Shown: one piece after another, positions 1-64,000 of the stretch | Layout: the number at the start of each line of letters is the position of its first letter | Numbering within the stretch: position 1 is the stretch's first letter | Assembly: GCA_031292255.1 (NCBI GenBank) | Contig: JARLHN010000008.1 | Coordinates: forward strand, 1-64,000 | Reading direction: 5' to 3' | DNA length: 64,000 bases | Origin: Oryzomonas sp. | GTDB taxonomy: Bacteria > Desulfobacterota > Desulfuromonadia > Geobacterales > Pseudopelobacteraceae | Made by a program: the position numbers and the translations under genes | Notes under the pieces: generated by a model | Told to the model about the DNA's origin: nothing | Databases searched by the model: none | Seen by the model: the letters and a program-made list of their open reading frames with translations, nothing else

Positions 1-20
1 AAAACCAGCCGACAATGTCA

Positions 21-52
21 AGAGTTTTTTTAGCGGCAAAACTCTTTTTTTC
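21..52 (+). terminator. Intrinsic terminator at the left edge
   Basis: An 8-bp stem (AGAGTTTT at 21-28 with AAAACTCT at 38-45) is followed at once by a run of T. On the + strand this is a standard rho-independent terminator, so it probably ends a gene lying left of the window. Confidence 0.6.
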
Positions 53-190
53 CGGGGGGCGAAATCTCTGTGCCCCGTAAGGAATCCCGTTTATAACAAC
101 ATTCCCTGATACCGTCAAGATCTTTTTTATGTTTTTTTTGAAATTTGTAAAACATTCGTGACAATTTGATATGTTAGGCCATACAGAAAG

Positions 191-218
191 CAAGTCCCCT
201 ATGTTAAAGGGGGACTTG
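191..218. terminator. Hairpin downstream of the PBP1A gene
   Basis: A perfect 9-bp stem, CAAGTCCCC at 191-199 and GGGGACTTG at 210-218, lies about 60 bases beyond the stop of the minus-strand PBP1A gene. The T-run is weak on either strand, so it may be an mRNA 3'-end stabiliser more than an efficient terminator. Confidence 0.4.
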
Positions 219-275
219 ATCGTCCGCGAAAGATCAACGCGATGCCGATCAGGTCATCTGTTACCGCCCGAGGCA

Positions 276-2645
276 TTACTCCTCATTTCCCGCAGCCGAG
301 CGGGCGGGCGCAGCCCCAGCCCCCCCCTCGCCATCATAGCCGGTCGGTTCGCTGCCCTTGACGAAGCATTCCATAACCGCACCCGGTGTCCCTTCCCGCG
401 CCAGTTTGCCGGTACGGGGATTGATCAGCACAAAGGTGACATTCTCGGGCGCCTCGAAATCCTCGGTGGGCAGCGTTGCCGTTGCCTTCTTCATAAATTC
501 GGCCCAGATGGGGGCCGCCGCCAGACCACCCGACCCGCCGGCGCCCAGGGAACGCTCCTGGTCGTACCCGACCCACACACCGGTCACCAGTTGGGGGATA
601 TAGCCAACGAACCAAGCGTCCTTGCCATCGTTCGTGGTGCCGGTCTTACCGGCCACGGGACGCCCGATCATGGCACGGGAACCTGTGCCGCTGGCAACGA
701 CGCTCTGCATCAGGTTGGTGATGACATAGGATGTCTCCGGCGACATGACCGGCACCGGCACCGGCGGCTGATTTTCCTGAAGCACGGTGCCGTCGTTGTC
801 GGTGACCCTGCTGATGAAATACGGAGGCACCTGCATCCCCTTGTTGGCAAACACCGAATAGGCTTCGGTCAGCTCGAATGGGGACACGGATGCGGCCCCC
901 AGGGCCAGGGCCAGGTTGGCGGGGATCTGGGAGGTAAAGCCGAACCTCTTGGCATAATCGGCAGCATATTGGGCGCCGATCTGCTCCATGATCTTGACGC
1001 TGACGATGTTGATGGAGTATGTCAGTGCCTCGCGCATGGTCACCGGACCACGGAAGGTGTTGTCGTAGTTTTTCGGCTTCCAGGTCCCGCCGGCGCCATC
1101 CGGGTATTCTACCTCGGAATCCTCGATGATGGTGGCCGGGGTCAGCCCCTTGTCGAGGGCCGCCGAGTAGATGATCGGCTTGAAGGCCGAACCGGCGTTG
1201 CGCTTGGCCTGGATGGCTCTGTTAAACTGGCTCTTGTGGAAATCGTACCCGCCGACCATGGCCTTGACCGCCCCGGTGCGTGGATCAATGGAAACCAGCG
1301 CCGCCTGCACCTCGGGTGTCTGGTCGAGAGCGAACTGGGCTCCCTCCTTGTTGACCTCCGGCGAGACGACGGACACCTCGATCACCGAACCGAGCGTCAG
1401 GGCCCTATTCCCATTCTCAGGCTTGCCGTAGCTGTTGACCATCCCCATCCTGCCGGCCCAGGCCATGTTCTTGCGGGAGAGGACGCCCTTGCGGTCCCCC
1501 ACCCTGACAATAGCCTCCCCCTTTCCGGGATCGAACCCCACCACGACCCCCTGGTAGCTCTCTCCGGTCTTGAGAACAGCGGAATCGATTCCCTCCTCGA
1601 CCTTGGCGCAGAAATCGTCAACGCCGGTTTCGGTGAGATACTTGATCGGCCCCCGGAACCCCTGGCGCTTGTCAACCGCCTTGAGGCCGTTTCGGAGGCT
1701 TTCATAGGCTGCCTGCTGCATCTCGGCGTTCATGGTGGTGTAGATCTTCAGCCCCCCCTTGTAGAGTTGGTCCTCTCCGTACTTCTCCTCAAGCTGGATG
1801 CGCAGGTGTTCGAGGAAATAGGCCGACTGCTCGTTGTTGACCTTCTTCATGGAGCGGATCTCTATCGGGGTTGCCTTGGCGTGATCGGCCTCGGCGGCCG
1901 TGATATACCCCTCCTTCACCATCCGCTCCAGGACATAGGCCTGCCGTTCGCGAGCCTTGTCCAGGTGTTTGATGGGAGAATAGGCGTTGGGGGCCTTGGG
2001 AAGCCCGGCCAGCATGGCTATCTCGGCCAGGTTGAGCTGATCGACGTTTTTGCCGAAATAGGTCTGAGCCGCCACCTGGACGCCGTAGGCGCCGCCACCC
2101 AGGTAGATCTGGTTCAGATAGAGGTAGAGGATCTCGTCCTTGGTGAGTTTTTCCTCCATGCGTTTGGCCAGGATGGCCTCTTTGATCTTGCGGGAGAACT
2201 TCTTTTCCGGGGTCAGCAGCATGGACTTGGTCACCTGCTGGGTTATGGTCGAGGCGCCTTCCTTTTTGCGCATGGAAAGCAGGTTTTTGAAGGCTGCCCG
2301 GACAATGCCGAAATAATCGATGCCCTTGTGCTGGTAAAAGCTGGAGTCTTCGGCCGCCACAAAGGCCTGGATCAACTTGCGCGGCATCTTCTCGACCGGC
2401 ACCACGATGCGCCGTTCCGTGTAGAATTCTCCCACCAGGCTGCCGTCGTCGCCAAAAACCTGCGATACGATGGGCGGCTTATAGTCGGCCAAACGATCCA
2501 CCCGCGGCAAGCGTGCCATCAGATAGAATACGTATCCCGTTGCCCCGAGCAGCGCCACAACGCCCAGCGTGACGGCAAGCAACACCAGCGCCGACAGGAT
2601 CCCCCTGCCCCTCCCTTCGGTAGATGTCGATACCTTCTTGTCCAT
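276..2645 (-). CDS. mrcA: Class A penicillin-binding protein 1A (bifunctional glycosyltransferase/transpeptidase)
   Basis: A 789-residue inner-membrane enzyme that polymerises lipid II into glycan strands and cross-links the stem peptides. Residues about 19-43 form one N-terminal membrane anchor. The GT51 glycosyltransferase domain follows, with the catalytic-Glu motif AAEDSSFYQHKG near residue 98. The transpeptidase domain shows all three penicilloyl-serine motifs: SAFK (486-489), SIN (544-546) and KTGT (667-670). The length is normal for PBP1A. The ATG at 2645 is preceded by a GGGGAG ribosome site. The C-terminal tail is glycine and alanine rich. It is a single gene with no operon partners; the next gene is divergent. 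Confidence 0.95.
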   Translation of the reverse strand: MDKKVSTSTEGRGRGILSALVLLAVTLGVVALLGATGYVFYLMARLPRVDRLADYKPPIVSQVFGDDGSLVGEFYTERRIVVPVEKMPRKLIQAFVAAEDSSFYQHKGIDYFGIVRAAFKNLLSMRKKEGASTITQQVTKSMLLTPEKKFSRKIKEAILAKRMEEKLTKDEILYLYLNQIYLGGGAYGVQVAAQTYFGKNVDQLNLAEIAMLAGLPKAPNAYSPIKHLDKARERQAYVLERMVKEGYITAAEADHAKATPIEIRSMKKVNNEQSAYFLEHLRIQLEEKYGEDQLYKGGLKIYTTMNAEMQQAAYESLRNGLKAVDKRQGFRGPIKYLTETGVDDFCAKVEEGIDSAVLKTGESYQGVVVGFDPGKGEAIVRVGDRKGVLSRKNMAWAGRMGMVNSYGKPENGNRALTLGSVIEVSVVSPEVNKEGAQFALDQTPEVQAALVSIDPRTGAVKAMVGGYDFHKSQFNRAIQAKRNAGSAFKPIIYSAALDKGLTPATIIEDSEVEYPDGAGGTWKPKNYDNTFRGPVTMREALTYSINIVSVKIMEQIGAQYAADYAKRFGFTSQIPANLALALGAASVSPFELTEAYSVFANKGMQVPPYFISRVTDNDGTVLQENQPPVPVPVMSPETSYVITNLMQSVVASGTGSRAMIGRPVAGKTGTTNDGKDAWFVGYIPQLVTGVWVGYDQERSLGAGGSGGLAAAPIWAEFMKKATATLPTEDFEAPENVTFVLINPRTGKLAREGTPGAVMECFVKGSEPTGYDGEGGAGAAPARSAAGNEE

Positions 2646-2799
2646 ATGCTGACTCCCCGGCTGACGCCGCGACCTATCTGCTCGACCCGTTCCGGCCGGT
2701 TTTCTAAATTATGACCAAATCCTGCATTTCGATGCAATCTGTTTAAAATAGCTCATATCACCACGAAAGCTCAAGCATAATAACAAAACGACATTCCCC

Positions 2800-2827
2800 T
2801 TGCCAACCCCTGAAGAGCGGTTATAAT
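2800..2827 (+). promoter_or_regulatory. Sigma-70-like promoter of the heme sensor gene
   Basis: TTGCCA (2800-2805), a 16-base spacer and a perfect TATAAT (2822-2827) lie about 60 bases upstream of the ATG at 2891, in the divergent gap between the PBP1A gene and this sensor. Confidence 0.55.
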
Positions 2828-2890
2828 CAACCCCGGCAGGCGAGAGATGAAGACTCGATACGACGTGAACGACGACGCCGGGGAACCGCC

Positions 2891-4102
2891 ATGAAAATTC
2901 TTTCAAACCGCAGCGTCAACACCAAATTCAACATCATTGCCATCCTCCTCCTGACGGCGCTTTTCCTCTGTCTGGCCTACAACAGCTACCGCCGGGAGCA
3001 GGCGCTCATCCTCACAACGGCCGTGGACAATGCCCGTTCCATTGCCCGCCAGATCATCGAGACCCGGGATTACCTCTCCGAGATCATCACCAGCGAACCG
3101 GAACACAACTACAGCCTGGTCCCCCAGGTGGCCGCCACACGGATTGCCAAACGCCTTACCAGCGGATCGCGCTACTATGTCCGCCAGGTCTCGTTGCGCT
3201 ACCGCAACCCCGACAACCGCCCAGACAGCTTCGAGACCGCCCAGTTGGCGGCCTTTCGGTATGCGAAGGCCCATGAGGTCTGGCAGGTGACGGGTGACGA
3301 CGGCAAGAGGGCGCTGCGCTACCTGCTGCCGATGAAGGCCGAGCCATCCTGCCTGGCCTGCCACGGCAGCTATGACAACGCGCCCCGCTTTGTCCGGGAA
3401 CGCTTTCCCCGGGGGCATTTTTCCTACGGCTACCAGGTTGGCGAGGTGATCGGCGCGGTCTCCGTATCGGTGCCCATGGACGGCCTGTACCGCGAAATCG
3501 GCGCCAATCTCGAACACGACCTGATCTACGACGGGGCCGTCCTGCTCGTCTACATCCTCGTCACCGGCTGGCTCATCCGCAAGACGATCCTGACGCCGGT
3601 CAAGAGCGTTGCCGAAAGCATCGCCGATGTGGCTCGCACCGGCAATTTCTCCGAACGGCTCTCGGAGCGGGCGAAAGACGAGATCGGCGAATTGATCGGA
3701 TCGTTCAACGAACTGATGGCCGAACTGGACCGCAAGACGCTGCAACGGAAGGAATCGGAGGACCGGTACCGCAACTTCATCGAAATCGCCCAGTCCCCCA
3801 TCGTCACATTCATGGGCGACGGCAAGATCGTCATCACCAACCAGAAGGCGGAAAAGCTCTTCGGCCTGACCAAGCAGGAACTGCTCGGCCAGCGCATCTT
3901 CGAATTCCTGGAAAACGGGGATGAGCTGCGCGCCGCTGTCGCGGGGTATTTCAGCTCCGGCAACAGCGACCTGATCGGTGCCACTACGAGGCAAACGGCG
4001 CGGGATGTGTGCGGCAGACTGCTGGAGGTTGATATGGTCATCTCCGTCTCCCAGGCCGACCAGAATCCGATCTTTAGCGCCATACTCCGGCCGCTGAAAT
4101 AG
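2891..4102 (+). CDS. Membrane sensor with DUF3365-like c-heme domain, HAMP and PAS; no output domain
   Basis: A 403-residue protein. It has an N-terminal membrane segment (about 14-30), then a periplasmic domain of the DUF3365/Tll0287-like type carrying one CXXCH heme-c motif (CLACH, residues 154-158). A second membrane segment (about 213-231), a HAMP linker and a PAS domain (about 290-400) follow. The protein stops after the PAS domain: no kinase, GGDEF or methyl-accepting part is visible. By family, such proteins sense redox state or small ligands through the heme. Here the signal would have to pass to a separate partner; the kinase and HD-GYP regulator 4 kb away are possible partners but there is no direct evidence. 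Confidence 0.85.
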   Translation: MKILSNRSVNTKFNIIAILLLTALFLCLAYNSYRREQALILTTAVDNARSIARQIIETRDYLSEIITSEPEHNYSLVPQVAATRIAKRLTSGSRYYVRQVSLRYRNPDNRPDSFETAQLAAFRYAKAHEVWQVTGDDGKRALRYLLPMKAEPSCLACHGSYDNAPRFVRERFPRGHFSYGYQVGEVIGAVSVSVPMDGLYREIGANLEHDLIYDGAVLLVYILVTGWLIRKTILTPVKSVAESIADVARTGNFSERLSERAKDEIGELIGSFNELMAELDRKTLQRKESEDRYRNFIEIAQSPIVTFMGDGKIVITNQKAEKLFGLTKQELLGQRIFEFLENGDELRAAVAGYFSSGNSDLIGATTRQTARDVCGRLLEVDMVISVSQADQNPIFSAILRPLK

Positions 4103-4135
4103 TTATGCTTCCAGTCCCGTCGGCCCTCGTTTCGC

Positions 4136-4165
4136 GTTTGAAGAAACGCCAAAATCTGCTATAGT
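4136..4165 (+). promoter_or_regulatory. Promoter of nuoA giving a near-leaderless mRNA
   Basis: TTTGAA (about 4137-4142), a 17-base spacer and TATAGT (4160-4165) place the transcription start at about 4172, one or two bases before the ATG at 4174. No Shine-Dalgarno sequence is present between the -10 box and the start codon. Confidence 0.45.
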
Positions 4166-4173
4166 TTCCGATC

Positions 4174-4587
4174 ATGATAGCTACCCCATTGTACCAACTG
4201 GCCATCTACGCCCTTGTGACCGTTGCCTTGATCGGCTTTTTGCTGCTGGCGGCCTGGTGGCTTGGCGCAAAACGCACGCAGCCCGGCAAGGAGCTTCCCT
4301 ACGAATCAGGGGTCCTGCCCACCGGCAACGCCCGCCTCGCATGGCCGGTCCCCTTCTACCTGGTGGCCATCTTCTTCATCGTGTTCGACGTGGAGGCGGC
4401 CTTTATCTTCACCTGGGCCTCGGCCTGGGATCTGCTCGGCATTGCGGGACTTACCCAGATCACGGTCTTCATCGTCATCCTCGCTGCCGGCCTGCTCTGG
4501 CTCTGGCTCAAGGGGGGCCTGGACTGGGGCCCTTCTCGAGGTAGAAACGCAGATTTTTCGCAATCTCTGCGTAAGTCTTCGGAATAG
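4174..4587 (+). CDS. nuoA: NADH-quinone oxidoreductase subunit A
   Basis: A 137-residue small membrane subunit of complex I with three hydrophobic helices (about 8-31, 62-82 and 90-110) and the conserved stretch KELPYESGVLPTGNAR plus the acidic FDVEAAF segment, typical of NuoA/ND3. The last 16 or so residues are polar, arginine/serine rich and encoded by an inverted repeat (ACGCAGA at about 4547 with TCTGCGT ending at 4572), so the normal C-terminus seems to have been replaced by repeat-derived sequence. It is followed by nuoBCD, and together these make a two-gene unit. Confidence 0.9.
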   Translation: MIATPLYQLAIYALVTVALIGFLLLAAWWLGAKRTQPGKELPYESGVLPTGNARLAWPVPFYLVAIFFIVFDVEAAFIFTWASAWDLLGIAGLTQITVFIVILAAGLLWLWLKGGLDWGPSRGRNADFSQSLRKSSE

Positions 4588-4722
4588 CGTGTGCGGCGTA
4601 GCGCTGCTACGCCTCCGTGGTATTCTTCGACAGCCTTGCGCGATATAAACCGGACAAGATCATGTTTGCCTGCCTCGACTGCCGTGATCTTGCAAAAACA
4701 TGCGTTTCAGAGGGGCCTTACC
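4588..4722 (+). other. nuoA-nuoBCD spacer with hairpins
   Basis: This spacer is open in the nuoB frame from 4591 but shows no NuoB similarity before about 4723. It holds a palindrome (GGCGTAGC at 4595-4602, GCTACGCC at 4606-4613) and a longer loose inverted repeat (CAAGATC and GATCTTG copies about 40 bases apart). It is best read as leader or repeat sequence, not as protein. Confidence 0.5.
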
Positions 4723-7092
4723 TTGTACGATAAACCGGACAACGTCATTCTGACCCGCCTCGACGACCTGATCAACTGGGGGCGTGCCAATTCCCTCTGG
4801 CCCATGTTCTTCGGCCTCTCCTGCTGCTTTGTGGAGATGATGACCTCATTCACCTCGCGTCACGACATCTCCCGCTTCGGAGCCGAGGTGCTGCGCGGAA
4901 CGCCCCGCGAGGCGGACGTGATGGTGATCGCAGGAACGGTTTTCAAGAAGATGGCCCCCTCGATCCTGCTCCTCTACGAACAGATGGCCGAGCCGCGCTG
5001 GGTGATCTCCATGGGGAGTTGCTCCAATTCGGGCGGCATGTACGATGTGTACAGCGTCGTGCAGGGGGTCAACCAGATCCTGCCGGTGGATGTGTACGTG
5101 CCCGGCTGCCCGCCCCGGCCCGAGGCGTTCCTCCAGGGGTTGATGATGCTGCAGGAAAAGATCAGAACCGGGGAGCGCCCGGCCCGGCCGGTCCTGCACC
5201 TGGCCGGAGGCTGTCAGGGGACGACCGCCCCGATCCTGAGGGACGGAGAGACCAAATCCCGCGATACCCGCGGGCCGGGCATGGAAAAGATCGCCATCCG
5301 GGGGGCATCCGTGGGGCACCCCGTCATGTTCCAGCCCCGTTCGGACGAACAGTGGCGACCTCCTGCGCCGCACCGCGCCTACCCGGATTTCGGGCTTCCC
5401 GGGGAGCTCGGCGCCCTATTCGGCGACCGGGTCGTCATCGACGGGGCCGCCACCGACATGCTCACCCTGCGTGCGCCGGCCGAACTCGTTCCCGACGTGC
5501 TGCGGCACCTGAAGGAGCGCCCCGGCCCTGCCTTCAAGCGCCTGGAAGACATCACCGCCGTGGACGAATCCCGCCGGCGGGACCGGTCCCGCTACCGGGA
5601 CTTCACCCTCGACTACCACCTGCTCTCCTTTGACCAGCCCGGTTATGTCCGGGTCAAATCCGAACTGACGGGAGCATACCCGGAGACGCCCAGCGTCACC
5701 CCCGTCTTCCCGGCCGCCGACTGGTACGAACGGGAGGTGTTCGACATGTTCGGCATCCGCTTCAGCGGCCACCCCAACCTGCGACGCATCCTGATGCCCC
5801 ACGATTGGGAGGGGCATCCCCTGCGCAAGGAGCACCCCTTCCGCGCCACCGAGATGGCGCCCTACACCGTCGATGATGCCCGCCGCCGTGCGGCACTGCC
5901 CGCCTCGGACTTCTTCGAGCGGGTCAATGAAGGTGAGATGTTGCTCAACCTGGGACCCCAGCACCCCGGCACCCACGGCATCATCCGCTGCATCCTCAAG
6001 CTGGACGGTGAAGAGATCCGCGATGTGGACTTCGACATCGGCTACCACCACCGTGGGGCGGAGAAAATCGCCGAACGCCAGCACTGGAACCAGTTCATCC
6101 CCTACACCGACCGCATCGACTACCTGGCCGGGGTGCAGAACAATCTGGCCTATGCCAATTCCGTGGAACTGTTGTGCGGCATCCAGGTGCCCGAGCGGGC
6201 CCAGTATATCCGAGTCATGCTGGCGGAGTTGTTCCGCATAGCCAGCCACCTGGTCTGGCTGGGAACCTTTGCCGCCGATGTGGGGGCCATGACGCCGGTC
6301 TTCTATACCTTTACCGACCGGGAGCTGATATTCGACGTGGTTGAGATGATCACGGGGGGGCGCATGCATCCGGCCTGGTTCCGGATCGGCGGCGTGGCCG
6401 AAGACCTGCCGGAGGGATGGGAGGTCCCGGTGAGAAGGTTCCTGAAATGGATGCCGTCCCGGCTCAAGGAGTACGAACAGCTCATCAACGGCAACCCGAT
6501 CTTCCGGGCGCGCCTCAAGGGCGTCGGCGCCATTTCGCCGGCAGAGGCCAGGGAATGGGGGCTCTCCGGACCCAACCTGCGCGCCTGCGGCATGGAATGG
6601 GATTTGCGGAAGAAGATCCCCTACGGCGGCTACGAGCGGTTCGATTTTGATGTGGCCGTGGCCGAGGGGGGAGACTGCTGGGCGCGCTACCTGGTGCGCA
6701 TGGAGGAGATCCGCCAGTCGCTGCGCCTGGTGCGGCAGGCCATGGACGGGATGCCCGACGGCCGCTGGATCACGGACGATTACCGCTATGTGCTGCCACA
6801 AAAGTCCGACACCCTGAAGAACATCGAATCCCTGATCCACCATTTCGTCAACAGCACACGGGGCATGACGCCCCCCAAGGGGGAAACCTATGCCGCCATC
6901 GAGGCGCCCAAGGGAGAGAACGGCTACTTTGCCGTCTCGGACGGCCTGAACATCCCCTACCGCATGCGCATCCGCACCCCCAGCTTTCCGCACATACAGG
7001 CGATGCCGGTCATGAGCCGCGGCTGGCTGGTGGCCGATTTCCTGGCGATTCTCGGCTCGGTGGATTTCGTCCTGGCCGATCTCGACCGTTAA
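4723..7092 (+). CDS. nuoBCD: NADH-quinone oxidoreductase fused subunits B, C and D
   Basis: One polypeptide of about 789 residues carrying three peripheral-arm subunits of complex I. The NuoB part (about 1-190) keeps the cluster N2 ligands: the CC pair in [10 protein letters not shown], the Cys in GSCSNSGG and the Cys in PGCPPRPE. The NuoC part (about 190-395) has the [12 protein letters not shown] signature. The NuoD part (about 415-789) has [11 protein letters not shown] and the quinone-site region. The frame is open from 4591, but the likely start is TTG at 4723 behind GAGGGG; this start is inferred. nuoBCD fusions are known in Geobacter. The odd point is what is missing: the next gene is an unrelated regulator on the other strand, so nuoE-N are not here. 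Confidence 0.9.
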
Positions 7093-7141
7093 CAGAAGGG
7101 GGAAGACAAACAGTACCTTTGATTCGGTTATAGTTCCGGGA

Positions 7142-8272
7142 TCAAACGCCCAGGGGCAGGTGCTGCTGAAGCGCACCAGCCGCAGAGGACACCGGCTCCT
7201 GCTGCTGGCTGGAATCAAAGATTTCCCCAAACTCATCCTTGATCTCATTGAAAGTAGCCAGGACGCGCGGATCGAAATGCTCCGGCATGGTCCTGCCGTC
7301 GCCGTTCAGGATGATGTCGCAGGTCGTGGCATGGTCAAAAGCGGCTTTATAGACCCGTTCGCTCCTCAAGGCGTCATACTGGTCGGCCAGCATGGTGATC
7401 CGGCCGGCGATGGGAATGGCCTCACCGGCCAGGCCATAGGGATACCCGCTGCCGTCCCAGCGCTCATGGTGGCTGGCCGCGATGGTCGCACCCATCTGAA
7501 GCATGCTGTGGGACGAGCCCCACAGGATTTTCTCCCCAATGACCGTGTGCTGCTTCATGGTCTCGAACTCGCTGCACGTCAATGCCTCGGGTTTGAGCAG
7601 GATCAGGTCGGGGATGCCGATCTTGCCCACGTCGTGCATGGCGCTGGCGATGTGGATCTGATCGACGAAGGTATCCGGCATGGCCAGCGCCATGGCCAGC
7701 TTTTCGGCATACTGGCCGATACGCAGGATGTGCACCCCGGTGTCCTCGTCCCGTAACTCGGCCGCCGCGGTAAGCCGCTCGATGATCTCGCGGCTCATCT
7801 CGGTCAACCTGCTGAGGGCCTCGGCCAGTTCCGAAGTCCGCTGCTCCACCGTGATCTCCAGTTCCCGCTTGTAATTCTTCTCGATCTGGGTCAGACGCTT
7901 GTAATGGACCCCTTTTTCCACCGCATGGACAAGATACGGCGGACTGTAAGGCTTGATGATGAAGTCGAAGGCCCCTTTTTGGATGGCCTTGACCGCTGTA
8001 TCCAGGTCGGCGTAGGCGGTCATGAGAACCACCGGCGTTTCCCTGTCCAGATAGCGGATTTTTTCCAGAAGCTCGATACCGTTCATATTCGGCATATTGA
8101 TGTCGGTCAGGACCAGGTCCACCGGCCTGGTCACGAATTGCCTGATCGCTTCATGGCCGTTGGTAAAGGCTTGGACCGTAAAACCGTATTCGTTCAATAG
8201 GGCGGAGACACTCTCCAGGACAAAACGGTCATCGTCAACCACAAAGATGTTGCCGGTAACCTCACTTCCCAT
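7142..8272 (-). CDS. Response regulator with receiver and HD-GYP domains
   Basis: A 376-residue cytoplasmic regulator. The receiver domain (about 8-125) has the acidic pair VVDDD, the phosphoacceptor region LVLTDINMP and the late lysine in IIKPYSPP. A helical linker leads into an HD-GYP domain (about 160-340) with HDVGKIGIPD and HHERWDGSGYP. By family it hydrolyses cyclic di-GMP or a related cyclic dinucleotide when its receiver is phosphorylated. The gene starts inside the end of the hybrid kinase gene (stop at 8262-8264), so the two are translationally coupled and are almost certainly one signalling pair. The ATG at 8272 has GAGGT upstream; a TTG six bases earlier is possible. Confidence 0.92.
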   Translation of the reverse strand: MGSEVTGNIFVVDDDRFVLESVSALLNEYGFTVQAFTNGHEAIRQFVTRPVDLVLTDINMPNMNGIELLEKIRYLDRETPVVLMTAYADLDTAVKAIQKGAFDFIIKPYSPPYLVHAVEKGVHYKRLTQIEKNYKRELEITVEQRTSELAEALSRLTEMSREIIERLTAAAELRDEDTGVHILRIGQYAEKLAMALAMPDTFVDQIHIASAMHDVGKIGIPDLILLKPEALTCSEFETMKQHTVIGEKILWGSSHSMLQMGATIAASHHERWDGSGYPYGLAGEAIPIAGRITMLADQYDALRSERVYKAAFDHATTCDIILNGDGRTMPEHFDPRVLATFNEIKDEFGEIFDSSQQQEPVSSAAGALQQHLPLGV

Positions 8273-11200
8273 TGCCAAGAACCTCGCGAATCTTCATGAG
8301 CAACTCCTTTGGCATATACGGTTTGGGGATGAAAGGCAGGCTTCCATCCAGAAACTGCTGCGAACGTACGAGCTCTTCCGTGTAGCCGGAGGTAAAGAGC
8401 ACCTTTACCTCCGGATGGCCCGCATGGATGGCGTCATAAACCTCCCGCCCCTGCATCTCGGGCATGATGACATCCAGAATGAGCATGGCGATCCGTGCGC
8501 TGTTTTCCTGGAACTTGTCCAGGGCCTGTTGGCCGTCTTCGGCTTCAATGACCGAATAGCCGAACTCCTCCAGCACCTCGCGGGTGAAATGCCGCGTCGC
8601 CTCATTGTCGTCGGCCAGGAGAACGACCTGTCCGGCGGCCTGTGGCGGCGGTTGGGGCGGCGCCTGGCCGTTGTCCCCGGCCTCGACGCCGCAACAGGGA
8701 AGATAGATGCTGAAGGTCGTTCCCGTACCCTTGCTGCTGTTGCAGAGGATGAAGCCGTTGTGCTTCTTGATGATGCCATAGGCGATGGAAAGACCGAGTC
8801 CCGTTCCCTTTCCGGCCCCTTTGGTGGTAAAGAACGGTTCGAAAATATGGCTGACCGTCTCTTCATCCATGCCCTGGCCGGTATCGGAGACCGTCAAGAG
8901 CGCAAAGCGGCCGGGCTGATCGAGCCCGTTCATGTCGGCAAACCGGCTGTTCCGATCCGCCAGTTTGCTGCAAATGACGATCTCGCCGCCTTCCGGCATC
9001 GCATCCCGTGCGTTGGCGGCCAGGCTCATCAACACCTGCTCGATCTGGACGCTGTCAACCATGACCGGCAACTCTTCGCCGGCCAGGCGGATGGTAAGCC
9101 GGATATCCTCGCTGATCAGCCGATGGAGCAGTTTCTGTACCCGTTCGACGAGCTCATTGAGATTGATGCGACGCATGATCGTGTGTTGTTTGTGGCTGAA
9201 GGCCAAGAGCCCCTTGGTCAGGCTGGAACCGCGTTCCGCGGTGGCCAGGATCTGCTCCACCCCGTTTCTCAAGAGGTTGTCCTCCGGCAATTTGATCTGC
9301 ATGATGCTGGCATAGCCGATGACGGCCGTCAGGATATTGTTGAAGTCATGGGCGATGCCCCCCGCAAGTTGCCCGATGGCCTCCATCTTCTGGGAGTGTT
9401 GCAGCTCGTTCTCCAAGCGCTTGTGGTCGGTGACATCTTCGTTGATGGCGATAACATGGGTGATCTGACCGTTTTCGTCCCTGATCGGCGCGATCAGGGA
9501 CTGCTCCCAGTAAAGATCGCCGTTCTTCTTGCGGTTATGGAACTCCCCGCGCCATTCGCGCCCGCCAAGGATCGTTTCCCGGAGCCGGCGGTACTCCGCC
9601 GGGTCGGTGTTGGCCGAATTGAACATGCGGTTATTCTGGCCCATCGCCTCGGCGGCGGAATACCCGGTAATCTCGCTGAAACGGGGATTGACGTATTCGA
9701 TGGTGCCGTCGGTATCCATGATGATGATGGAGGCCGGGCTTTGCTCCACGGCGACCGAGAGTTTTCTGAGGCGTTCCTCGGCCTTACGGCGCTCCGACAA
9801 CTCCCGCTGCACCGCGTCGTGGAGTTGGGCGTTGTCCAGGGCCACAGAGGCCAGCTCACCGAACTGGGTCAGGATGGCCATGCGCTCTTCGTCAAAAAGC
9901 TGCCCCTCCTCGATGAATGCCAACCCGAGCACGCCGATCACCCTGTTGCCCGACTTCAGCGGAACGCCGGCCATGGCTCGCAGCACCGAGCGGTCCTGAT
10001 CGGGAAGCCGGTGCTCCCATCGGCTGTAATCATTCACATGAAACGCTTCACCCGTCGTCCAGACGCGGCCGGCGATCCCGTCGCGACGGCCGAGGGGGTG
10101 ATGCACAAAGCCGTCGAACACCCCGCTCTGGAAGACCATATTCATCTCGGTCTCCTGTTCGTTTACCAGGTAGACGTAGCAATGTTCGGTCCCCGCCAGC
10201 TTGCCGGCGCGGACGAGGATCGTCCCCAGGAGACTGGACACATCCAGGCGCCTGACAAGCCCCAGGGAGGTTTCGTGAAACGCGGTCAGGTATTCATTCT
10301 GGCGGTGCAAGAGTTCGTCGGCCCGTTTGCGGTCGCTGATGTCCCTGGCCACGGCCAGGATGGCCTTGTCCCCGTTGAAATCGATCAGGCGGGCCTTCAC
10401 CTCCTCCGGCAGGGAAAGGCCGTTCCTGCAGCGGTGTGATGTTTCATAAGTGATCTGCCCGTGCTGCATGACGAGCCCAAGCCGCTCGGCGGCATACGGG
10501 GAGTGCTCGGGAGTGTTCAACTCCTCCACCCCCATGCCGACGATCTCCTCGCGGCGAAAACCATAGCGGCTGCAAGCCTCGTTGTTGACTTCCAGGATCC
10601 TGCCGTCGCCATGGATGATAAGGATGGCGTCGCCGGATTGCTCGAAAAAGAGCCTGAATTTTTCTTCGCTGGCGACGATGGCGAGTTCGGCCCGCTTCAG
10701 GAGCGTGATGTCGCTGAAGCTGCCGCGCATGCCGGCATAGGCGCCGTTCCGGTCGAAGACCGGCCGGCTGAAATGATTGGTCCAGCGAAGTTCGCCTGTC
10801 TTGGTTACGATCCTGAATTCCCACGGCTCGGTGAAATCGGCGGTTCCCGCATCCCTGCCGTGCCCATCCCACTCTTCCCGGTCATCGGGATGGATCATGG
10901 CACTCAACAAGCCGGGAGATGCGTAGAATTCCTCGGGCGTATAACCGGTGACATCTTTGCAACTGGGGGATACATAGTGTATGGTCCCGCGGTCCGGTGC
11001 GATCCAGAAGACCATTTCCGAGGAGAAATCGACCACGGTGCGGTACAACACCTCCCGTTTGGCCAGCTCTTCCTGCTGGCGGTCCCCCTCCCTTACCAGC
11101 CTGTTGAAGGCCTGGGCGAGTATGGCCGGTTCGTCGCTTCCCACAACGTGAAAGAGCCGCTCGTCGCCTTTTTTGTCGGCGAGCGTTTCCACATGCCCGG

Positions 11201-12152
11201 TGAGAGCCAGGATCGGCGAGGTCAGCCGTGTGAGAGCCCGCCGTTGCAGCAGGATCGCAAGCAGGGCAACAGGGACCAGGATGCCGAACAGGAGGGCATT
11301 CGCCTTTTTTATGGGTTCATATGCCTGGTCATCGGGATAGTTTGCCGCGATGATCCAATTCCTGTTCTTCAGATGCTTGAACGACGCCAACGCATGAAGC
11401 CCGCGTGAGGTGACCGTCTCGCCCGTGCCGTCAAAACCGGCGATGGCCCGGTCCAGCATCCGGTTGACGCCGGGGCGGGAATAACGCTTCATGATCCACT
11501 GCGTATCCGGATGAAACAGGGTGATCCGGTCGGTGTTGATGACGTACAGGTAGCCCTTCCTGCCGAACTTGACATCGGCAAGCCTCCCCAGGAACGGCGA
11601 GCGGGCCAGATCGATGCTGCCCCCCAACACCGCGAGCAGGGCGCCGCTCTCGTCGAATACCGGGGCGGTGAACATCAGGGCGGGGTGATGATGCGCCTTG
11701 GACGATACATAGGGGTCGGAAATCGCGGGTTTCCGGGTGGCAATGGTTGTTTTCAGGTAGTCGCGGTAGGAAAAGTCCGTGCCCGAACGTTCCAGGCCCA
11801 GCGGCAGCTCCGCCACCAGCCGGCCGTTTCGGTCGTAGAGAAAGAGGCCGTTGTCAAAGATGGTGAGCTCATCGTTTTGGCCTTGCAGGAATTCCAACGC
11901 CTTGCGGGGAGTGGCGATACTTTCGGGCGTTGCCCGGCGGGCGATGGCAACCAGTGTCTCGCGGGAGGAGTCCACCTGGCGGTCGATATCGTCCGCCAGC
12001 AGCGAGACGATCTGGTACTGCTGCTCGGAAACCTCCGCCTTGATGCGCGATTCGAGGATCTTTTGGGAAAGCACGAGGATGCCGGCCAGCACACAGATGG
12101 TGACAAGGGGAAAAACAACACCGACTTTAGTTCTGAGGGAAAATGTCCGCAT
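8262..12152 (-). CDS. Hybrid sensor histidine kinase (Cache-HAMP-PAS-PAS-GAF-PAS-kinase-receiver)
   Basis: A roughly 1296-residue membrane kinase. A first membrane helix (about 10-30), a Cache-type extracytoplasmic sensor, and a second helix near 290-308 are followed by HAMP, two PAS domains, a GAF domain and a third PAS domain. The kinase core has the phospho-His motif GGIAHDFNN, and the ATPase domain shows the G boxes DTGQGMDEE and [12 protein letters not shown]-terminal receiver has the phosphoacceptor region [10 protein letters not shown]. The start was set at ATG 12152, directly before the first membrane helix; the frame is open to 12476 but that stretch runs through two repeat elements and has no domain. 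It overlaps the HD-GYP regulator gene that follows, so phosphotransfer to that protein is likely. The ligand is unknown. Confidence 0.92.
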
Positions 12153-12280
12153 CGAAACGCTTCCGGATGCGCGGCGCATCTGCGCGGCGCACGTATCATA
12201 CTTGGATGTCTTCTCTGGATAGACACCGTTATCATACCATACAGCATTATCCCGAACCAATAAATATAAAATATCCCGAC

Positions 12281-12380
12281 GTTGTCCGGTTTGGCATTCG
12301 CAGTTGGCTCCTCCTCCCGCAAGGGGAGGGGGACTATATAGATCATGCTTCAGTGCAATGCAATTTCCTAGTCGGACATG
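12281..12380 (-). repeat. 100-bp TGTCCGG-ended dispersed element, copy 1
   Basis: An imperfect palindrome with TTGTCCGGTTT at one end and GTCGGACAT at the other, and a G/C-rich core hairpin (CTCCTCCCGC with AAGGGGAGGG). It aligns along its whole length, in reverse orientation, with 52152-52251, and partly with 37328-37390 and 45164-45231. Confidence 0.8.
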
Positions 12381-12421
12381 CAGAAAACACCTCGTCTTGT
12401 CGGCATTACGCTTGTATCCGA

Positions 12422-12485
12422 CCTGAATCGGTGATGCCGGCGTGGCGGACCGCCCGGTTTGTCGATCAGGCGCCACGGATTCAGG
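12422..12485. repeat. 64-bp inverted-repeat element with CCTGAATC ends, copy 1
   Basis: Starts CCTGAATCGGTGATGCC and ends GGCGCCACGGATTCAGG, an imperfect terminal inverted repeat around a short core. The same ends bound a 174-bp element at 62482-62655. Confidence 0.7.
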
Positions 12486-12523
12486 CCGGGTGCCGTGCGG
12501 CCCGCTTTCCGGCCAACTTTTCC

Positions 12524-12553
12524 TTGGACAAGGCAGAGCCCATCGAGTAATAT
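12524..12553 (+). promoter_or_regulatory. Putative murA promoter
   Basis: TTGGAC (12524-12529), an 18-base spacer and TAATAT (12548-12553) lie about 40 bases before the GTG start of murA. Confidence 0.45.
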
Positions 12554-12590
12554 GATCCTTTATTTATAATTAGCCAAAGGGAGAACAAGG

Positions 12591-13844
12591 GTGGACAAGC
12601 TCGTCATCAAGGGAGGGAAGAAACTGGGCGGCGAGGTGCGGATCAGCGGCTCCAAGAATGCCTCGCTGCCGATCTTCGTGGCCACCATCCTGGCCCCGGG
12701 GTTGAACCGGATCGGCAATGTGCCCTTCCTGCGCGACATCAACACCACCATCAAGGTGTTGGAATCCCTGGGCGCCACCGTCGAAGGCAACGGCAACCTC
12801 GTCAAGATCGACACCGCCGGCATCCACAGTCACGAGGCGACCTACGACCTGGTAAGGACCATGCGCGCCTCGGTGCTGGTCCTGGGTCCTCTTCTGGCCC
12901 GCTTCGGCAAGGCGCGCGTCTCCCTGCCCGGCGGCTGTGCCATCGGCGCCCGTCCCATCAACCTGCACCTCAAGGGGCTCCAGGCCCTGGGGGCCGAGAT
13001 AAACCTGGAACACGGCTACGTGGAGGCCAAGGCCAGGCGCCTCAAGGGGGCGCGGATCAACTTCGACATCTCCACCGTCGGCGGCACCGAACATCTGATG
13101 ATGGCCGCTGCCACGGCCACGGGCGAGTCCATTCTGGAGAACGCGGCCCGGGAGCCGGAGATCGACGACCTGGCCCAGGTGCTCAACCTCATGGGCGCCA
13201 AAATCGAAGGGGCCGGGACCGACACCATCCGCATCCAGGGGGTCGCCGAACTTGCGCCCGTGTCCTACTCCGTCATGCCGGACCGGATCGAGGCGGGCAC
13301 CTTCATGATCGCGGCCGCGATCACCGGCGGCGACGTGAAGATCCTCGGCATGAAGCCGGAGCATCTGGATGCGCTGATCTTCAAGCTCCAGGATGCCGGG
13401 GTCGAGATCACCAGCCGCGACAACGTGGTGCGGGTCAAGGCCCCCCGGAAGCTGCGCAGCATCAACATCAAGACCCGCCCCTACCCCGGTTTCCCGACGG
13501 ACATGCAGGCCCAGTTCATGGCGCTCATGTGCGTTGCCGACGGGGCGAGCGTCATCAGCGAGAACATCTTCGAGAACCGCTTCATGCACGTCTCCGAACT
13601 GCTCCGCTTCGGGGCCGACATCACCACCGAGGGAAACAGCGCCACGGTCAAGGGGGTCAAAAAGCTCTCCGGCGCGCCGGTCATGGCCACCGACCTGCGG
13701 GCCTCGGCATCGCTGATCCTGGCCGGCCTGGCTGCGGACAACACCACCGAGATCTCCCGCATCTACCACCTGGACCGGGGGTATGAAGCCATAGAAAAAA
13801 AATTGGCGGGGTTGGGGGCGGACATCAAGAGAGTAACGGAGTGA
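12591..13844 (+). CDS. murA: UDP-N-acetylglucosamine 1-carboxyvinyltransferase
   Basis: A 417-residue cytoplasmic enzyme for the first committed step of peptidoglycan synthesis: transfer of enolpyruvate from PEP to UDP-GlcNAc. The N-terminal [18 protein letters not shown] stretch and the catalytic-loop cysteine in [15 protein letters not shown] (the fosfomycin target in this family) are both present. The length is normal. It starts with GTG behind AAAGGGAG. It lies upstream of hisG, an order seen in Geobacter, but a repeat element between them suggests separate expression. Confidence 0.97.
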
Positions 13845-13871
13845 CAACTTAACTACCTACACATATACAAT

Positions 13872-13980
13872 CCCTCCCCCCTTGCGGGGGAGGGTTAGGG
13901 TGGGGGGGAGCTTGCCCTGAATTCAGCATGTTTCCGCTTCACCCACCCCCTAACCCCCTCCCGTCAAGGGAGGGGGAACT
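13872..13980. repeat. About 110-bp inverted-repeat element between murA and hisG
   Basis: The first arm (CCCCCTTGCGGGGGAGGGTT and onward) is nearly the reverse complement of the second (CCCCTAACCCCCTCCCGTCA and onward), giving arms of about 35 bases around a short core. Each arm also folds on itself through TCCC/GGGA runs. The element ends just before the hisG ribosome site and could act as a terminator or mRNA processing point for murA. Confidence 0.65.
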
Positions 13981-14005
13981 TTCCGAAAAACCTAGAAGGT
14001 TCCCA

Positions 14006-14653
14006 ATGAACGACTGGATTACCATTGCCATACCCAAGGGCCGCATCCTGGAAGAATCGGTGGGGCTGTTCGCCAGGATCGGCATCGACTGCCGGGAACT
14101 GCTTTCCGATTCCCGCAAGCTGATCTTCGAGAATACCGACCAGCGGATGCGCTACATGATCGTGCGCGCGACCGACGTCCCCACCTACGTGGAATACGGC
14201 AGCGCCGACCTGGGGATCGTGGGCAAGGACACGCTCATGGAGCAGGGGAAGGATGTCTATGAGCCCCTGGACCTGAAGTTCGGCTACTGCCGCATGATGG
14301 TGGCCGAGCCGGCCAACCTGGCCCGCGTCGACGACCCCGCCGGCTGGTCCCACATCCGCATCGCCACCAAGTACCCCCATGTGGCCGAGACCTATTTCGG
14401 CGCCAAGGGGATTCAGGTGGAGATCATCAAGCTGTACGGCTCCATCGAACTGGCGCCGCTGGTGGGGCTGTCCGAACGGATCGTGGACTTGGTGTCCACC
14501 GGCGAGACCCTGCGCCAAAACGGCCTGGTGGAGGTGGAGACCATCGCCGAGATCACCACCCGGCTGATCGTCAACCGCGCCAGCCTGAAGACCAAGTACC
14601 TGCGGATCACCGAGATCATCGAAGGGCTGGAAAAAGAGCTTCAGCCAGCATAA
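14006..14653 (+). CDS. hisG: ATP phosphoribosyltransferase, short form
   Basis: A 215-residue enzyme that condenses ATP with PRPP in the first step of histidine synthesis. It begins MNDWITIAIPKGRI, with the PKGR motif typical of HisG. The length matches the short form, which lacks the C-terminal regulatory domain and in known cases works with HisZ; no hisZ is in this window. The frame is open from 13928, but the upstream part is translated repeat, and AGAAGG lies before the ATG at 14006. hisD follows after 12 bases, so the two are co-transcribed. Confidence 0.95.
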   Translation: MNDWITIAIPKGRILEESVGLFARIGIDCRELLSDSRKLIFENTDQRMRYMIVRATDVPTYVEYGSADLGIVGKDTLMEQGKDVYEPLDLKFGYCRMMVAEPANLARVDDPAGWSHIRIATKYPHVAETYFGAKGIQVEIIKLYGSIELAPLVGLSERIVDLVSTGETLRQNGLVEVETIAEITTRLIVNRASLKTKYLRITEIIEGLEKELQPA

Positions 14654-14665
14654 AAGAGGGTATCC

Positions 14666-15955
14666 ATGCTTTTTCTCGACATACGCGACAACGACTTTTC
14701 CGAGAAGTTCGGCGCCATCCTGTCCCGCGGCGAAGAGACCGGCCGCGAGGTGGAGCAGACCGTGCTCGCCATCATTGCCGACGTGCGCCGGCGGGGCGAT
14801 GCAGCCGTACTGGAGCTGACCCGGCGCTTCGACCGCCTGGAGGCCGCAACCGTGGCGGAGTTGGAGGTCACCCCTGCCGAGATCGAGGCGGCCTTCGCCA
14901 AGGTGGACGAGGCCGACGTGGAAGCACTCATCCTGGCTGTCGAGCGGGTGACGGCCTTCCACGAAAAGCAGAAACAGCAAACATGGATCTCCACCGAGGA
15001 GCCGGACATCATGCTGGGGCAGAAGGTGACGCCCCTGGCGCGGGTCGGCATCTACGTCCCCGGCGGCAAGGCCAGCTACCCCAGCAGCGTCATCATGAAC
15101 GCCGTGCCGGCCAAAGTGGCGGGCGTCGGCGAGATCGTCATGGTGGCCCCCACGCCGGGGGGCCAGATCAACCCCCACGTGCTGGTGGCGGCCCGGCTCT
15201 CGGGCGTGGACCGGATCTTCCGCATCGGCGGGGCCCAGGCGGTCGCGGCCCTGGCCTACGGCACCGAGACCATCCCCAAGGTGGACAAGATCACCGGGCC
15301 GGGCAACATCTACGTGGCCACGGCCAAGAAGCTGGTCTTCGGCCAGGTAGGGATCGACATGATCGCCGGGCCGAGCGAGATCCTGGTCATCAGCGACGGC
15401 AGCGGCAACCCCGCCCACATCGCGGCGGACCTGCTCTCCCAGGCCGAGCACGACGAGTTGGCCTCATCCATCCTCATCACCATCGACCGCGCTTTCGGCG
15501 AGCAGGTGGCGGCCGAGGTGGAGCGCCAGTTGACCCAACTCTCGCGGGAAACCATTGCCCGTGCCTCGTGGGACAAGTACGGAGCGATCATCGTGGCCGC
15601 AGACCTGGACGAGGTGATTGAATTCTCCAACCGCATCGCGCCGGAGCATCTGGAGCTGGCGGTCAGGGACCCGTTCGCCATCCTGTCCAAAATCACCAAT
15701 GCCGGGGCCATCTTCATGGGACACTGGACGCCCGAAGCGGCCGGCGATTACCTGGCCGGGCCGAACCACACCCTGCCCACCGGCGGCACGGCCCGCTTCT
15801 TCTCCCCCCTGTCCGTGGACGACTTTGTCAAGAAGTCCTCCATCGTCTATTTCTCGGAGGCAGGATTGAAGCGGCTGGGAAGCGATATCGTGCGCATCGC
15901 CGGGCTGGAGGGGCTGGAGGCACACGCCAAGTCGGTCAGCAAGCGGATGGAATAG
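14666..15955 (+). CDS. hisD: Histidinol dehydrogenase
   Basis: A 429-residue zinc enzyme that oxidises L-histidinol to L-histidine in two NAD-dependent steps. The family signature region is clear: GQVGIDMIAGPSEILVI, then SQAEHDELASSILIT, and the C-terminal GPNHTLPTGGTARFFSPL with metal and substrate ligands. The length is normal. It follows hisG by 12 bases. In related genomes hisC follows directly; here a terminator and about 7 kb of other DNA intervene. Confidence 0.97.
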   Translation: MLFLDIRDNDFSEKFGAILSRGEETGREVEQTVLAIIADVRRRGDAAVLELTRRFDRLEAATVAELEVTPAEIEAAFAKVDEADVEALILAVERVTAFHEKQKQQTWISTEEPDIMLGQKVTPLARVGIYVPGGKASYPSSVIMNAVPAKVAGVGEIVMVAPTPGGQINPHVLVAARLSGVDRIFRIGGAQAVAALAYGTETIPKVDKITGPGNIYVATAKKLVFGQVGIDMIAGPSEILVISDGSGNPAHIAADLLSQAEHDELASSILITIDRAFGEQVAAEVERQLTQLSRETIARASWDKYGAIIVAADLDEVIEFSNRIAPEHLELAVRDPFAILSKITNAGAIFMGHWTPEAAGDYLAGPNHTLPTGGTARFFSPLSVDDFVKKSSIVYFSEAGLKRLGSDIVRIAGLEGLEAHAKSVSKRME

Positions 15956-16048
15956 GTCCCCACTCCCTTGACGCGAGGGCCCTCTGGAGCCTAAATGTTC
16001 AGTGAGTTGGTGAAGCTGTCCATAGCATTTTTTGCATCATGATGTCAC

Positions 16049-16088
16049 ACAAGAGGCCCCCGGAGGCAATACGGGGGCCTCTTGTTCG
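16049..16088 (+). terminator. Strong terminator after hisD
   Basis: A 14-bp stem, ACAAGAGGCCCCCG and CGGGGGCCTCTTGT, with a 9-base loop, about 95 bases after the hisD stop. It would separate hisGD from hisCB at the transcript level. Confidence 0.75.
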
Positions 16089-16129
16089 TTTCTTACTCCG
16101 GCAATTCAACATCACAACCCATGATGTAG

Positions 16130-16180
16130 GGGCGCTGCTTGCCGCGTCCCGGTTGGCGGAGCAAGCGCCGCTCCTACTAT
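16130..16180. repeat. REP-like palindrome
   Basis: GTAGGGGCGCTGCTTGC at the left pairs with GCAAGCGCCGCTCCTAC at the right. This is the form of small extragenic palindromes found between genes in many Proteobacteria. Confidence 0.6.
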
Positions 16181-16188
16181 TGATATGT

Positions 16189-16356
16189 TTAATTGCCCTC
16201 GTAATAATAATAGGAGGCAGCAGGGTCTTCCAAGATGATAACTTGCAAAGTCGATCTATCGTTACTAATGAGCAAGACTCCCGCCTTGATGGCTCTAACG
16301 TGGTCTTTTAAGCGGCCCTGAAGACAGACTTTGCATTTTGGTAGCCACGCATCCAC
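16189..16356 (-). CDS. Possible small CxxC protein (55 aa, weak)
   Basis: Reading from GTG at 16356 gives about 55 residues beginning VDAWLPKCKVCLQG and ending SYYYYEGN. The CxxC pair and an ordinary-looking composition suggest a real or formerly real short coding stretch, but there is no ribosome site and no recognised family. It lies directly behind the radical SAM remnant on the same strand, so it could also be part of the same decayed region. Confidence 0.25.
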   Translation of the reverse strand: MDAWLPKCKVCLQGRLKDHVRAIKAGVLLISNDRSTLQVIILEDPAASYYYYEGN

Positions 16357-16373
16357 CTGTGGAAGAGGAATAA

Positions 16374-16967
16374 CTAGAAATACTCCGCCAAACCGATCGC
16401 AATCCTTTCAAAACCCGCTACCCGCTCCGGTGGCCGGCCCGCCTCCAATGCAGCCCGTTCTGCATCAGACAGCTCCAATTCCAGGGTCAACGGTCATCGC
16501 TCCACATACAGGGCACGTCCGGTTTCCAGCATGATCTTTTCAAATGGATAGCTGTAGCTTGGATTCTCCAGGAGAGCTGCCTCCCAGTAGCGTACACTTG
16601 TCGCAGAAAGTGACCGCAGATAACCGGCTTCCGTGACCTCTTCGCCGGAAGCGCGGACGGCCAGGGCCGCACGGTGCCGGGCAGCTGCCTGCTGAAAACG
16701 CGATTTATAGGGGAATGAGCAGTAGTTAACCGGCAGGGGAATGCCCTGTTCCAACCCGAAACGAACCAGCCGCAAGGCACAGAGTTCCGATTCCAGCAGC
16801 GTGACCTTCTCGCCGTGGAGAAAGACATAGCCCCGCTCCGTCAATGGACCGAAGTTGTACGGTGTCAGGCGCATCTGGTGCAGGTTGAGGTGATTGACGC
16901 CTACCTCGGCCATTTCAATCATCTTTCGCTTCAGCAATCCTTCTTCTTCCGGTATCCCCTACTAAAT
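16374..16967 (-). pseudogene. C-terminal remnant of a radical SAM protein with an in-frame TGA
   Basis: The readable part includes HLNLHQMRLTPYNFG, VTLLESELCALRLVRFGLEQG and LPVNYCSFPYKSRFQQAAAR, which I recognise as the C-terminal half of a radical SAM family. The CxxxCxxC iron-sulfur loop and the whole N-terminal half are missing; similarity begins near 16967, just after stop codons. The frame meets a TGA at 16494-16496 (after YVER) but then continues in the same frame with LTLELELSDAERAALEAG to a TAG at 16374. A truncated start plus an internal stop indicates a pseudogene. Confidence 0.7.
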
Positions 16968-17024
16968 TTAGTTTACTTTTTATCTGCGCAAAGTGGTATT
17001 ATAAAAGGCTGAGGTGTAACTATT

Positions 17025-17333
17025 ATGGGGATCAAAAGTGAATCACAGTGCCTTTTAATGGGACTTGATGGGGTTACATACGAAACACAGCTCGCGGATA
17101 TATCACCTCGCGGAGCAATAATAACCATGTGTGATGATGCTCCACATAGCTTACACGTTGGCGAGATGTGTGGTTTCATATTGCGCAAGAATCCTAATGT
17201 ACCTCCCGATAAACACACAGGGATGATTGTATCGCTTGATTCCGGCAGCGTTGAGATTAGCTTCAACCATCAGGAGCATCAACATCAAAAAAAGAAGTTC
17301 ACTTCCGTCTCCTGGCATCCATCTGAGCTTTAA
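17025..17333 (+). CDS. Small PilZ-like protein
   Basis: A 102-residue soluble protein. The segment YETQLADISPRGAIITM carries a DxSxxG motif in the place expected for a PilZ beta-barrel, and VSLDSGSVEISFN resembles the late barrel strands. The RxxxR arginine pair that binds cyclic di-GMP in canonical PilZ domains is not seen near the N-terminus, so ligand binding is doubtful. The C-terminus is His/Lys rich. GAGGTG lies before the ATG. The PilZ call is inference; it could be an unrelated small barrel. Confidence 0.6.
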   Translation: MGIKSESQCLLMGLDGVTYETQLADISPRGAIITMCDDAPHSLHVGEMCGFILRKNPNVPPDKHTGMIVSLDSGSVEISFNHQEHQHQKKKFTSVSWHPSEL

Positions 17334-17513
17334 CCTCTTCTTGTGCTGCACATAGAGGACCATGCCTTTGTCGGCAGCCCAGCCGTAACCATTACCGGGA
17401 TGGTCGAAGACAACGATATGGCAGTCGATTGAGGGGCAGTCCGGGTCAGGAAAAGGGATAGCGGTTTTCCCAATGCCCTGTTTTGCGAGGTCTTTACCGG
17501 CCATGGCATGGGG

Positions 17514-17890
17514 TCAAACCTGCACAATTTGCAAAAATAACTGACGTTGAATCACCCACGAGCGCAGGTTTGAGACGAATAGTGCCTGTAATCGAAGAGA
17601 ATCCTCCTCATCATCCCCTAACTCTTTCCAGCCGGGGGACCCTTTACCCGTAAGAATAAAACTCCCGTTGATGTAAGAGCCCCAAACGTTTGAACACATC
17701 GTGAAACACTCATATTCGGGAACAAAGCCCAGATGAGTGAATCTGATTTCGGCTTTATCGTCCTTCTTGTTTATTTCAAGAGTAATTTTCACGGCTTCCA
17801 CTCGCACTTACCTTCAGCAAAATCAAAGCAGTTGTCCAAAACAAACCAAACGACTTTTTTGCCGGGCATCACTTCCGTCAACCTCATTTT
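17514..17890 (-). pseudogene. Frameshifted SRPBCC (AHSA1-like) fragment
   Basis: Two frames must be joined to read the protein. The first, from about 17884, gives MRLTEVMPGKKVVW and an acidic stretch, and stops near 17797. The second, from about 17807, gives VKITLEINKKDDKAEIRFTH, then LGFVPEYECFTMCSNVWGSY. Together these match the C-terminal half of the SRPBCC/activator-of-Hsp90-like family. The N-terminal half is absent and a TGA precedes the first segment. This is a truncated, frameshifted remnant. Confidence 0.6.
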
Positions 17891-18145
17891 TCAACAACGC
17901 ACATCCCTGGAACGATACGCAAACCCATCGCCGGGTTTGCCGATGCCGCTGCAAGGCAGTTATCACGGAATGCTCACAAAAATGTGGTATAGTTAGCTTG
18001 TCAATAGAAGCATTTTTCCTTACACAGCCAGACCTAACGCCTTGTAATCCATGGAAAAGCCCCGATGCAATTTTGTTGGAAAAATAAATATCAGGCTGGT
18101 TTTGGAACGGAAAGATCGTTGCCGTTTATTACCCCATCACCACGA

Positions 18146-18760
18146 ATGAGGCGGCCATTCCTGAATCCGAAATTGTTCATCACGCTGTTGCTGTTTGCGG
18201 CGCTTGGCGAGGGATGCACCATGATGAGGACCGGCAAGACGTCCCCTGCGGTTCAGGCCGTCTCCGGGCATGAGGAGCGTTGTTTTGCCGGGGCGTTGCA
18301 GAGCCTGATGGCTGGTAAGGAGCGGGAGGCTCAAATTCTGCTGGAAGAGGTCATTGCAGGCAAACCGGTGCCGGGGATGACCGATGAGGCGCTTTTCCGG
18401 CTTGCCGTGCTTCACCTGGGGGACGAGGACGGCACTGGAGACACCCAGACCCATGTCTTGCTGACGCGGTTGCAGAAAGAGTACCCCGACAGCAACTGGA
18501 CCCGGCAGTCATCGCCTTTAACCACGTACCTGGACGAAGTGGACGTACTCCGCAATACCCGGGTGGTGTTGAATACCAGGTGGATACAAAGCCAGTCACA
18601 ACTCCGGGAGAGCAAACACGAAGTTAAGACCCTGCAGGAGCGTAACCTTTCTTTAGTCCGTGACAACAAGGAGTTGCAGAAGCGCCTGGATCAGTTGCAA
18701 AAGCGTCTGGATCGACTGGAAGATCTGGATCTCGAACTCGAAAAGAAAAACAGCCGTTGA
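18146..18760 (+). CDS. Envelope protein with signal segment, TPR-like middle and coiled-coil tail
   Basis: About 204 residues. The N-terminus MRRPFLNPKLFITLLLFA is a signal-type hydrophobic segment, ending near GEGC. The cysteine suggests a lipoprotein, although the lipobox is not canonical. Residues about 40-120 look like TPR helices (EERCFAGALQSLMAGKEREA and onward). The last 60 residues are a strongly charged heptad coiled coil with KELQKRLDQLQKRLDRLEDL. It resembles small periplasmic assembly or scaffold proteins, but I cannot name a family. The frame is open from 18065; no clear ribosome site marks the start. Confidence 0.6.
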   Translation: MRRPFLNPKLFITLLLFAALGEGCTMMRTGKTSPAVQAVSGHEERCFAGALQSLMAGKEREAQILLEEVIAGKPVPGMTDEALFRLAVLHLGDEDGTGDTQTHVLLTRLQKEYPDSNWTRQSSPLTTYLDEVDVLRNTRVVLNTRWIQSQSQLRESKHEVKTLQERNLSLVRDNKELQKRLDQLQKRLDRLEDLDLELEKKNSR

Positions 18761-18799
18761 TCCCCGCCGGAATTCGGGTGACGGTAAATTTGCAGACCT

Positions 18800-19882
18800 T
18801 TATGTTTCAGCACGACCGGCTTTTGTCCTCTTTGTGGAGAGGAGAATATTTTCCGCGTTCGGGCATTGTTCATCATCCTCTTCACGTACGGTCTTTGCTT
18901 CCTCTGTTTCTTTTGCCGGTTCGCCCCCGACAATTGACTTGAAGTCTTCGAACATCTCAGGGTTAAAGTTCCGCTCTACGTCCGACGCCAGGATTTCGAT
19001 AGCCTCGTCATGAGTTGATGCCTTCCGGTACGTCCGCTTATTGGTCAGAGCGCAGTAGATGTCGCAAAGCGCGGCAACCTGGGCGCTCCGCGTAATGTTG
19101 TTCCCTTCCAGCCGCCCCGGATAGCCACTGCCGTCCCAACGTTCGTGGTGGTGCTTGACGATTGTCAGCACAATTTCATCGAACTGACCGGTCTTCTCCA
19201 GAAACTCGTGCCCCATGGACGGGTGCAGTTGGATTGTCTTGTATGCGATGTCCGAGAGCGCATCGGGATGATCAAGCAGATCCCTGGAGAGAAAAGTCAT
19301 TCCAATATCGTGGAAGAGTCCACCTGTTCCGACGGACAGCATCTCGTCGGCATCGATTTGGTAGAGCTTGTCGTGGACCAGCATTGACAGGATTGCAACC
19401 TGGACCGAATGCGCCAGAATGTAGAGAGAGCCGCTCGAAATTGCCTTCAGTAAATCGAGGAGGGAGTCGGCGGAGACAGCATAATCCATCAGGTTTTTAA
19501 GGAGACTTTTACAGCGGTCGAGGTCATATTCCGCCGATGCCTGCCCCGGCCCAAGGATCTCATGCACATACTCGATGCTGGTTTGCTGAAGGATCACGCT
19601 TTTGGCATGCGTAGAGAGGTCGTTACTGTTAAGAAACTCCGTCAGATGTGACTCCAGGTATGCGGTCACGCTGCCGACATCTCCCGTGCGTACATAGAGA
19701 TATTTCGTATCATTACGGACAAGACGCTCAAGGTCTGCCTGACTGAGTACGAACTCGGCGGTTTTGTAGAGAATGTAATTTCCTCCGCGTCCCTTCATAT
19801 AGAGGTTTACCGCCGGAAAGAGTTCCGGCAGCAGACATTCGGTAATCAGCGGCTTATAGTATTCCTCGTGCTGCTTTGACAT
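18800..19882 (-). CDS. HD-GYP domain phosphodiesterase
   Basis: A 360-residue cytoplasmic protein. The N-terminal 150 residues form an uncharacterised helical/beta domain. The C-terminal HD-GYP domain (about 155-320) has HSVQVAI, the metal-binding pair in GLFHDIGM, and HHHERWDGSGYP. By family it degrades cyclic di-GMP; some relatives, including in Geobacter, act on 3',3'-cGAMP. The ATG at 19882 has a GGAGGG site; the longer open frame to 20101 runs through an inverted-repeat element and is not protein. It lies downstream of a single-domain response regulator and near a GEMM riboswitch. Confidence 0.88.
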   Translation of the reverse strand: MSKQHEEYYKPLITECLLPELFPAVNLYMKGRGGNYILYKTAEFVLSQADLERLVRNDTKYLYVRTGDVGSVTAYLESHLTEFLNSNDLSTHAKSVILQQTSIEYVHEILGPGQASAEYDLDRCKSLLKNLMDYAVSADSLLDLLKAISSGSLYILAHSVQVAILSMLVHDKLYQIDADEMLSVGTGGLFHDIGMTFLSRDLLDHPDALSDIAYKTIQLHPSMGHEFLEKTGQFDEIVLTIVKHHHERWDGSGYPGRLEGNNITRSAQVAALCDIYCALTNKRTYRKASTHDEAIEILASDVERNFNPEMFEDFKSIVGGEPAKETEEAKTVREEDDEQCPNAENILLSTKRTKAGRAET

Positions 19883-19911
19883 TATAAACAATCCCTCCAT
19901 GGAATGATGGT

Positions 19912-20037
19912 ATGCCGATTTCAAATCAAGGATGAAATCAAGGCGGCGCGGACTGAGGCGACGAAGGCGTACCGTTGGCACGTTGAGGAGCCGAAGACGA
20001 GCCAACGAAGAATAGCGCATTGATTTGGAAGCGGTAT
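19912..20037. repeat. 126-bp inverted-repeat element between receiver and HD-GYP genes
   Basis: The ends ATGCCGATTTCAAATCA and TGATTTGGAAGCGGTAT are reverse complements with three mismatches over 17 bases. The core is G/C rich and keeps an open frame on the minus strand by chance. It sits exactly between the two genes and has the form of a non-autonomous mobile element. Confidence 0.65.
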
Positions 20038-20090
20038 TAGCCTGGCTGGTAGCATCTCCTGCTGAGCCGGCCTTGATCCGCCGCATGTTT

Positions 20091-20465
20091 TCACATTTCA
20101 AAGTTATTTGCCAAAACGGTGAGCAGTTCCTCTATCTTGAATGGCTTCAAGAGGACGTGATGGCGATATTTCTCCAGATGCTTCCTGGATAGGCTGTCTT
20201 CTCCCAAGCCGGTCAGAAAAATGATGGGCATATCAGCCGTGACGTGGTTGGTCTTCAATTGGTTGGCCGTTTCAAAGCCACTCCAGCCGGGCATTATTAC
20301 ATCCATTAAAATGATATCCGGCAAAAATTCGCAAGCTTTTTCAAAGCCCGTTTTCCCATCCGTGGCATATTCCACTTCGAATCCATGTAACCTCAGCCGT
20401 TCTGTAAGCACGTCAACAACAACCTGTTCATCGTCAATTATCAGAATTTTATTTGTCATTGACAT
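20091..20465 (-). CDS. Single-domain response regulator
   Basis: A 124-residue protein that is one CheY-like receiver and nothing else. It has the acidic pair in ILIIDDEQ, the phosphoacceptor Asp in IILMDVIMPGWSG, the Thr in IIFLTGLG and the Lys in VLLKPFK. With no output domain it must act by binding a partner. The HD-GYP gene lies 208 bases downstream on the same strand, so the phosphodiesterase is the natural candidate. The start could be the ATG at 20465 or at 20459. Confidence 0.88.
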   Translation of the reverse strand: MSMTNKILIIDDEQVVVDVLTERLRLHGFEVEYATDGKTGFEKACEFLPDIILMDVIMPGWSGFETANQLKTNHVTADMPIIFLTGLGEDSLSRKHLEKYRHHVLLKPFKIEELLTVLANNFEM

Positions 20466-20522
20466 GCTTGCCCCATTTCCATGGATTTGGTCGTTACAAA
20501 AGTTTCGATTTGCAGCACGTGT

Positions 20523-20912
20523 CTAGTTCCGGATTTTATCCAAAAGCTGCGTTTTGATGCTGTCGTCCATAAAGCTCTGATCGATTGCGCCCCGCACCCA
20601 GGGTTCGTTGCACTTGACCAAAATCTCCCCGGCTCCTACGGCTACTGCCGGGATGTTACTCCAGAGGGCGTTGCGAATCGACCACAACTCACCTGGACCG
20701 GCTTTTTTGCCCCTAGCCAGTTCTCGGCAATTCCGGCAGAGCATTGCAAGCGTATCCATGTTGGGCTGAATGTCGGGCTGAAAATCCCATACCTGCAAAT
20801 CCTCTTTGCCCTCGCACCATTCGCACGCGATCCGAGCCCGCCTGCCGATGGACTTGGCGAAGGAGCCAATGGCTTCAAGCCGCTTTTTGTTACCCTGACG
20901 ACCTTTCGACAT
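20523..20912 (-). CDS. Zinc-ribbon protein behind a riboswitch
   Basis: About 129 residues. The pairs CEWC (near residue 31) and CRNC (near 60) form a probable zinc ribbon, followed by a helical C-terminal region with the pattern IRNALWSNIPAVAVGAGEIL and EPWVRGAIDQSF. It looks like the small proteins often annotated as PhnA-like, but I do not assign a function. GAGGTG lies before the ATG at 20912. A terminator and a GEMM-I aptamer occupy its leader, so expression should depend on a cyclic dinucleotide. Confidence 0.75.
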   Translation of the reverse strand: MSKGRQGNKKRLEAIGSFAKSIGRRARIACEWCEGKEDLQVWDFQPDIQPNMDTLAMLCRNCRELARGKKAGPGELWSIRNALWSNIPAVAVGAGEILVKCNEPWVRGAIDQSFMDDSIKTQLLDKIRN

Positions 20913-20974
20913 ACACACCTCAATTCGAGTAGGGAGCAGGTTTTCCCCGGATTACGGTTCCCATGTCCGTGGAC

Positions 20975-21011
20975 GCAAAAAAACGCCCGTTCTTGAAGCA
21001 AGAAGGGCGTT
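20975..21011 (-). terminator. Terminator acting as riboswitch expression platform
   Basis: On the minus strand AACGCCC-TTCTTG, a short loop and CAAGAA-GGGCGTT (20982-21011) are followed by seven U. It lies between the GEMM aptamer and the zinc-ribbon gene. The aptamer 3' side contains GGGCG, which could pair with ACGCCC as an antiterminator. Confidence 0.75.
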
Positions 21012-21024
21012 ATTTGGACTTATG

Positions 21025-21115
21025 CGCCCTCTTTTTGGCAGCCCGGCTATCCTCTGCTCTTGAGGACCCGTGGATTTGCGTCCCTAGGTTACCCTAGGTT
21101 TGCTATTTACAGAGA
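21025..21115 (-). ncRNA. GEMM-I cyclic dinucleotide riboswitch, position 20 = A (cGAMP-like)
   Basis: Reading the minus strand, the conserved blocks appear in order: AGCAAACC, a TAGGGTAACCTA hairpin, GGGACGCAAATCC with the GCAAA tetraloop, ACGGGTC, then AGGATAGCCGGGCTGCC as the receptor side. These are the hallmarks of GEMM-I. Aligned on the Vibrio Vc2 aptamer (G19-G20-G21-C22-AAACC), this RNA reads T-A-G-C-AAACC, so position 20 is A. In GEMM-I RNAs, A at this position goes with 3',3'-cGAMP binding, as known from Geobacter; G goes with cyclic di-GMP. Class is confident; ligand is inferred from one base. Confidence 0.85.
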
Positions 21116-21527
21116 GGTATGTGGTGAATATTATGTATCTGGAAATATTGCATTTTTCATGCCTACAAGTCATGTCGTCGTAACCATCCGTTCTTACGAA
21201 GAACAGCAACGCAATTCCATAACCGGTTCCTTGTCCAGATCGCAAAACGTCACAAAAATATGACAAAAATCGTCTCAGTCTACTGGCGACCACCCGGGGC
21301 CTAAAGGGCCGGGGTGGTTGTGTAACGGTGGTGACTACCACCCCCGGCCCCTCCTAAACTAGGAGGGGAGGATAACACCCGGATCTTCCTCCTTCTTGAT
21401 AAGAAGGGGATTAGAGGGTGGTTGAGTACAAGTCTAAAATTATTTTGCCATCGAAATTCCCAAGGGTATACAATGATTTCGATTCGCGCGGGCAAAATTG
21501 ATGACGTAAAGGAGAATCAGCGAGGCC
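21116..21527. other. Gene-free stretch with palindromic repeats
   Basis: No credible gene. Positions about 21286-21316 form a hairpin (ACCACCCGGGGCC with GGCCGGGGTGGT), and further C/G-rich half-palindromes run to about 21425. They belong to the CCCTCCC-type extragenic repeats also seen near murA. Confidence 0.5.
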
Positions 21528-21791
21528 ATGAAGGCGGAGGTCTATTCCATAACGTACAGGATCCCCCTGACGGATGCCCAGCAGACAAAGCTCGACCGGA
21601 AGTGGCCCGATGGCGATCCGTTCATATCCTACGAACAGATCGAATCCCTGCTGGAGCCGCTGCCGGTTGAAGACCTTGACTGGTCCAACCACAGTGGCCG
21701 GTATTTTTATTTTACCGTTCACGGGGACGATACGGAAGGCACGGTAGCCGAGGTAATTGAGAGGCTCGAACGGAAGCTTGGCAGTAAATAA
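21528..21791 (+). CDS. Hypothetical 87-residue protein
   Basis: A small soluble protein starting MKAEVYSITYRIPLTDAQQT and ending in a charged helix. It has no recognised motif. A ribosome-site-like GAGG lies six bases before the ATG. Codon use and composition look normal for a real gene. It stands alone between repeats and the hemerythrin gene. Confidence 0.55.
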   Translation: MKAEVYSITYRIPLTDAQQTKLDRKWPDGDPFISYEQIESLLEPLPVEDLDWSNHSGRYFYFTVHGDDTEGTVAEVIERLERKLGSK

Positions 21792-22140
21792 CTGTTATCA
21801 TTCCAAAAAACCGTTGATAAGGCTGCTCGAAAAGGGGTGGCTTTTTTATTTGCCTGAATAAATGCATTTTAATAAAAGCATCTTGTCAAATGCCTTAACA
21901 CCCCAAGTAGTATCTCAGCCAAATGACGTAATCAATATGCCTTTCCTTGGAACTAAAACGCATACTATTTTTTTACACTTCTTACTCAAGCTTTAAGACC
22001 CTTATATTATTGATCTTGTTAATTACCTTTTCGAACGGATAAGAAAATTCTAAATGTGGCTGCTGGATTGCATAGTAACACGTATGGATATATGAACCCC
22101 GGGGTACTGGCTGAAGATCCTGGGGCATGAGGTATTATTA
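21792..22140. other. AT-rich gene-free stretch
   Basis: About 350 bases of clearly lower GC than the flanks, with many poly-T and poly-A runs and no open frame of interest. It presumably contains the hemerythrin promoter, but I cannot point to one with confidence. Confidence 0.5.
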
Positions 22141-22569
22141 ATGCCTTTATTGATCTGGAAACCGGAATATTCCGTTAATAGGGAGGATCTGGACCACCAC
22201 CATCAGGAGATGTTCCACATACTTAACAGCGTGTACGATAATCTTATGGACTCCCAGGAATTAAGTTTCTTTTTACCGAGTATCAACAGGTTATCGGCAA
22301 TTGCGCGTTACCACCTATCGCTCGAAGAACAGTGCCTGAGAGAAATGCATGTTCCGGATTTCGATTATCATGTGGCGAAGCACAGGGAGTTTACAGAATC
22401 AATCGAGATAATACGGAACGACTATGAGGATAATTATCTGGAAGCCTCGAAAGAATTGATTATTCTGCTCGGCGAGTGGCTGTTTAATCACGTTCTCAAG
22501 GAAGACAGGAAATATTCCCACATGATGGGCATTCCAGAGACAGCGGGTAAATCTCAGGTCAATCAATAA
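22141..22569 (+). CDS. Bacteriohemerythrin
   Basis: A 142-residue four-helix non-heme diiron protein that binds oxygen, or senses it. The ligand set is complete: His in DLDHHHQ, HxxxE in YHLSLEEQ, HxxxH in YHVAKHREF and HxxxxD in NHVLKEDRK, with the N-terminal WKPEYSV typical of the family. As a single-domain protein it probably buffers or delivers oxygen. It is the last gene of the hisD-hisC insert. Confidence 0.88.
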   Translation: MPLLIWKPEYSVNREDLDHHHQEMFHILNSVYDNLMDSQELSFFLPSINRLSAIARYHLSLEEQCLREMHVPDFDYHVAKHREFTESIEIIRNDYEDNYLEASKELIILLGEWLFNHVLKEDRKYSHMMGIPETAGKSQVNQ

Positions 22570-22909
22570 CCCATCCCGGAACTCCCAAAACACTCCACCC
22601 CGTTTATCCTCCTCGTTCCATCCCGCACAACCACACCGCAAAATATTTACATCTGCTCGGAAAAAGGTTTGCCGCGGCTCCCGCAAAAGTACTGTGTAAT
22701 TTCCGTCTGGAAGCCTCGGATGAAAAACTATTGGTTTTCCATGAAAATATGAAGCCAAAGAGCTTGAGGAAGGGCTTGACGACGGCAAGGATATCCTCGC
22801 CGGTCTCGATCAGTACAAGGCCCATCGGCCCGGCCAGGAGCAGGAGATGGTGCGCGAGGGCTTTTCTGACTTGAACACAACCCGCAAGCGTGATATTCCT
22901 CATACTATT
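22570..22909 (+). other. Leader of hisC with an unexplained in-frame coding-like stub
   Basis: No complete gene. From 22745 to hisC the hisC frame is open and reads charged helical sequence ([20 protein letters not shown] and onward), which does not belong to HisC. It may be the 3' end of a lost gene fused by deletion to the hisC leader. I see no ribosome site at the hisC ATG. Confidence 0.4.
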
Positions 22910-23962
22910 ATGAACCTGCTCCGACCCAACATACGCGACATGAAGGGGTACGTTCCCGGCTTCCAGCCGGACGACGCGGCCTCGTGGATCAAGCTGAACA
23001 CCAACGAAAACCCCTATCCGCCGTCACCAAAAGTCGTGGAGGCCATCTACGAGGAAGTGGGCGTGGACGGCGCCTCGCTGCGCACCTATCCCAGCGCCTC
23101 CAGTTCGAAACTGCGTGAGGCGGCCGGTGAACTGTACGGCTTCGATCCCTCCTGGATCATCATGGCCAACGGTTCCGACGAGGTGCTCAACAACCTGATC
23201 CGGGCCTGCGCCGGCGAGGGGGAGGAAATCGGACTCGTCCACCCTTCCTATTCCTACTACGCCACCCTGGCGGACGTTCAGGGGGCGCGGGTGCGCTGCT
23301 TCGGCCTGACGGACGGGTTCCGCATCGCCGACTTCCCGGAGCGCTACGAGGGCAAGCTGTTCTTCCTCACCTCCCCCAATGCACCCCTGGGGTTTTCGTT
23401 TTCCATGGAGTACGTGGAGGATCTGGCCCGGCGATGCAGCGGCCTCCTGGTGATCGACGAGGCCTATGCCGACTTCGCCGCGGCCAATTGCCTGGATTTG
23501 GTGAGGCGATACGACAACGTGGTGGTGACCCGCACCTTTTCCAAGAGCTACGCCCTGGCCGGCATGCGGCTCGGCCTGGCCATCGCCCGGCCTGAGATCA
23601 TCGCGGCCCTGGATAAGATCCGCGACCACTACAACCTGGACCGTCTGGCCCAGGCGGCCTGCGTGGCCGCGCTGAGCGACCAACCCTATTTCCGCGACTG
23701 CTGCGCCCGCATCCGCGAGACCCGTGAGTGGTTCACCCAGGGATTGACGGCCATCGGCTACGACGTGGTCCCGTCCCAGGGCAATTTCGTCTTTGCCGCC
23801 CCGCCCGACAAAAACGGCAAGCGGGTCTATGACGGCCTGTACAGCCGCAAGATCCTGGTGCGCCTATTGTCCGACCCGCTGTTGGCCCACGGCCTGCGCA
23901 TCTCCATCGGGACACGGGAAGAGATGGAGCGGACCCTGGCGGCTATCGGGGAAATCGGGTAG
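22910..23962 (+). CDS. hisC: Histidinol-phosphate aminotransferase
   Basis: A 350-residue PLP enzyme making L-histidinol phosphate from imidazole acetol phosphate and glutamate. It starts [17 protein letters not shown], with [13 protein letters not shown] soon after. The PLP lysine lies in [16 protein letters not shown] and the phosphate/arginine region near the C-terminus in [11 protein letters not shown]. The length is normal. The frame is open upstream of 22910, but HisC similarity begins there. hisB follows after 92 bases. Confidence 0.95.
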
Positions 23963-24054
23963 GCAAGCTGCAAGAATCAATGGAAACAATGGGTTCTTTC
24001 GCTTTTCCTCCGCGTTCTCCGTGGTCAATCAGCTTTTAGCCTTTAGGAGGTCAT

Positions 24055-24642
24055 ATGTCACGATGCGCTGAAATTGAACGGGTTACCAAGGAGACCAGGA
24101 TAAAACTGTCCCTGGAGCTGGACGGCTGCGGAGAGGGGACGATCTGCACCTCTGTCCCGTTTCTCGACCACATGCTCAACCTGTTCGCCCGGCACGGCCT
24201 CTTCGACCTGGAGATCGAGGCCTGCGGCGATATCGACATCGACTTCCACCACACGGTGGAGGATATCGGCATCGTGCTGGGCGAGGCGTTCAAGCAGGCC
24301 CTGGCCGACAAGAAGGGCATCCGGCGCTACGGCCAGGCCACGGTGCCCATGGACGAAACCCTTGCGGCGGTGGCGGTGGACATCTCCGGCCGCCCTTTTC
24401 TCGTGTACAACGTGCGGCTCCCCAAGGTGAAGATCGGCGATTTCGACGTGGAACTGGCGCGGGAATTCTTCCAGGCCTTTGCCAATCACTGCTGCCTGAA
24501 CCTGCACATCAACGTGATGTATGGCGACAACGTGCACCACATCCTCGAGGCCTGCTTCAAGGCTGTGGCGCGGGCCATGGACACGGCCACCCAGCTCGAC
24601 CCGCGAGTCCAGGGGATCATGTCCACCAAAGGGGTCCTGTAG
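24055..24642 (+). CDS. hisB: Imidazoleglycerol-phosphate dehydratase
   Basis: A 195-residue monofunctional IGPD, which dehydrates imidazole glycerol phosphate using manganese. It shows [29 protein letters not shown] and the C-terminal [13 protein letters not shown] region with the usual metal-binding His and Glu residues. TTAGGAGG lies before the ATG. It is the last gene of the his block and is followed by a two-way terminator. Confidence 0.96.
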
Positions 24643-24699
24643 CGGGAGCACCTTTCGCGGAAAAATCCTCAAGTGTATTGGCGGACAACCGACTTTTAA

Positions 24700-24730
24700 A
24701 AAAAGGGCTACCCCCACGGGCAGCCCTTTC
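24700..24730. terminator. Bidirectional terminator between hisB and cpoB
   Basis: AAAAGGGCT and AGCCCTTTC form a stem with A-runs on one side and T-rich sequence on the other, between the convergent ends of hisB and cpoB. Confidence 0.65.
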
Positions 24731-24760
24731 GTTTTCCGCTTATTATCAAAACCGCTCTCC

Positions 24761-25594
24761 CTATTTGATCTCCTTCAGCAGCTCCCTGGCCTTCTTCGCC
24801 TCGTCGCTCTTGGGAAACGTCTCCTCCAGCTTCTTCAGCACATACCGGGCGCTCTTGTTATCCTTGATGGCCCTGAAGCATATGGCCTGCTTGAGCATGG
24901 CTGCCGAGACCTTGTCCTTGCCGGGATACTGCTTGATCACCTCCTGGTAGGCCAGGATGGCCGCCTCATACCCCTTCTCGTTGTAGTAGGTCTCGCCGAT
25001 CCAGTAGAGGGCGTTGGCGGCCAGGTCGTGCTTGGGATACTGATCAAGGAACTTGGTAAAGATATCCCGCGCAGCCTGCATGTCGCCCCCCTTGAAGGCT
25101 TCCAGCCCCTTGGCGTAGAAGGATTCCGGCGTGACAACCTCCTCCTTCTTCGGCTGGGCGGCAAGGTCGCCGACCTTCTTGTTAAGGTCGTCCATGGCCG
25201 TCTGGAGCTTGACGACCCGGTCTTCCAGGGCGATGATGCGCTTGTCCGCATCCTCCCGGTAGCGCGCCAGGTCATCGGCAGGCTTCTTCGCGGAGATAGC
25301 CAGGTCGTCCATCTTGCCGCCCAGGACCTGGAAGTCGGCTTTCATGCTGTCCATGGATGCTTGCAAGTCGGCGGCAAGCTTGCGGACCGCGGTGACGTCC
25401 GATTTGTATTCCTGCTCCACGGAGCCGATCCCTTTCTTGGATTCGTCCCTCACTCCGCCCAGGTCCTTTTCCACGGAAAACAGCCTGGTCTTGACGGCAT
25501 CCACATCGCTGCGGACCACGTCGAGGGAACTCTGGGTGGCGCAGCCGGCAAGCCCTGTCATGGCAACCAACAGTAGGTAATATGCGAATTTCAT
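24761..25594 (-). CDS. cpoB: Tol-Pal system protein CpoB/YbgF
   Basis: A 277-residue periplasmic protein with a lipoprotein-type signal (MKFAYYLLLVAMTGLAGC). A long coiled coil (about 25-150) comes first, then three TPR repeats from about 160, seen as AFKGGDMQAARDIFTKFLDQ, NALYWIGETYYNEKGYEAAI and the following unit. In E. coli the homologue coordinates peptidoglycan synthesis with outer-membrane constriction through the Tol-Pal system. The other tol genes are not here. AAAGGAG lies before the ATG at 25594. Confidence 0.85.
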   Translation of the reverse strand: MKFAYYLLLVAMTGLAGCATQSSLDVVRSDVDAVKTRLFSVEKDLGGVRDESKKGIGSVEQEYKSDVTAVRKLAADLQASMDSMKADFQVLGGKMDDLAISAKKPADDLARYREDADKRIIALEDRVVKLQTAMDDLNKKVGDLAAQPKKEEVVTPESFYAKGLEAFKGGDMQAARDIFTKFLDQYPKHDLAANALYWIGETYYNEKGYEAAILAYQEVIKQYPGKDKVSAAMLKQAICFRAIKDNKSARYVLKKLEETFPKSDEAKKARELLKEIK

Positions 25595-25733
25595 CGAAAA
25601 ATACTCCTTTGATGCTCCTTTGGCGTTCAAACAGCATTCTCTTCTTTATATATCATGCCGTCCGGGCAATGACAAGCGCGTGGGGGGCGTGGGTTAAAAT
25701 GCCGGAACCCTGCGTCCTGCCGCAGGAAAACAC

Positions 25734-25762
25734 TTGACAATCAGCCGGTATTCGATTAACAA
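25734..25762 (+). promoter_or_regulatory. Putative hppA promoter
   Basis: TTGACA (25734-25739), a 17-base spacer and TAACAA (25757-25762). The inverted-repeat element lies between this promoter and hppA, so it would be transcribed in the hppA leader. Confidence 0.4.
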
Positions 25763-25782
25763 TTTTCCGTTTCTGCATCTAA

Positions 25783-25925
25783 CAGGTTGTTGAAAATCGT
25801 CGCGAGGTGGCCGTTACGCCAGGCGCAGGGGAGCGAGTAAGCGAGGCATACCCCTTTGTGCACTCCCGTTTGTGAGCGAGCGGCAACGTCGCTGAACGGC
25901 CCTGCAGTAGATTTTCAACAACCTG
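25783..25925. repeat. 143-bp element with perfect 15-bp terminal inverted repeats
   Basis: It starts CAGGTTGTTGAAAAT and ends ATTTTCAACAACCTG, exact reverse complements. The G/C-rich core has no open frame. It has the size and ends of a non-autonomous mobile element and sits in the hppA leader. Confidence 0.75.
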
Positions 25926-25980
25926 CCGGAAAGAATTGCCATATCGGGCTATTCATATATCAACAGGAGGAAATGAGAGA

Positions 25981-28026
<2,046 letters not shown>

Positions 28027-28069
28027 TAAGGCAGAGGCTACATACGATTTTACAGGTTCTGGTATCTTG

Positions 28070-30000
28070 ATCGGGTAGGAGGCGGGATTACTCCCGCCGT
28101 CCTCCCACACCACCGTGCGTACGGTTCCGTACACGGCGGTTCATGAAGTGTGTTGGAGTCGGTGGTGCTGGTCTATGAATGACACCAGCCCCAGTTTGTC
28201 GAAGTAGGATTTCGGAACAGCTTTGTTCATATGCGCGGCCCCTGCGTTCCACCAGGGGCCGTGGCCGTTTGTGGCCGAGCGCCATGCCGTGGCTTCCGAT
28301 AATCCCAGGCGCGTCAAGTTCTTTGCTCTCGTGAAGGGGTGTTTCCACTGCTTCCATAGAATGCGTCGCAGCTTCCGCCTGAGCCAGCCGTCCAATTCCT
28401 CGAAGACCCCCTTTACTTCCGCGTGTCGAAAGTAATTCACCCAACCCCTCAACTTCGGAGTTGTCTCTTCGATGGTTGTTTGGAGCTTCTTTCCCCTACC
28501 CCGCCTGAAGATTGTCTTGAGATTGGCCTTGAGCCTGTCAACCGCTTTCGTGGCCACGGTAAGCCGTGGCTTGCGGTGCCAGGTCATGCTGTAGCTCAAA
28601 AACGACCTTTTCCACGGGCGGTCTACCGCGCTCTTGGCTTGGTTGACCGTGAGCTTGAGCCGCTCGGACAGGTAGCCGGTGATGGAGGCCATAACTCGCT
28701 CGCCGCTTGTCCGCGTTGCAACGTAGATGTTGCAGTCGTCGGCGTAACGGCAGAAAGCATGACCCCGTTTCTCCAGTTCCTCGTCCAGTTCGTCAAGGAG
28801 GATGTTGGACAGCAGCGGAGAGAGCGGACCGCCTTGCGGCGTGCCTTCCACCCGTGGCGATGTCACCCCTCCTTCCAGTATCCCAGCCTTGAGGTAACTG
28901 TCTATGAGAGACAGCACCTGTCGGTCTCCGACCTTGCGTTTCACCAGCGACATAAGGGTGTCGTGGTGGACTCGGTCAAAGAATTTCTCCAGGTCAATGT
29001 CAACCACCCATCTGAGGCCGTTCGCCACATGTTTCTGTGCAGCTTTTACCGCTTGATGGGCGCTCCTTTTGGGACGAAACCCGTAGGAGCTTTCCGAAAA
29101 TCCAGGATCGAACAGCGGGTTTATAACCTGTTGCACCGCCTGCTGAATGAGGCGGTCAAGGACAGTGGGTATTCCCAGCATCCGTGTTCCGCCTCCCGGT
29201 TTGGGGATTTCTACTTTCCGCACCGGTTGCGGGTGGTATGTTCCCGCCAGCAGTTCTTCTCTGATGCGCGGCCACTCTTGCCGTAAGTAGTCCATCAGGG
29301 TCGTTACCGGCATTCCATCGACGCCGGGCGCGCCTTTGTTGGATATTACACGAGAGTATGCCGCCATCATGTTGCCGCGACTGACGATCTTCTCCATCAG
29401 TTGCGTTGCCGCCTCCGGCCAGTGAGTTGCTTTCCTTCCCGTGACGTTTGCCGCACCTGTCCCGGCCACTCGCGGTCTCCGACCGCTACCCTCCGGGCTG
29501 GCACCGGGCATCTCAGCCAGGCCTTCTGCTGCTCCTGTCGTCATCGAAATTCAAGGCTCCTGTCCGCTTACTTCATGTTCGGCCCTTTGTCGGGCGGTTA
29601 AGCCGACTCGTATGGCCTCTGCTGACTTCTGCCAACCCTTCCCAACGCCTCTCGACGTCGCTAGCACAGAGGCAGATTGACAGACCTCCCAGGGTAATGC
29701 GCGTGACCTTCATCCCATATACCCGCCACATCTACAGCCACATCCTCCTGAATGGTTATCGGGCTTTGAATTTGCTTGCCTTCTCGCCCGGATGTGGATG
29801 CCTCATATGTGATTCCTGTTCGTCAGGCCAGGATTTTGCCTACAGCTTCCTTCGGATTCCGCCTCGCGACGGACACCCTTGCTGTTCAGCTATCGGTTCC
29901 CACCATCAGGGTCCGAAGAGGACTTGCACCTCCAAGTCACCAATCAGCCACCATAGCTGATTGGATGGCGCTTACGCGCCACGCGCCATGCCTGGCGCAC
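28070..30000 (-). mobile_element. Group II intron, class C-like, inserted behind a terminator
   Basis: On the minus strand the element begins GTGCGCC at 30000 (the group II 5' consensus is GUGYG), carries a reverse transcriptase gene in its domain IV, and ends CCTACCCGAT at 28070. Domain V is visible as a hairpin at about 28109-28140 with the CGC form of the catalytic triad, and domain VI as GGCGGGA/TCCCGCC at 28081-28098. Bases 29545-30000 are the structured 5' RNA domains. The 5' exon ends with the metY terminator hairpin and TTTTGCTT, the target preferred by class C introns. It looks complete. Confidence 0.85.
28141..29544 (-). CDS. ltrA: Group II intron reverse transcriptase/maturase
   Basis: A 467-residue intron-encoded protein. 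The reverse transcriptase domain (about 65-300) has [26 protein letters not shown], the palm motif [10 protein letters not shown] with the two catalytic aspartates, and [20 protein letters not shown]. The maturase (X) domain follows with [12 protein letters not shown]. No HNH endonuclease is visible at the C-terminus, as in class C. It helps intron RNA splice and reverse-splice into DNA. All catalytic residues are present, so the element may be active. Confidence 0.93.
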
Positions 30001-30005
30001 AAGCA

Positions 30006-30031
30006 AAAGGGCAACCGCAGTGGTTGCCCTT
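30006..30031 (-). terminator. metY terminator, insertion target of the intron
   Basis: AAAGGGCAACC and GGTTGCCCTTT form an 11-bp stem about 40 bases beyond the metY stop. On the minus strand it is followed by TTTTGCTT and then directly by the intron 5' end. Confidence 0.85.
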
Positions 30032-30071
30032 TTTCCCGAATATCCGACGCTATCCCTTGAAACGATCCCGC

Positions 30072-31358
30072 TTAGCGCTGCGACGCCTCCAGCGCCTGTC
30101 GAATATCGGCAATGATGTCGTCGATATGCTCCAGACCGATGGAGAGCCTGATAAAGTCCGCCGTGACGCCGGACGCTTCCTGTTCCTCCTCGGAGAGTTG
30201 CTGGTGCGTGGTGGAGGCCGGGTGGATGACCAGCGACTTGGCGTCGCCGATATTGGCCAAATGGGAAAGCAACTTAACGCTGTCGATGAACTTCTTGCCT
30301 GCCTCCATCCCCCCCTTGATGCCGAAACCGATGATGGCCCCCTCCCCTTTGGGCAGGTATTTGCGAGCCCTGTCGTGGTCCTTGTGGCTTGCCAGGCCTG
30401 GATAGTTGACCCAGGCGACAAGCGGGTTCTGTTCCAGCCAGGCGGCCACGGCGCGGGCGTTTTCCACGTGGCGCGGCATGCGGACGTGCAGCGTTTCGAG
30501 CCCCTGAAGGAACTGGAAGGCGTTAAAAGGGGACAGGCAGGCACCCGTATCGCGCAGCAGCGTGACCCGCATCTTGAGGATGTAGGAGAGATTGCCCAGG
30601 GCCTCCCAGTACTTCAGGCCGTGATAGGAAGGATCCGGTTCGGTGAATTCCGGGAACCGGCCGTTGTCCCAGGGAAACTTTCCGCCGTCGACCACGGCCC
30701 CGCCGATGCTGGTGCCATGGCCGCCGATGAACTTGGTCAGGGAGTAGACCACGATGTCGGCACCATGTTCGAGCGGCTTGAACAGATACGGTGTTGTGAC
30801 CGTATTGTCCACCACGAACGGGATTCCGGCTTCATGGGCAATGGCGCCGATGGCCTCGAAATCGTCAACGTTGTTCTTGGGGTTGCCCACCGACTCGGTG
30901 TAGACCAGGCGGGTGTTTTCGTCGATGGCGCGGCGCACGTTCTCCGGGTCCGAAGAATCGACGAACTTTACCGTGATACCGAGCTTGGGCAAGGTATAGT
31001 GGAAGAGGTTATAGGTCCCGCCGTACAGATAATTGGTGGAGATGATGTTCTGGCCGGCCTGGGCAATATTGAGCACGGCATAGGTGATGGCGGACTGTCC
31101 CGAGGCGACCGCCAGCGCGCCGACGCCGCCGTCCAGGGCCGCCAGGCGCTGTTCCAGCACGTCGGTGGTGGGGTTCATGAGCCGGGTGTAGATATTGCCG
31201 AACTCCTTCAGGCCGAACAGGTTGGCGGCGTGCTCGGAACTTTTGAACACATAGGACGATGTCTGGTAGATGGGGACGGCGCGGGATAGTGTGGCCGAGT
31301 CGGGCGATTGCCCGGCATGGAGCATTAAGGTTTCAATGGCAAGCGTTTTGTTTTCCAT
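30072..31358 (-). CDS. metY: O-acetylhomoserine aminocarboxypropyltransferase
   Basis: A 428-residue PLP enzyme of the Cys/Met metabolism family; it makes homocysteine from O-acetylhomoserine and sulfide (direct sulfhydrylation). The PLP lysine lies in [16 protein letters not shown], and the N-terminus reads [15 protein letters not shown] with the typical YQTSSYVF shortly after. The length fits MetY more than MetB/MetC (about 380). AGGAGG lies before the ATG at 31358. It stands alone with its own promoter; no SAM riboswitch is seen in the short leader. Confidence 0.92.
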
Positions 31359-31391
31359 GGTTTCCTCCTGGGATGCAGTGATGGTGGGCAA

Positions 31392-31420
31392 AGATTACAA
31401 TTTCACCACAAACAAGTCAA
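31392..31420 (-). promoter_or_regulatory. metY promoter
   Basis: On the minus strand TTGACT (31420-31415), a 17-base spacer and TAATCT (31397-31392) lie about 35 bases before the ATG. Confidence 0.55.
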
Positions 31421-31508
31421 TTTGATTTAACAGCACAAAGTTTATCGTATTTGTGTAGTATCGAAATGTATCGCTCCGGAGCGCAAAAAGACCGGAATTC
31501 ATCCCTTC

Positions 31509-31868
31509 TCAGATCGTGATCGTGTCGCCGGGTTGAATGCGCTCCGGTTGGGGCGGCTCGTTGACGGACGATACCAGCAGATAGAAAAAGAGCGCCATTG
31601 TAGCAAGGATCATGAAGAATATCGGCAGCACCCGCACCTGGGCATCGCGGGGTTCCGCCGGCAGAACCAAGCCGAACGCGGCCAGAACCACCCCATAACC
31701 GCCAAAGGCTGCGGCCCAGAAGATGCCCAGCCGGTACAGGCGCATCTCAGCGCCCTCCGACATCGAGAAGAGATCGGCTATGCCCACATGATAGAAGCTG
31801 GCCAAAACGATCAGGAGGAGGGCGGCCAGGATAAGGCGCAGGCCGTTCCGAATGGTATGTTTACGCAT
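31509..31868 (-). CDS. Small membrane protein of unknown function
   Basis: A 119-residue protein with three hydrophobic helices (about 8-26, 46-69 and 79-101) and a polar C-terminal tail ending RIQPGDTITI. I do not recognise the family. It begins 15 bases after the stop of the YciO/Sua5 gene, so the two form an operon; a role linked to it cannot be inferred from sequence. Confidence 0.65.
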   Translation of the reverse strand: MRKHTIRNGLRLILAALLLIVLASFYHVGIADLFSMSEGAEMRLYRLGIFWAAAFGGYGVVLAAFGLVLPAEPRDAQVRVLPIFFMILATMALFFYLLVSSVNEPPQPERIQPGDTITI

Positions 31869-31883
31869 AAACCGTATCCCTTT

Positions 31884-32492
31884 TCAACCGCACCACGACA
31901 CATCGCCCACGCCGGCCCTCAGCACCTCGGGGGCGTCGCCGGTCAGCGCCACCACCGAACTGACGTCTGTGTCGAGGAGGCCGCCGTCGATGACGAAATC
32001 GAGCTTGTGCCCGAAGATATCCTCAATGATGTACGGGTCGCCGACCGGGTCTTCGCCGGACGGGTTGGCGCTGGTGGTGATGATAGGGTTTCCCAGTGCC
32101 AGCACCAACTCCAGGCAGATGCGGTTATTCGGGATTCTGATCCCCACGGTTTTTTGGCGGGTCAGCAACAGGTCGGGCACATCACGGGTCGCCTCCAGCA
32201 CAAAGGTATAGGGGCCGGGCAGGAAGCGTTTCAGTATCTTGAAGGCATTGTTGCCGACCTTGGCGTAGTGGGCGACCTCGGACAGGCTCGAGCAGATGAA
32301 CGAAAACGGTTTGCGCCGCTCGCGCCCCTTCATGAGATAAATGCGCTCGATCCCCTTTTTGTTGAAGATGGAGCAGCCGATGCCGTAGGTCGTATCGGTG
32401 GGATAGGCAATAATGCCGCCATTTTTCAGGCACTCTACAACACGGGCAACCTGGTGCGGCTGGGGATGTTCGGAATCCAGGGTCAGCAACAT
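31884..32492 (-). CDS. YciO/Sua5-type threonylcarbamoyl-AMP synthase family protein
   Basis: A 202-residue cytoplasmic protein of the YrdC fold. It has the nucleotide-binding YPTDTTYGIGCSIFN, KGRERRKPFSFIC and the later TTSANPSGEDPVGDP. True TsaC/Sua5 proteins make the intermediate for the t6A modification of tRNA; the YciO branch is close in sequence but its role is less certain. The lack of a C-terminal Sua5 domain and the overall form fit YciO or TsaC. It is the first gene of a two-gene unit. Confidence 0.85.
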   Translation of the reverse strand: MLLTLDSEHPQPHQVARVVECLKNGGIIAYPTDTTYGIGCSIFNKKGIERIYLMKGRERRKPFSFICSSLSEVAHYAKVGNNAFKILKRFLPGPYTFVLEATRDVPDLLLTRQKTVGIRIPNNRICLELVLALGNPIITTSANPSGEDPVGDPYIIEDIFGHKLDFVIDGGLLDTDVSSVVALTGDAPEVLRAGVGDVSWCG

Positions 32493-32720
32493 GTCAGTGA
32501 TGGCTCCTCATATCGGAATGTCATGCCATTACGCACTGTTGTGCATTTATTACATGATTCCGTATAAATTCAAACAATTTCTTGCAATCAATTTCATCTC
32601 AGGCTTGTCAACCTACATCACACTTTAAAGAATATCTTTCACATTGCAAGTTGCAAGTTTTATTGGCAGCCTGATTTTCTCCTTGTGTTTCGGCCGATGT
32701 TTTCGCCTTCGACCAAACGA

Positions 32721-32749
32721 TTGACAGTATACTGATCATATGCATAATG
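32721..32749 (+). promoter_or_regulatory. Promoter and possible MarR operator of the efflux operon
   Basis: A perfect TTGACA (32721-32726), a 17-base spacer and ATAATG (32744-32749). The spacer contains the palindromic GTATAC and TGATCA, a plausible site for autoregulation by the MarR protein encoded just downstream. Confidence 0.5.
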
Positions 32750-32784
32750 ACAATAAATTTACAGTACAATGAGGGTCGCACACC

Positions 32785-33228
32785 ATGTTCGACATTGAAA
32801 AAAACATCGGTTTCCTGCTTGCAAAAGCCTACCAAAGGGCCTTTGCGTTGGCCAAGGAAGAGTTGGAGCCCTACGACCTGACGCCTCCCCAGTGCGGCAT
32901 TCTGGCCTTCCTCTGGCAACAGGACGGATTGACCCAGGTGGAATTGTCCGAAAGAAGCCAGGTAGACCGCACTACCATGGGAGGGCTGATCGACCGCCTG
33001 GAAAAATGCGGGCTGGTTGAACGCCACCCCCATCCCCACGACAGGCGGGCGCATCAGATCCGGCTCACACCCAAGGGGAAATCAATGGAAGCACCGTTGA
33101 GCGAATGTTCGAAAAAGGCTCTTGCAAAATTTACCAGCGGCTTAACGAACAGCGATGTCGCCAATTTTGCACGCATACTGGAGACTCTGCGCGGAGAAAA
33201 GAGGATATATGAAAAACCTGTTTTTTAG
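32785..33228 (+). CDS. MarR-family transcriptional regulator
   Basis: A 147-residue dimeric winged-helix regulator. The DNA-binding region shows GLTQVELSERSQVDRTTMGGLIDRLEKCG and the wing RHPHPHDRRAHQIRLTPKG, with the DxR motif usual in MarR (fragments given separately; they are contiguous within residues 50-96). It overlaps the efflux gene behind it by 20 bases, so it is very likely the local repressor, released by a toxic substrate of the pump. Confidence 0.93.
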   Translation: MFDIEKNIGFLLAKAYQRAFALAKEELEPYDLTPPQCGILAFLWQQDGLTQVELSERSQVDRTTMGGLIDRLEKCGLVERHPHPHDRRAHQIRLTPKGKSMEAPLSECSKKALAKFTSGLTNSDVANFARILETLRGEKRIYEKPVF

Positions 33229-34483
33229 CCTCTTCATGAGCGGCGCTCTTCTGATCGGCACCACTGCCTGGGGGGCACAGCTTACGTTGCAGGAATGTCT
33301 GGAGCGGGCCAGGGAGCATAATCCCAGCCTGAAAACGGCGGCCTGGGACCACCGCATAGCCTATGAGGACGTTCGCCAGGCATCGGCGGCCAACTACCCC
33401 CGCATCGATGCGCAGGCTGGCTATACCCTGCAGCAAGCCGCACAGGGCGCAAAGATCGACGGCATTAGCGCCAAGACCCAGCAGGCGGATTACGCCTCTG
33501 CCGGCCTCTCCGCCACCTACACCATCTTCGATTTCGGCCGCCGCAACGCCCGGCAGCAGATGACCAGAGCCATTGCCGATTCCACCGTCGAATCCTTTGA
33601 AGCGCGTCGCACGGACGTGTCGTTGCAGGTTGTCGAAGCTTATTTCTCCATCCTTGAAACCGGCAAGCTGATCACGGCGGCCGCGGACGAGGTTGCCCAG
33701 GTGGAGGAACACCGCCGCGTGGCCCAGGCGCTCTTCGAGGAGGGGGTCGTCACCCGCAACGACGTACTGCAGGCCGATGTGCGCCTCTCGGCGGCCAAAC
33801 AGAATCTTTTGACCATGAAAAACCGCCTGGAGAACGACTGGCTTCAGCTCAACTATCTGACCGGCGACCAACCTGCTTTTCGGGCTGAACTGGATGGGGG
33901 CGCCACCCTGTCGGGCGACCGGGAGGCCCGGCTTAACGAAAATGATGCCGTCTCCCAGCGCCACGATATTCTGGCCTTGCGGCGCGGAGTGGAAGCCAGC
34001 GATATGGAGGTGCGCGAAAGCAAGGCCGCCTTCTATCCCGAACTCTATTCCCAGGCCACCCTCGGCTACGTGCAAAACGACACGGCGCTCGAACAGACCA
34101 TCATGGCGGCTTTCATCGGCATCAGGGTCAACCTGTTCGACGGCTTTGCCTCAACCGCAACCACGGAAAAGGCCGTGCGCAACCGCTCCAGAAACCAGGA
34201 TGCCCTGCACCAGGCCGAATCCCAGGTACGCCTGGAGATCGACACCTCCAAAAACGACGTCAAGGTGGCCGGGGAGCGGATCAATGTGGCCGAAACCGCG
34301 ATCCGCCAGAGCGAGGAAAACCTGCGCATCAACAAGGAACGATACCAGGAGCGGGTCGGCACGGCAACGGAGGTGCTGGATGCCCAGACCCTGGTCACCC
34401 AGGCCAGGACAGATTACTACAACGCACTGTACGATTATCAGGTTTCCACGGCCCGCTTGAAGCGTGCCCTGGGGGAACTTTAA
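33209..34483 (+). CDS. TolC-family outer-membrane efflux protein
   Basis: A 424-residue outer-membrane channel. It has a signal peptide (MKNLFFSLFMSGALLIGTTA), then the two paralogous TolC-type halves made of long helices and short barrel strands, the first containing LERAREHNPSLKTA and the second RYQERVGTATEVLDAQ near the C-terminus. It forms the exit duct for the adjacent EmrAB-like pump. Its ATG at 33209 lies within the end of the marR gene. There is no lipobox. Confidence 0.92.
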   Translation: MKNLFFSLFMSGALLIGTTAWGAQLTLQECLERAREHNPSLKTAAWDHRIAYEDVRQASAANYPRIDAQAGYTLQQAAQGAKIDGISAKTQQADYASAGLSATYTIFDFGRRNARQQMTRAIADSTVESFEARRTDVSLQVVEAYFSILETGKLITAAADEVAQVEEHRRVAQALFEEGVVTRNDVLQADVRLSAAKQNLLTMKNRLENDWLQLNYLTGDQPAFRAELDGGATLSGDREARLNENDAVSQRHDILALRRGVEASDMEVRESKAAFYPELYSQATLGYVQNDTALEQTIMAAFIGIRVNLFDGFASTATTEKAVRNRSRNQDALHQAESQVRLEIDTSKNDVKVAGERINVAETAIRQSEENLRINKERYQERVGTATEVLDAQTLVTQARTDYYNALYDYQVSTARLKRALGEL

Positions 34484-34506
34484 ACAATCAGCCAGCGGAG
34501 GAAGCA

Positions 34507-35646
34507 ATGGCAGACGATACGATCACAACAACGACAGAGGAAACTTCACCCGATACCGCGCCGGCCGCGTCCGATGCGGCACCGGGGCAGGAGAAAGGGA
34601 ACCAGGGGATCGGCAGGCGCCGTAAGGCATTGATAGTTTTCCTGATCATCTTCATCGCCGGGGGGTGGTTCGGGTTCAAATGGCTTATCAGGAGCAAGAC
34701 CCACATCGATACCGACAATGCGTTCATCGAGGCACGCATCGTCCCGATATCGGCCAAGGTACCCGGCACCGTGACGCGCGTACTGGTGGAAGACAACCAA
34801 TTGGTCAAAAAGGGGAACCTCCTGGTGGAGCTTGACGACCGCGATTACCGGGTGAAAGTCGCCCAGACCGAGGCGGGCGTCGGCATGGCGGAAAACGAAA
34901 CCGGCGGAGAATACCAGAAGGTGGAGGGAGCACGGGCGGCTCTCCAATCGACCCGGGCCACTTACGACCAGGCAATGCTGGACCTGAGCCGCGGCGAGGC
35001 GCTCTACGGCCGCGAGGTGATCCCCAAGGAACAGCTCGACCGTCTCAAAACCGCCAAGCGTGTCGCCGATTCGAACATGAAAGAGGCGACCGAGGCCCTC
35101 AAACGCGCCCAGGCCGAGGCGGGCCTGTCCGTCCGTGACGGCAACAAGGCGCGGATACTCCAGCGCAGGGCGCAGGTGGATGAGGCCAGGCTGCAGCTCT
35201 CCTATACCAAGGTCTTTGCGCCCAGGGATGGCTACATCACCCGCAAATCCATAGAGCCGGGCACCAACATCCAGGCCGGCCAGTCGCTGATGGCGCTGGT
35301 GCCGTTGCAGGACGCCTGGATTACGGCCAACTACAAGGAAAGCCAGTTGACCTACATCAGACCGGGCCAGAAGGTGGAATTCACCGTGGACGCCTATCCT
35401 GGACGGACATTCAAAGGCAGTGTGGACAGCATTATGGCCGGGACCGGCGCGGCGTTCTCCCTGCTCCCTCCGGAGAACGCGACCGGCAACTATGTCAAGG
35501 TGGTTCAGCGGATTCCGGTAAAGATCGCCATCGACAACACCTCTGACCCTGAACACCTGCTGCGGGACGGGATGAGCGTCATCCCCACGGTGCTGGTGGA
35601 GCGAAGCACCGCCGACATACTCAAGGACCTGAACCCGTTCAATTGA
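34507..35646 (+). CDS. EmrA/HlyD-family periplasmic adaptor of an MFS pump
   Basis: A 379-residue inner-membrane-anchored adaptor. The cytoplasmic N-terminus is Thr/Ala/Pro rich, one helix (about 40-60) crosses the membrane, and the periplasmic part has the split lipoyl domain (PGTVTRVLVEDNQLVKKGNL and the later ARLQLSYTKVFAPRDGYI), a coiled-coil hairpin and a barrel. It links the MFS pump to the TolC-type channel. The gene is 23 bases after tolC, with an AGCGGAGG site. Confidence 0.92.
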   Translation: MADDTITTTTEETSPDTAPAASDAAPGQEKGNQGIGRRRKALIVFLIIFIAGGWFGFKWLIRSKTHIDTDNAFIEARIVPISAKVPGTVTRVLVEDNQLVKKGNLLVELDDRDYRVKVAQTEAGVGMAENETGGEYQKVEGARAALQSTRATYDQAMLDLSRGEALYGREVIPKEQLDRLKTAKRVADSNMKEATEALKRAQAEAGLSVRDGNKARILQRRAQVDEARLQLSYTKVFAPRDGYITRKSIEPGTNIQAGQSLMALVPLQDAWITANYKESQLTYIRPGQKVEFTVDAYPGRTFKGSVDSIMAGTGAAFSLLPPENATGNYVKVVQRIPVKIAIDNTSDPEHLLRDGMSVIPTVLVERSTADILKDLNPFN

Positions 35647-35649
35647 ACC

Positions 35650-35676
35650 GCAGGGGCGATCCGCGATCGCCCCTGC
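35650..35676. repeat. Perfect palindrome at the emrA-emrB junction
   Basis: GCAGGGGCGAT and ATCGCCCCTGC form an 11-bp stem around a 5-base loop, between the adaptor stop and the start of the transporter. It may lower expression of the transporter or protect the upstream mRNA. Confidence 0.7.
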
Positions 35677-35687
35677 CCCATGGCGCC

Positions 35688-37250
35688 ATGACGACATCCG
35701 AAGACAAAAATATCAATAAATGGCTGATAACCATCACGGTCATGCTCCCCGCCATCATGGAGATCATCGACACCTCGGTGGCCAACGTGGCTCTGCCCCA
35801 CATGCAGGGCAGCCTCAACGCCGGCACCGACGAGGTCACCTGGGTGCTGACCTCCTACCTGGTCAGCAATGCCGTGGTGCTCCCCATGACCGGTTGGCTG
35901 GCGCGGGTCTTCGGACGAAAGCGCTTTCTGATGACCTGCATCGCGCTGTTCACCCTGGCGTCCCTGCTGTGCGGTGCAGCCCCCAATCTGGCCTCGCTGA
36001 TCTTCTTCCGGGTGGTGCAGGGGGCGGCCGGCGGCGCGTTGATCCCCATCAGCCAAGCCATCCTGATGGAGACATTTCCCCCTCATCAGCGCGGCATGGC
36101 CATGGCCATCTTCGGAATCGGAGCCATGTTCGGCCCGATTGTCGGCCCGGCGCTGGGAGGATGGATCACCGACAACCTGAACTGGCGCTGGATATTCTAC
36201 ATCAATCTGCCCGTGGGTATCATCGCCTCCATCATGTGCGCCTTCTTCATCTTCGATCCGGCCTATCTCAAACGCAGCGGTGCGCGGATTTCCATCGACT
36301 ACTGGGGTCTGTTCCTGCTCGTCGCCAGCATGGGATCGCTGCAGATGGTCTTGGACAAGGGACAGCAGGATGACTGGTTCAGCTCCCGGTTCATCATCAC
36401 CTTCAGCGTGATCGCCGTTGTCTCGCTCATTGCGCTGATCTGGGTGGAATTGACCCACGAACATCCCATCATCAATCTGCGCCTGTTCAAAAACGTTTCC
36501 TTTTCAGCCGGCAACTTCATCATGTTCGTGGTCGGTTTTTGCCTGTACAGTTCCATCATGCTGATCCCGCTCTTCCTGCAAACCCTGATGGGATATTCGG
36601 CCACCGACGCCGGCATGGTCATGGCCCCCGGCGGCGTGGCCACCCTCATTACCATGCCCTTTGTGGGTGCGGCCCTGGCGAAGCGCGACGGCCGCAAGAT
36701 CGTCTTCTTCGGCCTGCTTATCGGCTCAATCTCCATGTTCATCATGCAGGGACTCAACCTGCAAGGGGCCTTCTGGAATTATACCTGGCCGCGCATCGTG
36801 CTGGGTTTCGGCCTGGCCATGATCTTCGTACCCCTGACCACCGTTACCTTGGCCACCATTCCCAAACCGGAGATGGGCAACGCCACCGGCATGTTCAACC
36901 TGCTGCGCAACATCGGCGGCAGCGTCGGCATCGCCATGTCCACCACCCTCCTGGCGCGCCTGGAGCAGTTCTACCAGAACAACCTGATCGCCCATGTCAC
37001 GCCCTATAATCCGGCTTGGCAGATGCGTCTCGAAGGTTTGAAGCAGACCCTGATCACCCGGGGAATGTCCACGGACCAAGCCGACAAAACCGCCCTGGGC
37101 ATGATGTACGGCGCCCTGCGCAGACAGGCCGGCGCCCTGGCCTTCAACCGCATCTTCTTTATCATCGGCCTGGCCTTTCTGGTCATCCTACCCCTGCTCC
37201 TGCTCCTGAAACGTACTTCACATCAGGAGGGTGGCACAATGGGACATTAA
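35688..37250 (+). CDS. EmrB-type MFS drug exporter (DHA2, 14 helices)
   Basis: A 520-residue proton-driven exporter with 14 predicted membrane helices. It shows the DHA2 features LDTSVANVALP-like DTSVANVALPHMQG (helix 1), the motif A region GWLARVFGRKRF between helices 2 and 3, and motif C GPIVGPALGGWI in helix 5. With the adaptor and TolC-type channel it forms a three-part pump of the EmrAB-TolC kind. A TTG at 35643 would overlap the adaptor stop, but the ATG at 35688 avoids translating the palindrome; neither has a strong ribosome site. Confidence 0.92.
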   Translation: MTTSEDKNINKWLITITVMLPAIMEIIDTSVANVALPHMQGSLNAGTDEVTWVLTSYLVSNAVVLPMTGWLARVFGRKRFLMTCIALFTLASLLCGAAPNLASLIFFRVVQGAAGGALIPISQAILMETFPPHQRGMAMAIFGIGAMFGPIVGPALGGWITDNLNWRWIFYINLPVGIIASIMCAFFIFDPAYLKRSGARISIDYWGLFLLVASMGSLQMVLDKGQQDDWFSSRFIITFSVIAVVSLIALIWVELTHEHPIINLRLFKNVSFSAGNFIMFVVGFCLYSSIMLIPLFLQTLMGYSATDAGMVMAPGGVATLITMPFVGAALAKRDGRKIVFFGLLIGSISMFIMQGLNLQGAFWNYTWPRIVLGFGLAMIFVPLTTVTLATIPKPEMGNATGMFNLLRNIGGSVGIAMSTTLLARLEQFYQNNLIAHVTPYNPAWQMRLEGLKQTLITRGMSTDQADKTALGMMYGALRRQAGALAFNRIFFIIGLAFLVILPLLLLLKRTSHQEGGTMGH

Positions 37251-37268
37251 TCCTAAAAAGGCAGTTCT

Positions 37269-37412
37269 GCCACAGAGACGCAGAGACACAGAGAAAATCA
37301 CAGAGTTTTTTCAAATATTCTCAGCGCTGTCCGGTTTGATATTTGCTGTGTGCTCCCCCTCCCTTGACGGGATGGGGGACTTTAGTCTCTGTGGCTCTGT
37401 GGCAAATGCCTT
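37269..37412. repeat. Inverted-repeat element with a nested TGTCCGG half element
   Basis: The left arm TGCCACAGAGACGCAGAGAC and the right arm GTCTCTGTGGCTCTGTGGCA are near-perfect reverse complements. Inside, 37328-37390 matches the left two-thirds of the 100-bp TGTCCGG element. This looks like one repeat inserted in another, in the leader of the methyltransferase gene. Confidence 0.6.
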
Positions 37413-37447
37413 TTTTGATAATCTCAAGCACGAAAGGAGAGCATCAC

Positions 37448-38431
37448 ATGACCCTGCCTGAACTGTTGCAACTCTCGGGAAGCTACTGGGGCACCTGTAC
37501 GCTGCACGCCGGTGTCAAACTCGACGTGTTCACCCATCTGGCCGATGCGCCGCTGTCCGTTTCCCAACTGGCGCGGATCATTCATGCCGATGAGCGGGGG
37601 CTGGACATGCTGCTGAACGCCCTTACCGCCATGGACCTGCTGAATAAGGAAGCGGATTCATTCCGCGCAACCCCCTTCAGCGCCGATTTCCTCTCCAAAA
37701 CATCCGACAACTACATGGGCCATATCATCATGCACCACCAGAACCTGGTGGAGGGATGGAGCCGCCTGGATGAGGCGGTAAAAAGCGGTACCCCGGTCCG
37801 CAAACGCCCCTCCCACGAGGCCGGTGACGATGAACTGGAAAACTTTTTGATGGGCATGTTCAATCTGGCCTCCCACCTGGCCCCCCGCGTTGCGTCGAAG
37901 TTGGATCTGAGCGGCCGCCGCAGGCTGCTCGACCTTGCAGGTGGTCCGGGAACCTATGCCATCCACTTCTGCAAGCAGAACCCCGACCTGACGGCGGTGA
38001 TCTTCGACCTGCCCACCACCCGCCCTTTTGCCGAACAAACCGTGGGCCGTTTCGGCCTATCCGGGCGGATCGCCTTCAGCGGGGGCGACATCACCAGCAA
38101 CGACATCGGCACGGGCTATGACGTGGTGTGGGTTTCGCACCTCCTGCACAGCGAAGGCCCCGAGGCCGCCGCGGCCATTGTTGCCAAGGCGGCAGCGGCG
38201 CTGGCTACCGGCGGCATGCTGCTCATCCAGGAATTTATCCTCGACGACAACCGGGCCGCCCCTCTCCACCCTGCCCTTTTCTCGCTCAACATGCTGGTCG
38301 GAACGCCGGCCGGGCAGGCCTATTCACAAGGGGAGTTGCGGGACATGATGCAGGGTGCCGGCCTCGGTGCGATCAGGCGGCTGGAGATCGATCTTCCCAA
38401 TGGTGCCGGGATAATGGCGGGAACAAGGTAG
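37448..38431 (+). CDS. SAM-dependent O-methyltransferase-like protein
   Basis: A 327-residue cytoplasmic enzyme of the class with an N-terminal winged-helix dimerisation domain (about 1-95, with LSVSQLARIIHADERGLDML) and a C-terminal Rossmann methyltransferase domain. The SAM-binding glycine motif is LLDLAGGPGTYAIHFC, and the acidic GGDIT follows. Related enzymes methylate small aromatic hydroxyl or amine groups. GAAAGGAG lies before the ATG. It trails the efflux genes on the same strand, so it may modify the pump substrate, but the repeat-filled 197-base gap allows separate expression. Confidence 0.82.
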   Translation: MTLPELLQLSGSYWGTCTLHAGVKLDVFTHLADAPLSVSQLARIIHADERGLDMLLNALTAMDLLNKEADSFRATPFSADFLSKTSDNYMGHIIMHHQNLVEGWSRLDEAVKSGTPVRKRPSHEAGDDELENFLMGMFNLASHLAPRVASKLDLSGRRRLLDLAGGPGTYAIHFCKQNPDLTAVIFDLPTTRPFAEQTVGRFGLSGRIAFSGGDITSNDIGTGYDVVWVSHLLHSEGPEAAAAIVAKAAAALATGGMLLIQEFILDDNRAAPLHPALFSLNMLVGTPAGQAYSQGELRDMMQGAGLGAIRRLEIDLPNGAGIMAGTR

Positions 38432-38605
38432 GTGTTGCACACTGAATCGGAAAGCTGATTACCATCAATCTTCCGCCAACAATCAAGTCTTACTTCGACA
38501 AAAAAGGATTAACCCTTTATCTTTAAAAACAAATGTTCTCACCCTCTCATTTTAAAAGAGAGGGAATGGTCTAAACTTTCAGAGAAAAGATGAGCGTCAA
38601 TCAAG

Positions 38606-38647
38606 AACGAAAAAGGCCCGGTACGAACGTACCGGGCCTTTTTCGTT
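38606..38647. terminator. Bidirectional terminator at the end of the kor operon
   Basis: A perfect 19-bp stem, AACGAAAAAGGCCCGGTAC and its reverse complement, around a four-base loop, with A and T runs built into the stem. It ends the minus-strand kor operon and may also stop the + strand methyltransferase transcript. Confidence 0.85.
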
Positions 38648-38667
38648 ATGAAAACCGACTTGTGAAT

Positions 38668-39210
38668 CTAGATGGCAGCCAAAGCCTTCTCATAGCCCAT
38701 GCTGAAGGCTTTCTTGTTCAGTTCCAGGAATGCCTCGGGAACGCTTGAGAGCACTGCCTTCTCGGCGTTTTCCCTGGTAACCTGACCGGACAGGGCGACC
38801 ATGGCGCCCAGGGCGACGATGTTGGCGACGATCTCGCGGCCCACGTCGTTCTTGGCGGTGTTGATGATCGGGAAGGCCACGGTCTTGAAATTGCCCTTGG
38901 GCAACGTCTTGACCAGGTCGGAGTCAACCAGCAGGATGCCGCCTTCCTTGAGGTCATGGGAGTACTTGTTGCATGCTTCCTGGGTCATGGCCAGGAGCGC
39001 GTCGCACTGGGTGACCTTCGGATAGTCGATCGGACCGTCGGAGATGATGACCTCCGACTTGGATGCGCCACCGCGGGCCTCGGGGCCGTAGCTCTGAGAC
39101 TGGACGGCCTGTTTCCCTTCGTAGATGGAGGCGGCTTTTGCCATGATGATCCCGGCGGTGATCAGCCCCTGCCCGCCTGCGCCGGAAAACCTGAGTTCAT
39201 ATCTGGACAT
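38668..39210 (-). CDS. korC: 2-oxoacid:ferredoxin oxidoreductase gamma subunit
   Basis: A 180-residue subunit with the family opening RYELRFSGAGGQGLITAGII and QSYGPEARGGASKSEV, which shapes the substrate channel of the complex. With korA, korB and the ferredoxin korD it forms a 2-oxoglutarate:ferredoxin oxidoreductase, which makes succinyl-CoA (or runs the reverse carboxylation). It is the last gene of the operon, 27 bases after korB. Confidence 0.93.
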   Translation of the reverse strand: MSRYELRFSGAGGQGLITAGIIMAKAASIYEGKQAVQSQSYGPEARGGASKSEVIISDGPIDYPKVTQCDALLAMTQEACNKYSHDLKEGGILLVDSDLVKTLPKGNFKTVAFPIINTAKNDVGREIVANIVALGAMVALSGQVTRENAEKAVLSSVPEAFLELNKKAFSMGYEKALAAI

Positions 39211-39237
39211 TCTCTATCGCTCCTTTTCCTATAATGA

Positions 39238-40053
39238 TTACTTGGCCTGAGCCCGCTCGATCACCTTGGCGTACTCGCCGGTATACTCGGGCCGCTCCTC
39301 CTTGAAGAGGACGCCGGTGAGGACCTTGCCCTTCAACTGCTCGGCGGTCATCTTCTCGGCGGCCTTGACCGGTACCGCAATCTCCTTGAGGTGGTTCATC
39401 ATCTCGATGACCGACTTGAACTTGTTGCGGCGGCCGTAGGTGGTCGGGCAGTCGTCCAGGATTTCCACCACGGAAAAGCCCTTGTGCTGGATGGCTTCGA
39501 CGATCAGTTTGTCGATCTGGGTTGCGTGGTAGGCGGTGCCGCGGGCCACGAAGGTTGCACCGGCGCCGATGGCCAGCTTGGCGATGTCGAATGGCGGATC
39601 AGGGTTGCCGTAAGGGGTCGTCGATGCCTTGGCGCCGGTCGGCGTGGCGGGGGAGAACTGGCCGCCGGTCATGCCGTAGATCTTGTTGTTGAGAATGATG
39701 TAGGTCATGTCGATGTTGCGGCGGCAGGCATGGATGAAGTGGTTGCCGCCAATGGCGACGCCGTCGCCGTCACCCCCGACCAGAAGCACGTTCATTTCGG
39801 GCTTTGCCATCTTGACGCCGGTGGCGAAGGCCGCGGCACGGCCGTGGGCGGTGTGCAGGGTGCAGCAGTCCATGTAGCCGGGCAGGCGGGATGCGCAGCC
39901 GATGCCGGAGACGATGGCGGTATTCTTCGTATCCAGCTTCAGGGTATCGATCGCCCGGATGAGCCCCTTCATGACGATGCCGTGGCCGCAGCCGGGGCAC
40001 CAGATGTGGGGCAGTTTGCCGGGACGGATATACTTATCGTAATCAAAAGCCAT
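39238..40053 (-). CDS. korB: 2-oxoacid:ferredoxin oxidoreductase beta subunit
   Basis: A 271-residue thiamine-diphosphate-binding subunit. It has HIWCPGCGHG with the first cluster-type cysteines, the TPP/metal motif GGDGDGVAIGGNHFIHA, and NNKIYGMTGGQFSP typical of the 2-oxoglutarate branch. The start lies two bases after the korA stop, so the genes are translationally coupled. Confidence 0.94.
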   Translation of the reverse strand: MAFDYDKYIRPGKLPHIWCPGCGHGIVMKGLIRAIDTLKLDTKNTAIVSGIGCASRLPGYMDCCTLHTAHGRAAAFATGVKMAKPEMNVLLVGGDGDGVAIGGNHFIHACRRNIDMTYIILNNKIYGMTGGQFSPATPTGAKASTTPYGNPDPPFDIAKLAIGAGATFVARGTAYHATQIDKLIVEAIQHKGFSVVEILDDCPTTYGRRNKFKSVIEMMNHLKEIAVPVKAAEKMTAEQLKGKVLTGVLFKEERPEYTGEYAKVIERAQAK

Positions 40054-40055
40054 GG

Positions 40056-41189
40056 TTATTTAACCTCCTTGATCTTCGCGATAATCTGGTCGGGGTTGAT
40101 CGGCTCGCCGTCAACGCGGCCGATACTGAGGACCGGGGCCTTACCCTGAACGTTACGCTCGATTTCAAGGGAAGCCATACCCAGGTTCATCTCCGGCACG
40201 ATAAAGCCTTTGACCTTTTGGGCCAGTGCCTTGATCTGCTTGTCCGGGAACGGCCAGAACGTCTTGATGCGGAACATGCCGGCCTTGATGCCCTGCTCGC
40301 GGGCAGCATTGACGGCATAGCGCGCGGAACGGGAGGTGGAGCCGTAAGCCACGACCACAACCTCGGCGTCATCCAGCAGGTACTCCTCAAAGGTGACGAT
40401 ATCGTCAACGTTGGCGTTAACCTTGCGGACCTGGCGCTCTTCCTCGGCCTGAACGATTTCGGCCTTGGTGGTGGGGAAACCGTCCTGCATCTTGTTGAGG
40501 CCGGTGACATGGAACTTGTAGCCGGTGCCGAAGGAGGCCAGCGGCGGCACATCGCCGAAGCTGGTGTCATAGGGCTTGTACTGTTCGGGCGGCACGGTCG
40601 GGGCCTTGCGGGGCACGACCTCGACCTCGCCCGGCTCCGGGAACACGATACGCTCGCGCATGTGGGCCACGATCTCGTCCGGCATGACCATGACCGGGGT
40701 GCGGTACTTCTCTGCGAGGTTGAAGGCGCGGATGATCTCTTCGTAGGTCTCCTGGACCGAGGCAGGCACCAGGCAGATGGCCGGGTGGTCGCCGTGGGTG
40801 CCCCACTTGGCGGACATAACGTCCGACTGGCTCGGGCCAGTGGGCATACCGGTGGAGGGGCCACCGCGCATGACGTTGTAGATAACGCAGGGGATTTCGG
40901 CGATACAGCCGTAACCGATCAACTCCTGCTTAAGGGACAGACCGGGGCCGGAGGTGGACGTCAGGACCTTTGATCCGGCTAGTGAGGCGCCCAGGATGGC
41001 CGCCATGGCGCCGATCTCGTCTTCCATCTGTATGAATTTGCCGCCCAACTTAGGAAGCTCGATGGAACAGACTTCCGCAACCTCTGTCGAGGGTGTGATC
41101 GGGTATCCGGCGAAAAAATTGCATCCGGCATAGATGGCGCCGTGGGCGGCAGCCTCGTTACCCTGAAGAAACGCTACTTTTTTTGACAC
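40056..41189 (-). CDS. korA: 2-oxoacid:ferredoxin oxidoreductase alpha subunit
   Basis: A 377-residue subunit with the pyrimidine-binding part of the TPP fold. It opens KKVAFLQGNEAAAHGAIYAG and continues with YPITPSTEVAE and TSTSGPGLSLKQELIGY, the usual order in KorA. It starts with GTG behind GGGAGG, 20 bases after the ferredoxin gene. Confidence 0.94.
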   Translation of the reverse strand: MSKKVAFLQGNEAAAHGAIYAGCNFFAGYPITPSTEVAEVCSIELPKLGGKFIQMEDEIGAMAAILGASLAGSKVLTSTSGPGLSLKQELIGYGCIAEIPCVIYNVMRGGPSTGMPTGPSQSDVMSAKWGTHGDHPAICLVPASVQETYEEIIRAFNLAEKYRTPVMVMPDEIVAHMRERIVFPEPGEVEVVPRKAPTVPPEQYKPYDTSFGDVPPLASFGTGYKFHVTGLNKMQDGFPTTKAEIVQAEEERQVRKVNANVDDIVTFEEYLLDDAEVVVVAYGSTSRSARYAVNAAREQGIKAGMFRIKTFWPFPDKQIKALAQKVKGFIVPEMNLGMASLEIERNVQGKAPVLSIGRVDGEPINPDQIIAKIKEVK

Positions 41190-41209
41190 TGTTCATTCCT
41201 CCCGTTGAA

Positions 41210-41407
41210 TTAGTCGGTTATGACTTTAATTGCGAAGTCAGGGCACCTCAGTTCGCACTGCATGCACTTGATGCAGGCCTCCAGGTTCTTGACGGCGGCG
41301 ACAAAGCCTTGCATCTCAAGAACCTTTGTGGGGCAGAATTCCACGCAAATGTGGCACCCCTTGCAGTACTTTTCGATAATCTCGATTTTCGGCAGTGTTT
41401 TTTCCAT
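41210..41407 (-). CDS. korD: 2[4Fe-4S] ferredoxin subunit of the kor complex
   Basis: A 65-residue ferredoxin with two CxxCxxCxxxCP motifs: CKGCHICVEFCP and CIKCMQCELRCP. It passes electrons from the TPP site to free ferredoxin. It is the first gene of korDABC, directly behind the terminator of mdh. Confidence 0.94.
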   Translation of the reverse strand: MEKTLPKIEIIEKYCKGCHICVEFCPTKVLEMQGFVAAVKNLEACIKCMQCELRCPDFAIKVITD

Positions 41408-41461
41408 CTGAAAAGACTCCTTTATCCCGTAAAAACGGTGTGAAATTTCAGGCTAAATGTA

Positions 41462-41491
41462 ACAAAAGAAGGGCGTTTGCCCTTCTTTTGT
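41462..41491. terminator. Terminator between mdh and korD
   Basis: ACAAAAGAAGGGC and GCCCTTCTTTTGT form a 13-bp stem with a GTTT loop. It ends the icd-mdh transcript or attenuates read-through into kor. Confidence 0.8.
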
Positions 41492-41524
41492 TTCTCAAAC
41501 AAAAGCCTGACTCGGTTCAGAGTA

Positions 41525-44755
<3,231 letters not shown>

Positions 44756-44950
44756 TTAGTAGTTATACCGGCATCGCCAGAGGCTTCACGAAGGCTGCGC
44801 CTACAGCTTGCGATCCTTTCCCCTGCTGGAACCGGCGCCTGCGTGAATGCCGGGCACAGTTCCCATCGGGGATAATTTTCCAGAAGACGCAAGCGCTAAC
44901 AAAACATTGTAACTTATTATTATTTAACGCTATTTATACCATGTACAGAT

Positions 44951-44986
44951 TTTGTATACAGTATACAAAAGGCATTGGGCTGTCAA
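44951..44986 (-). promoter_or_regulatory. icd promoter overlapped by a perfect 19-bp palindromic operator
   Basis: On the minus strand TTGACA (44986-44981) is followed, after about 17 bases, by a -10 region lying inside TTTGTATACAGTATACAAA (44951-44969), a perfect palindrome about one central A/T. A dimeric regulator bound here would block RNA polymerase. Geobacter is known to repress TCA genes transcriptionally (for example through HgtR), but I cannot identify the protein from the site. Confidence 0.6.
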
Positions 44987-45163
44987 GAAAAAAACTGCCA
45001 ATTGTTTCGACCGCTTTGCGAATAAAATTGCTGCATAATACGGTCGTTTTGTCCCGAAATGGCTTTGGGAACCGCAAAAAACGCAAAATATCGAAAAATA
45101 TCGATAAAAATTAAAGCATTACAGCAAAGCGGCACTTCTCCGGATAGTGTACAATCATATGTT

Positions 45164-45231
45164 GAAGGAGCGGGGGGGACTTTATAGCATGTTTCTGTCA
45201 AAGCAATTTACTAACCGGACATTGCTGATTG
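45164..45231 (+). repeat. TGTCCGG element, right half (copy 4)
   Basis: GGGGGGACTTTATAGCATG and CTAACCGGACAT align with the right two-thirds of the 100-bp element at 12281-12380. The left end is missing. Confidence 0.6.
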
Positions 45232-45279
45232 CTTTTGTTCATTTTTTTCGTACTTATTGTGGATAGCTGTTTTTCTTGT

Positions 45280-45948
45280 TTATTTCTTAAGGGGATAGCG
45301 GCGCGGTATGGTAAGCACCTGCCCCGGCCAGAGCCGCTTGGGATCGCGGATCTGGTCACGGTTGGCGCGGTAGATGAGCGGCCAGAGTGACGCATCATTG
45401 TAGATTTCAGTTCTTCCGGCTATTTGCGGGAGGGTTTCGCCGCGCCGAACCGTGTAGGTGGATGGGAGCTGGACCGGTGCTTCCTTTGAAGCGGCTTTTG
45501 CCTTAGCCGCGGCAGCAGCCTCGGCGGCAGCCTTCAATCGGTTTTGCTCCTGCAGACGCTCCTCCGCCCGGGCCGCTTCCCGCAGGAGCCGCTCCTCCTC
45601 GGCGCGGGCCGCCCGCTCCGCCGCCTGCCGGCGCGCCTCTTGTTCCGCCTGCCGCTTCAGCCGCTGCAGCTCGGCCTTGAGCAGGTCCCCCTTTTCCAGG
45701 GCAAGCAGATAATAGGCATCCGCCTCCTTGTCGTTTTGCTGCACGTGCAGCACCGCCTCCCCATGCTCGAAGGTCTCAACAATGTTGAGATACTCCTCCG
45801 GAAACAGTCGCGGGGCGGCCTGAAGGGACAACTCGTCCACCAGGGTCATGGCCCGCAGGCGCCAGGAGGGGGGCGGCACTTTCGTTGCACAGGAGACAAG
45901 AAGACAGCAACATGCCAAAAACGCTATGGCGGCGGGCCAGCGCACCAT
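45280..45948 (-). CDS. LysM-domain lipoprotein
   Basis: A 222-residue envelope protein. The signal ends in a good lipobox (CLLVSC). A helical, alanine/arginine/glutamate-rich coiled coil (about 90-160) follows, and a C-terminal LysM domain starts STYTVRRGETLPQIAG and ends LTIPRRYP, which binds peptidoglycan glycan. It would bridge membrane and wall. The gene follows aspS by 9 bases, so it is the tail of the lepA-lepB-aspS operon. Confidence 0.85.
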   Translation of the reverse strand: MVRWPAAIAFLACCCLLVSCATKVPPPSWRLRAMTLVDELSLQAAPRLFPEEYLNIVETFEHGEAVLHVQQNDKEADAYYLLALEKGDLLKAELQRLKRQAEQEARRQAAERAARAEEERLLREAARAEERLQEQNRLKAAAEAAAAAKAKAASKEAPVQLPSTYTVRRGETLPQIAGRTEIYNDASLWPLIYRANRDQIRDPKRLWPGQVLTIPRRYPLKK

Positions 45949-45957
45949 TGCGGCTCG

Positions 45958-47742
<1,785 letters not shown>

Positions 47743-47772
47743 AGAGCTATCCTCCATTCAAAATTTAACGAA

Positions 47773-48447
47773 TCAGTTTATCAATTTCCCGATGCTGCGG
47801 AATCGGGGCATGAATTTGTCCTTGTCCCACGACCAGTACTTGATGAACGCCAGCCCCTTGATCTTGTCCCGCGACACGAAGCCCCAAAAACGGCTGTCAT
47901 AGGAGCGGTCACGATTGTCCCCCATCATGAAGTACGAGTTGGGCGGCACCTTGACCGGGCCAAAGGTATCCCGGGGATTCATCTCCTTGGGGATGATGTC
48001 CTTCTCCTTGTGGATTTCGTGGGGATTTTCATAAGGCGTGCCGTTGACGTAGACCTTTTTGTCCTTGCCTTCAACCACGTCGCCCGGCGTGCCGATCACC
48101 CGCTTGATGAAATCCTTGCTGGGGTCCTCGGGATATTCAAAAACGATCACATCGCCCCGCCGCGGGTCGCGGAGCGTGAGCAGCCGCTTGTCGCTAAAAG
48201 GTAGCTTGGTGCCGTAGATGAACTTGTTGACGAGCAGATGGTCGCCAATGGCCAGGGTATCTTCCATGGACCCGGACGGGATTTTGAAGGCCTGTACCAG
48301 GTAGGTGCGGATGACCAGGGCCAGAAGTACGGCAATGATGATGGATTCGGCGTATTCGCGGATCAGGCTTTTCTGCTTAACGTCCGGAACCGGGGCCTGC
48401 TGGGATGATACGGGGGGCTGAAGTGATGCTTCGTTGTGCTCTTCCAT
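47773..48447 (-). CDS. lepB: Signal peptidase I
   Basis: A 224-residue membrane protease that cleaves signal peptides from exported proteins. One membrane segment (about 25-45) is followed by the catalytic Ser in IPSGSMEDTLAIGD and the general-base Lys in FIKRVIGTPGD; GDNRDRSYDSRFWG is the C-terminal box. Start ATG 48447 has AAAGGA upstream. It lies between lepA and aspS in the same direction. Confidence 0.95.
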   Translation of the reverse strand: MEEHNEASLQPPVSSQQAPVPDVKQKSLIREYAESIIIAVLLALVIRTYLVQAFKIPSGSMEDTLAIGDHLLVNKFIYGTKLPFSDKRLLTLRDPRRGDVIVFEYPEDPSKDFIKRVIGTPGDVVEGKDKKVYVNGTPYENPHEIHKEKDIIPKEMNPRDTFGPVKVPPNSYFMMGDNRDRSYDSRFWGFVSRDKIKGLAFIKYWSWDKDKFMPRFRSIGKLIN

Positions 48448-48475
48448 GAAATGTTCCTTTACGGAGAATAGGGAT

Positions 48476-50278
48476 TTATTTGTCGTCCACCTTGAGAATC
48501 GCCAGAAACGCCTCCTGGGGCAGTTCAACGTTCCCGACGTTTTTCATGCGTTTTTTGCCTTCTTTCTGTTTTTCCAGCAGCTTGCGCTTGCGGGTGATGT
48601 CACCGCCATAACACTTGGCAAGGACGTCCTTGCGCATTGCCTTGACCGTCTCGCGAGCTATGACCTTGTTGCCGATGGCCGCCTGGATCGCCACCTCGAA
48701 CATCTGGCGCGGGATCAGTTCCTTCATCTTGGACACCAGGTCACGGCCGCGGAAATAAGCCTTGTCCCGATGGATGATCAGGGACAGGGCGTCCACCACC
48801 TCGCCGTTGATCATGATGTTCATCCTGACCAGTTCGCTGCGGCGATAGTCCAGGTGCTCGTAGTCCAGGGAAGCGTAGCCTTTGGTGATGGATTTCAGTT
48901 TGTCGTAGAAATCGAGTACGATCTCGTTCAGAGGCATCTCGTAGATTATCATGACCCTGGTGGGGGTCAGGTACTTGATCTCCCGCTGCACGCCGCGCTT
49001 TTCCTCGCACAGGGCCAGCACACCGCCGACGAACTCATTGGGCACGTGGATGTGGGCCAGGATGAACGGTTCTTCCAGGTAATCCACGTGCTGCGGCTCG
49101 GGGAGCAGATTGGCGCTCTCGATGGTGACCACTTCGCCGGTGACGCGATGCACCTTGTATACAACCGTCGGGGCGGTGGTGATGAGGTCCAGCCCGAATT
49201 CCCGTTCCAGCCGTTCCTGGATGATCTCCATGTGCAAAAGCCCCAGAAAGCCGCAACGATAACCGAATCCCAGGGCTACCGAGGTCTCCGGCTCGAAGGA
49301 AAAGGAGGAGTCGTTCAGCTTGAGCTTGGCCAGGGCGTCGCGCAATTGCTCGTATTGGGCCGTATCGATTGGATACAGGCCGGAAAAGACCATCGGCTTG
49401 ACCTCTTTGAAGCCGGCGAGCGCCCGTTCGCACTGCCGGTTCAGCAGGGTCACCGTATCGCCCACCTTGGCGTCGGCCACATCCTTGATACCGGCGATCA
49501 CGAATCCGACCTCGCCGGCGCTCAACTCGGGCACTTCGCGCATTACCGGGGCGAACACCCCGACCTTGAGCGCCTCGTAGGAGCGATTGGTGGACATGAG
49601 CTGGATCTTGTCGCCCTTTTTAAGGGTGCCGTCGAAGAGCCGCACCAGGATGATGACCCCCTGATACTGGTCGTACCATGAATCGAACAAAAGCGCCTTG
49701 AGCGGCGCGGCAGCGTCACCCGTAGGCGCGGGAATCTTCTTGATGATCTCTTCAAGGATCTCGTGGGTGCCGATCCCCTCCTTGGCACTGGCCAGCACGG
49801 CGTCATGGGCATCGATGCCGATGATCTCCTCGATCTCTTGAATCACCCGCTCCGGATCGGCCGCGGGCAGGTCGATCTTGTTGAGGACCGGAAAGACCTC
49901 CAGGTTGTTGTCCAAGGCCAGGTAGACGTTGGCCAGGGTCTGGGCCTCGACCCCCTGGGAGGCGTCCACCACCAAAAGCCCGCCTTCGCAGGCAGCCAGG
50001 GAACGGGAAACCTCGTAGGTGAAGTCCACATGGCCGGGAGTGTCGATCAGGTTGAGAACGTAATCGTTGCCGTCGTTGGCATGGTAGTTGAGCCGGACGG
50101 TCTGGGCCTTGATGGTGATGCCCCGCTCACGCTCCAGATCCATCTTGTCCAGAAATTGATCCTGTTTTTCCCGGTCCGAAAGCGCGCCGGTATACTCCAG
50201 GAGGCGGTCGGCCAGGGTTGATTTGCCGTGGTCGATATGGGCGATGATGGAGAAATTGCGCAGTCTGCTGATAGCCAT
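48476..50278 (-). CDS. lepA: Translation factor LepA (EF4)
   Basis: A 600-residue ribosome-binding GTPase. G1 is [10 protein letters not shown]3 DTPGHVDF and G4 NKIDLP, followed by EF-G-like domains and the LepA-specific C-terminal domain with [20 protein letters not shown]. It acts on stalled or back-translocating ribosomes. The frame is open to 50647, but the ATG at 50278 with AAAGGA before it opens the known N-terminus. It is the first gene of lepA-lepB-aspS. Confidence 0.96.
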
Positions 50279-50498
50279 AAATCCTTTGGTTAAGCACACT
50301 AAAATGGAATTGTGTAGGATAGATAAATATGGCTTGAATGTAAAGCGGAAAAGCCGGATCGCCCTCATTCCGGGGATGGCCGTGAGGGCGTGATCCGCGC
50401 CTTTTTGTCTTGCGTGCGTTTGCCCTGTCACGGCAGGACGCATCGTTCGGCGTGCTTTTTCCCGATAGGGATTGACGCCGGAGTGCGCGACGCTTAAG

Positions 50499-51848
50499 AT
50501 GCCCGGCATGGACATCTTCTCCGAAAAGACCATCCTCACGGTCAGCCGCCTGACCGCCCTTATCCGGGGGGTGCTGGAGGATAACTTTGACCACGTCTGG
50601 GTAGAAGGGGAGGTTTCCAACCTGTCCCTCCCCTCTTCCGGGCACATCTATTTCACGCTCAAGGATTCAGGTGCCCAGGTGCGGTGCGTCATGTTCAAAA
50701 GCGCCGCCAAAAACCTGAAGTTTCGCCTTTCCGACGGCATGGGACTGATCGTCAGGGGGCGCATATCCGTCTACGACCAGCGCGGCGAATACCAGATCAT
50801 CTGCGAATACATGGAACCGGCCGGCATCGGAGCCCTGCAGATGGCTTTCGTGCAACTCAAGGAGCGCCTGGCCCGGGAGGGGCTCTTCGACGAGGCCCAC
50901 AAACGTCCCATGCCCCGTTTTCCCAAACGGGTGGGCGTGGTGACGTCACCGACGGGCGCCGCCATCCACGACATCCTCAATGTTCTCAAGCGCCGCTTTG
51001 CATCGCTGGAGGTGCTGCTCTACCCGGTGCGTGTCCAGGGCGACGGCGCCGCCAGTGAGATCGCCGCAGCCATCGCCGACATGAACCGCCTGGACGAGGT
51101 GGACGTGCTGATCGTCGGCCGCGGCGGAGGTTCCCTGGAAGACCTGTGGGCATTCAACGAAGAGATCCTGGCCCGGGCCGTCCGTCGCTCCCGCATCCCG
51201 ATCATCTCTGCCGTGGGCCACGAGACCGACTGGACCATCTGCGACTTTGCCGCCGACCTGCGCGCCCCCACCCCATCCGCGGCCGCGGAGTTGGTTACCG
51301 CCAGCGCCGAGGAGTTGCGGGGCCAGGTAGAATCCCTGGCCCACCGCCTGCGCCTGGGGATAGAATCGTACCTGGCCGGCCGCGAATCACGGCTCGGCAT
51401 GTTGCGGCAGGCGCTCCACGACCCCACCACCCTGGTAGGTCACCTGGCCCAGCGGGTAGACGACCTGGCCGAGCGGCTTGCCCTGGGCCTGGAGAACGAC
51501 CTGATCCGGCGCAGGGAACGGTTCAATCGTCTCGAACAATCATTATCATTCAATAACCCGATACACCTGATCGCTGACGGCCGCCAAGGCCTGCAACGCC
51601 TCGAATCGGACTGCAACCGGCTGATGCAATCGAAACTGGAGGCGCTCAGGCTGGCCTTCGGCGAACAGGCCGCGCGCCTGGAGGTGCTCTCGCCGCTCTC
51701 CACCCTCGCCCGTGGCTATGCCATCGCCCTGCGGGACAAGGACGGCACGGTGGTAACCGACGCTGCCCGGCTTGCGGTGGGCGAACTATTGCAGCTCAAC
51801 CTCCACCGGGGAACAGCCACATGCCGCGTGGAGGGCTGGAAGTCCTGA
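50499..51848 (+). CDS. xseA: Exodeoxyribonuclease VII large subunit
   Basis: About 449 residues. The OB-fold N-terminal domain ([20 protein letters not shown]) binds single-stranded DNA; the catalytic domain shows [31 protein letters not shown] and [14 protein letters not shown]; a long coiled coil binds XseB copies. It degrades single-stranded DNA from both ends. Two ATGs (50499 and 50508) are possible starts and neither has a clear ribosome site. It is first in an operon with xseB, ispA and dxs. Confidence 0.95.
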
Positions 51849-51916
51849 ACACTTGACCGTTTGCGGCATATCTGTATAATGTCCGGATACTGAAACGGGT
51901 AAAAAAGGTTCTTAAC

Positions 51917-52144
51917 ATGGCAACGGAAAAATTCGAGACATCCCTCAAAAAGCTGGAAGAGATCGTCAAGCGCCTGGAAGGCGGCTCGATTTCCCTGGAG
52001 GAATCCCTCAAGGCCTTTGAAGAAGGGGTCAAACACGCCGCTTTCTGCTCCCGGAAACTGGACGAGGCCGAGCGGCGGGTCGAGGTGCTGCTGAAGCGCA
52101 AGGACGGTACCTTTGACCGGGAACCGTTTGAACCGGAAGAATAA
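51917..52144 (+). CDS. xseB: Exodeoxyribonuclease VII small subunit
   Basis: A 75-residue helical protein, MATEKFETSLKKLEEIVKRL and onward, with the GGSISLEESLKAFEEGV turn typical of XseB. Several copies coat the coiled coil of XseA. It lies 68 bases after xseA. Confidence 0.93.
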   Translation: MATEKFETSLKKLEEIVKRLEGGSISLEESLKAFEEGVKHAAFCSRKLDEAERRVEVLLKRKDGTFDREPFEPEE

Positions 52145-52151
52145 AGATCAG

Positions 52152-52251
52152 CAATGTCCGATCAGGAAATTGCATTGACTGAAACATATTATTAAGTGCC
52201 CCCCTCCCGTCAAGTGAGGGCGAGCTAACTGCAAATACAAAACCGGACAAC
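52152..52251 (+). repeat. 100-bp TGTCCGG-ended dispersed element, copy 2
   Basis: Starts CAATGTCCGATCAGGAAATT, ends AAACCGGACAAC and has a CCCCTCCCGTC/GAGGG core. It aligns along its full length with the reverse complement of 12281-12380. It lies in the xseB-ispA gap. Confidence 0.8.
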
Positions 52252-52277
52252 ACTGAATAAATAATAGGATAAACGCC

Positions 52278-53171
52278 ATGGTTTTAAAAACATATCTGAA
52301 AGAACAATGCGCACGGGTTGACGAGGCCCTGGACCGTTTTTTGCCCAAGGAAACCGAGCTTCCCCACAGCCTGCACAAGGCCATGCGGTATTCGGTCTTT
52401 GCCGGCGGCAAACGGGTGCGTCCAATCCTGATGCTGGCCGCCTGCCAGGCTGTCGGCGGCGATACGGGGCACGCCATGCCGGCGGCCTGTGCCATGGAGA
52501 TGATCCATACCTACTCCCTGATCCACGACGACCTGCCCGCCATGGATGATGATGATTTCCGGCGCGGCAACCCCACCAATCACAAGGTTTTTGGCGAGGC
52601 GATCGCCATCCTGGCCGGCGATGCCCTGTTGACCGAGGCATTCAAGCTGGCCAGCGACCCGCGTTTCAATGCCGATGTGCCGCCTGCGGCACGCCTGGCA
52701 GTCATCAACGAAATAGCGGTCTGCGCCGGTTCTTACGGCATGGTGGGAGGACAGGTGGTGGACATGGAGAGCGAGGGCAAACCGGATATCGACCTGCCCA
52801 CGGTACAGTATATCCATACCCACAAGACCGGAGCCCTGATCAAGGCCTCGGTGGTTGCTGGCGCACTTCTCGGGGGAGCGGACGAGACGAAACTGGCTGC
52901 CGTCAAACGCTATGGCGAAGCGGCCGGACTGGCTTTCCAGATTGCCGACGATATCCTGGATATAGAGGGCACCACCGAGGAGATCGGCAAGGATGCAGGC
53001 AGCGACGAGGCACGCGGCAAGGCGACCTACCCGGCGGTGATGGGTCTGGCGGCGGCCAAGGAAGAGGCCCGAGCCATGATGGACGCGGCCATGGCCGCCC
53101 TGGAGATCTTCGGCCCGGAGGCCGATCCGCTACGGGAGATCGCGCAGTATATCGTCAGCCGAAAGAACTGA
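52278..53171 (+). CDS. ispA: Farnesyl/geranyl diphosphate synthase
   Basis: A 297-residue prenyltransferase that extends DMAPP with IPP. The first Asp-rich motif is DDLPAMDDDDFRRG, the second DDILDIEG, and GGKRVRPIL is the IPP-binding region. The residues before the first motif fit a short-chain (C10-C15) product. It precedes dxs, which supplies its precursors. Confidence 0.94.
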   Translation: MVLKTYLKEQCARVDEALDRFLPKETELPHSLHKAMRYSVFAGGKRVRPILMLAACQAVGGDTGHAMPAACAMEMIHTYSLIHDDLPAMDDDDFRRGNPTNHKVFGEAIAILAGDALLTEAFKLASDPRFNADVPPAARLAVINEIAVCAGSYGMVGGQVVDMESEGKPDIDLPTVQYIHTHKTGALIKASVVAGALLGGADETKLAAVKRYGEAAGLAFQIADDILDIEGTTEEIGKDAGSDEARGKATYPAVMGLAAAKEEARAMMDAAMAALEIFGPEADPLREIAQYIVSRKN

Positions 53172-53196
53172 AACGGAAAGAATACGGATCTAATCT

Positions 53197-55074
53197 ATGG
53201 CAATCCTTGAAACGATAAACTCCCCCGATGACCTGAAGAAACTTCCCTTGTCCCAGCTTCCAGCCGTGGCTGGGGAGATTCGCCGCATGATCATCGAAAC
53301 GTGCGCAAAGAACGGCGGCCATCTGGCCCCCAGCCTGGGAGTTGTGGAACTGACCATTGCCCTGCACCGGGTCTTCAATTCGCCTGCCGACAAGATCATC
53401 TGGGATGTGGGCCATCAGGCCTATGCACATAAGATCCTCACCGGCCGGCGCGAGCGGTTCTCCACCCTGCGCACCCTGAACGGCATCTCCGGCTTCCCCA
53501 AGCGGGCCGAATCGCCCCACGACGCTTTCGACGTCGGGCACTCCTCCACCTCCATCTCGGCCGCCACCGGCTTTGCCGCGGCCCGCGACCTCGACGGCCG
53601 CCGGAACAAGGTGGTTGCGGTGATCGGCGACGGCTCCATGACAGGCGGTATGGCCTACGAGGGGATGAACCACGCCGGCTCCCTGGACAAGGACCTGATT
53701 GTTATCCTCAATGACAATGAGATGTCCATCGCCGAGAATGTCGGCGCCCTCTCCACCTTTCTCAGCCGTACCTCTTCCAGCGAGTTCGTGTATCGCTTCA
53801 AAAAGAATACCGAGACGTTTCTCAAGAGGATCGACGTGGGCAAGGGCGTGCTGCATGTCGCCCGCAAGATGGAGGAGTCCTTCAAGGGGCTCTTTACTCC
53901 CGGCATGCTGTTCGAAGCATTCGGCTTCAACTATATCGGTCCCATCGATGGACATGATCTGCCAAAGTTGTTGGAAACCCTGGAGAGCATCAAAAAATTC
54001 AATGAGGCCGTCCTGATTCACGTACTGACCAAGAAAGGCAAAGGCTACAAACCGGCAGAAGACAACCCGTCGCTCTTCCACGGCGTCGGACCGTTCGAGA
54101 TCGAAACCGGCAAGGTTGTAAAGGGGAAAGGGGGCGCTGCATCCTATACCTCAATCTTCGGTACAACCCTTTGCAAACTGGCTGCCGAGGACGAGCGGAT
54201 CGTGGCCATCACCGCCGCCATGCCCGAGGGCACGGGCCTGAGCGGATTCGCCAAGGAATTCCCCGAACGTTTCTTCGATGTGGGCATAGCCGAACAGCAC
54301 GGGGTGACCTTTGCCGCCGGCCTGGCGACCAGTGGGCTGCGGCCTGTGTTCGCGGTCTATTCGACCTTCCTGCAGCGCGCCTACGACCATGTTTTCCACG
54401 ACGTCTGCCAGCAGAACCTGCCGGTCACCTTTGCCCTGGACCGGGCCGGCGTGGTGGGCAGTGACGGCCCCACGCACCATGGCGCCTTTGACATCTCCTA
54501 CCTGCGGCACCTTCCCAACATGACCCTGATGGCGCCCAAAGACGAAAACGAACTCCAGCACATGCTGACCACCGCCATTGCCCTGGGCGGCCCGGCAGCG
54601 GTGCGTTATCCGCGGGGAAACGGCTATGGCGTGCCGCTGGACCAGACCCTGGCCACGCTCCCCGTGGGCCGCGCCGAATTACTTCGCGAAGGGAGCGACG
54701 GTGTGCTGCTGGCCCTGGGCACCATGGTCTATCCCGCCCTGGAGGCTGCCGAACTGTTGAAAAAAGATCACGGCATAGGGCTGGCCGTTGTCAACGCCCG
54801 CTTCGTAAAACCGCTGGACGAAACGCTGATCCTGGAGCTTGCCCGTAGGCACGGCCGGATCGTGACTCTGGAGGAAAATGCCCTGCCGGGAGGCTTCGGC
54901 ACGGCCGTTCTGGAATTGCTTGAGCAGCATAATATCACCGGCGTCCCGGTTCTGCGTCTCGGCTATCCCGACCGCTACATCCCCCAGGGTGATCAGCGCG
55001 AACTGCGTGCCATGCTGGGACTCGACACCCCCGGGATCGCCGCATCGGTGCACACCTTCATCTCGCGTCCATGA
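53197..55074 (+). CDS. dxs: 1-deoxy-D-xylulose-5-phosphate synthase
   Basis: A 625-residue TPP enzyme joining pyruvate and glyceraldehyde 3-phosphate in the first step of the MEP isoprenoid pathway. It shows [16 protein letters not shown], the TPP motif [18 protein letters not shown] (with LNDNEMSI), and the transketolase-like [15 protein letters not shown]. The length is normal. Its stop overlaps the start of the next gene (ATGA). Confidence 0.97.
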
Positions 55075-56375
55075 CGCACCGCGGGCTCATAAGCCGCATA
55101 GCACAGACATTACGAATACGGCGACGTTTCCTGCTGCACCACGCCGTCACCTTCCTGGCGTTATCGTGCCTCTCGGTTTTGCCCCTGCACGCCGCTGCCG
55201 GGTCGGGCGACAATGCCCCCGCAACAACCTCTCCCGAGAATATCGAACAAGAGCTGGAACAACTGGAAAACAGCCATCGCCTGTTCCCGCTCAACGAGAA
55301 GATCACGCACAATCTGGCCGACGGGTATGCCGCCAACGGACACCGTCTTTTCAAACAAAAACATTTCGAACAGGCGGACGAGGCCTTCCTCAAGGCCCAG
55401 GATCTGTATCCGGACGATGTCTCCTATGCCCTGTTGCGGGGTGTCTGCAATTACCATCTCAAAAGATATGACATTGCCCGTTCTCAACTGGAACAGGTCC
55501 GCTCACAGGCGGGCGATTCCATTGAGGCGCTCTACTACCTGGGGCTCGTGCTGTACGATACCGAAAACCGCCAACAGGCGGTGGAACTCTGGGAACAGGC
55601 CCAGAAACTGGCACCGGGACGCAGGGAAATCCTCGACATCCTCAGCAAGGCTCGCAAGGAAACGGCCGTTGAAGCAAGCATGGACCAGGGGCACAGCTCC
55701 CGTTTCGATCTTTCCTACGACCCTGATGTGGATACGGCGTTCGCCCTGTCGGTCTTGGGAGTACTGGAAGCGGCGGCCAATACGGTTAACGGGGAACTGG
55801 ACCACTATCCCCAGCCACGCGTGCCGGTGGGCATCTACAAACGTGGCGACTACAAGACCGTCACCGATTCACCCGACTGGTCGGGCGGTGTCTACGACGG
55901 CAAAATCAGGCTTCCATTCGGCGCAGCCAAGGAGATGACCCCCGCCATACGGGCCATCCTATATCATGAATACGCCCATGTGGTGGTCTTCGACCTGACG
56001 CACGGCAATTGCCCGCTCTGGCTCAACGAGGGTATCGCCGAGGTGTTCGGCAGATCACAATATAGTCGCCCGCTAACCGAATTAGAGCATGCCGTCCGCA
56101 AAGGCACGGCCGCCGACTTCAGGAAACTCGAAAAGAGCTTCAGCGGTCTCTCCACCGATGATGCCGCCCTGGCGTACCAGCAGAGTTACAGCATGGTGGA
56201 CTTCCTGGTGTCCACCTATGGCTGGCACCGGGTTAAAGGGATCCTTGTGGGCCTGGGCAACGGCCTGAATGCCGAAAGAGCCATCGCAGCGGCGCTGGGT
56301 GACTACAACCAGACCTATGACGGCATCATCGAGGAATGGCGCGAACATATCGCCGGAAGCGGCGCGGAGAAGTGA
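55071..56375 (+). CDS. Exported TPR protein with gluzincin-type peptidase domain
   Basis: A 434-residue protein. A signal-type segment near residues 22-43 is followed by TPR repeats (about 65-205), then a metallopeptidase domain with HEYAH (HExxH zinc motif, about residue 299) and NEGIAEVFG downstream, whose Glu would be the third ligand, as in the peptidase MA group. It probably acts in the periplasm; the substrate is unknown. The ATG overlaps the dxs stop, so it is co-translated with dxs, although no link in function is evident. Confidence 0.82.
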
Positions 56376-56381
56376 TTTATA

Positions 56382-56410
56382 TTGCCTTACCTACTGGTAT
56401 GTGCTATAAA
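56382..56410 (+). promoter_or_regulatory. tRNA-Pro promoter
   Basis: TTGCCT (56382-56387), a 17-base spacer and TATAAA (56405-56410), about 16 bases before the mature tRNA 5' end. Confidence 0.55.
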
Positions 56411-56426
56411 ATTCGTCTTTCGTTGT

Positions 56427-56504
<78 letters not shown>

Positions 56505-56510
56505 AATAAA

Positions 56511-56547
56511 ACAAGGACTTAGCCAATTAGGCTCAAGTCCTTTTTTT
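56511..56547 (+). terminator. Terminator after tRNA-Pro
   Basis: AAGGACTT and AAGTCCTT with inner AGCC/GGCT pairing form a stem, followed by a run of seven T. Confidence 0.75.
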
Positions 56548-56601
56548 ATTGTGTGGTCTCTTGTGTGGTCTCCTGTTGCTTTGCTAGGGGTGAAACAGTA
56601 T

Positions 56602-56640
56602 AAAAAAGCCGGACTCCCTGTCATGGGTTCCCGGCTTTCT
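56602..56640. terminator. Second hairpin downstream of tRNA-Pro
   Basis: AAAAAAGCCGG and CCGGCTTTCTTT form a stem with a longer loop, with A and T runs on the two sides, so it could stop transcripts in both directions. Confidence 0.5.
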
Positions 56641-57065
56641 TTATTCATCGTGGTATCAATTTACACCGACATCAAAATCGTTTAGACTTCTATCGCATGT
56701 TATAATATGCGAAGGTTCATAATAGACATCATTCTTCGTTCATCGCTGATATTTTTGTAACCAATATGGGTTGCGAGGTGATGGCATTGTAAATCAGATT
56801 ATATTCTGTTTATTTGCCGTATAAACAGACGGACTGAATTAAAAGCCAAGGGCGGAGGTGTTTAATCTTGAGGATCAATTCCCCGCGCTTGCGGTGGGTG
56901 ATTCATTGACAACGAAAAAGAAATTGGACAAGATGGGGTAACTTCACTCTCAGCAGTACAAGATCGAATCACTGCCCTTGTCGAAAAGGTTGGGGCCCAG
57001 CGGCTGCAAAACAGTTGCGGCCAGTATGAAACGACAAAACCTTCGGGCCAAGGCCGCCGGGAAAT

Positions 57066-58760
57066 ATGGGATACAGAAAAATACGACAGAAATTATCACA
57101 TTCGATCAAACCCTTTTGCGGTTCTAGCAACAAATTTTTTACAGGCATGATTCTCATTGCCATCCTTTCGCCACTCGTAACAACAATCCGCCCTGTTCCA
57201 GCTAATGCCTGCGCTAGCGGTGACTTGAATGGCGATGGACAGGTGACGGCTGTGGATGCTCTTCTGGCTCTGCAAATTGCCGTAGGTCTCACTCCAACCA
57301 CAACATCAGCCCTTGCCAATGGAGATGTGAATGGTGATGGGAAAATCACCGCTGCAGACGCCCTTCTGATTCTGCGTCGCGCAGTCGGACTTACCAACAC
57401 CATATCCGGCGCCCTTACCTTCTCCGATAAGACTGGAATTCAGGCAGCAACGGTAACAGCTTCTACCGGCTCCACGTGCGGCACGGCCGTTTCCGACTCA
57501 ACTGGCAACTATTCCATTCCGATTTACCTAAATGGTGCCTATACCGTTACCCCAACATTTTCCGGTAACATTTTCAATCCAACCAGCCTCTCCGTTACCG
57601 TTAATGGCACCAATATCACCAACGTAAATTTTACGGTGCAATCCACCACAACCGCTTTGAACATTCTGCCGATCACGGTAAACGGTTCACTTTGTTCAAG
57701 CGGTTCTTACCCGAATAAACCATGCGTTAGTGTGACGATCTGCTCTCCAGGGACTTCGACCTGTCAAACTATCGACGATATACTCCTGGACACCGGAAGC
57801 TACGGGCTACGCATTTTAAATCAAGCCCTGACAGTCCCCCTGACTCAAGTTGCGTCAGGTTCCGGACAGTTAGCGGAGTGTGTCCAATTTGGCGATGGCT
57901 CGTCCGAGTGGGGGCCGGTCCAGATGGCAAGCGTCATACTGGGCAATGAGCCTGCTGTCCAAATCCCTATTCATGTCGTCAATCAGAGTTTTGGAACTCC
58001 ACCCAGCGGCTGCAGCAGCCCGGACTCAACCCCCGATACATCTCCTGCCGAGGCTGGATTTAATGGTATCCTGGGGGTTGGGCTCTTTGCACAGGATTGC
58101 GGCAGCACCTGCACAACTTCTGCTGACAACGGACAGTATTATTCCTGTAATGGAACAACATGCACAGGAACCGCGGTGCCAGATGCAAATCAAGTCATTA
58201 ACCCTGTAGCATCGCTTTCTGTTGACAAGAACGGCGTGTTGGTCCAACTTCCAAGCGTTGCACTTGGGGGTGTCGCTTCTGTAAACGGGAGTCTCATACT
58301 TGGAATCGGGACTCAAACGAACAATCAACCCACGACGGTAACGGAGTACCCTGCCGACCCGAATACTGGCCAGTTCACCACCAGCTTTAATGGGCTGACT
58401 TTTACTGATGCCAGCTTTATAGACAGCGGATCAAATGGATTGTTCTTTGGTGCTTCAAGCCGCCTGATTGCTCAATGCTCATCATCTTCAAATGCGCCTG
58501 GTTATTATTGCCCGGCGTCGCCCCTTTCTCTTTCTGCCATAAACTACGGGTATTCTGGTTCGCCCAATGGTACCGTCAACTTCGACATTGGCAATTCATC
58601 CAGTCTTTTCGACACATCAAACAATGTATTTTCCGAATTGGGTGGGTACGCTCAGGGTGAATTTGATTGGGGCCTTCCATTTTTCTTTGGCAGAGATGTT
58701 TTCGTTGGCATTGAAGGGACCAGTTCGAGTCTGGGCACAGGCCCTTACTGGGCCTACTGA
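57066..58760 (+). CDS. Secreted protein: dockerin-like repeats, Ig-like domain and DUF3443 (pepsin-like motifs)
   Basis: A 564-residue exported protein. A signal segment (about 24-48, ending ANA) leads into a dockerin type I pair (DLNGDGQVTAVDALLALQIA at about 53 and DVNGDGKITAADALLILRRA at about 87), with calcium-loop residues in both. A carboxypeptidase-regulatory/Ig-like domain (about 112-192) follows. The rest matches DUF3443 as I remember it. It has two aspartic-protease-like motifs: ILLDTGSYGLRIL (D242) and FIDSGSNGLFFG (D453), 211 residues apart, as in two-lobed pepsins. Many cysteines suggest disulfides. It may be a protease; that is inference. GC and codon use look lower than in the flanking housekeeping genes. 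Confidence 0.75.
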   Translation: MGYRKIRQKLSHSIKPFCGSSNKFFTGMILIAILSPLVTTIRPVPANACASGDLNGDGQVTAVDALLALQIAVGLTPTTTSALANGDVNGDGKITAADALLILRRAVGLTNTISGALTFSDKTGIQAATVTASTGSTCGTAVSDSTGNYSIPIYLNGAYTVTPTFSGNIFNPTSLSVTVNGTNITNVNFTVQSTTTALNILPITVNGSLCSSGSYPNKPCVSVTICSPGTSTCQTIDDILLDTGSYGLRILNQALTVPLTQVASGSGQLAECVQFGDGSSEWGPVQMASVILGNEPAVQIPIHVVNQSFGTPPSGCSSPDSTPDTSPAEAGFNGILGVGLFAQDCGSTCTTSADNGQYYSCNGTTCTGTAVPDANQVINPVASLSVDKNGVLVQLPSVALGGVASVNGSLILGIGTQTNNQPTTVTEYPADPNTGQFTTSFNGLTFTDASFIDSGSNGLFFGASSRLIAQCSSSSNAPGYYCPASPLSLSAINYGYSGSPNGTVNFDIGNSSSLFDTSNNVFSELGGYAQGEFDWGLPFFFGRDVFVGIEGTSSSLGTGPYWAY

Positions 58761-58843
58761 ACCAAAACGAATTATAAAAGGCTGGCGGATTTATCCGAAG
58801 CCCTTTTTCATTTGATAGTCAAAGGCCACTTCGGGCCGGCTCC

Positions 58844-59026
58844 TCAGATAATCGAATCACCCCCTGCCTTGATCTCCTCTCTGACCGTTGTCAGCAACTC
58901 GGCGCATATGACGATCAATTCCTGCCGCAGTCCTTCAGCCTCTGATGAAAGTTCAAGCTCTACCGATTCGGCAAAAAACTTGAATTTGGCAACAACGTCC
59001 TCAAACTGTTCGATGGTACAATTCAT
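58844..59026 (-). CDS. Small acidic helical protein (60 aa)
   Basis: MNCTIEQFEDVVAKFKFFAE and onward: a short, acidic, helix-forming protein with hydrophobic heptads and no recognised family. AAGGGG lies about eight bases before the ATG. The opposite strand has no better frame. A helical-hairpin binding protein is one possibility. Confidence 0.5.
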   Translation of the reverse strand: MNCTIEQFEDVVAKFKFFAESVELELSSEAEGLRQELIVICAELLTTVREEIKAGGDSII

Positions 59027-59040
59027 ATGGCGCCCCTTTT

Positions 59041-59103
59041 AACCCGGATATTCCATTCGGCGGAGCAAAGCTCCTGTACGAGCCCTAATGGAATATCCGG
59101 GTT
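59041..59103. repeat. 63-bp element with perfect 17-bp inverted ends
   Basis: AACCCGGATATTCCATT (59041-59057) and its exact reverse complement (59087-59103) flank a short G/C-rich loop. It lies between the divergent 60-aa gene and the PAS gene. Confidence 0.75.
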
Positions 59104-59243
59104 TAATTGTCATTGCTATCGTAGCCAAACAATGAGTTTTGTGATTTAATCTTCCCAGCGGGAATATACCGTCGCCTAGCCGGCACGGTCAATAGAAATG
59201 CCATCCCGGCCCGGTGCCGGCATTGTATGAAGAGGAAGAGACA

Positions 59244-59819
59244 ATGGGAAGATCAATGCAGGAGATATTGATATTCAATGCATTCATGGAACACACCCGT
59301 GATTCCATCGTCATCAAGGAATATTTTGCCAACGAACGGGGTGAATTCACCGGTGGAAAGATAATCTGCGCCAGCTCCACCAAAGCCCGCCATTATGGTC
59401 TGAATATGAGCACGATCCGCGGGTGCACCGACTTTGATCTTTTACCTCGTGAACAAGCTGAAAAGGCCCTTCAAGATGACCTTTGGGTGATGAAAAATCG
59501 CAAGCCGATTGAAGATCAACGCGAAACAATAACCCATAAAAACGGCGAAATCGTGAAGGTTTCCGTAACCAAATTCCCCTGGGTCTTGCCGAGTGGTGAG
59601 ATCGTGGGGGTCATGTGCATTGCACGAAACATAACCATCAGAGAGCGGGCCAAACAACAAACCCAGGACTTGGTGGTGTTTATGAGGCGGTACGTATTGA
59701 AACCCTTGCTCCCGATTTATCAGAATGATCTGGAAAATCGTAATACCCGCAATGCGCTGAAACCCGTTATCTTCCGTTTAATGAAAAAACTCAGGGAAGT
59801 TAACCATTTGAAGGCATAA
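59244..59819 (+). CDS. PAS-domain protein without output domain
   Basis: A 191-residue cytoplasmic protein: a leading helix, a PAS domain of the PAS_4 type (about 10-125, ending VGVMCIARNITIRERAK) and a C-terminal helical region with RRYVLKPLLPIYQNDL. No kinase, cyclase or DNA-binding domain is visible, so it would act by binding a partner. GAGGAAGAG lies before the ATG at 59244; the open frame starts at 59214. It stands alone. Confidence 0.75.
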   Translation: MGRSMQEILIFNAFMEHTRDSIVIKEYFANERGEFTGGKIICASSTKARHYGLNMSTIRGCTDFDLLPREQAEKALQDDLWVMKNRKPIEDQRETITHKNGEIVKVSVTKFPWVLPSGEIVGVMCIARNITIRERAKQQTQDLVVFMRRYVLKPLLPIYQNDLENRNTRNALKPVIFRLMKKLREVNHLKA

Positions 59820-59914
59820 TACCCCTTATCTCATTTTCAGTCCAATTACCGCTGTACCGCTTTCTAGCGGCTCACTTCCCGTTGTCAAACCTCCGATCCA
59901 ACTGAAAACCTTCT

Positions 59915-59943
59915 TTGACCGTACCTGCCAAACATGCTATTCT
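59915..59943 (+). promoter_or_regulatory. Promoter of the outer-membrane barrel gene
   Basis: TTGACC (59915-59920), a 17-base spacer and TATTCT (59938-59943) lie about 30 bases before the TTG start. Confidence 0.5.
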
Positions 59944-59974
59944 CCTATGGTTACGCCAATGCAGGAGGTATCTT

Positions 59975-60967
59975 TTGAAAAGAGTATGCGCGTGTGCGGC
60001 CATGTCCCTGGTACTGGCATTCTGCGGCACGGTGTTCGGGGCCGTATCGGAGGGGCAGTTCTCGGTCTCCCCGATGATCGGCGGATACACCTATGATGGC
60101 GGCCTTCATCTCAACACAGCCCCCGTGTATTCCCTCAAAGGGGGGTACAGTCTCACGGCCAATATCGGCGTGGAAGCCGGACTGGACTACTCGATCACAA
60201 ATTCCACACTGGTGACGGACAAGAATGTCGCCATCTTCAAGTACGGGGTCGAGGGGTTGTACCACTTCATGCCGGACGGAAATCTCGTACCGTTTTTGGC
60301 ACTCGGACTCGGCGGGTACAACCTGTCCGGCCCGTCGGCCCTTGTTTCGCGAAAAGAAATGGGCTTCATGGACTACGGCGGAGGCCTAAAGTATTTCCTT
60401 AACGACAACCTTGCGCTACGGGCGGATGTCCGTCACATCGTGGCCAATGCCGGCGCATTCGAGTATCTCCTGGGCGTGACCATTCCCTTTGGCGGCGTCA
60501 AAGGCGAAATCAAGACGGTGGCGGCGTCTGCTGACGCCAAAGCCGCTCTTGCAGAAAAGCGCCTGGAACAGGCCGAAACACCTCGGACTGCCCCTCCCGT
60601 TCCGCCCGCGGTCGTTGCACCGGAGGAAAACATAATAATTGAACTATCGCCCTCGGAGAAACTTGCACGACTGAAAGAAGAATTTGCTAAAGAGGAATTG
60701 GAGCGGATTACGACATTCAAGGCTGAGTGGGAGAAGAAACAAGAGAGCCGGTCGGCTGCCGAAAAAGCCGCAAGGGCGCAGGAGGCGCTCGATCAGGTCA
60801 AGACTCGGAACGAGCAAGGTACGCAAGTGGATGAGAACATCTCTGCCGAGGCCGCTAAACAAACGGGAAAAGAGTCAATGACCGACTCCAACAAGAAATC
60901 CACACTGACAAAAAGTCACAAAACAGCCACTAAAAAGAAACAGCACAAACCAGCGACGCCGCAGTAA
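59975..60967 (+). CDS. Outer-membrane beta-barrel protein with coiled-coil, lysine-rich tail
   Basis: About 330 residues. A signal peptide (about 1-23, ending VFGA) is followed by an OmpA-like eight-strand barrel (about 25-180, with SVSPMIGGYTYDGG, GVEGLYHFMPDGNLVPFLAL and VRHIVANAGAFEYLLGVTIP). An OmpA peptidoglycan-binding domain does not follow. Instead there is a proline patch, a charged coiled coil (KLARLKEEFAKEELERITTF and on) and a very basic end (KSHKTATKKKQHKPATPQ). The TTG at 59975 was chosen for its AGGAGG site and its fit to the signal peptide. The tail may bind the wall or another polyanion by charge; this is inference. Confidence 0.7.
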   Translation: MKRVCACAAMSLVLAFCGTVFGAVSEGQFSVSPMIGGYTYDGGLHLNTAPVYSLKGGYSLTANIGVEAGLDYSITNSTLVTDKNVAIFKYGVEGLYHFMPDGNLVPFLALGLGGYNLSGPSALVSRKEMGFMDYGGGLKYFLNDNLALRADVRHIVANAGAFEYLLGVTIPFGGVKGEIKTVAASADAKAALAEKRLEQAETPRTAPPVPPAVVAPEENIIIELSPSEKLARLKEEFAKEELERITTFKAEWEKKQESRSAAEKAARAQEALDQVKTRNEQGTQVDENISAEAAKQTGKESMTDSNKKSTLTKSHKTATKKKQHKPATPQ

Positions 60968-61056
60968 TTGTTTACCTTCAGGCATCCCGAGTCCCCTCAA
61001 AGCCGGGCCAAAGGTTCACTTTCAGCCCTCTGCCTCCCCGCCGTTCAGTTGTGCGC

Positions 61057-62520
61057 CTACTTCACGTCTTTCAGAACCGAGGCATCCCATCCGCCTCCCA
61101 AAGCCTTTATCAGGAGTACGCTGTCCATCATACGGTTGCCGCGGAGGCTGATGGCCGTCCGCTCGTTGCCGAGTTCTGCTGTCTGTGCGGTCAGAACGTT
61201 CAGATAGCTGACGGTTCCCGCCTTGTACTGATTCTCGGCAACAACGACCGACTGGCGGGAAGTCCGCACTGCCTCATCCTCCACTTTCGCTTCACTCTCC
61301 AATATCCTCAACGCGGCAAGATTGTCTTCAACATCCTGGAAAGCGGCCAGGACTGTCTGACGATAGTTTGCCACGCCCGCATCGAAAGCGGCCCGCGCCT
61401 GACTGCTCTGTGATTTGCGCAACCCGCCATCGTACAGGGTTTCGGAAACCGATGGCCCAACCGACCAGAAGCGGCTCGGCCAAGTCAACCAATGGGAAAG
61501 AGACGATGATTCGAATCCACCTGACGCACTCAGCGTTATTGTAGGGTACCAGGCAGCCTCGGCTACACCGATCTGAGCATTCTCTGCCGCCATTTGCCGT
61601 TCGGCCATGGCGATATCCGGCCGGCGTTCGAGCAGGTCGGAAGGGATGCCCAGGGGAATTGACGGCAGCATCTCCACAAGGGGTGAAGCCGGTAGGCGGT
61701 AAGACGATGCTGGCTTGCCGATCAGCGTGGCAATGGCATGTTCCAATTGGGCACGCAGCACCCCGAGATCGATAGCTTGCGCCTGGGTGGTTTTCAGCAG
61801 GGTTTCGGCCAGGAGCACGTCGGAACTTGAATCAACGCCCGCAGCATAGAGGTTCCGGGTCATCTCCAGGGTTTTCTTGTAATTGGAAACGGTTGCATCC
61901 AGAAGTACCTGCTGAGCGTCCTGCATGCGCAGTTGAAAATATGTTTGAGCAAGCTGGGCCTGCGTGCTCAGACGCAGTAAGGCCAGATCGGCCGCGCTGG
62001 CCTGGGCCGCTGCCGTACTCGCTTCCACGTTGCGGCGGACCCTGCCCCAGAGGTCTATTTCCCAGGAGAAGTCAGCTGGCAGCGTATAGGTTGAGTACGT
62101 TTGTGAAGGAGTGTTATCGGTGCCGGGCTGACGGTTGCGCGTCGCGGAAGCACCGACGGAAACCGTTGGGTACGCCGCAGCTCTGGCGGCTTGAATCGCG
62201 GCGCTTGCCTGGCGGAAAGCCGCCTCCGCGGCCAATAGATTCTGGTTGGACACGTCAACCTGCTGCTCCAGGTCATTGAGAGCCGGATCATTGAAGACGC
62301 GCCACCATTCCCCGGTGATGGCAGCTCCGCCCGGTTGCGCAATTTTCCAGCCGCTCGCTTCCTTGTAGGTTGCCGGCATCTGAGGCGTTGCCGCGGGCCG
62401 TACATAATTCGGGCCAACCGTGCAACCGCCCAGGAGCATAACTGCCCCGGCAAGAGTGAGGCAGCGACGATATAGTAATTTCCTGAATCCGTGATGCCTG
62501 AATGGCGGATCGAGCGACAT
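61057..62520 (-). CDS. RND efflux outer-membrane lipoprotein (NodT/OprM type)
   Basis: An approximately 487-residue outer-membrane channel with a lipoprotein signal (RRCLTLAGAVMLLGGC), the family opening TVGPNYVRP and two OEP halves, with LLAAEAAFRQASAAIQAARA in the first and RRPDIAMAERQMAAENAQIG between them. It is the exit duct for the RND pump encoded just upstream. The start is uncertain: ATG 62520 lies inside a repeat element; ATG 62673 with GGGAAAGGG upstream is an alternative, but that extension would be translated repeat. Confidence 0.88.
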   Translation of the reverse strand: MSLDPPFRHHGFRKLLYRRCLTLAGAVMLLGGCTVGPNYVRPAATPQMPATYKEASGWKIAQPGGAAITGEWWRVFNDPALNDLEQQVDVSNQNLLAAEAAFRQASAAIQAARAAAYPTVSVGASATRNRQPGTDNTPSQTYSTYTLPADFSWEIDLWGRVRRNVEASTAAAQASAADLALLRLSTQAQLAQTYFQLRMQDAQQVLLDATVSNYKKTLEMTRNLYAAGVDSSSDVLLAETLLKTTQAQAIDLGVLRAQLEHAIATLIGKPASSYRLPASPLVEMLPSIPLGIPSDLLERRPDIAMAERQMAAENAQIGVAEAAWYPTITLSASGGFESSSLSHWLTWPSRFWSVGPSVSETLYDGGLRKSQSSQARAAFDAGVANYRQTVLAAFQDVEDNLAALRILESEAKVEDEAVRTSRQSVVVAENQYKAGTVSYLNVLTAQTAELGNERTAISLRGNRMMDSVLLIKALGGGWDASVLKDVK

Positions 62521-62655
62521 GCCGGAGTCCAACGCCGCCCATGAATGCTCAAATCGCCTCTGCCGTGTGTACTCCGCTACGGCAGAGATTCGGCCAACAA
62601 CACAGGACAGGGGCATGCGGGGCGAGAGGAGCCGTGAAGGCGTCGCGGATTCAGG
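62482..62655. repeat. 174-bp inverted-repeat element with CCTGAATC ends, copy 2
   Basis: Starts CCTGAATCCGTGATGCCT and ends AGGCGTCGCGGATTCAGG, terminal inverted repeats with 16 of 18 matching. It shares its ends with 12422-12485. It overlaps the N-terminal coding region of the efflux lipoprotein and supplies at least one of its possible start codons. Confidence 0.7.
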
Positions 62656-62729
62656 TAATTTGCTGTCGATCATGGTACACCCTTTCCCAATTGAGAACTT
62701 CAAGACCATACTAAGGAGGCTGGCAATAA

Positions 62730-64000
62730 TCAGGCCTGAACCGTTTTCTTCCGTTGCCCTCGCAGTTTGGCGACCCACAGCCTGAAACGGTCCATATAGA
62801 GATACACCACCGGGGTGGTATAGAGCGTCAGCATCTGGCTGAAGATCAGGCCGCCCACTATGGAGATCCCCAAGGGTCGGCGCAATTCCGATCCCACGCC
62901 GGTTCCCAGCGCCAGGGGAAGCGCACCAAGGAGCGCAGCCATGGTGGTCATCATGATCGGCCTGAAGCGGAGCAGGCAGGCCTCGTAGATCGCCTCTTCG
63001 GGGCTTTTCCCCTCATTGCGCTCGGCTGCTATGGCGAAATCCACCATCATGATGCCATTCTTCTTGACGATGCCGATCAACAGGATCACGCCGATGATGG
63101 CGATCAGGCTCAAATCGGTGTGAAAGAGCATCAGGGCGGCCACGGCGCCCACCCCTGCCGACGGCAGGGTGGAAAGGATGGTGATGGGGTGGATATAACT
63201 TTCGTACAGGATTCCCAGGACAAGGTATACCGATACCAACGCCGCGAGTATCAGAAACGGCTGGTTTTTGAGCGAGGCCTGGAACGCCTGGGCCGTCCCT
63301 GCAAAATTACTATGGATGGAAGCCGGCATGCCCAGATCTCTCGCGGCCTTTTCAATTGACGCAACCCCATCCCCCAAAGCGACACCGGGCGCCAGATTGA
63401 ACGACAGGGTAATGGAAGGAAACTGCCCCTGGTGATTAACCGCAAGCGAGGTGTTTGTCCGTTCATAATGGGTGAAGGCGGACAGCGGCGCCAGGCTGCC
63501 GGTACTGGTTGGGACATAAATATCCCGCAACGTCTCGGGGCGTTGCCAGAACACAGGATCAACCTCCATAACAACATGGTACTGGTTCAGCAGAGTATAG
63601 TAGATCGATATCTGACGCTGGCCAAAGGCGTCGTACAGGGTGTTGTCGATGACCTGCGTCGAAATGCCGAGCCGGCTGGCCGTGGAACGGTCAATGACCA
63701 ATTGCGCCTGTTTGCCGTTATTCTGCAGATCGCTGCTCAGATCAACCACTTGAGGAACCGTGTATAACTTCTGTAGCAACTTCTGGGACCAGGCCGTGAG
63801 CTCTTTCGGATCGGCCCCCTGCAGGGTATACTGATACAAAGCGTTGCTGATTCTTCCGCCGACCTGAAGGTCCTGCACCGGCGCCAGAAAGGTAGGGGCG
63901 CCCGGAATACTCATAATCTTCCTGCGCAGCCTCTTTATGACGTCATTGGCGGTGCCCTTCCGCTTCCCGAACGGGGCGAGCGAAATGAACATCCGCCCGG
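62730..64000 (-). CDS. RND multidrug efflux transporter, C-terminal part (cut by window)
   Basis: The last 422 or so residues of an inner-membrane proton-driven RND pump of the MdtB/MdtC kind. Visible are the porter domain (NALYQYTLQGADPKELTAWS; FWQRPETLRDIYVP), the helical half with LVLGILYESYIHPITILSTL, the GIVKKNGIMMVDFA stretch and FRPIMMTTMAALLGALPLAL near the end. The frame runs past 64000 without a stop, so the N-terminal half lies outside. The lipoprotein channel gene follows on the same strand. An adaptor gene is expected upstream. Confidence 0.93.
   Translation of the reverse strand, partial: GRMFISLAPFGKRKGTANDVIKRLRRKIMSIPGAPTFLAPVQDLQVGGRISNALYQYTLQGADPKELTAWSQKLLQKLYTVPQVVDLSSDLQNNGKQAQLVIDRSTASRLGISTQVIDNTLYDAFGQRQISIYYTLLNQYHVVMEVDPVFWQRPETLRDIYVPTSTGSLAPLSAFTHYERTNTSLAVNHQGQFPSITLSFNLAPGVALGDGVASIEKAARDLGMPASIHSNFAGTAQAFQASLKNQPFLILAALVSVYLVLGILYESYIHPITILSTLPSAGVGAVAALMLFHTDLSLIAIIGVILLIGIVKKNGIMMVDFAIAAERNEGKSPEEAIYEACLLRFRPIMMTTMAALLGALPLALGTGVGSELRRPLGISIVGGLIFSQMLTLYTTPVVYLYMDRFRLWVAKLRGQRKKTVQA

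Follow-up and report, generated by a model that had tools for sequence, protein, structure and literature searches.

What does the GEMM-I RNA on the minus strand of this 64-kb stretch of DNA (hereafter the window, meaning the whole stretch that was analysed) respond to, and does binding of its ligand turn the genes behind it on or off? A sequence-only reading had called it a likely cGAMP sensor. It is a genuine GEMM-I riboswitch, predicted to sense cGAMP, c-di-GMP or both. The explanation that we prefer, and to which we give an even chance, is that a hybrid GEMM-I riboswitch, with A20 on a lower P2 of G21-C46 and C22-G45, acts as a transcriptional OFF-switch.

Aptamer class and ligand

The aptamer is complete and occupies positions 21033-21113 of the minus strand. 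A cmscan search of the whole 64-kb window matched it to RF03168 (c-di-GMP-I-UAU) with 67.8 bits (E 1.5e-12, model positions 1-81 of 81; gathering score 65.9), and this is the sole GEMM-class match in the window. The RF01051 covariance model, proposed earlier as the check on the conserved GEMM-I blocks noticed on this strand, also gives a significant, full-length match at the same site (67.5 bits, positions 1-87 of 87; gathering score 35), which bears out those blocks and places the RNA in the GEMM-I/c-di-GMP-I class. The top Rfam family is nevertheless RF03168, not RF01051. The window RNA scores best with that model and above its gathering score, but the model consensus, from which we infer the meaning of "UAU", has U20, A47 and U92 where the window RNA has A20, A47 and C92, so that the label rests on overall similarity.

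Bases were assigned by aligning the window RNA with 13 GEMM-I aptamers of the same genome and 2 of the genus, 15 in all. Positions follow the Vc2 numbering, matched to A14, A41 and C75 of the crystallised cGAMP RNA. In this numbering A20 lies at 21104, A47 at 21077 and C92 at 21038; the A that had been read at the equivalent of Vc2 G20, which is the base of the GEMM-Ib (cGAMP) class, is therefore present. The lower P2 consists of G21-C46 (21103/21078) and C22-G45. According to an excerpt of PMC6274999, the crystallised cGAMP RNA has A14, C15-G40, A41 and C75, with C15 and G40 touching or stacking on the ligand, and pilM has a U15-G38 pair adjoining the pocket (PMC9262584, in excerpt). The window RNA thus has in common with the Geobacter GEMM-Ib RNAs (Gs1761/pgcA, Gm0970 and pilM) the GEMM-I fold, A20, A47, C92, a transcriptional platform and the order of the host, but carries G21-C46 where the crystal pair would be C21-G46, a pair that may not be a requirement of the class. 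Judged by its bases, it is a hybrid: its position 20 is that of the cGAMP class, and its lower P2 resembles the one in c-di-GMP aptamers.

Among 27 readable GGDEF motifs of this genome (30 loci examined of 34 matches), two carry the Hypr serine, those of L069 (GGDEF) and L070 (GGDEY). L069, a receiver-GGDEF protein, matches best in the PDB to the lysozyme fusion 6d9m (E 1.3e-66), presumably the Hypr construct from G. metallireducens of PMC6456294. Ser348 is described as active with GGDEF and inactive with GGEEF (PMC6456294, in excerpt), which fits L069. The cell therefore probably makes cGAMP, and the Hypr-type genes make this messenger plausible as a ligand, whether or not the window RNA reads it.

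The published evidence on position 20 itself is more direct. In the Gmet_0970 GEMM-Ib RNA, a change of A20 to G turns selectivity from cGAMP to c-di-GMP (excerpt of PMC6456294), which argues that A20 favours cGAMP in the window RNA as well. This base is insufficient to fix the ligand, however, as the crystal pocket contains C15-G40 where the window RNA has G21-C46, mutations in the lower P2 change cGAMP/c-di-GMP selectivity (PMC9262584, in excerpt), and omcST, a Geobacter GEMM-I RNA, responds to both cGAMP and c-di-GMP (PMC6456294, in excerpt). What stands of the earlier claim of a likely cGAMP sensor is the A20 and a genome with Hypr GGDEF genes; the step from there to cGAMP selectivity is undercut by G21-C46, unlike the crystal pocket. 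The ligand may be cGAMP, c-di-GMP or both, with cGAMP plausible.

The window RNA is not isolated: RF01051 finds 14 GEMM-I RNAs in this genome, 6 of them with A at position 20, and at least one in 136 of the 141 genomes of the order. An AGC core (A20-G21-C22) is present in four RNAs of this genome (C32, which is the window RNA, C30, C14 and C44) and an ACU core (A20-C21-U22) in two (C42a and C35). To judge from published base numbers, both the crystallised cGAMP RNA and pilM would fit ACU. Across the order, exact patterns place the ACU core in at least 122 and the AGC core in at least 17 of the 141 genomes, these counts being lower bounds because the patterns are exact; reversed-pattern controls gave 15 matches for ACU and none for AGC. 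By these patterns, all 5 other genomes of the genus show ACU and none shows AGC. Beyond the order, at least 118 stretches carry the AGC pattern, which also matches, by pattern only, in Firmicutes. In six such Firmicutes genomes, their RNAs again matched by pattern only, the Hypr serine is found in 0 of 27 readable GGDEF motifs (30 loci of 64 matches), and the A20 core was dropped as a mark of cGAMP outside the order.

The alternative that survives best, with somewhat less than an even chance, is a c-di-GMP or dual sensor that tolerates A20 and acts as an OFF-switch or with either sign; on the ligand it overlaps our preferred explanation. The lower P2 would then be what it resembles, that of a c-di-GMP aptamer, the dual response would have its precedent in omcST, and it would be no surprise that the AGC pattern occurs beyond the order in genomes lacking the Hypr serine among the 27 motifs read, or that AGC and some G20 leaders (L161, L164 and L165) have a common platform. 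The A20-to-G result in the GEMM-Ib RNA argues the other way, since by it A20 should favour cGAMP.

Terminator layout and the sign of control

The seven-U terminator that had been noticed behind the aptamer is present as an intrinsic terminator at 20977-21011 (minus strand). Its hairpin (20982-21011, -16.3 kcal/mol, with a z of -5.3 for the hairpin alone) starts 27 nt past C92 and comprises a 5' arm, T (20999-21011), and a 3' arm, H (to 20982), with the U residues at 20977-20983. A simple terminator scan of the minus strand did not list it, owing to a bulge in the stem, and the complementary plus-strand hairpin was listed instead. Two further strands on the minus strand complete the platform: P (CCUCU, 21113-21117), the 5' side of an extended P1, which pairs with 21028-21032 and is the same in this genome's other AGC leaders, and A (AAGAGGGCG, 21025-21033), its 3' side. 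Strand A can pair either with P or with T, in the latter case as a duplex of 9 pairs at -13.7 kcal/mol. P:A and A:T were computed to be mutually exclusive, and P:A and T:H to be compatible. Since A:T blocks the terminator and P:A frees it, a ligand-driven OFF-switch is predicted.

A published strand scheme describes Cd1 of Clostridioides difficile as an OFF-switch with a T+H terminator and pilM as an ON-switch with strand A in the terminator (excerpt of PMC9262584). The window leader has the layout of Cd1: T:H is separate from the aptamer, strand A can choose either P (bound) or T (free) but not both, and the aptamer 3' strand is not inside the terminator as in ON-type platforms. This likeness concerns the strand scheme, and in the excerpted text Cd1 binds c-di-GMP with G at the 20-equivalent where the window RNA has A20. 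Under the proposed mechanism, strand A would pair with T before H is made if no ligand is bound, and some polymerases would read through. Binding of cGAMP and/or c-di-GMP would keep A in P1 and leave T free, so that T:H forms and transcription stops ahead of the zinc-ribbon and receiver genes and perhaps of the HD-GYP gene. If the latter belongs to the operon and its product is active, high signal would reduce its own breakdown.

In energies calculated for the RNA without ligand or tertiary contacts, transcripts of 134-150 nt favour the A:T fold over P:A by 1.7-6.2 kcal/mol; once 154 nt are reached, T:H, which is compatible with P:A, prevails. At full length, T:H in the window leader is favoured over A:T by 9.7 kcal/mol on the platform alone and by 6.2 kcal/mol on the whole leader, and it is the more stable in 20 of the 21 leaders that have an A:T competitor. 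As the terminator is the more stable fold, antitermination must be kinetic, and it is here that the OFF reading is weakest.

The same layout recurs. Within this genome, the aptamer 3' strand lies inside the terminator in eight leaders (C42a, C35, C2a, C2b, C2c, C23, C10 and C25), and a detached terminator with an A:T competitor is found in the window leader, C14 and C44; C30 has no terminator by our rule and C42b only a poor one. Across the order, 26 of 30 ACU leaders are overlapping, 2 detached and 2 without a terminator, with an A:T competitor in 0/30; the loci were taken in list order, one to each genome, which gives families other than the window's own too much weight. The AGC leaders (20, after 2 of 22 loci without a clear 3' end were dropped) are detached in 18 cases and have the competitor in 16, the exceptions in layout being L142 (C30 of this genome), without a terminator by rule, and L143, which precedes a GGDEF gene and is overlapping. 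Detachment is typical of AGC and not exclusive to it, as the G20 (GGC) leaders (22, after 4 of 26 were dropped likewise) include 15 detached, 3 overlapping, 3 without a terminator and 1 in between, with the competitor in 5. A check of A20 cores beyond the order gave 126 matches, 71 with a clear 3' end; after removal of 5 repeat loci, 44 had a terminator, 4 of these with an A:T competitor by our criterion.

When partners were permuted among the 21 competitor leaders, some of which are near-identical and hence not independent in these counts, pairing as good as the leaders' own arose in 16 of 5000 permutations for A:T, 261 of 5000 for P:A and 0 of 5000 for T:H; the own P:A pairing thus beats permuted partners weakly. 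The OFF reading is supported by this A:T result and by the preference for A:T before H is made, by the contrast between detached AGC leaders with a competitor and overlapping ACU leaders, by the Cd1 topology, and by AGC switches that precede HD-GYP genes elsewhere (see below). It is weakened by the stability of T:H, the P:A permutation result, the near-identity of leaders, and an A:T criterion that was defined after the window leader had been inspected. Published targets weaken it further: in G. sulfurreducens all genes behind GEMM-Ib riboswitches fall on gacA deletion, as expected of ON-switches (PMC6456294, in excerpt). Several predicted cGAMP-activated genes of G. metallireducens rose in a strain with low cGAMP and high c-di-GMP (PMC12285248, in excerpt).

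The stability of T:H raises the possibility, which we consider unlikely, that the A:T helix is non-regulatory. H would quickly displace A and termination would be the default, with the ligand having little effect or acting by another route, such as a pause. H is able to invade A:T from the loop side, and T:H wins at equilibrium in all but one of the competitor leaders, as this would predict; that the leaders' own A:T pairs beat permuted ones, and that the pairing recurs in several genera, argues against it. Least probable is an ordinary GEMM-Ib RNA, a cGAMP-selective ON-switch as in G. sulfurreducens, in line with the first reading of it as a cGAMP sensor, which did not address the sign: A20, the Hypr GGDEF genes and the drop of GEMM-Ib genes with gacA deleted speak for it, but G21-C46 replaces the crystal C21-G46 and, unlike in the published ON-switches, the terminator is detached and faces an A:T competitor; as it does not include the aptamer 3' strand, the ligand has no evident way to disrupt it.

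The OFF reading has a more specific form, which we think quite unlikely: a natural cGAMP OFF-switch of an A20/G21-C46 subtype that would repress an HD-GYP operon, giving positive feedback on the messenger, with the genome's two A20/C21-U22 switches in the ON layout. Two RNA subtypes would then respond to one messenger in opposite senses. Predictions of GEMM-I ligands lean on the base at position 20, and two A20 subtypes with opposite terminator layouts in one genome would mean that this base predicts neither sign nor, perhaps, ligand. Should the OFF reading hold, the genes turned down by a cyclic dinucleotide would include one for a likely phosphodiesterase, closing a feedback loop. No cGAMP OFF-switch and no A20/G21-C46 subtype were found in the literature searched, whose coverage stops short of the founding 2015 GEMM-Ib and 2017 variant-riboswitch work, making this weak evidence of novelty.

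Genes behind the switch

The zinc-ribbon, receiver and HD-GYP genes that had been noted near the RNA lie on its strand at 20523-20918, 20091-20465 and 18800-19882. The zinc-ribbon protein (131 aa with GTG as start codon, or 129 aa if translation begins at the ATG at 20912) has no match in Pfam or NCBIfam. Its 29 aligned homologues, in which four Cys are invariant, give weak family matches only (best E 0.0032, to a zinc ribbon, 15 members), and its PDB matches, none better than E 0.058, are implausible; it may resemble PhnA-like proteins. Relatives occur in 39 of 57 genomes searched. Of 30 loci scanned, 3 have a GEMM RNA beside the gene (L021, which is the window locus, L028 and L030), and so does a paralogue (L019, at C23). 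Upstream of this paralogue and of homologues in G001 and G002, the GEMM RNA has G20 and an overlapping, ON-type terminator. With the AGC case in the window, one zinc-ribbon family is thus reached by GEMM RNAs that differ in base 20 and in layout.

The second gene encodes a single-domain response-regulator receiver (PF00072, E 2.7e-23). The third encodes an HD-GYP domain protein of 360 aa from ATG (PF13487, E 2.7e-22; PF01966, E 3.4e-13; both computed on a slightly longer ORF), with the HD and GYP motifs present in frame, which is a possible cyclic-dinucleotide phosphodiesterase; breakdown of cGAMP by HD-GYP proteins was reportedly described by Wright in 2020. We infer co-transcription of the zinc-ribbon and receiver genes, perhaps with the HD-GYP gene. 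Membership of the latter is made less secure by intergenic gaps of 57 and 208 nt, by a weak sigma-70-like site at 20437-20465, and by its rarity beside zinc-ribbon relatives. A conserved zinc-ribbon/receiver/HD-GYP operon was rejected, as an HD-GYP gene is nearby in 1 of 29 relatives (L023, among L022-L050), and no receiver was detected at that locus.

All 141 genomes searched contain relatives of the HD-GYP protein. In G016 an HD-GYP gene with 43% identity stands 125 nt behind an AGC switch, and receiver-HD-GYP genes directly follow AGC switches in G006 and G034. Among 29 other HD-GYP loci scanned, a same-strand upstream GEMM RNA is present in 7, at distances of 121-841 nt and always with G20. 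This HD-GYP family thus comes repeatedly under GEMM control, by RNAs with either base at position 20. The seven G20 loci (L337, L341, L343, L345, L346, L347 and L348) come from seven genomes, and L345, L347 and L348 have a short intervening ORF. Other genes also follow AGC switches: in G055 a GGDEF gene begins 361 nt after A20, with a terminator that overlaps by rule, and the C30 (L017) and C14 (L018) riboswitches of this genome precede large secreted-type genes, for an Lcl_C/carboxypeptidase-regulatory-like protein and a pro-kumamolisin-like protein.

Promoter elements and neighbouring RNAs

A predicted sigma-54-like promoter element, scored against the -24/-12 consensus, lies at 21149-21164 on the minus strand, 51 nt upstream of the aptamer match, with a predicted start near 21138. 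It scores 19 of 22; when the 250 nt upstream were shuffled by mononucleotide 1000 times, 9 of the shuffles scored as high. A -24/-12-like site with a score of 19-20.5 of 22 stands 49-70 nt upstream of the aptamer match in all four AGC riboswitches of this genome, among them C44, an apparent duplicate of the window riboswitch, and the other 10 GEMM leaders score 17 or less. This is a local observation in this genome: as a general mark of A20 switches the promoter was discarded, since order-wide a score of at least 18 is reached by 4 of 22 AGC leaders (3 from this genome) vs 3 of 26 G20 leaders.

The C44 riboswitch (L010:3313-3393, minus strand; C44:4812-4892 in its own genome) is similar to that of the window in promoter element, platform and 5' leader, and is followed by a short sequence similar to the beginning of the zinc-ribbon protein and then by a resolvase gene; it looks like a decayed duplicate of the window riboswitch. 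A different arrangement is seen at C19 (L020:2421-2500, plus strand; C19:53420-53499), where the terminator of a G20 GEMM RNA is detached and its 5' arm is able to pair with the aptamer 3' strand, a competitor that differs from the A:T of the window leader; a large gene begins 439 nt downstream, and the RNA is possibly a c-di-GMP OFF-switch. At C42:77295-77533 (L012:2796-3034, plus strand), an ACU (A20) and then a G20 GEMM RNA stand in tandem before a gene for a secreted repeat protein, and possibly read two messengers in series. Within the window itself, Rfam also matches pieces of a group II intron (D1D4-3, D1D4-1 and Intron_gpII) at 28070-29873, all on the minus strand and consistent with a single intron.
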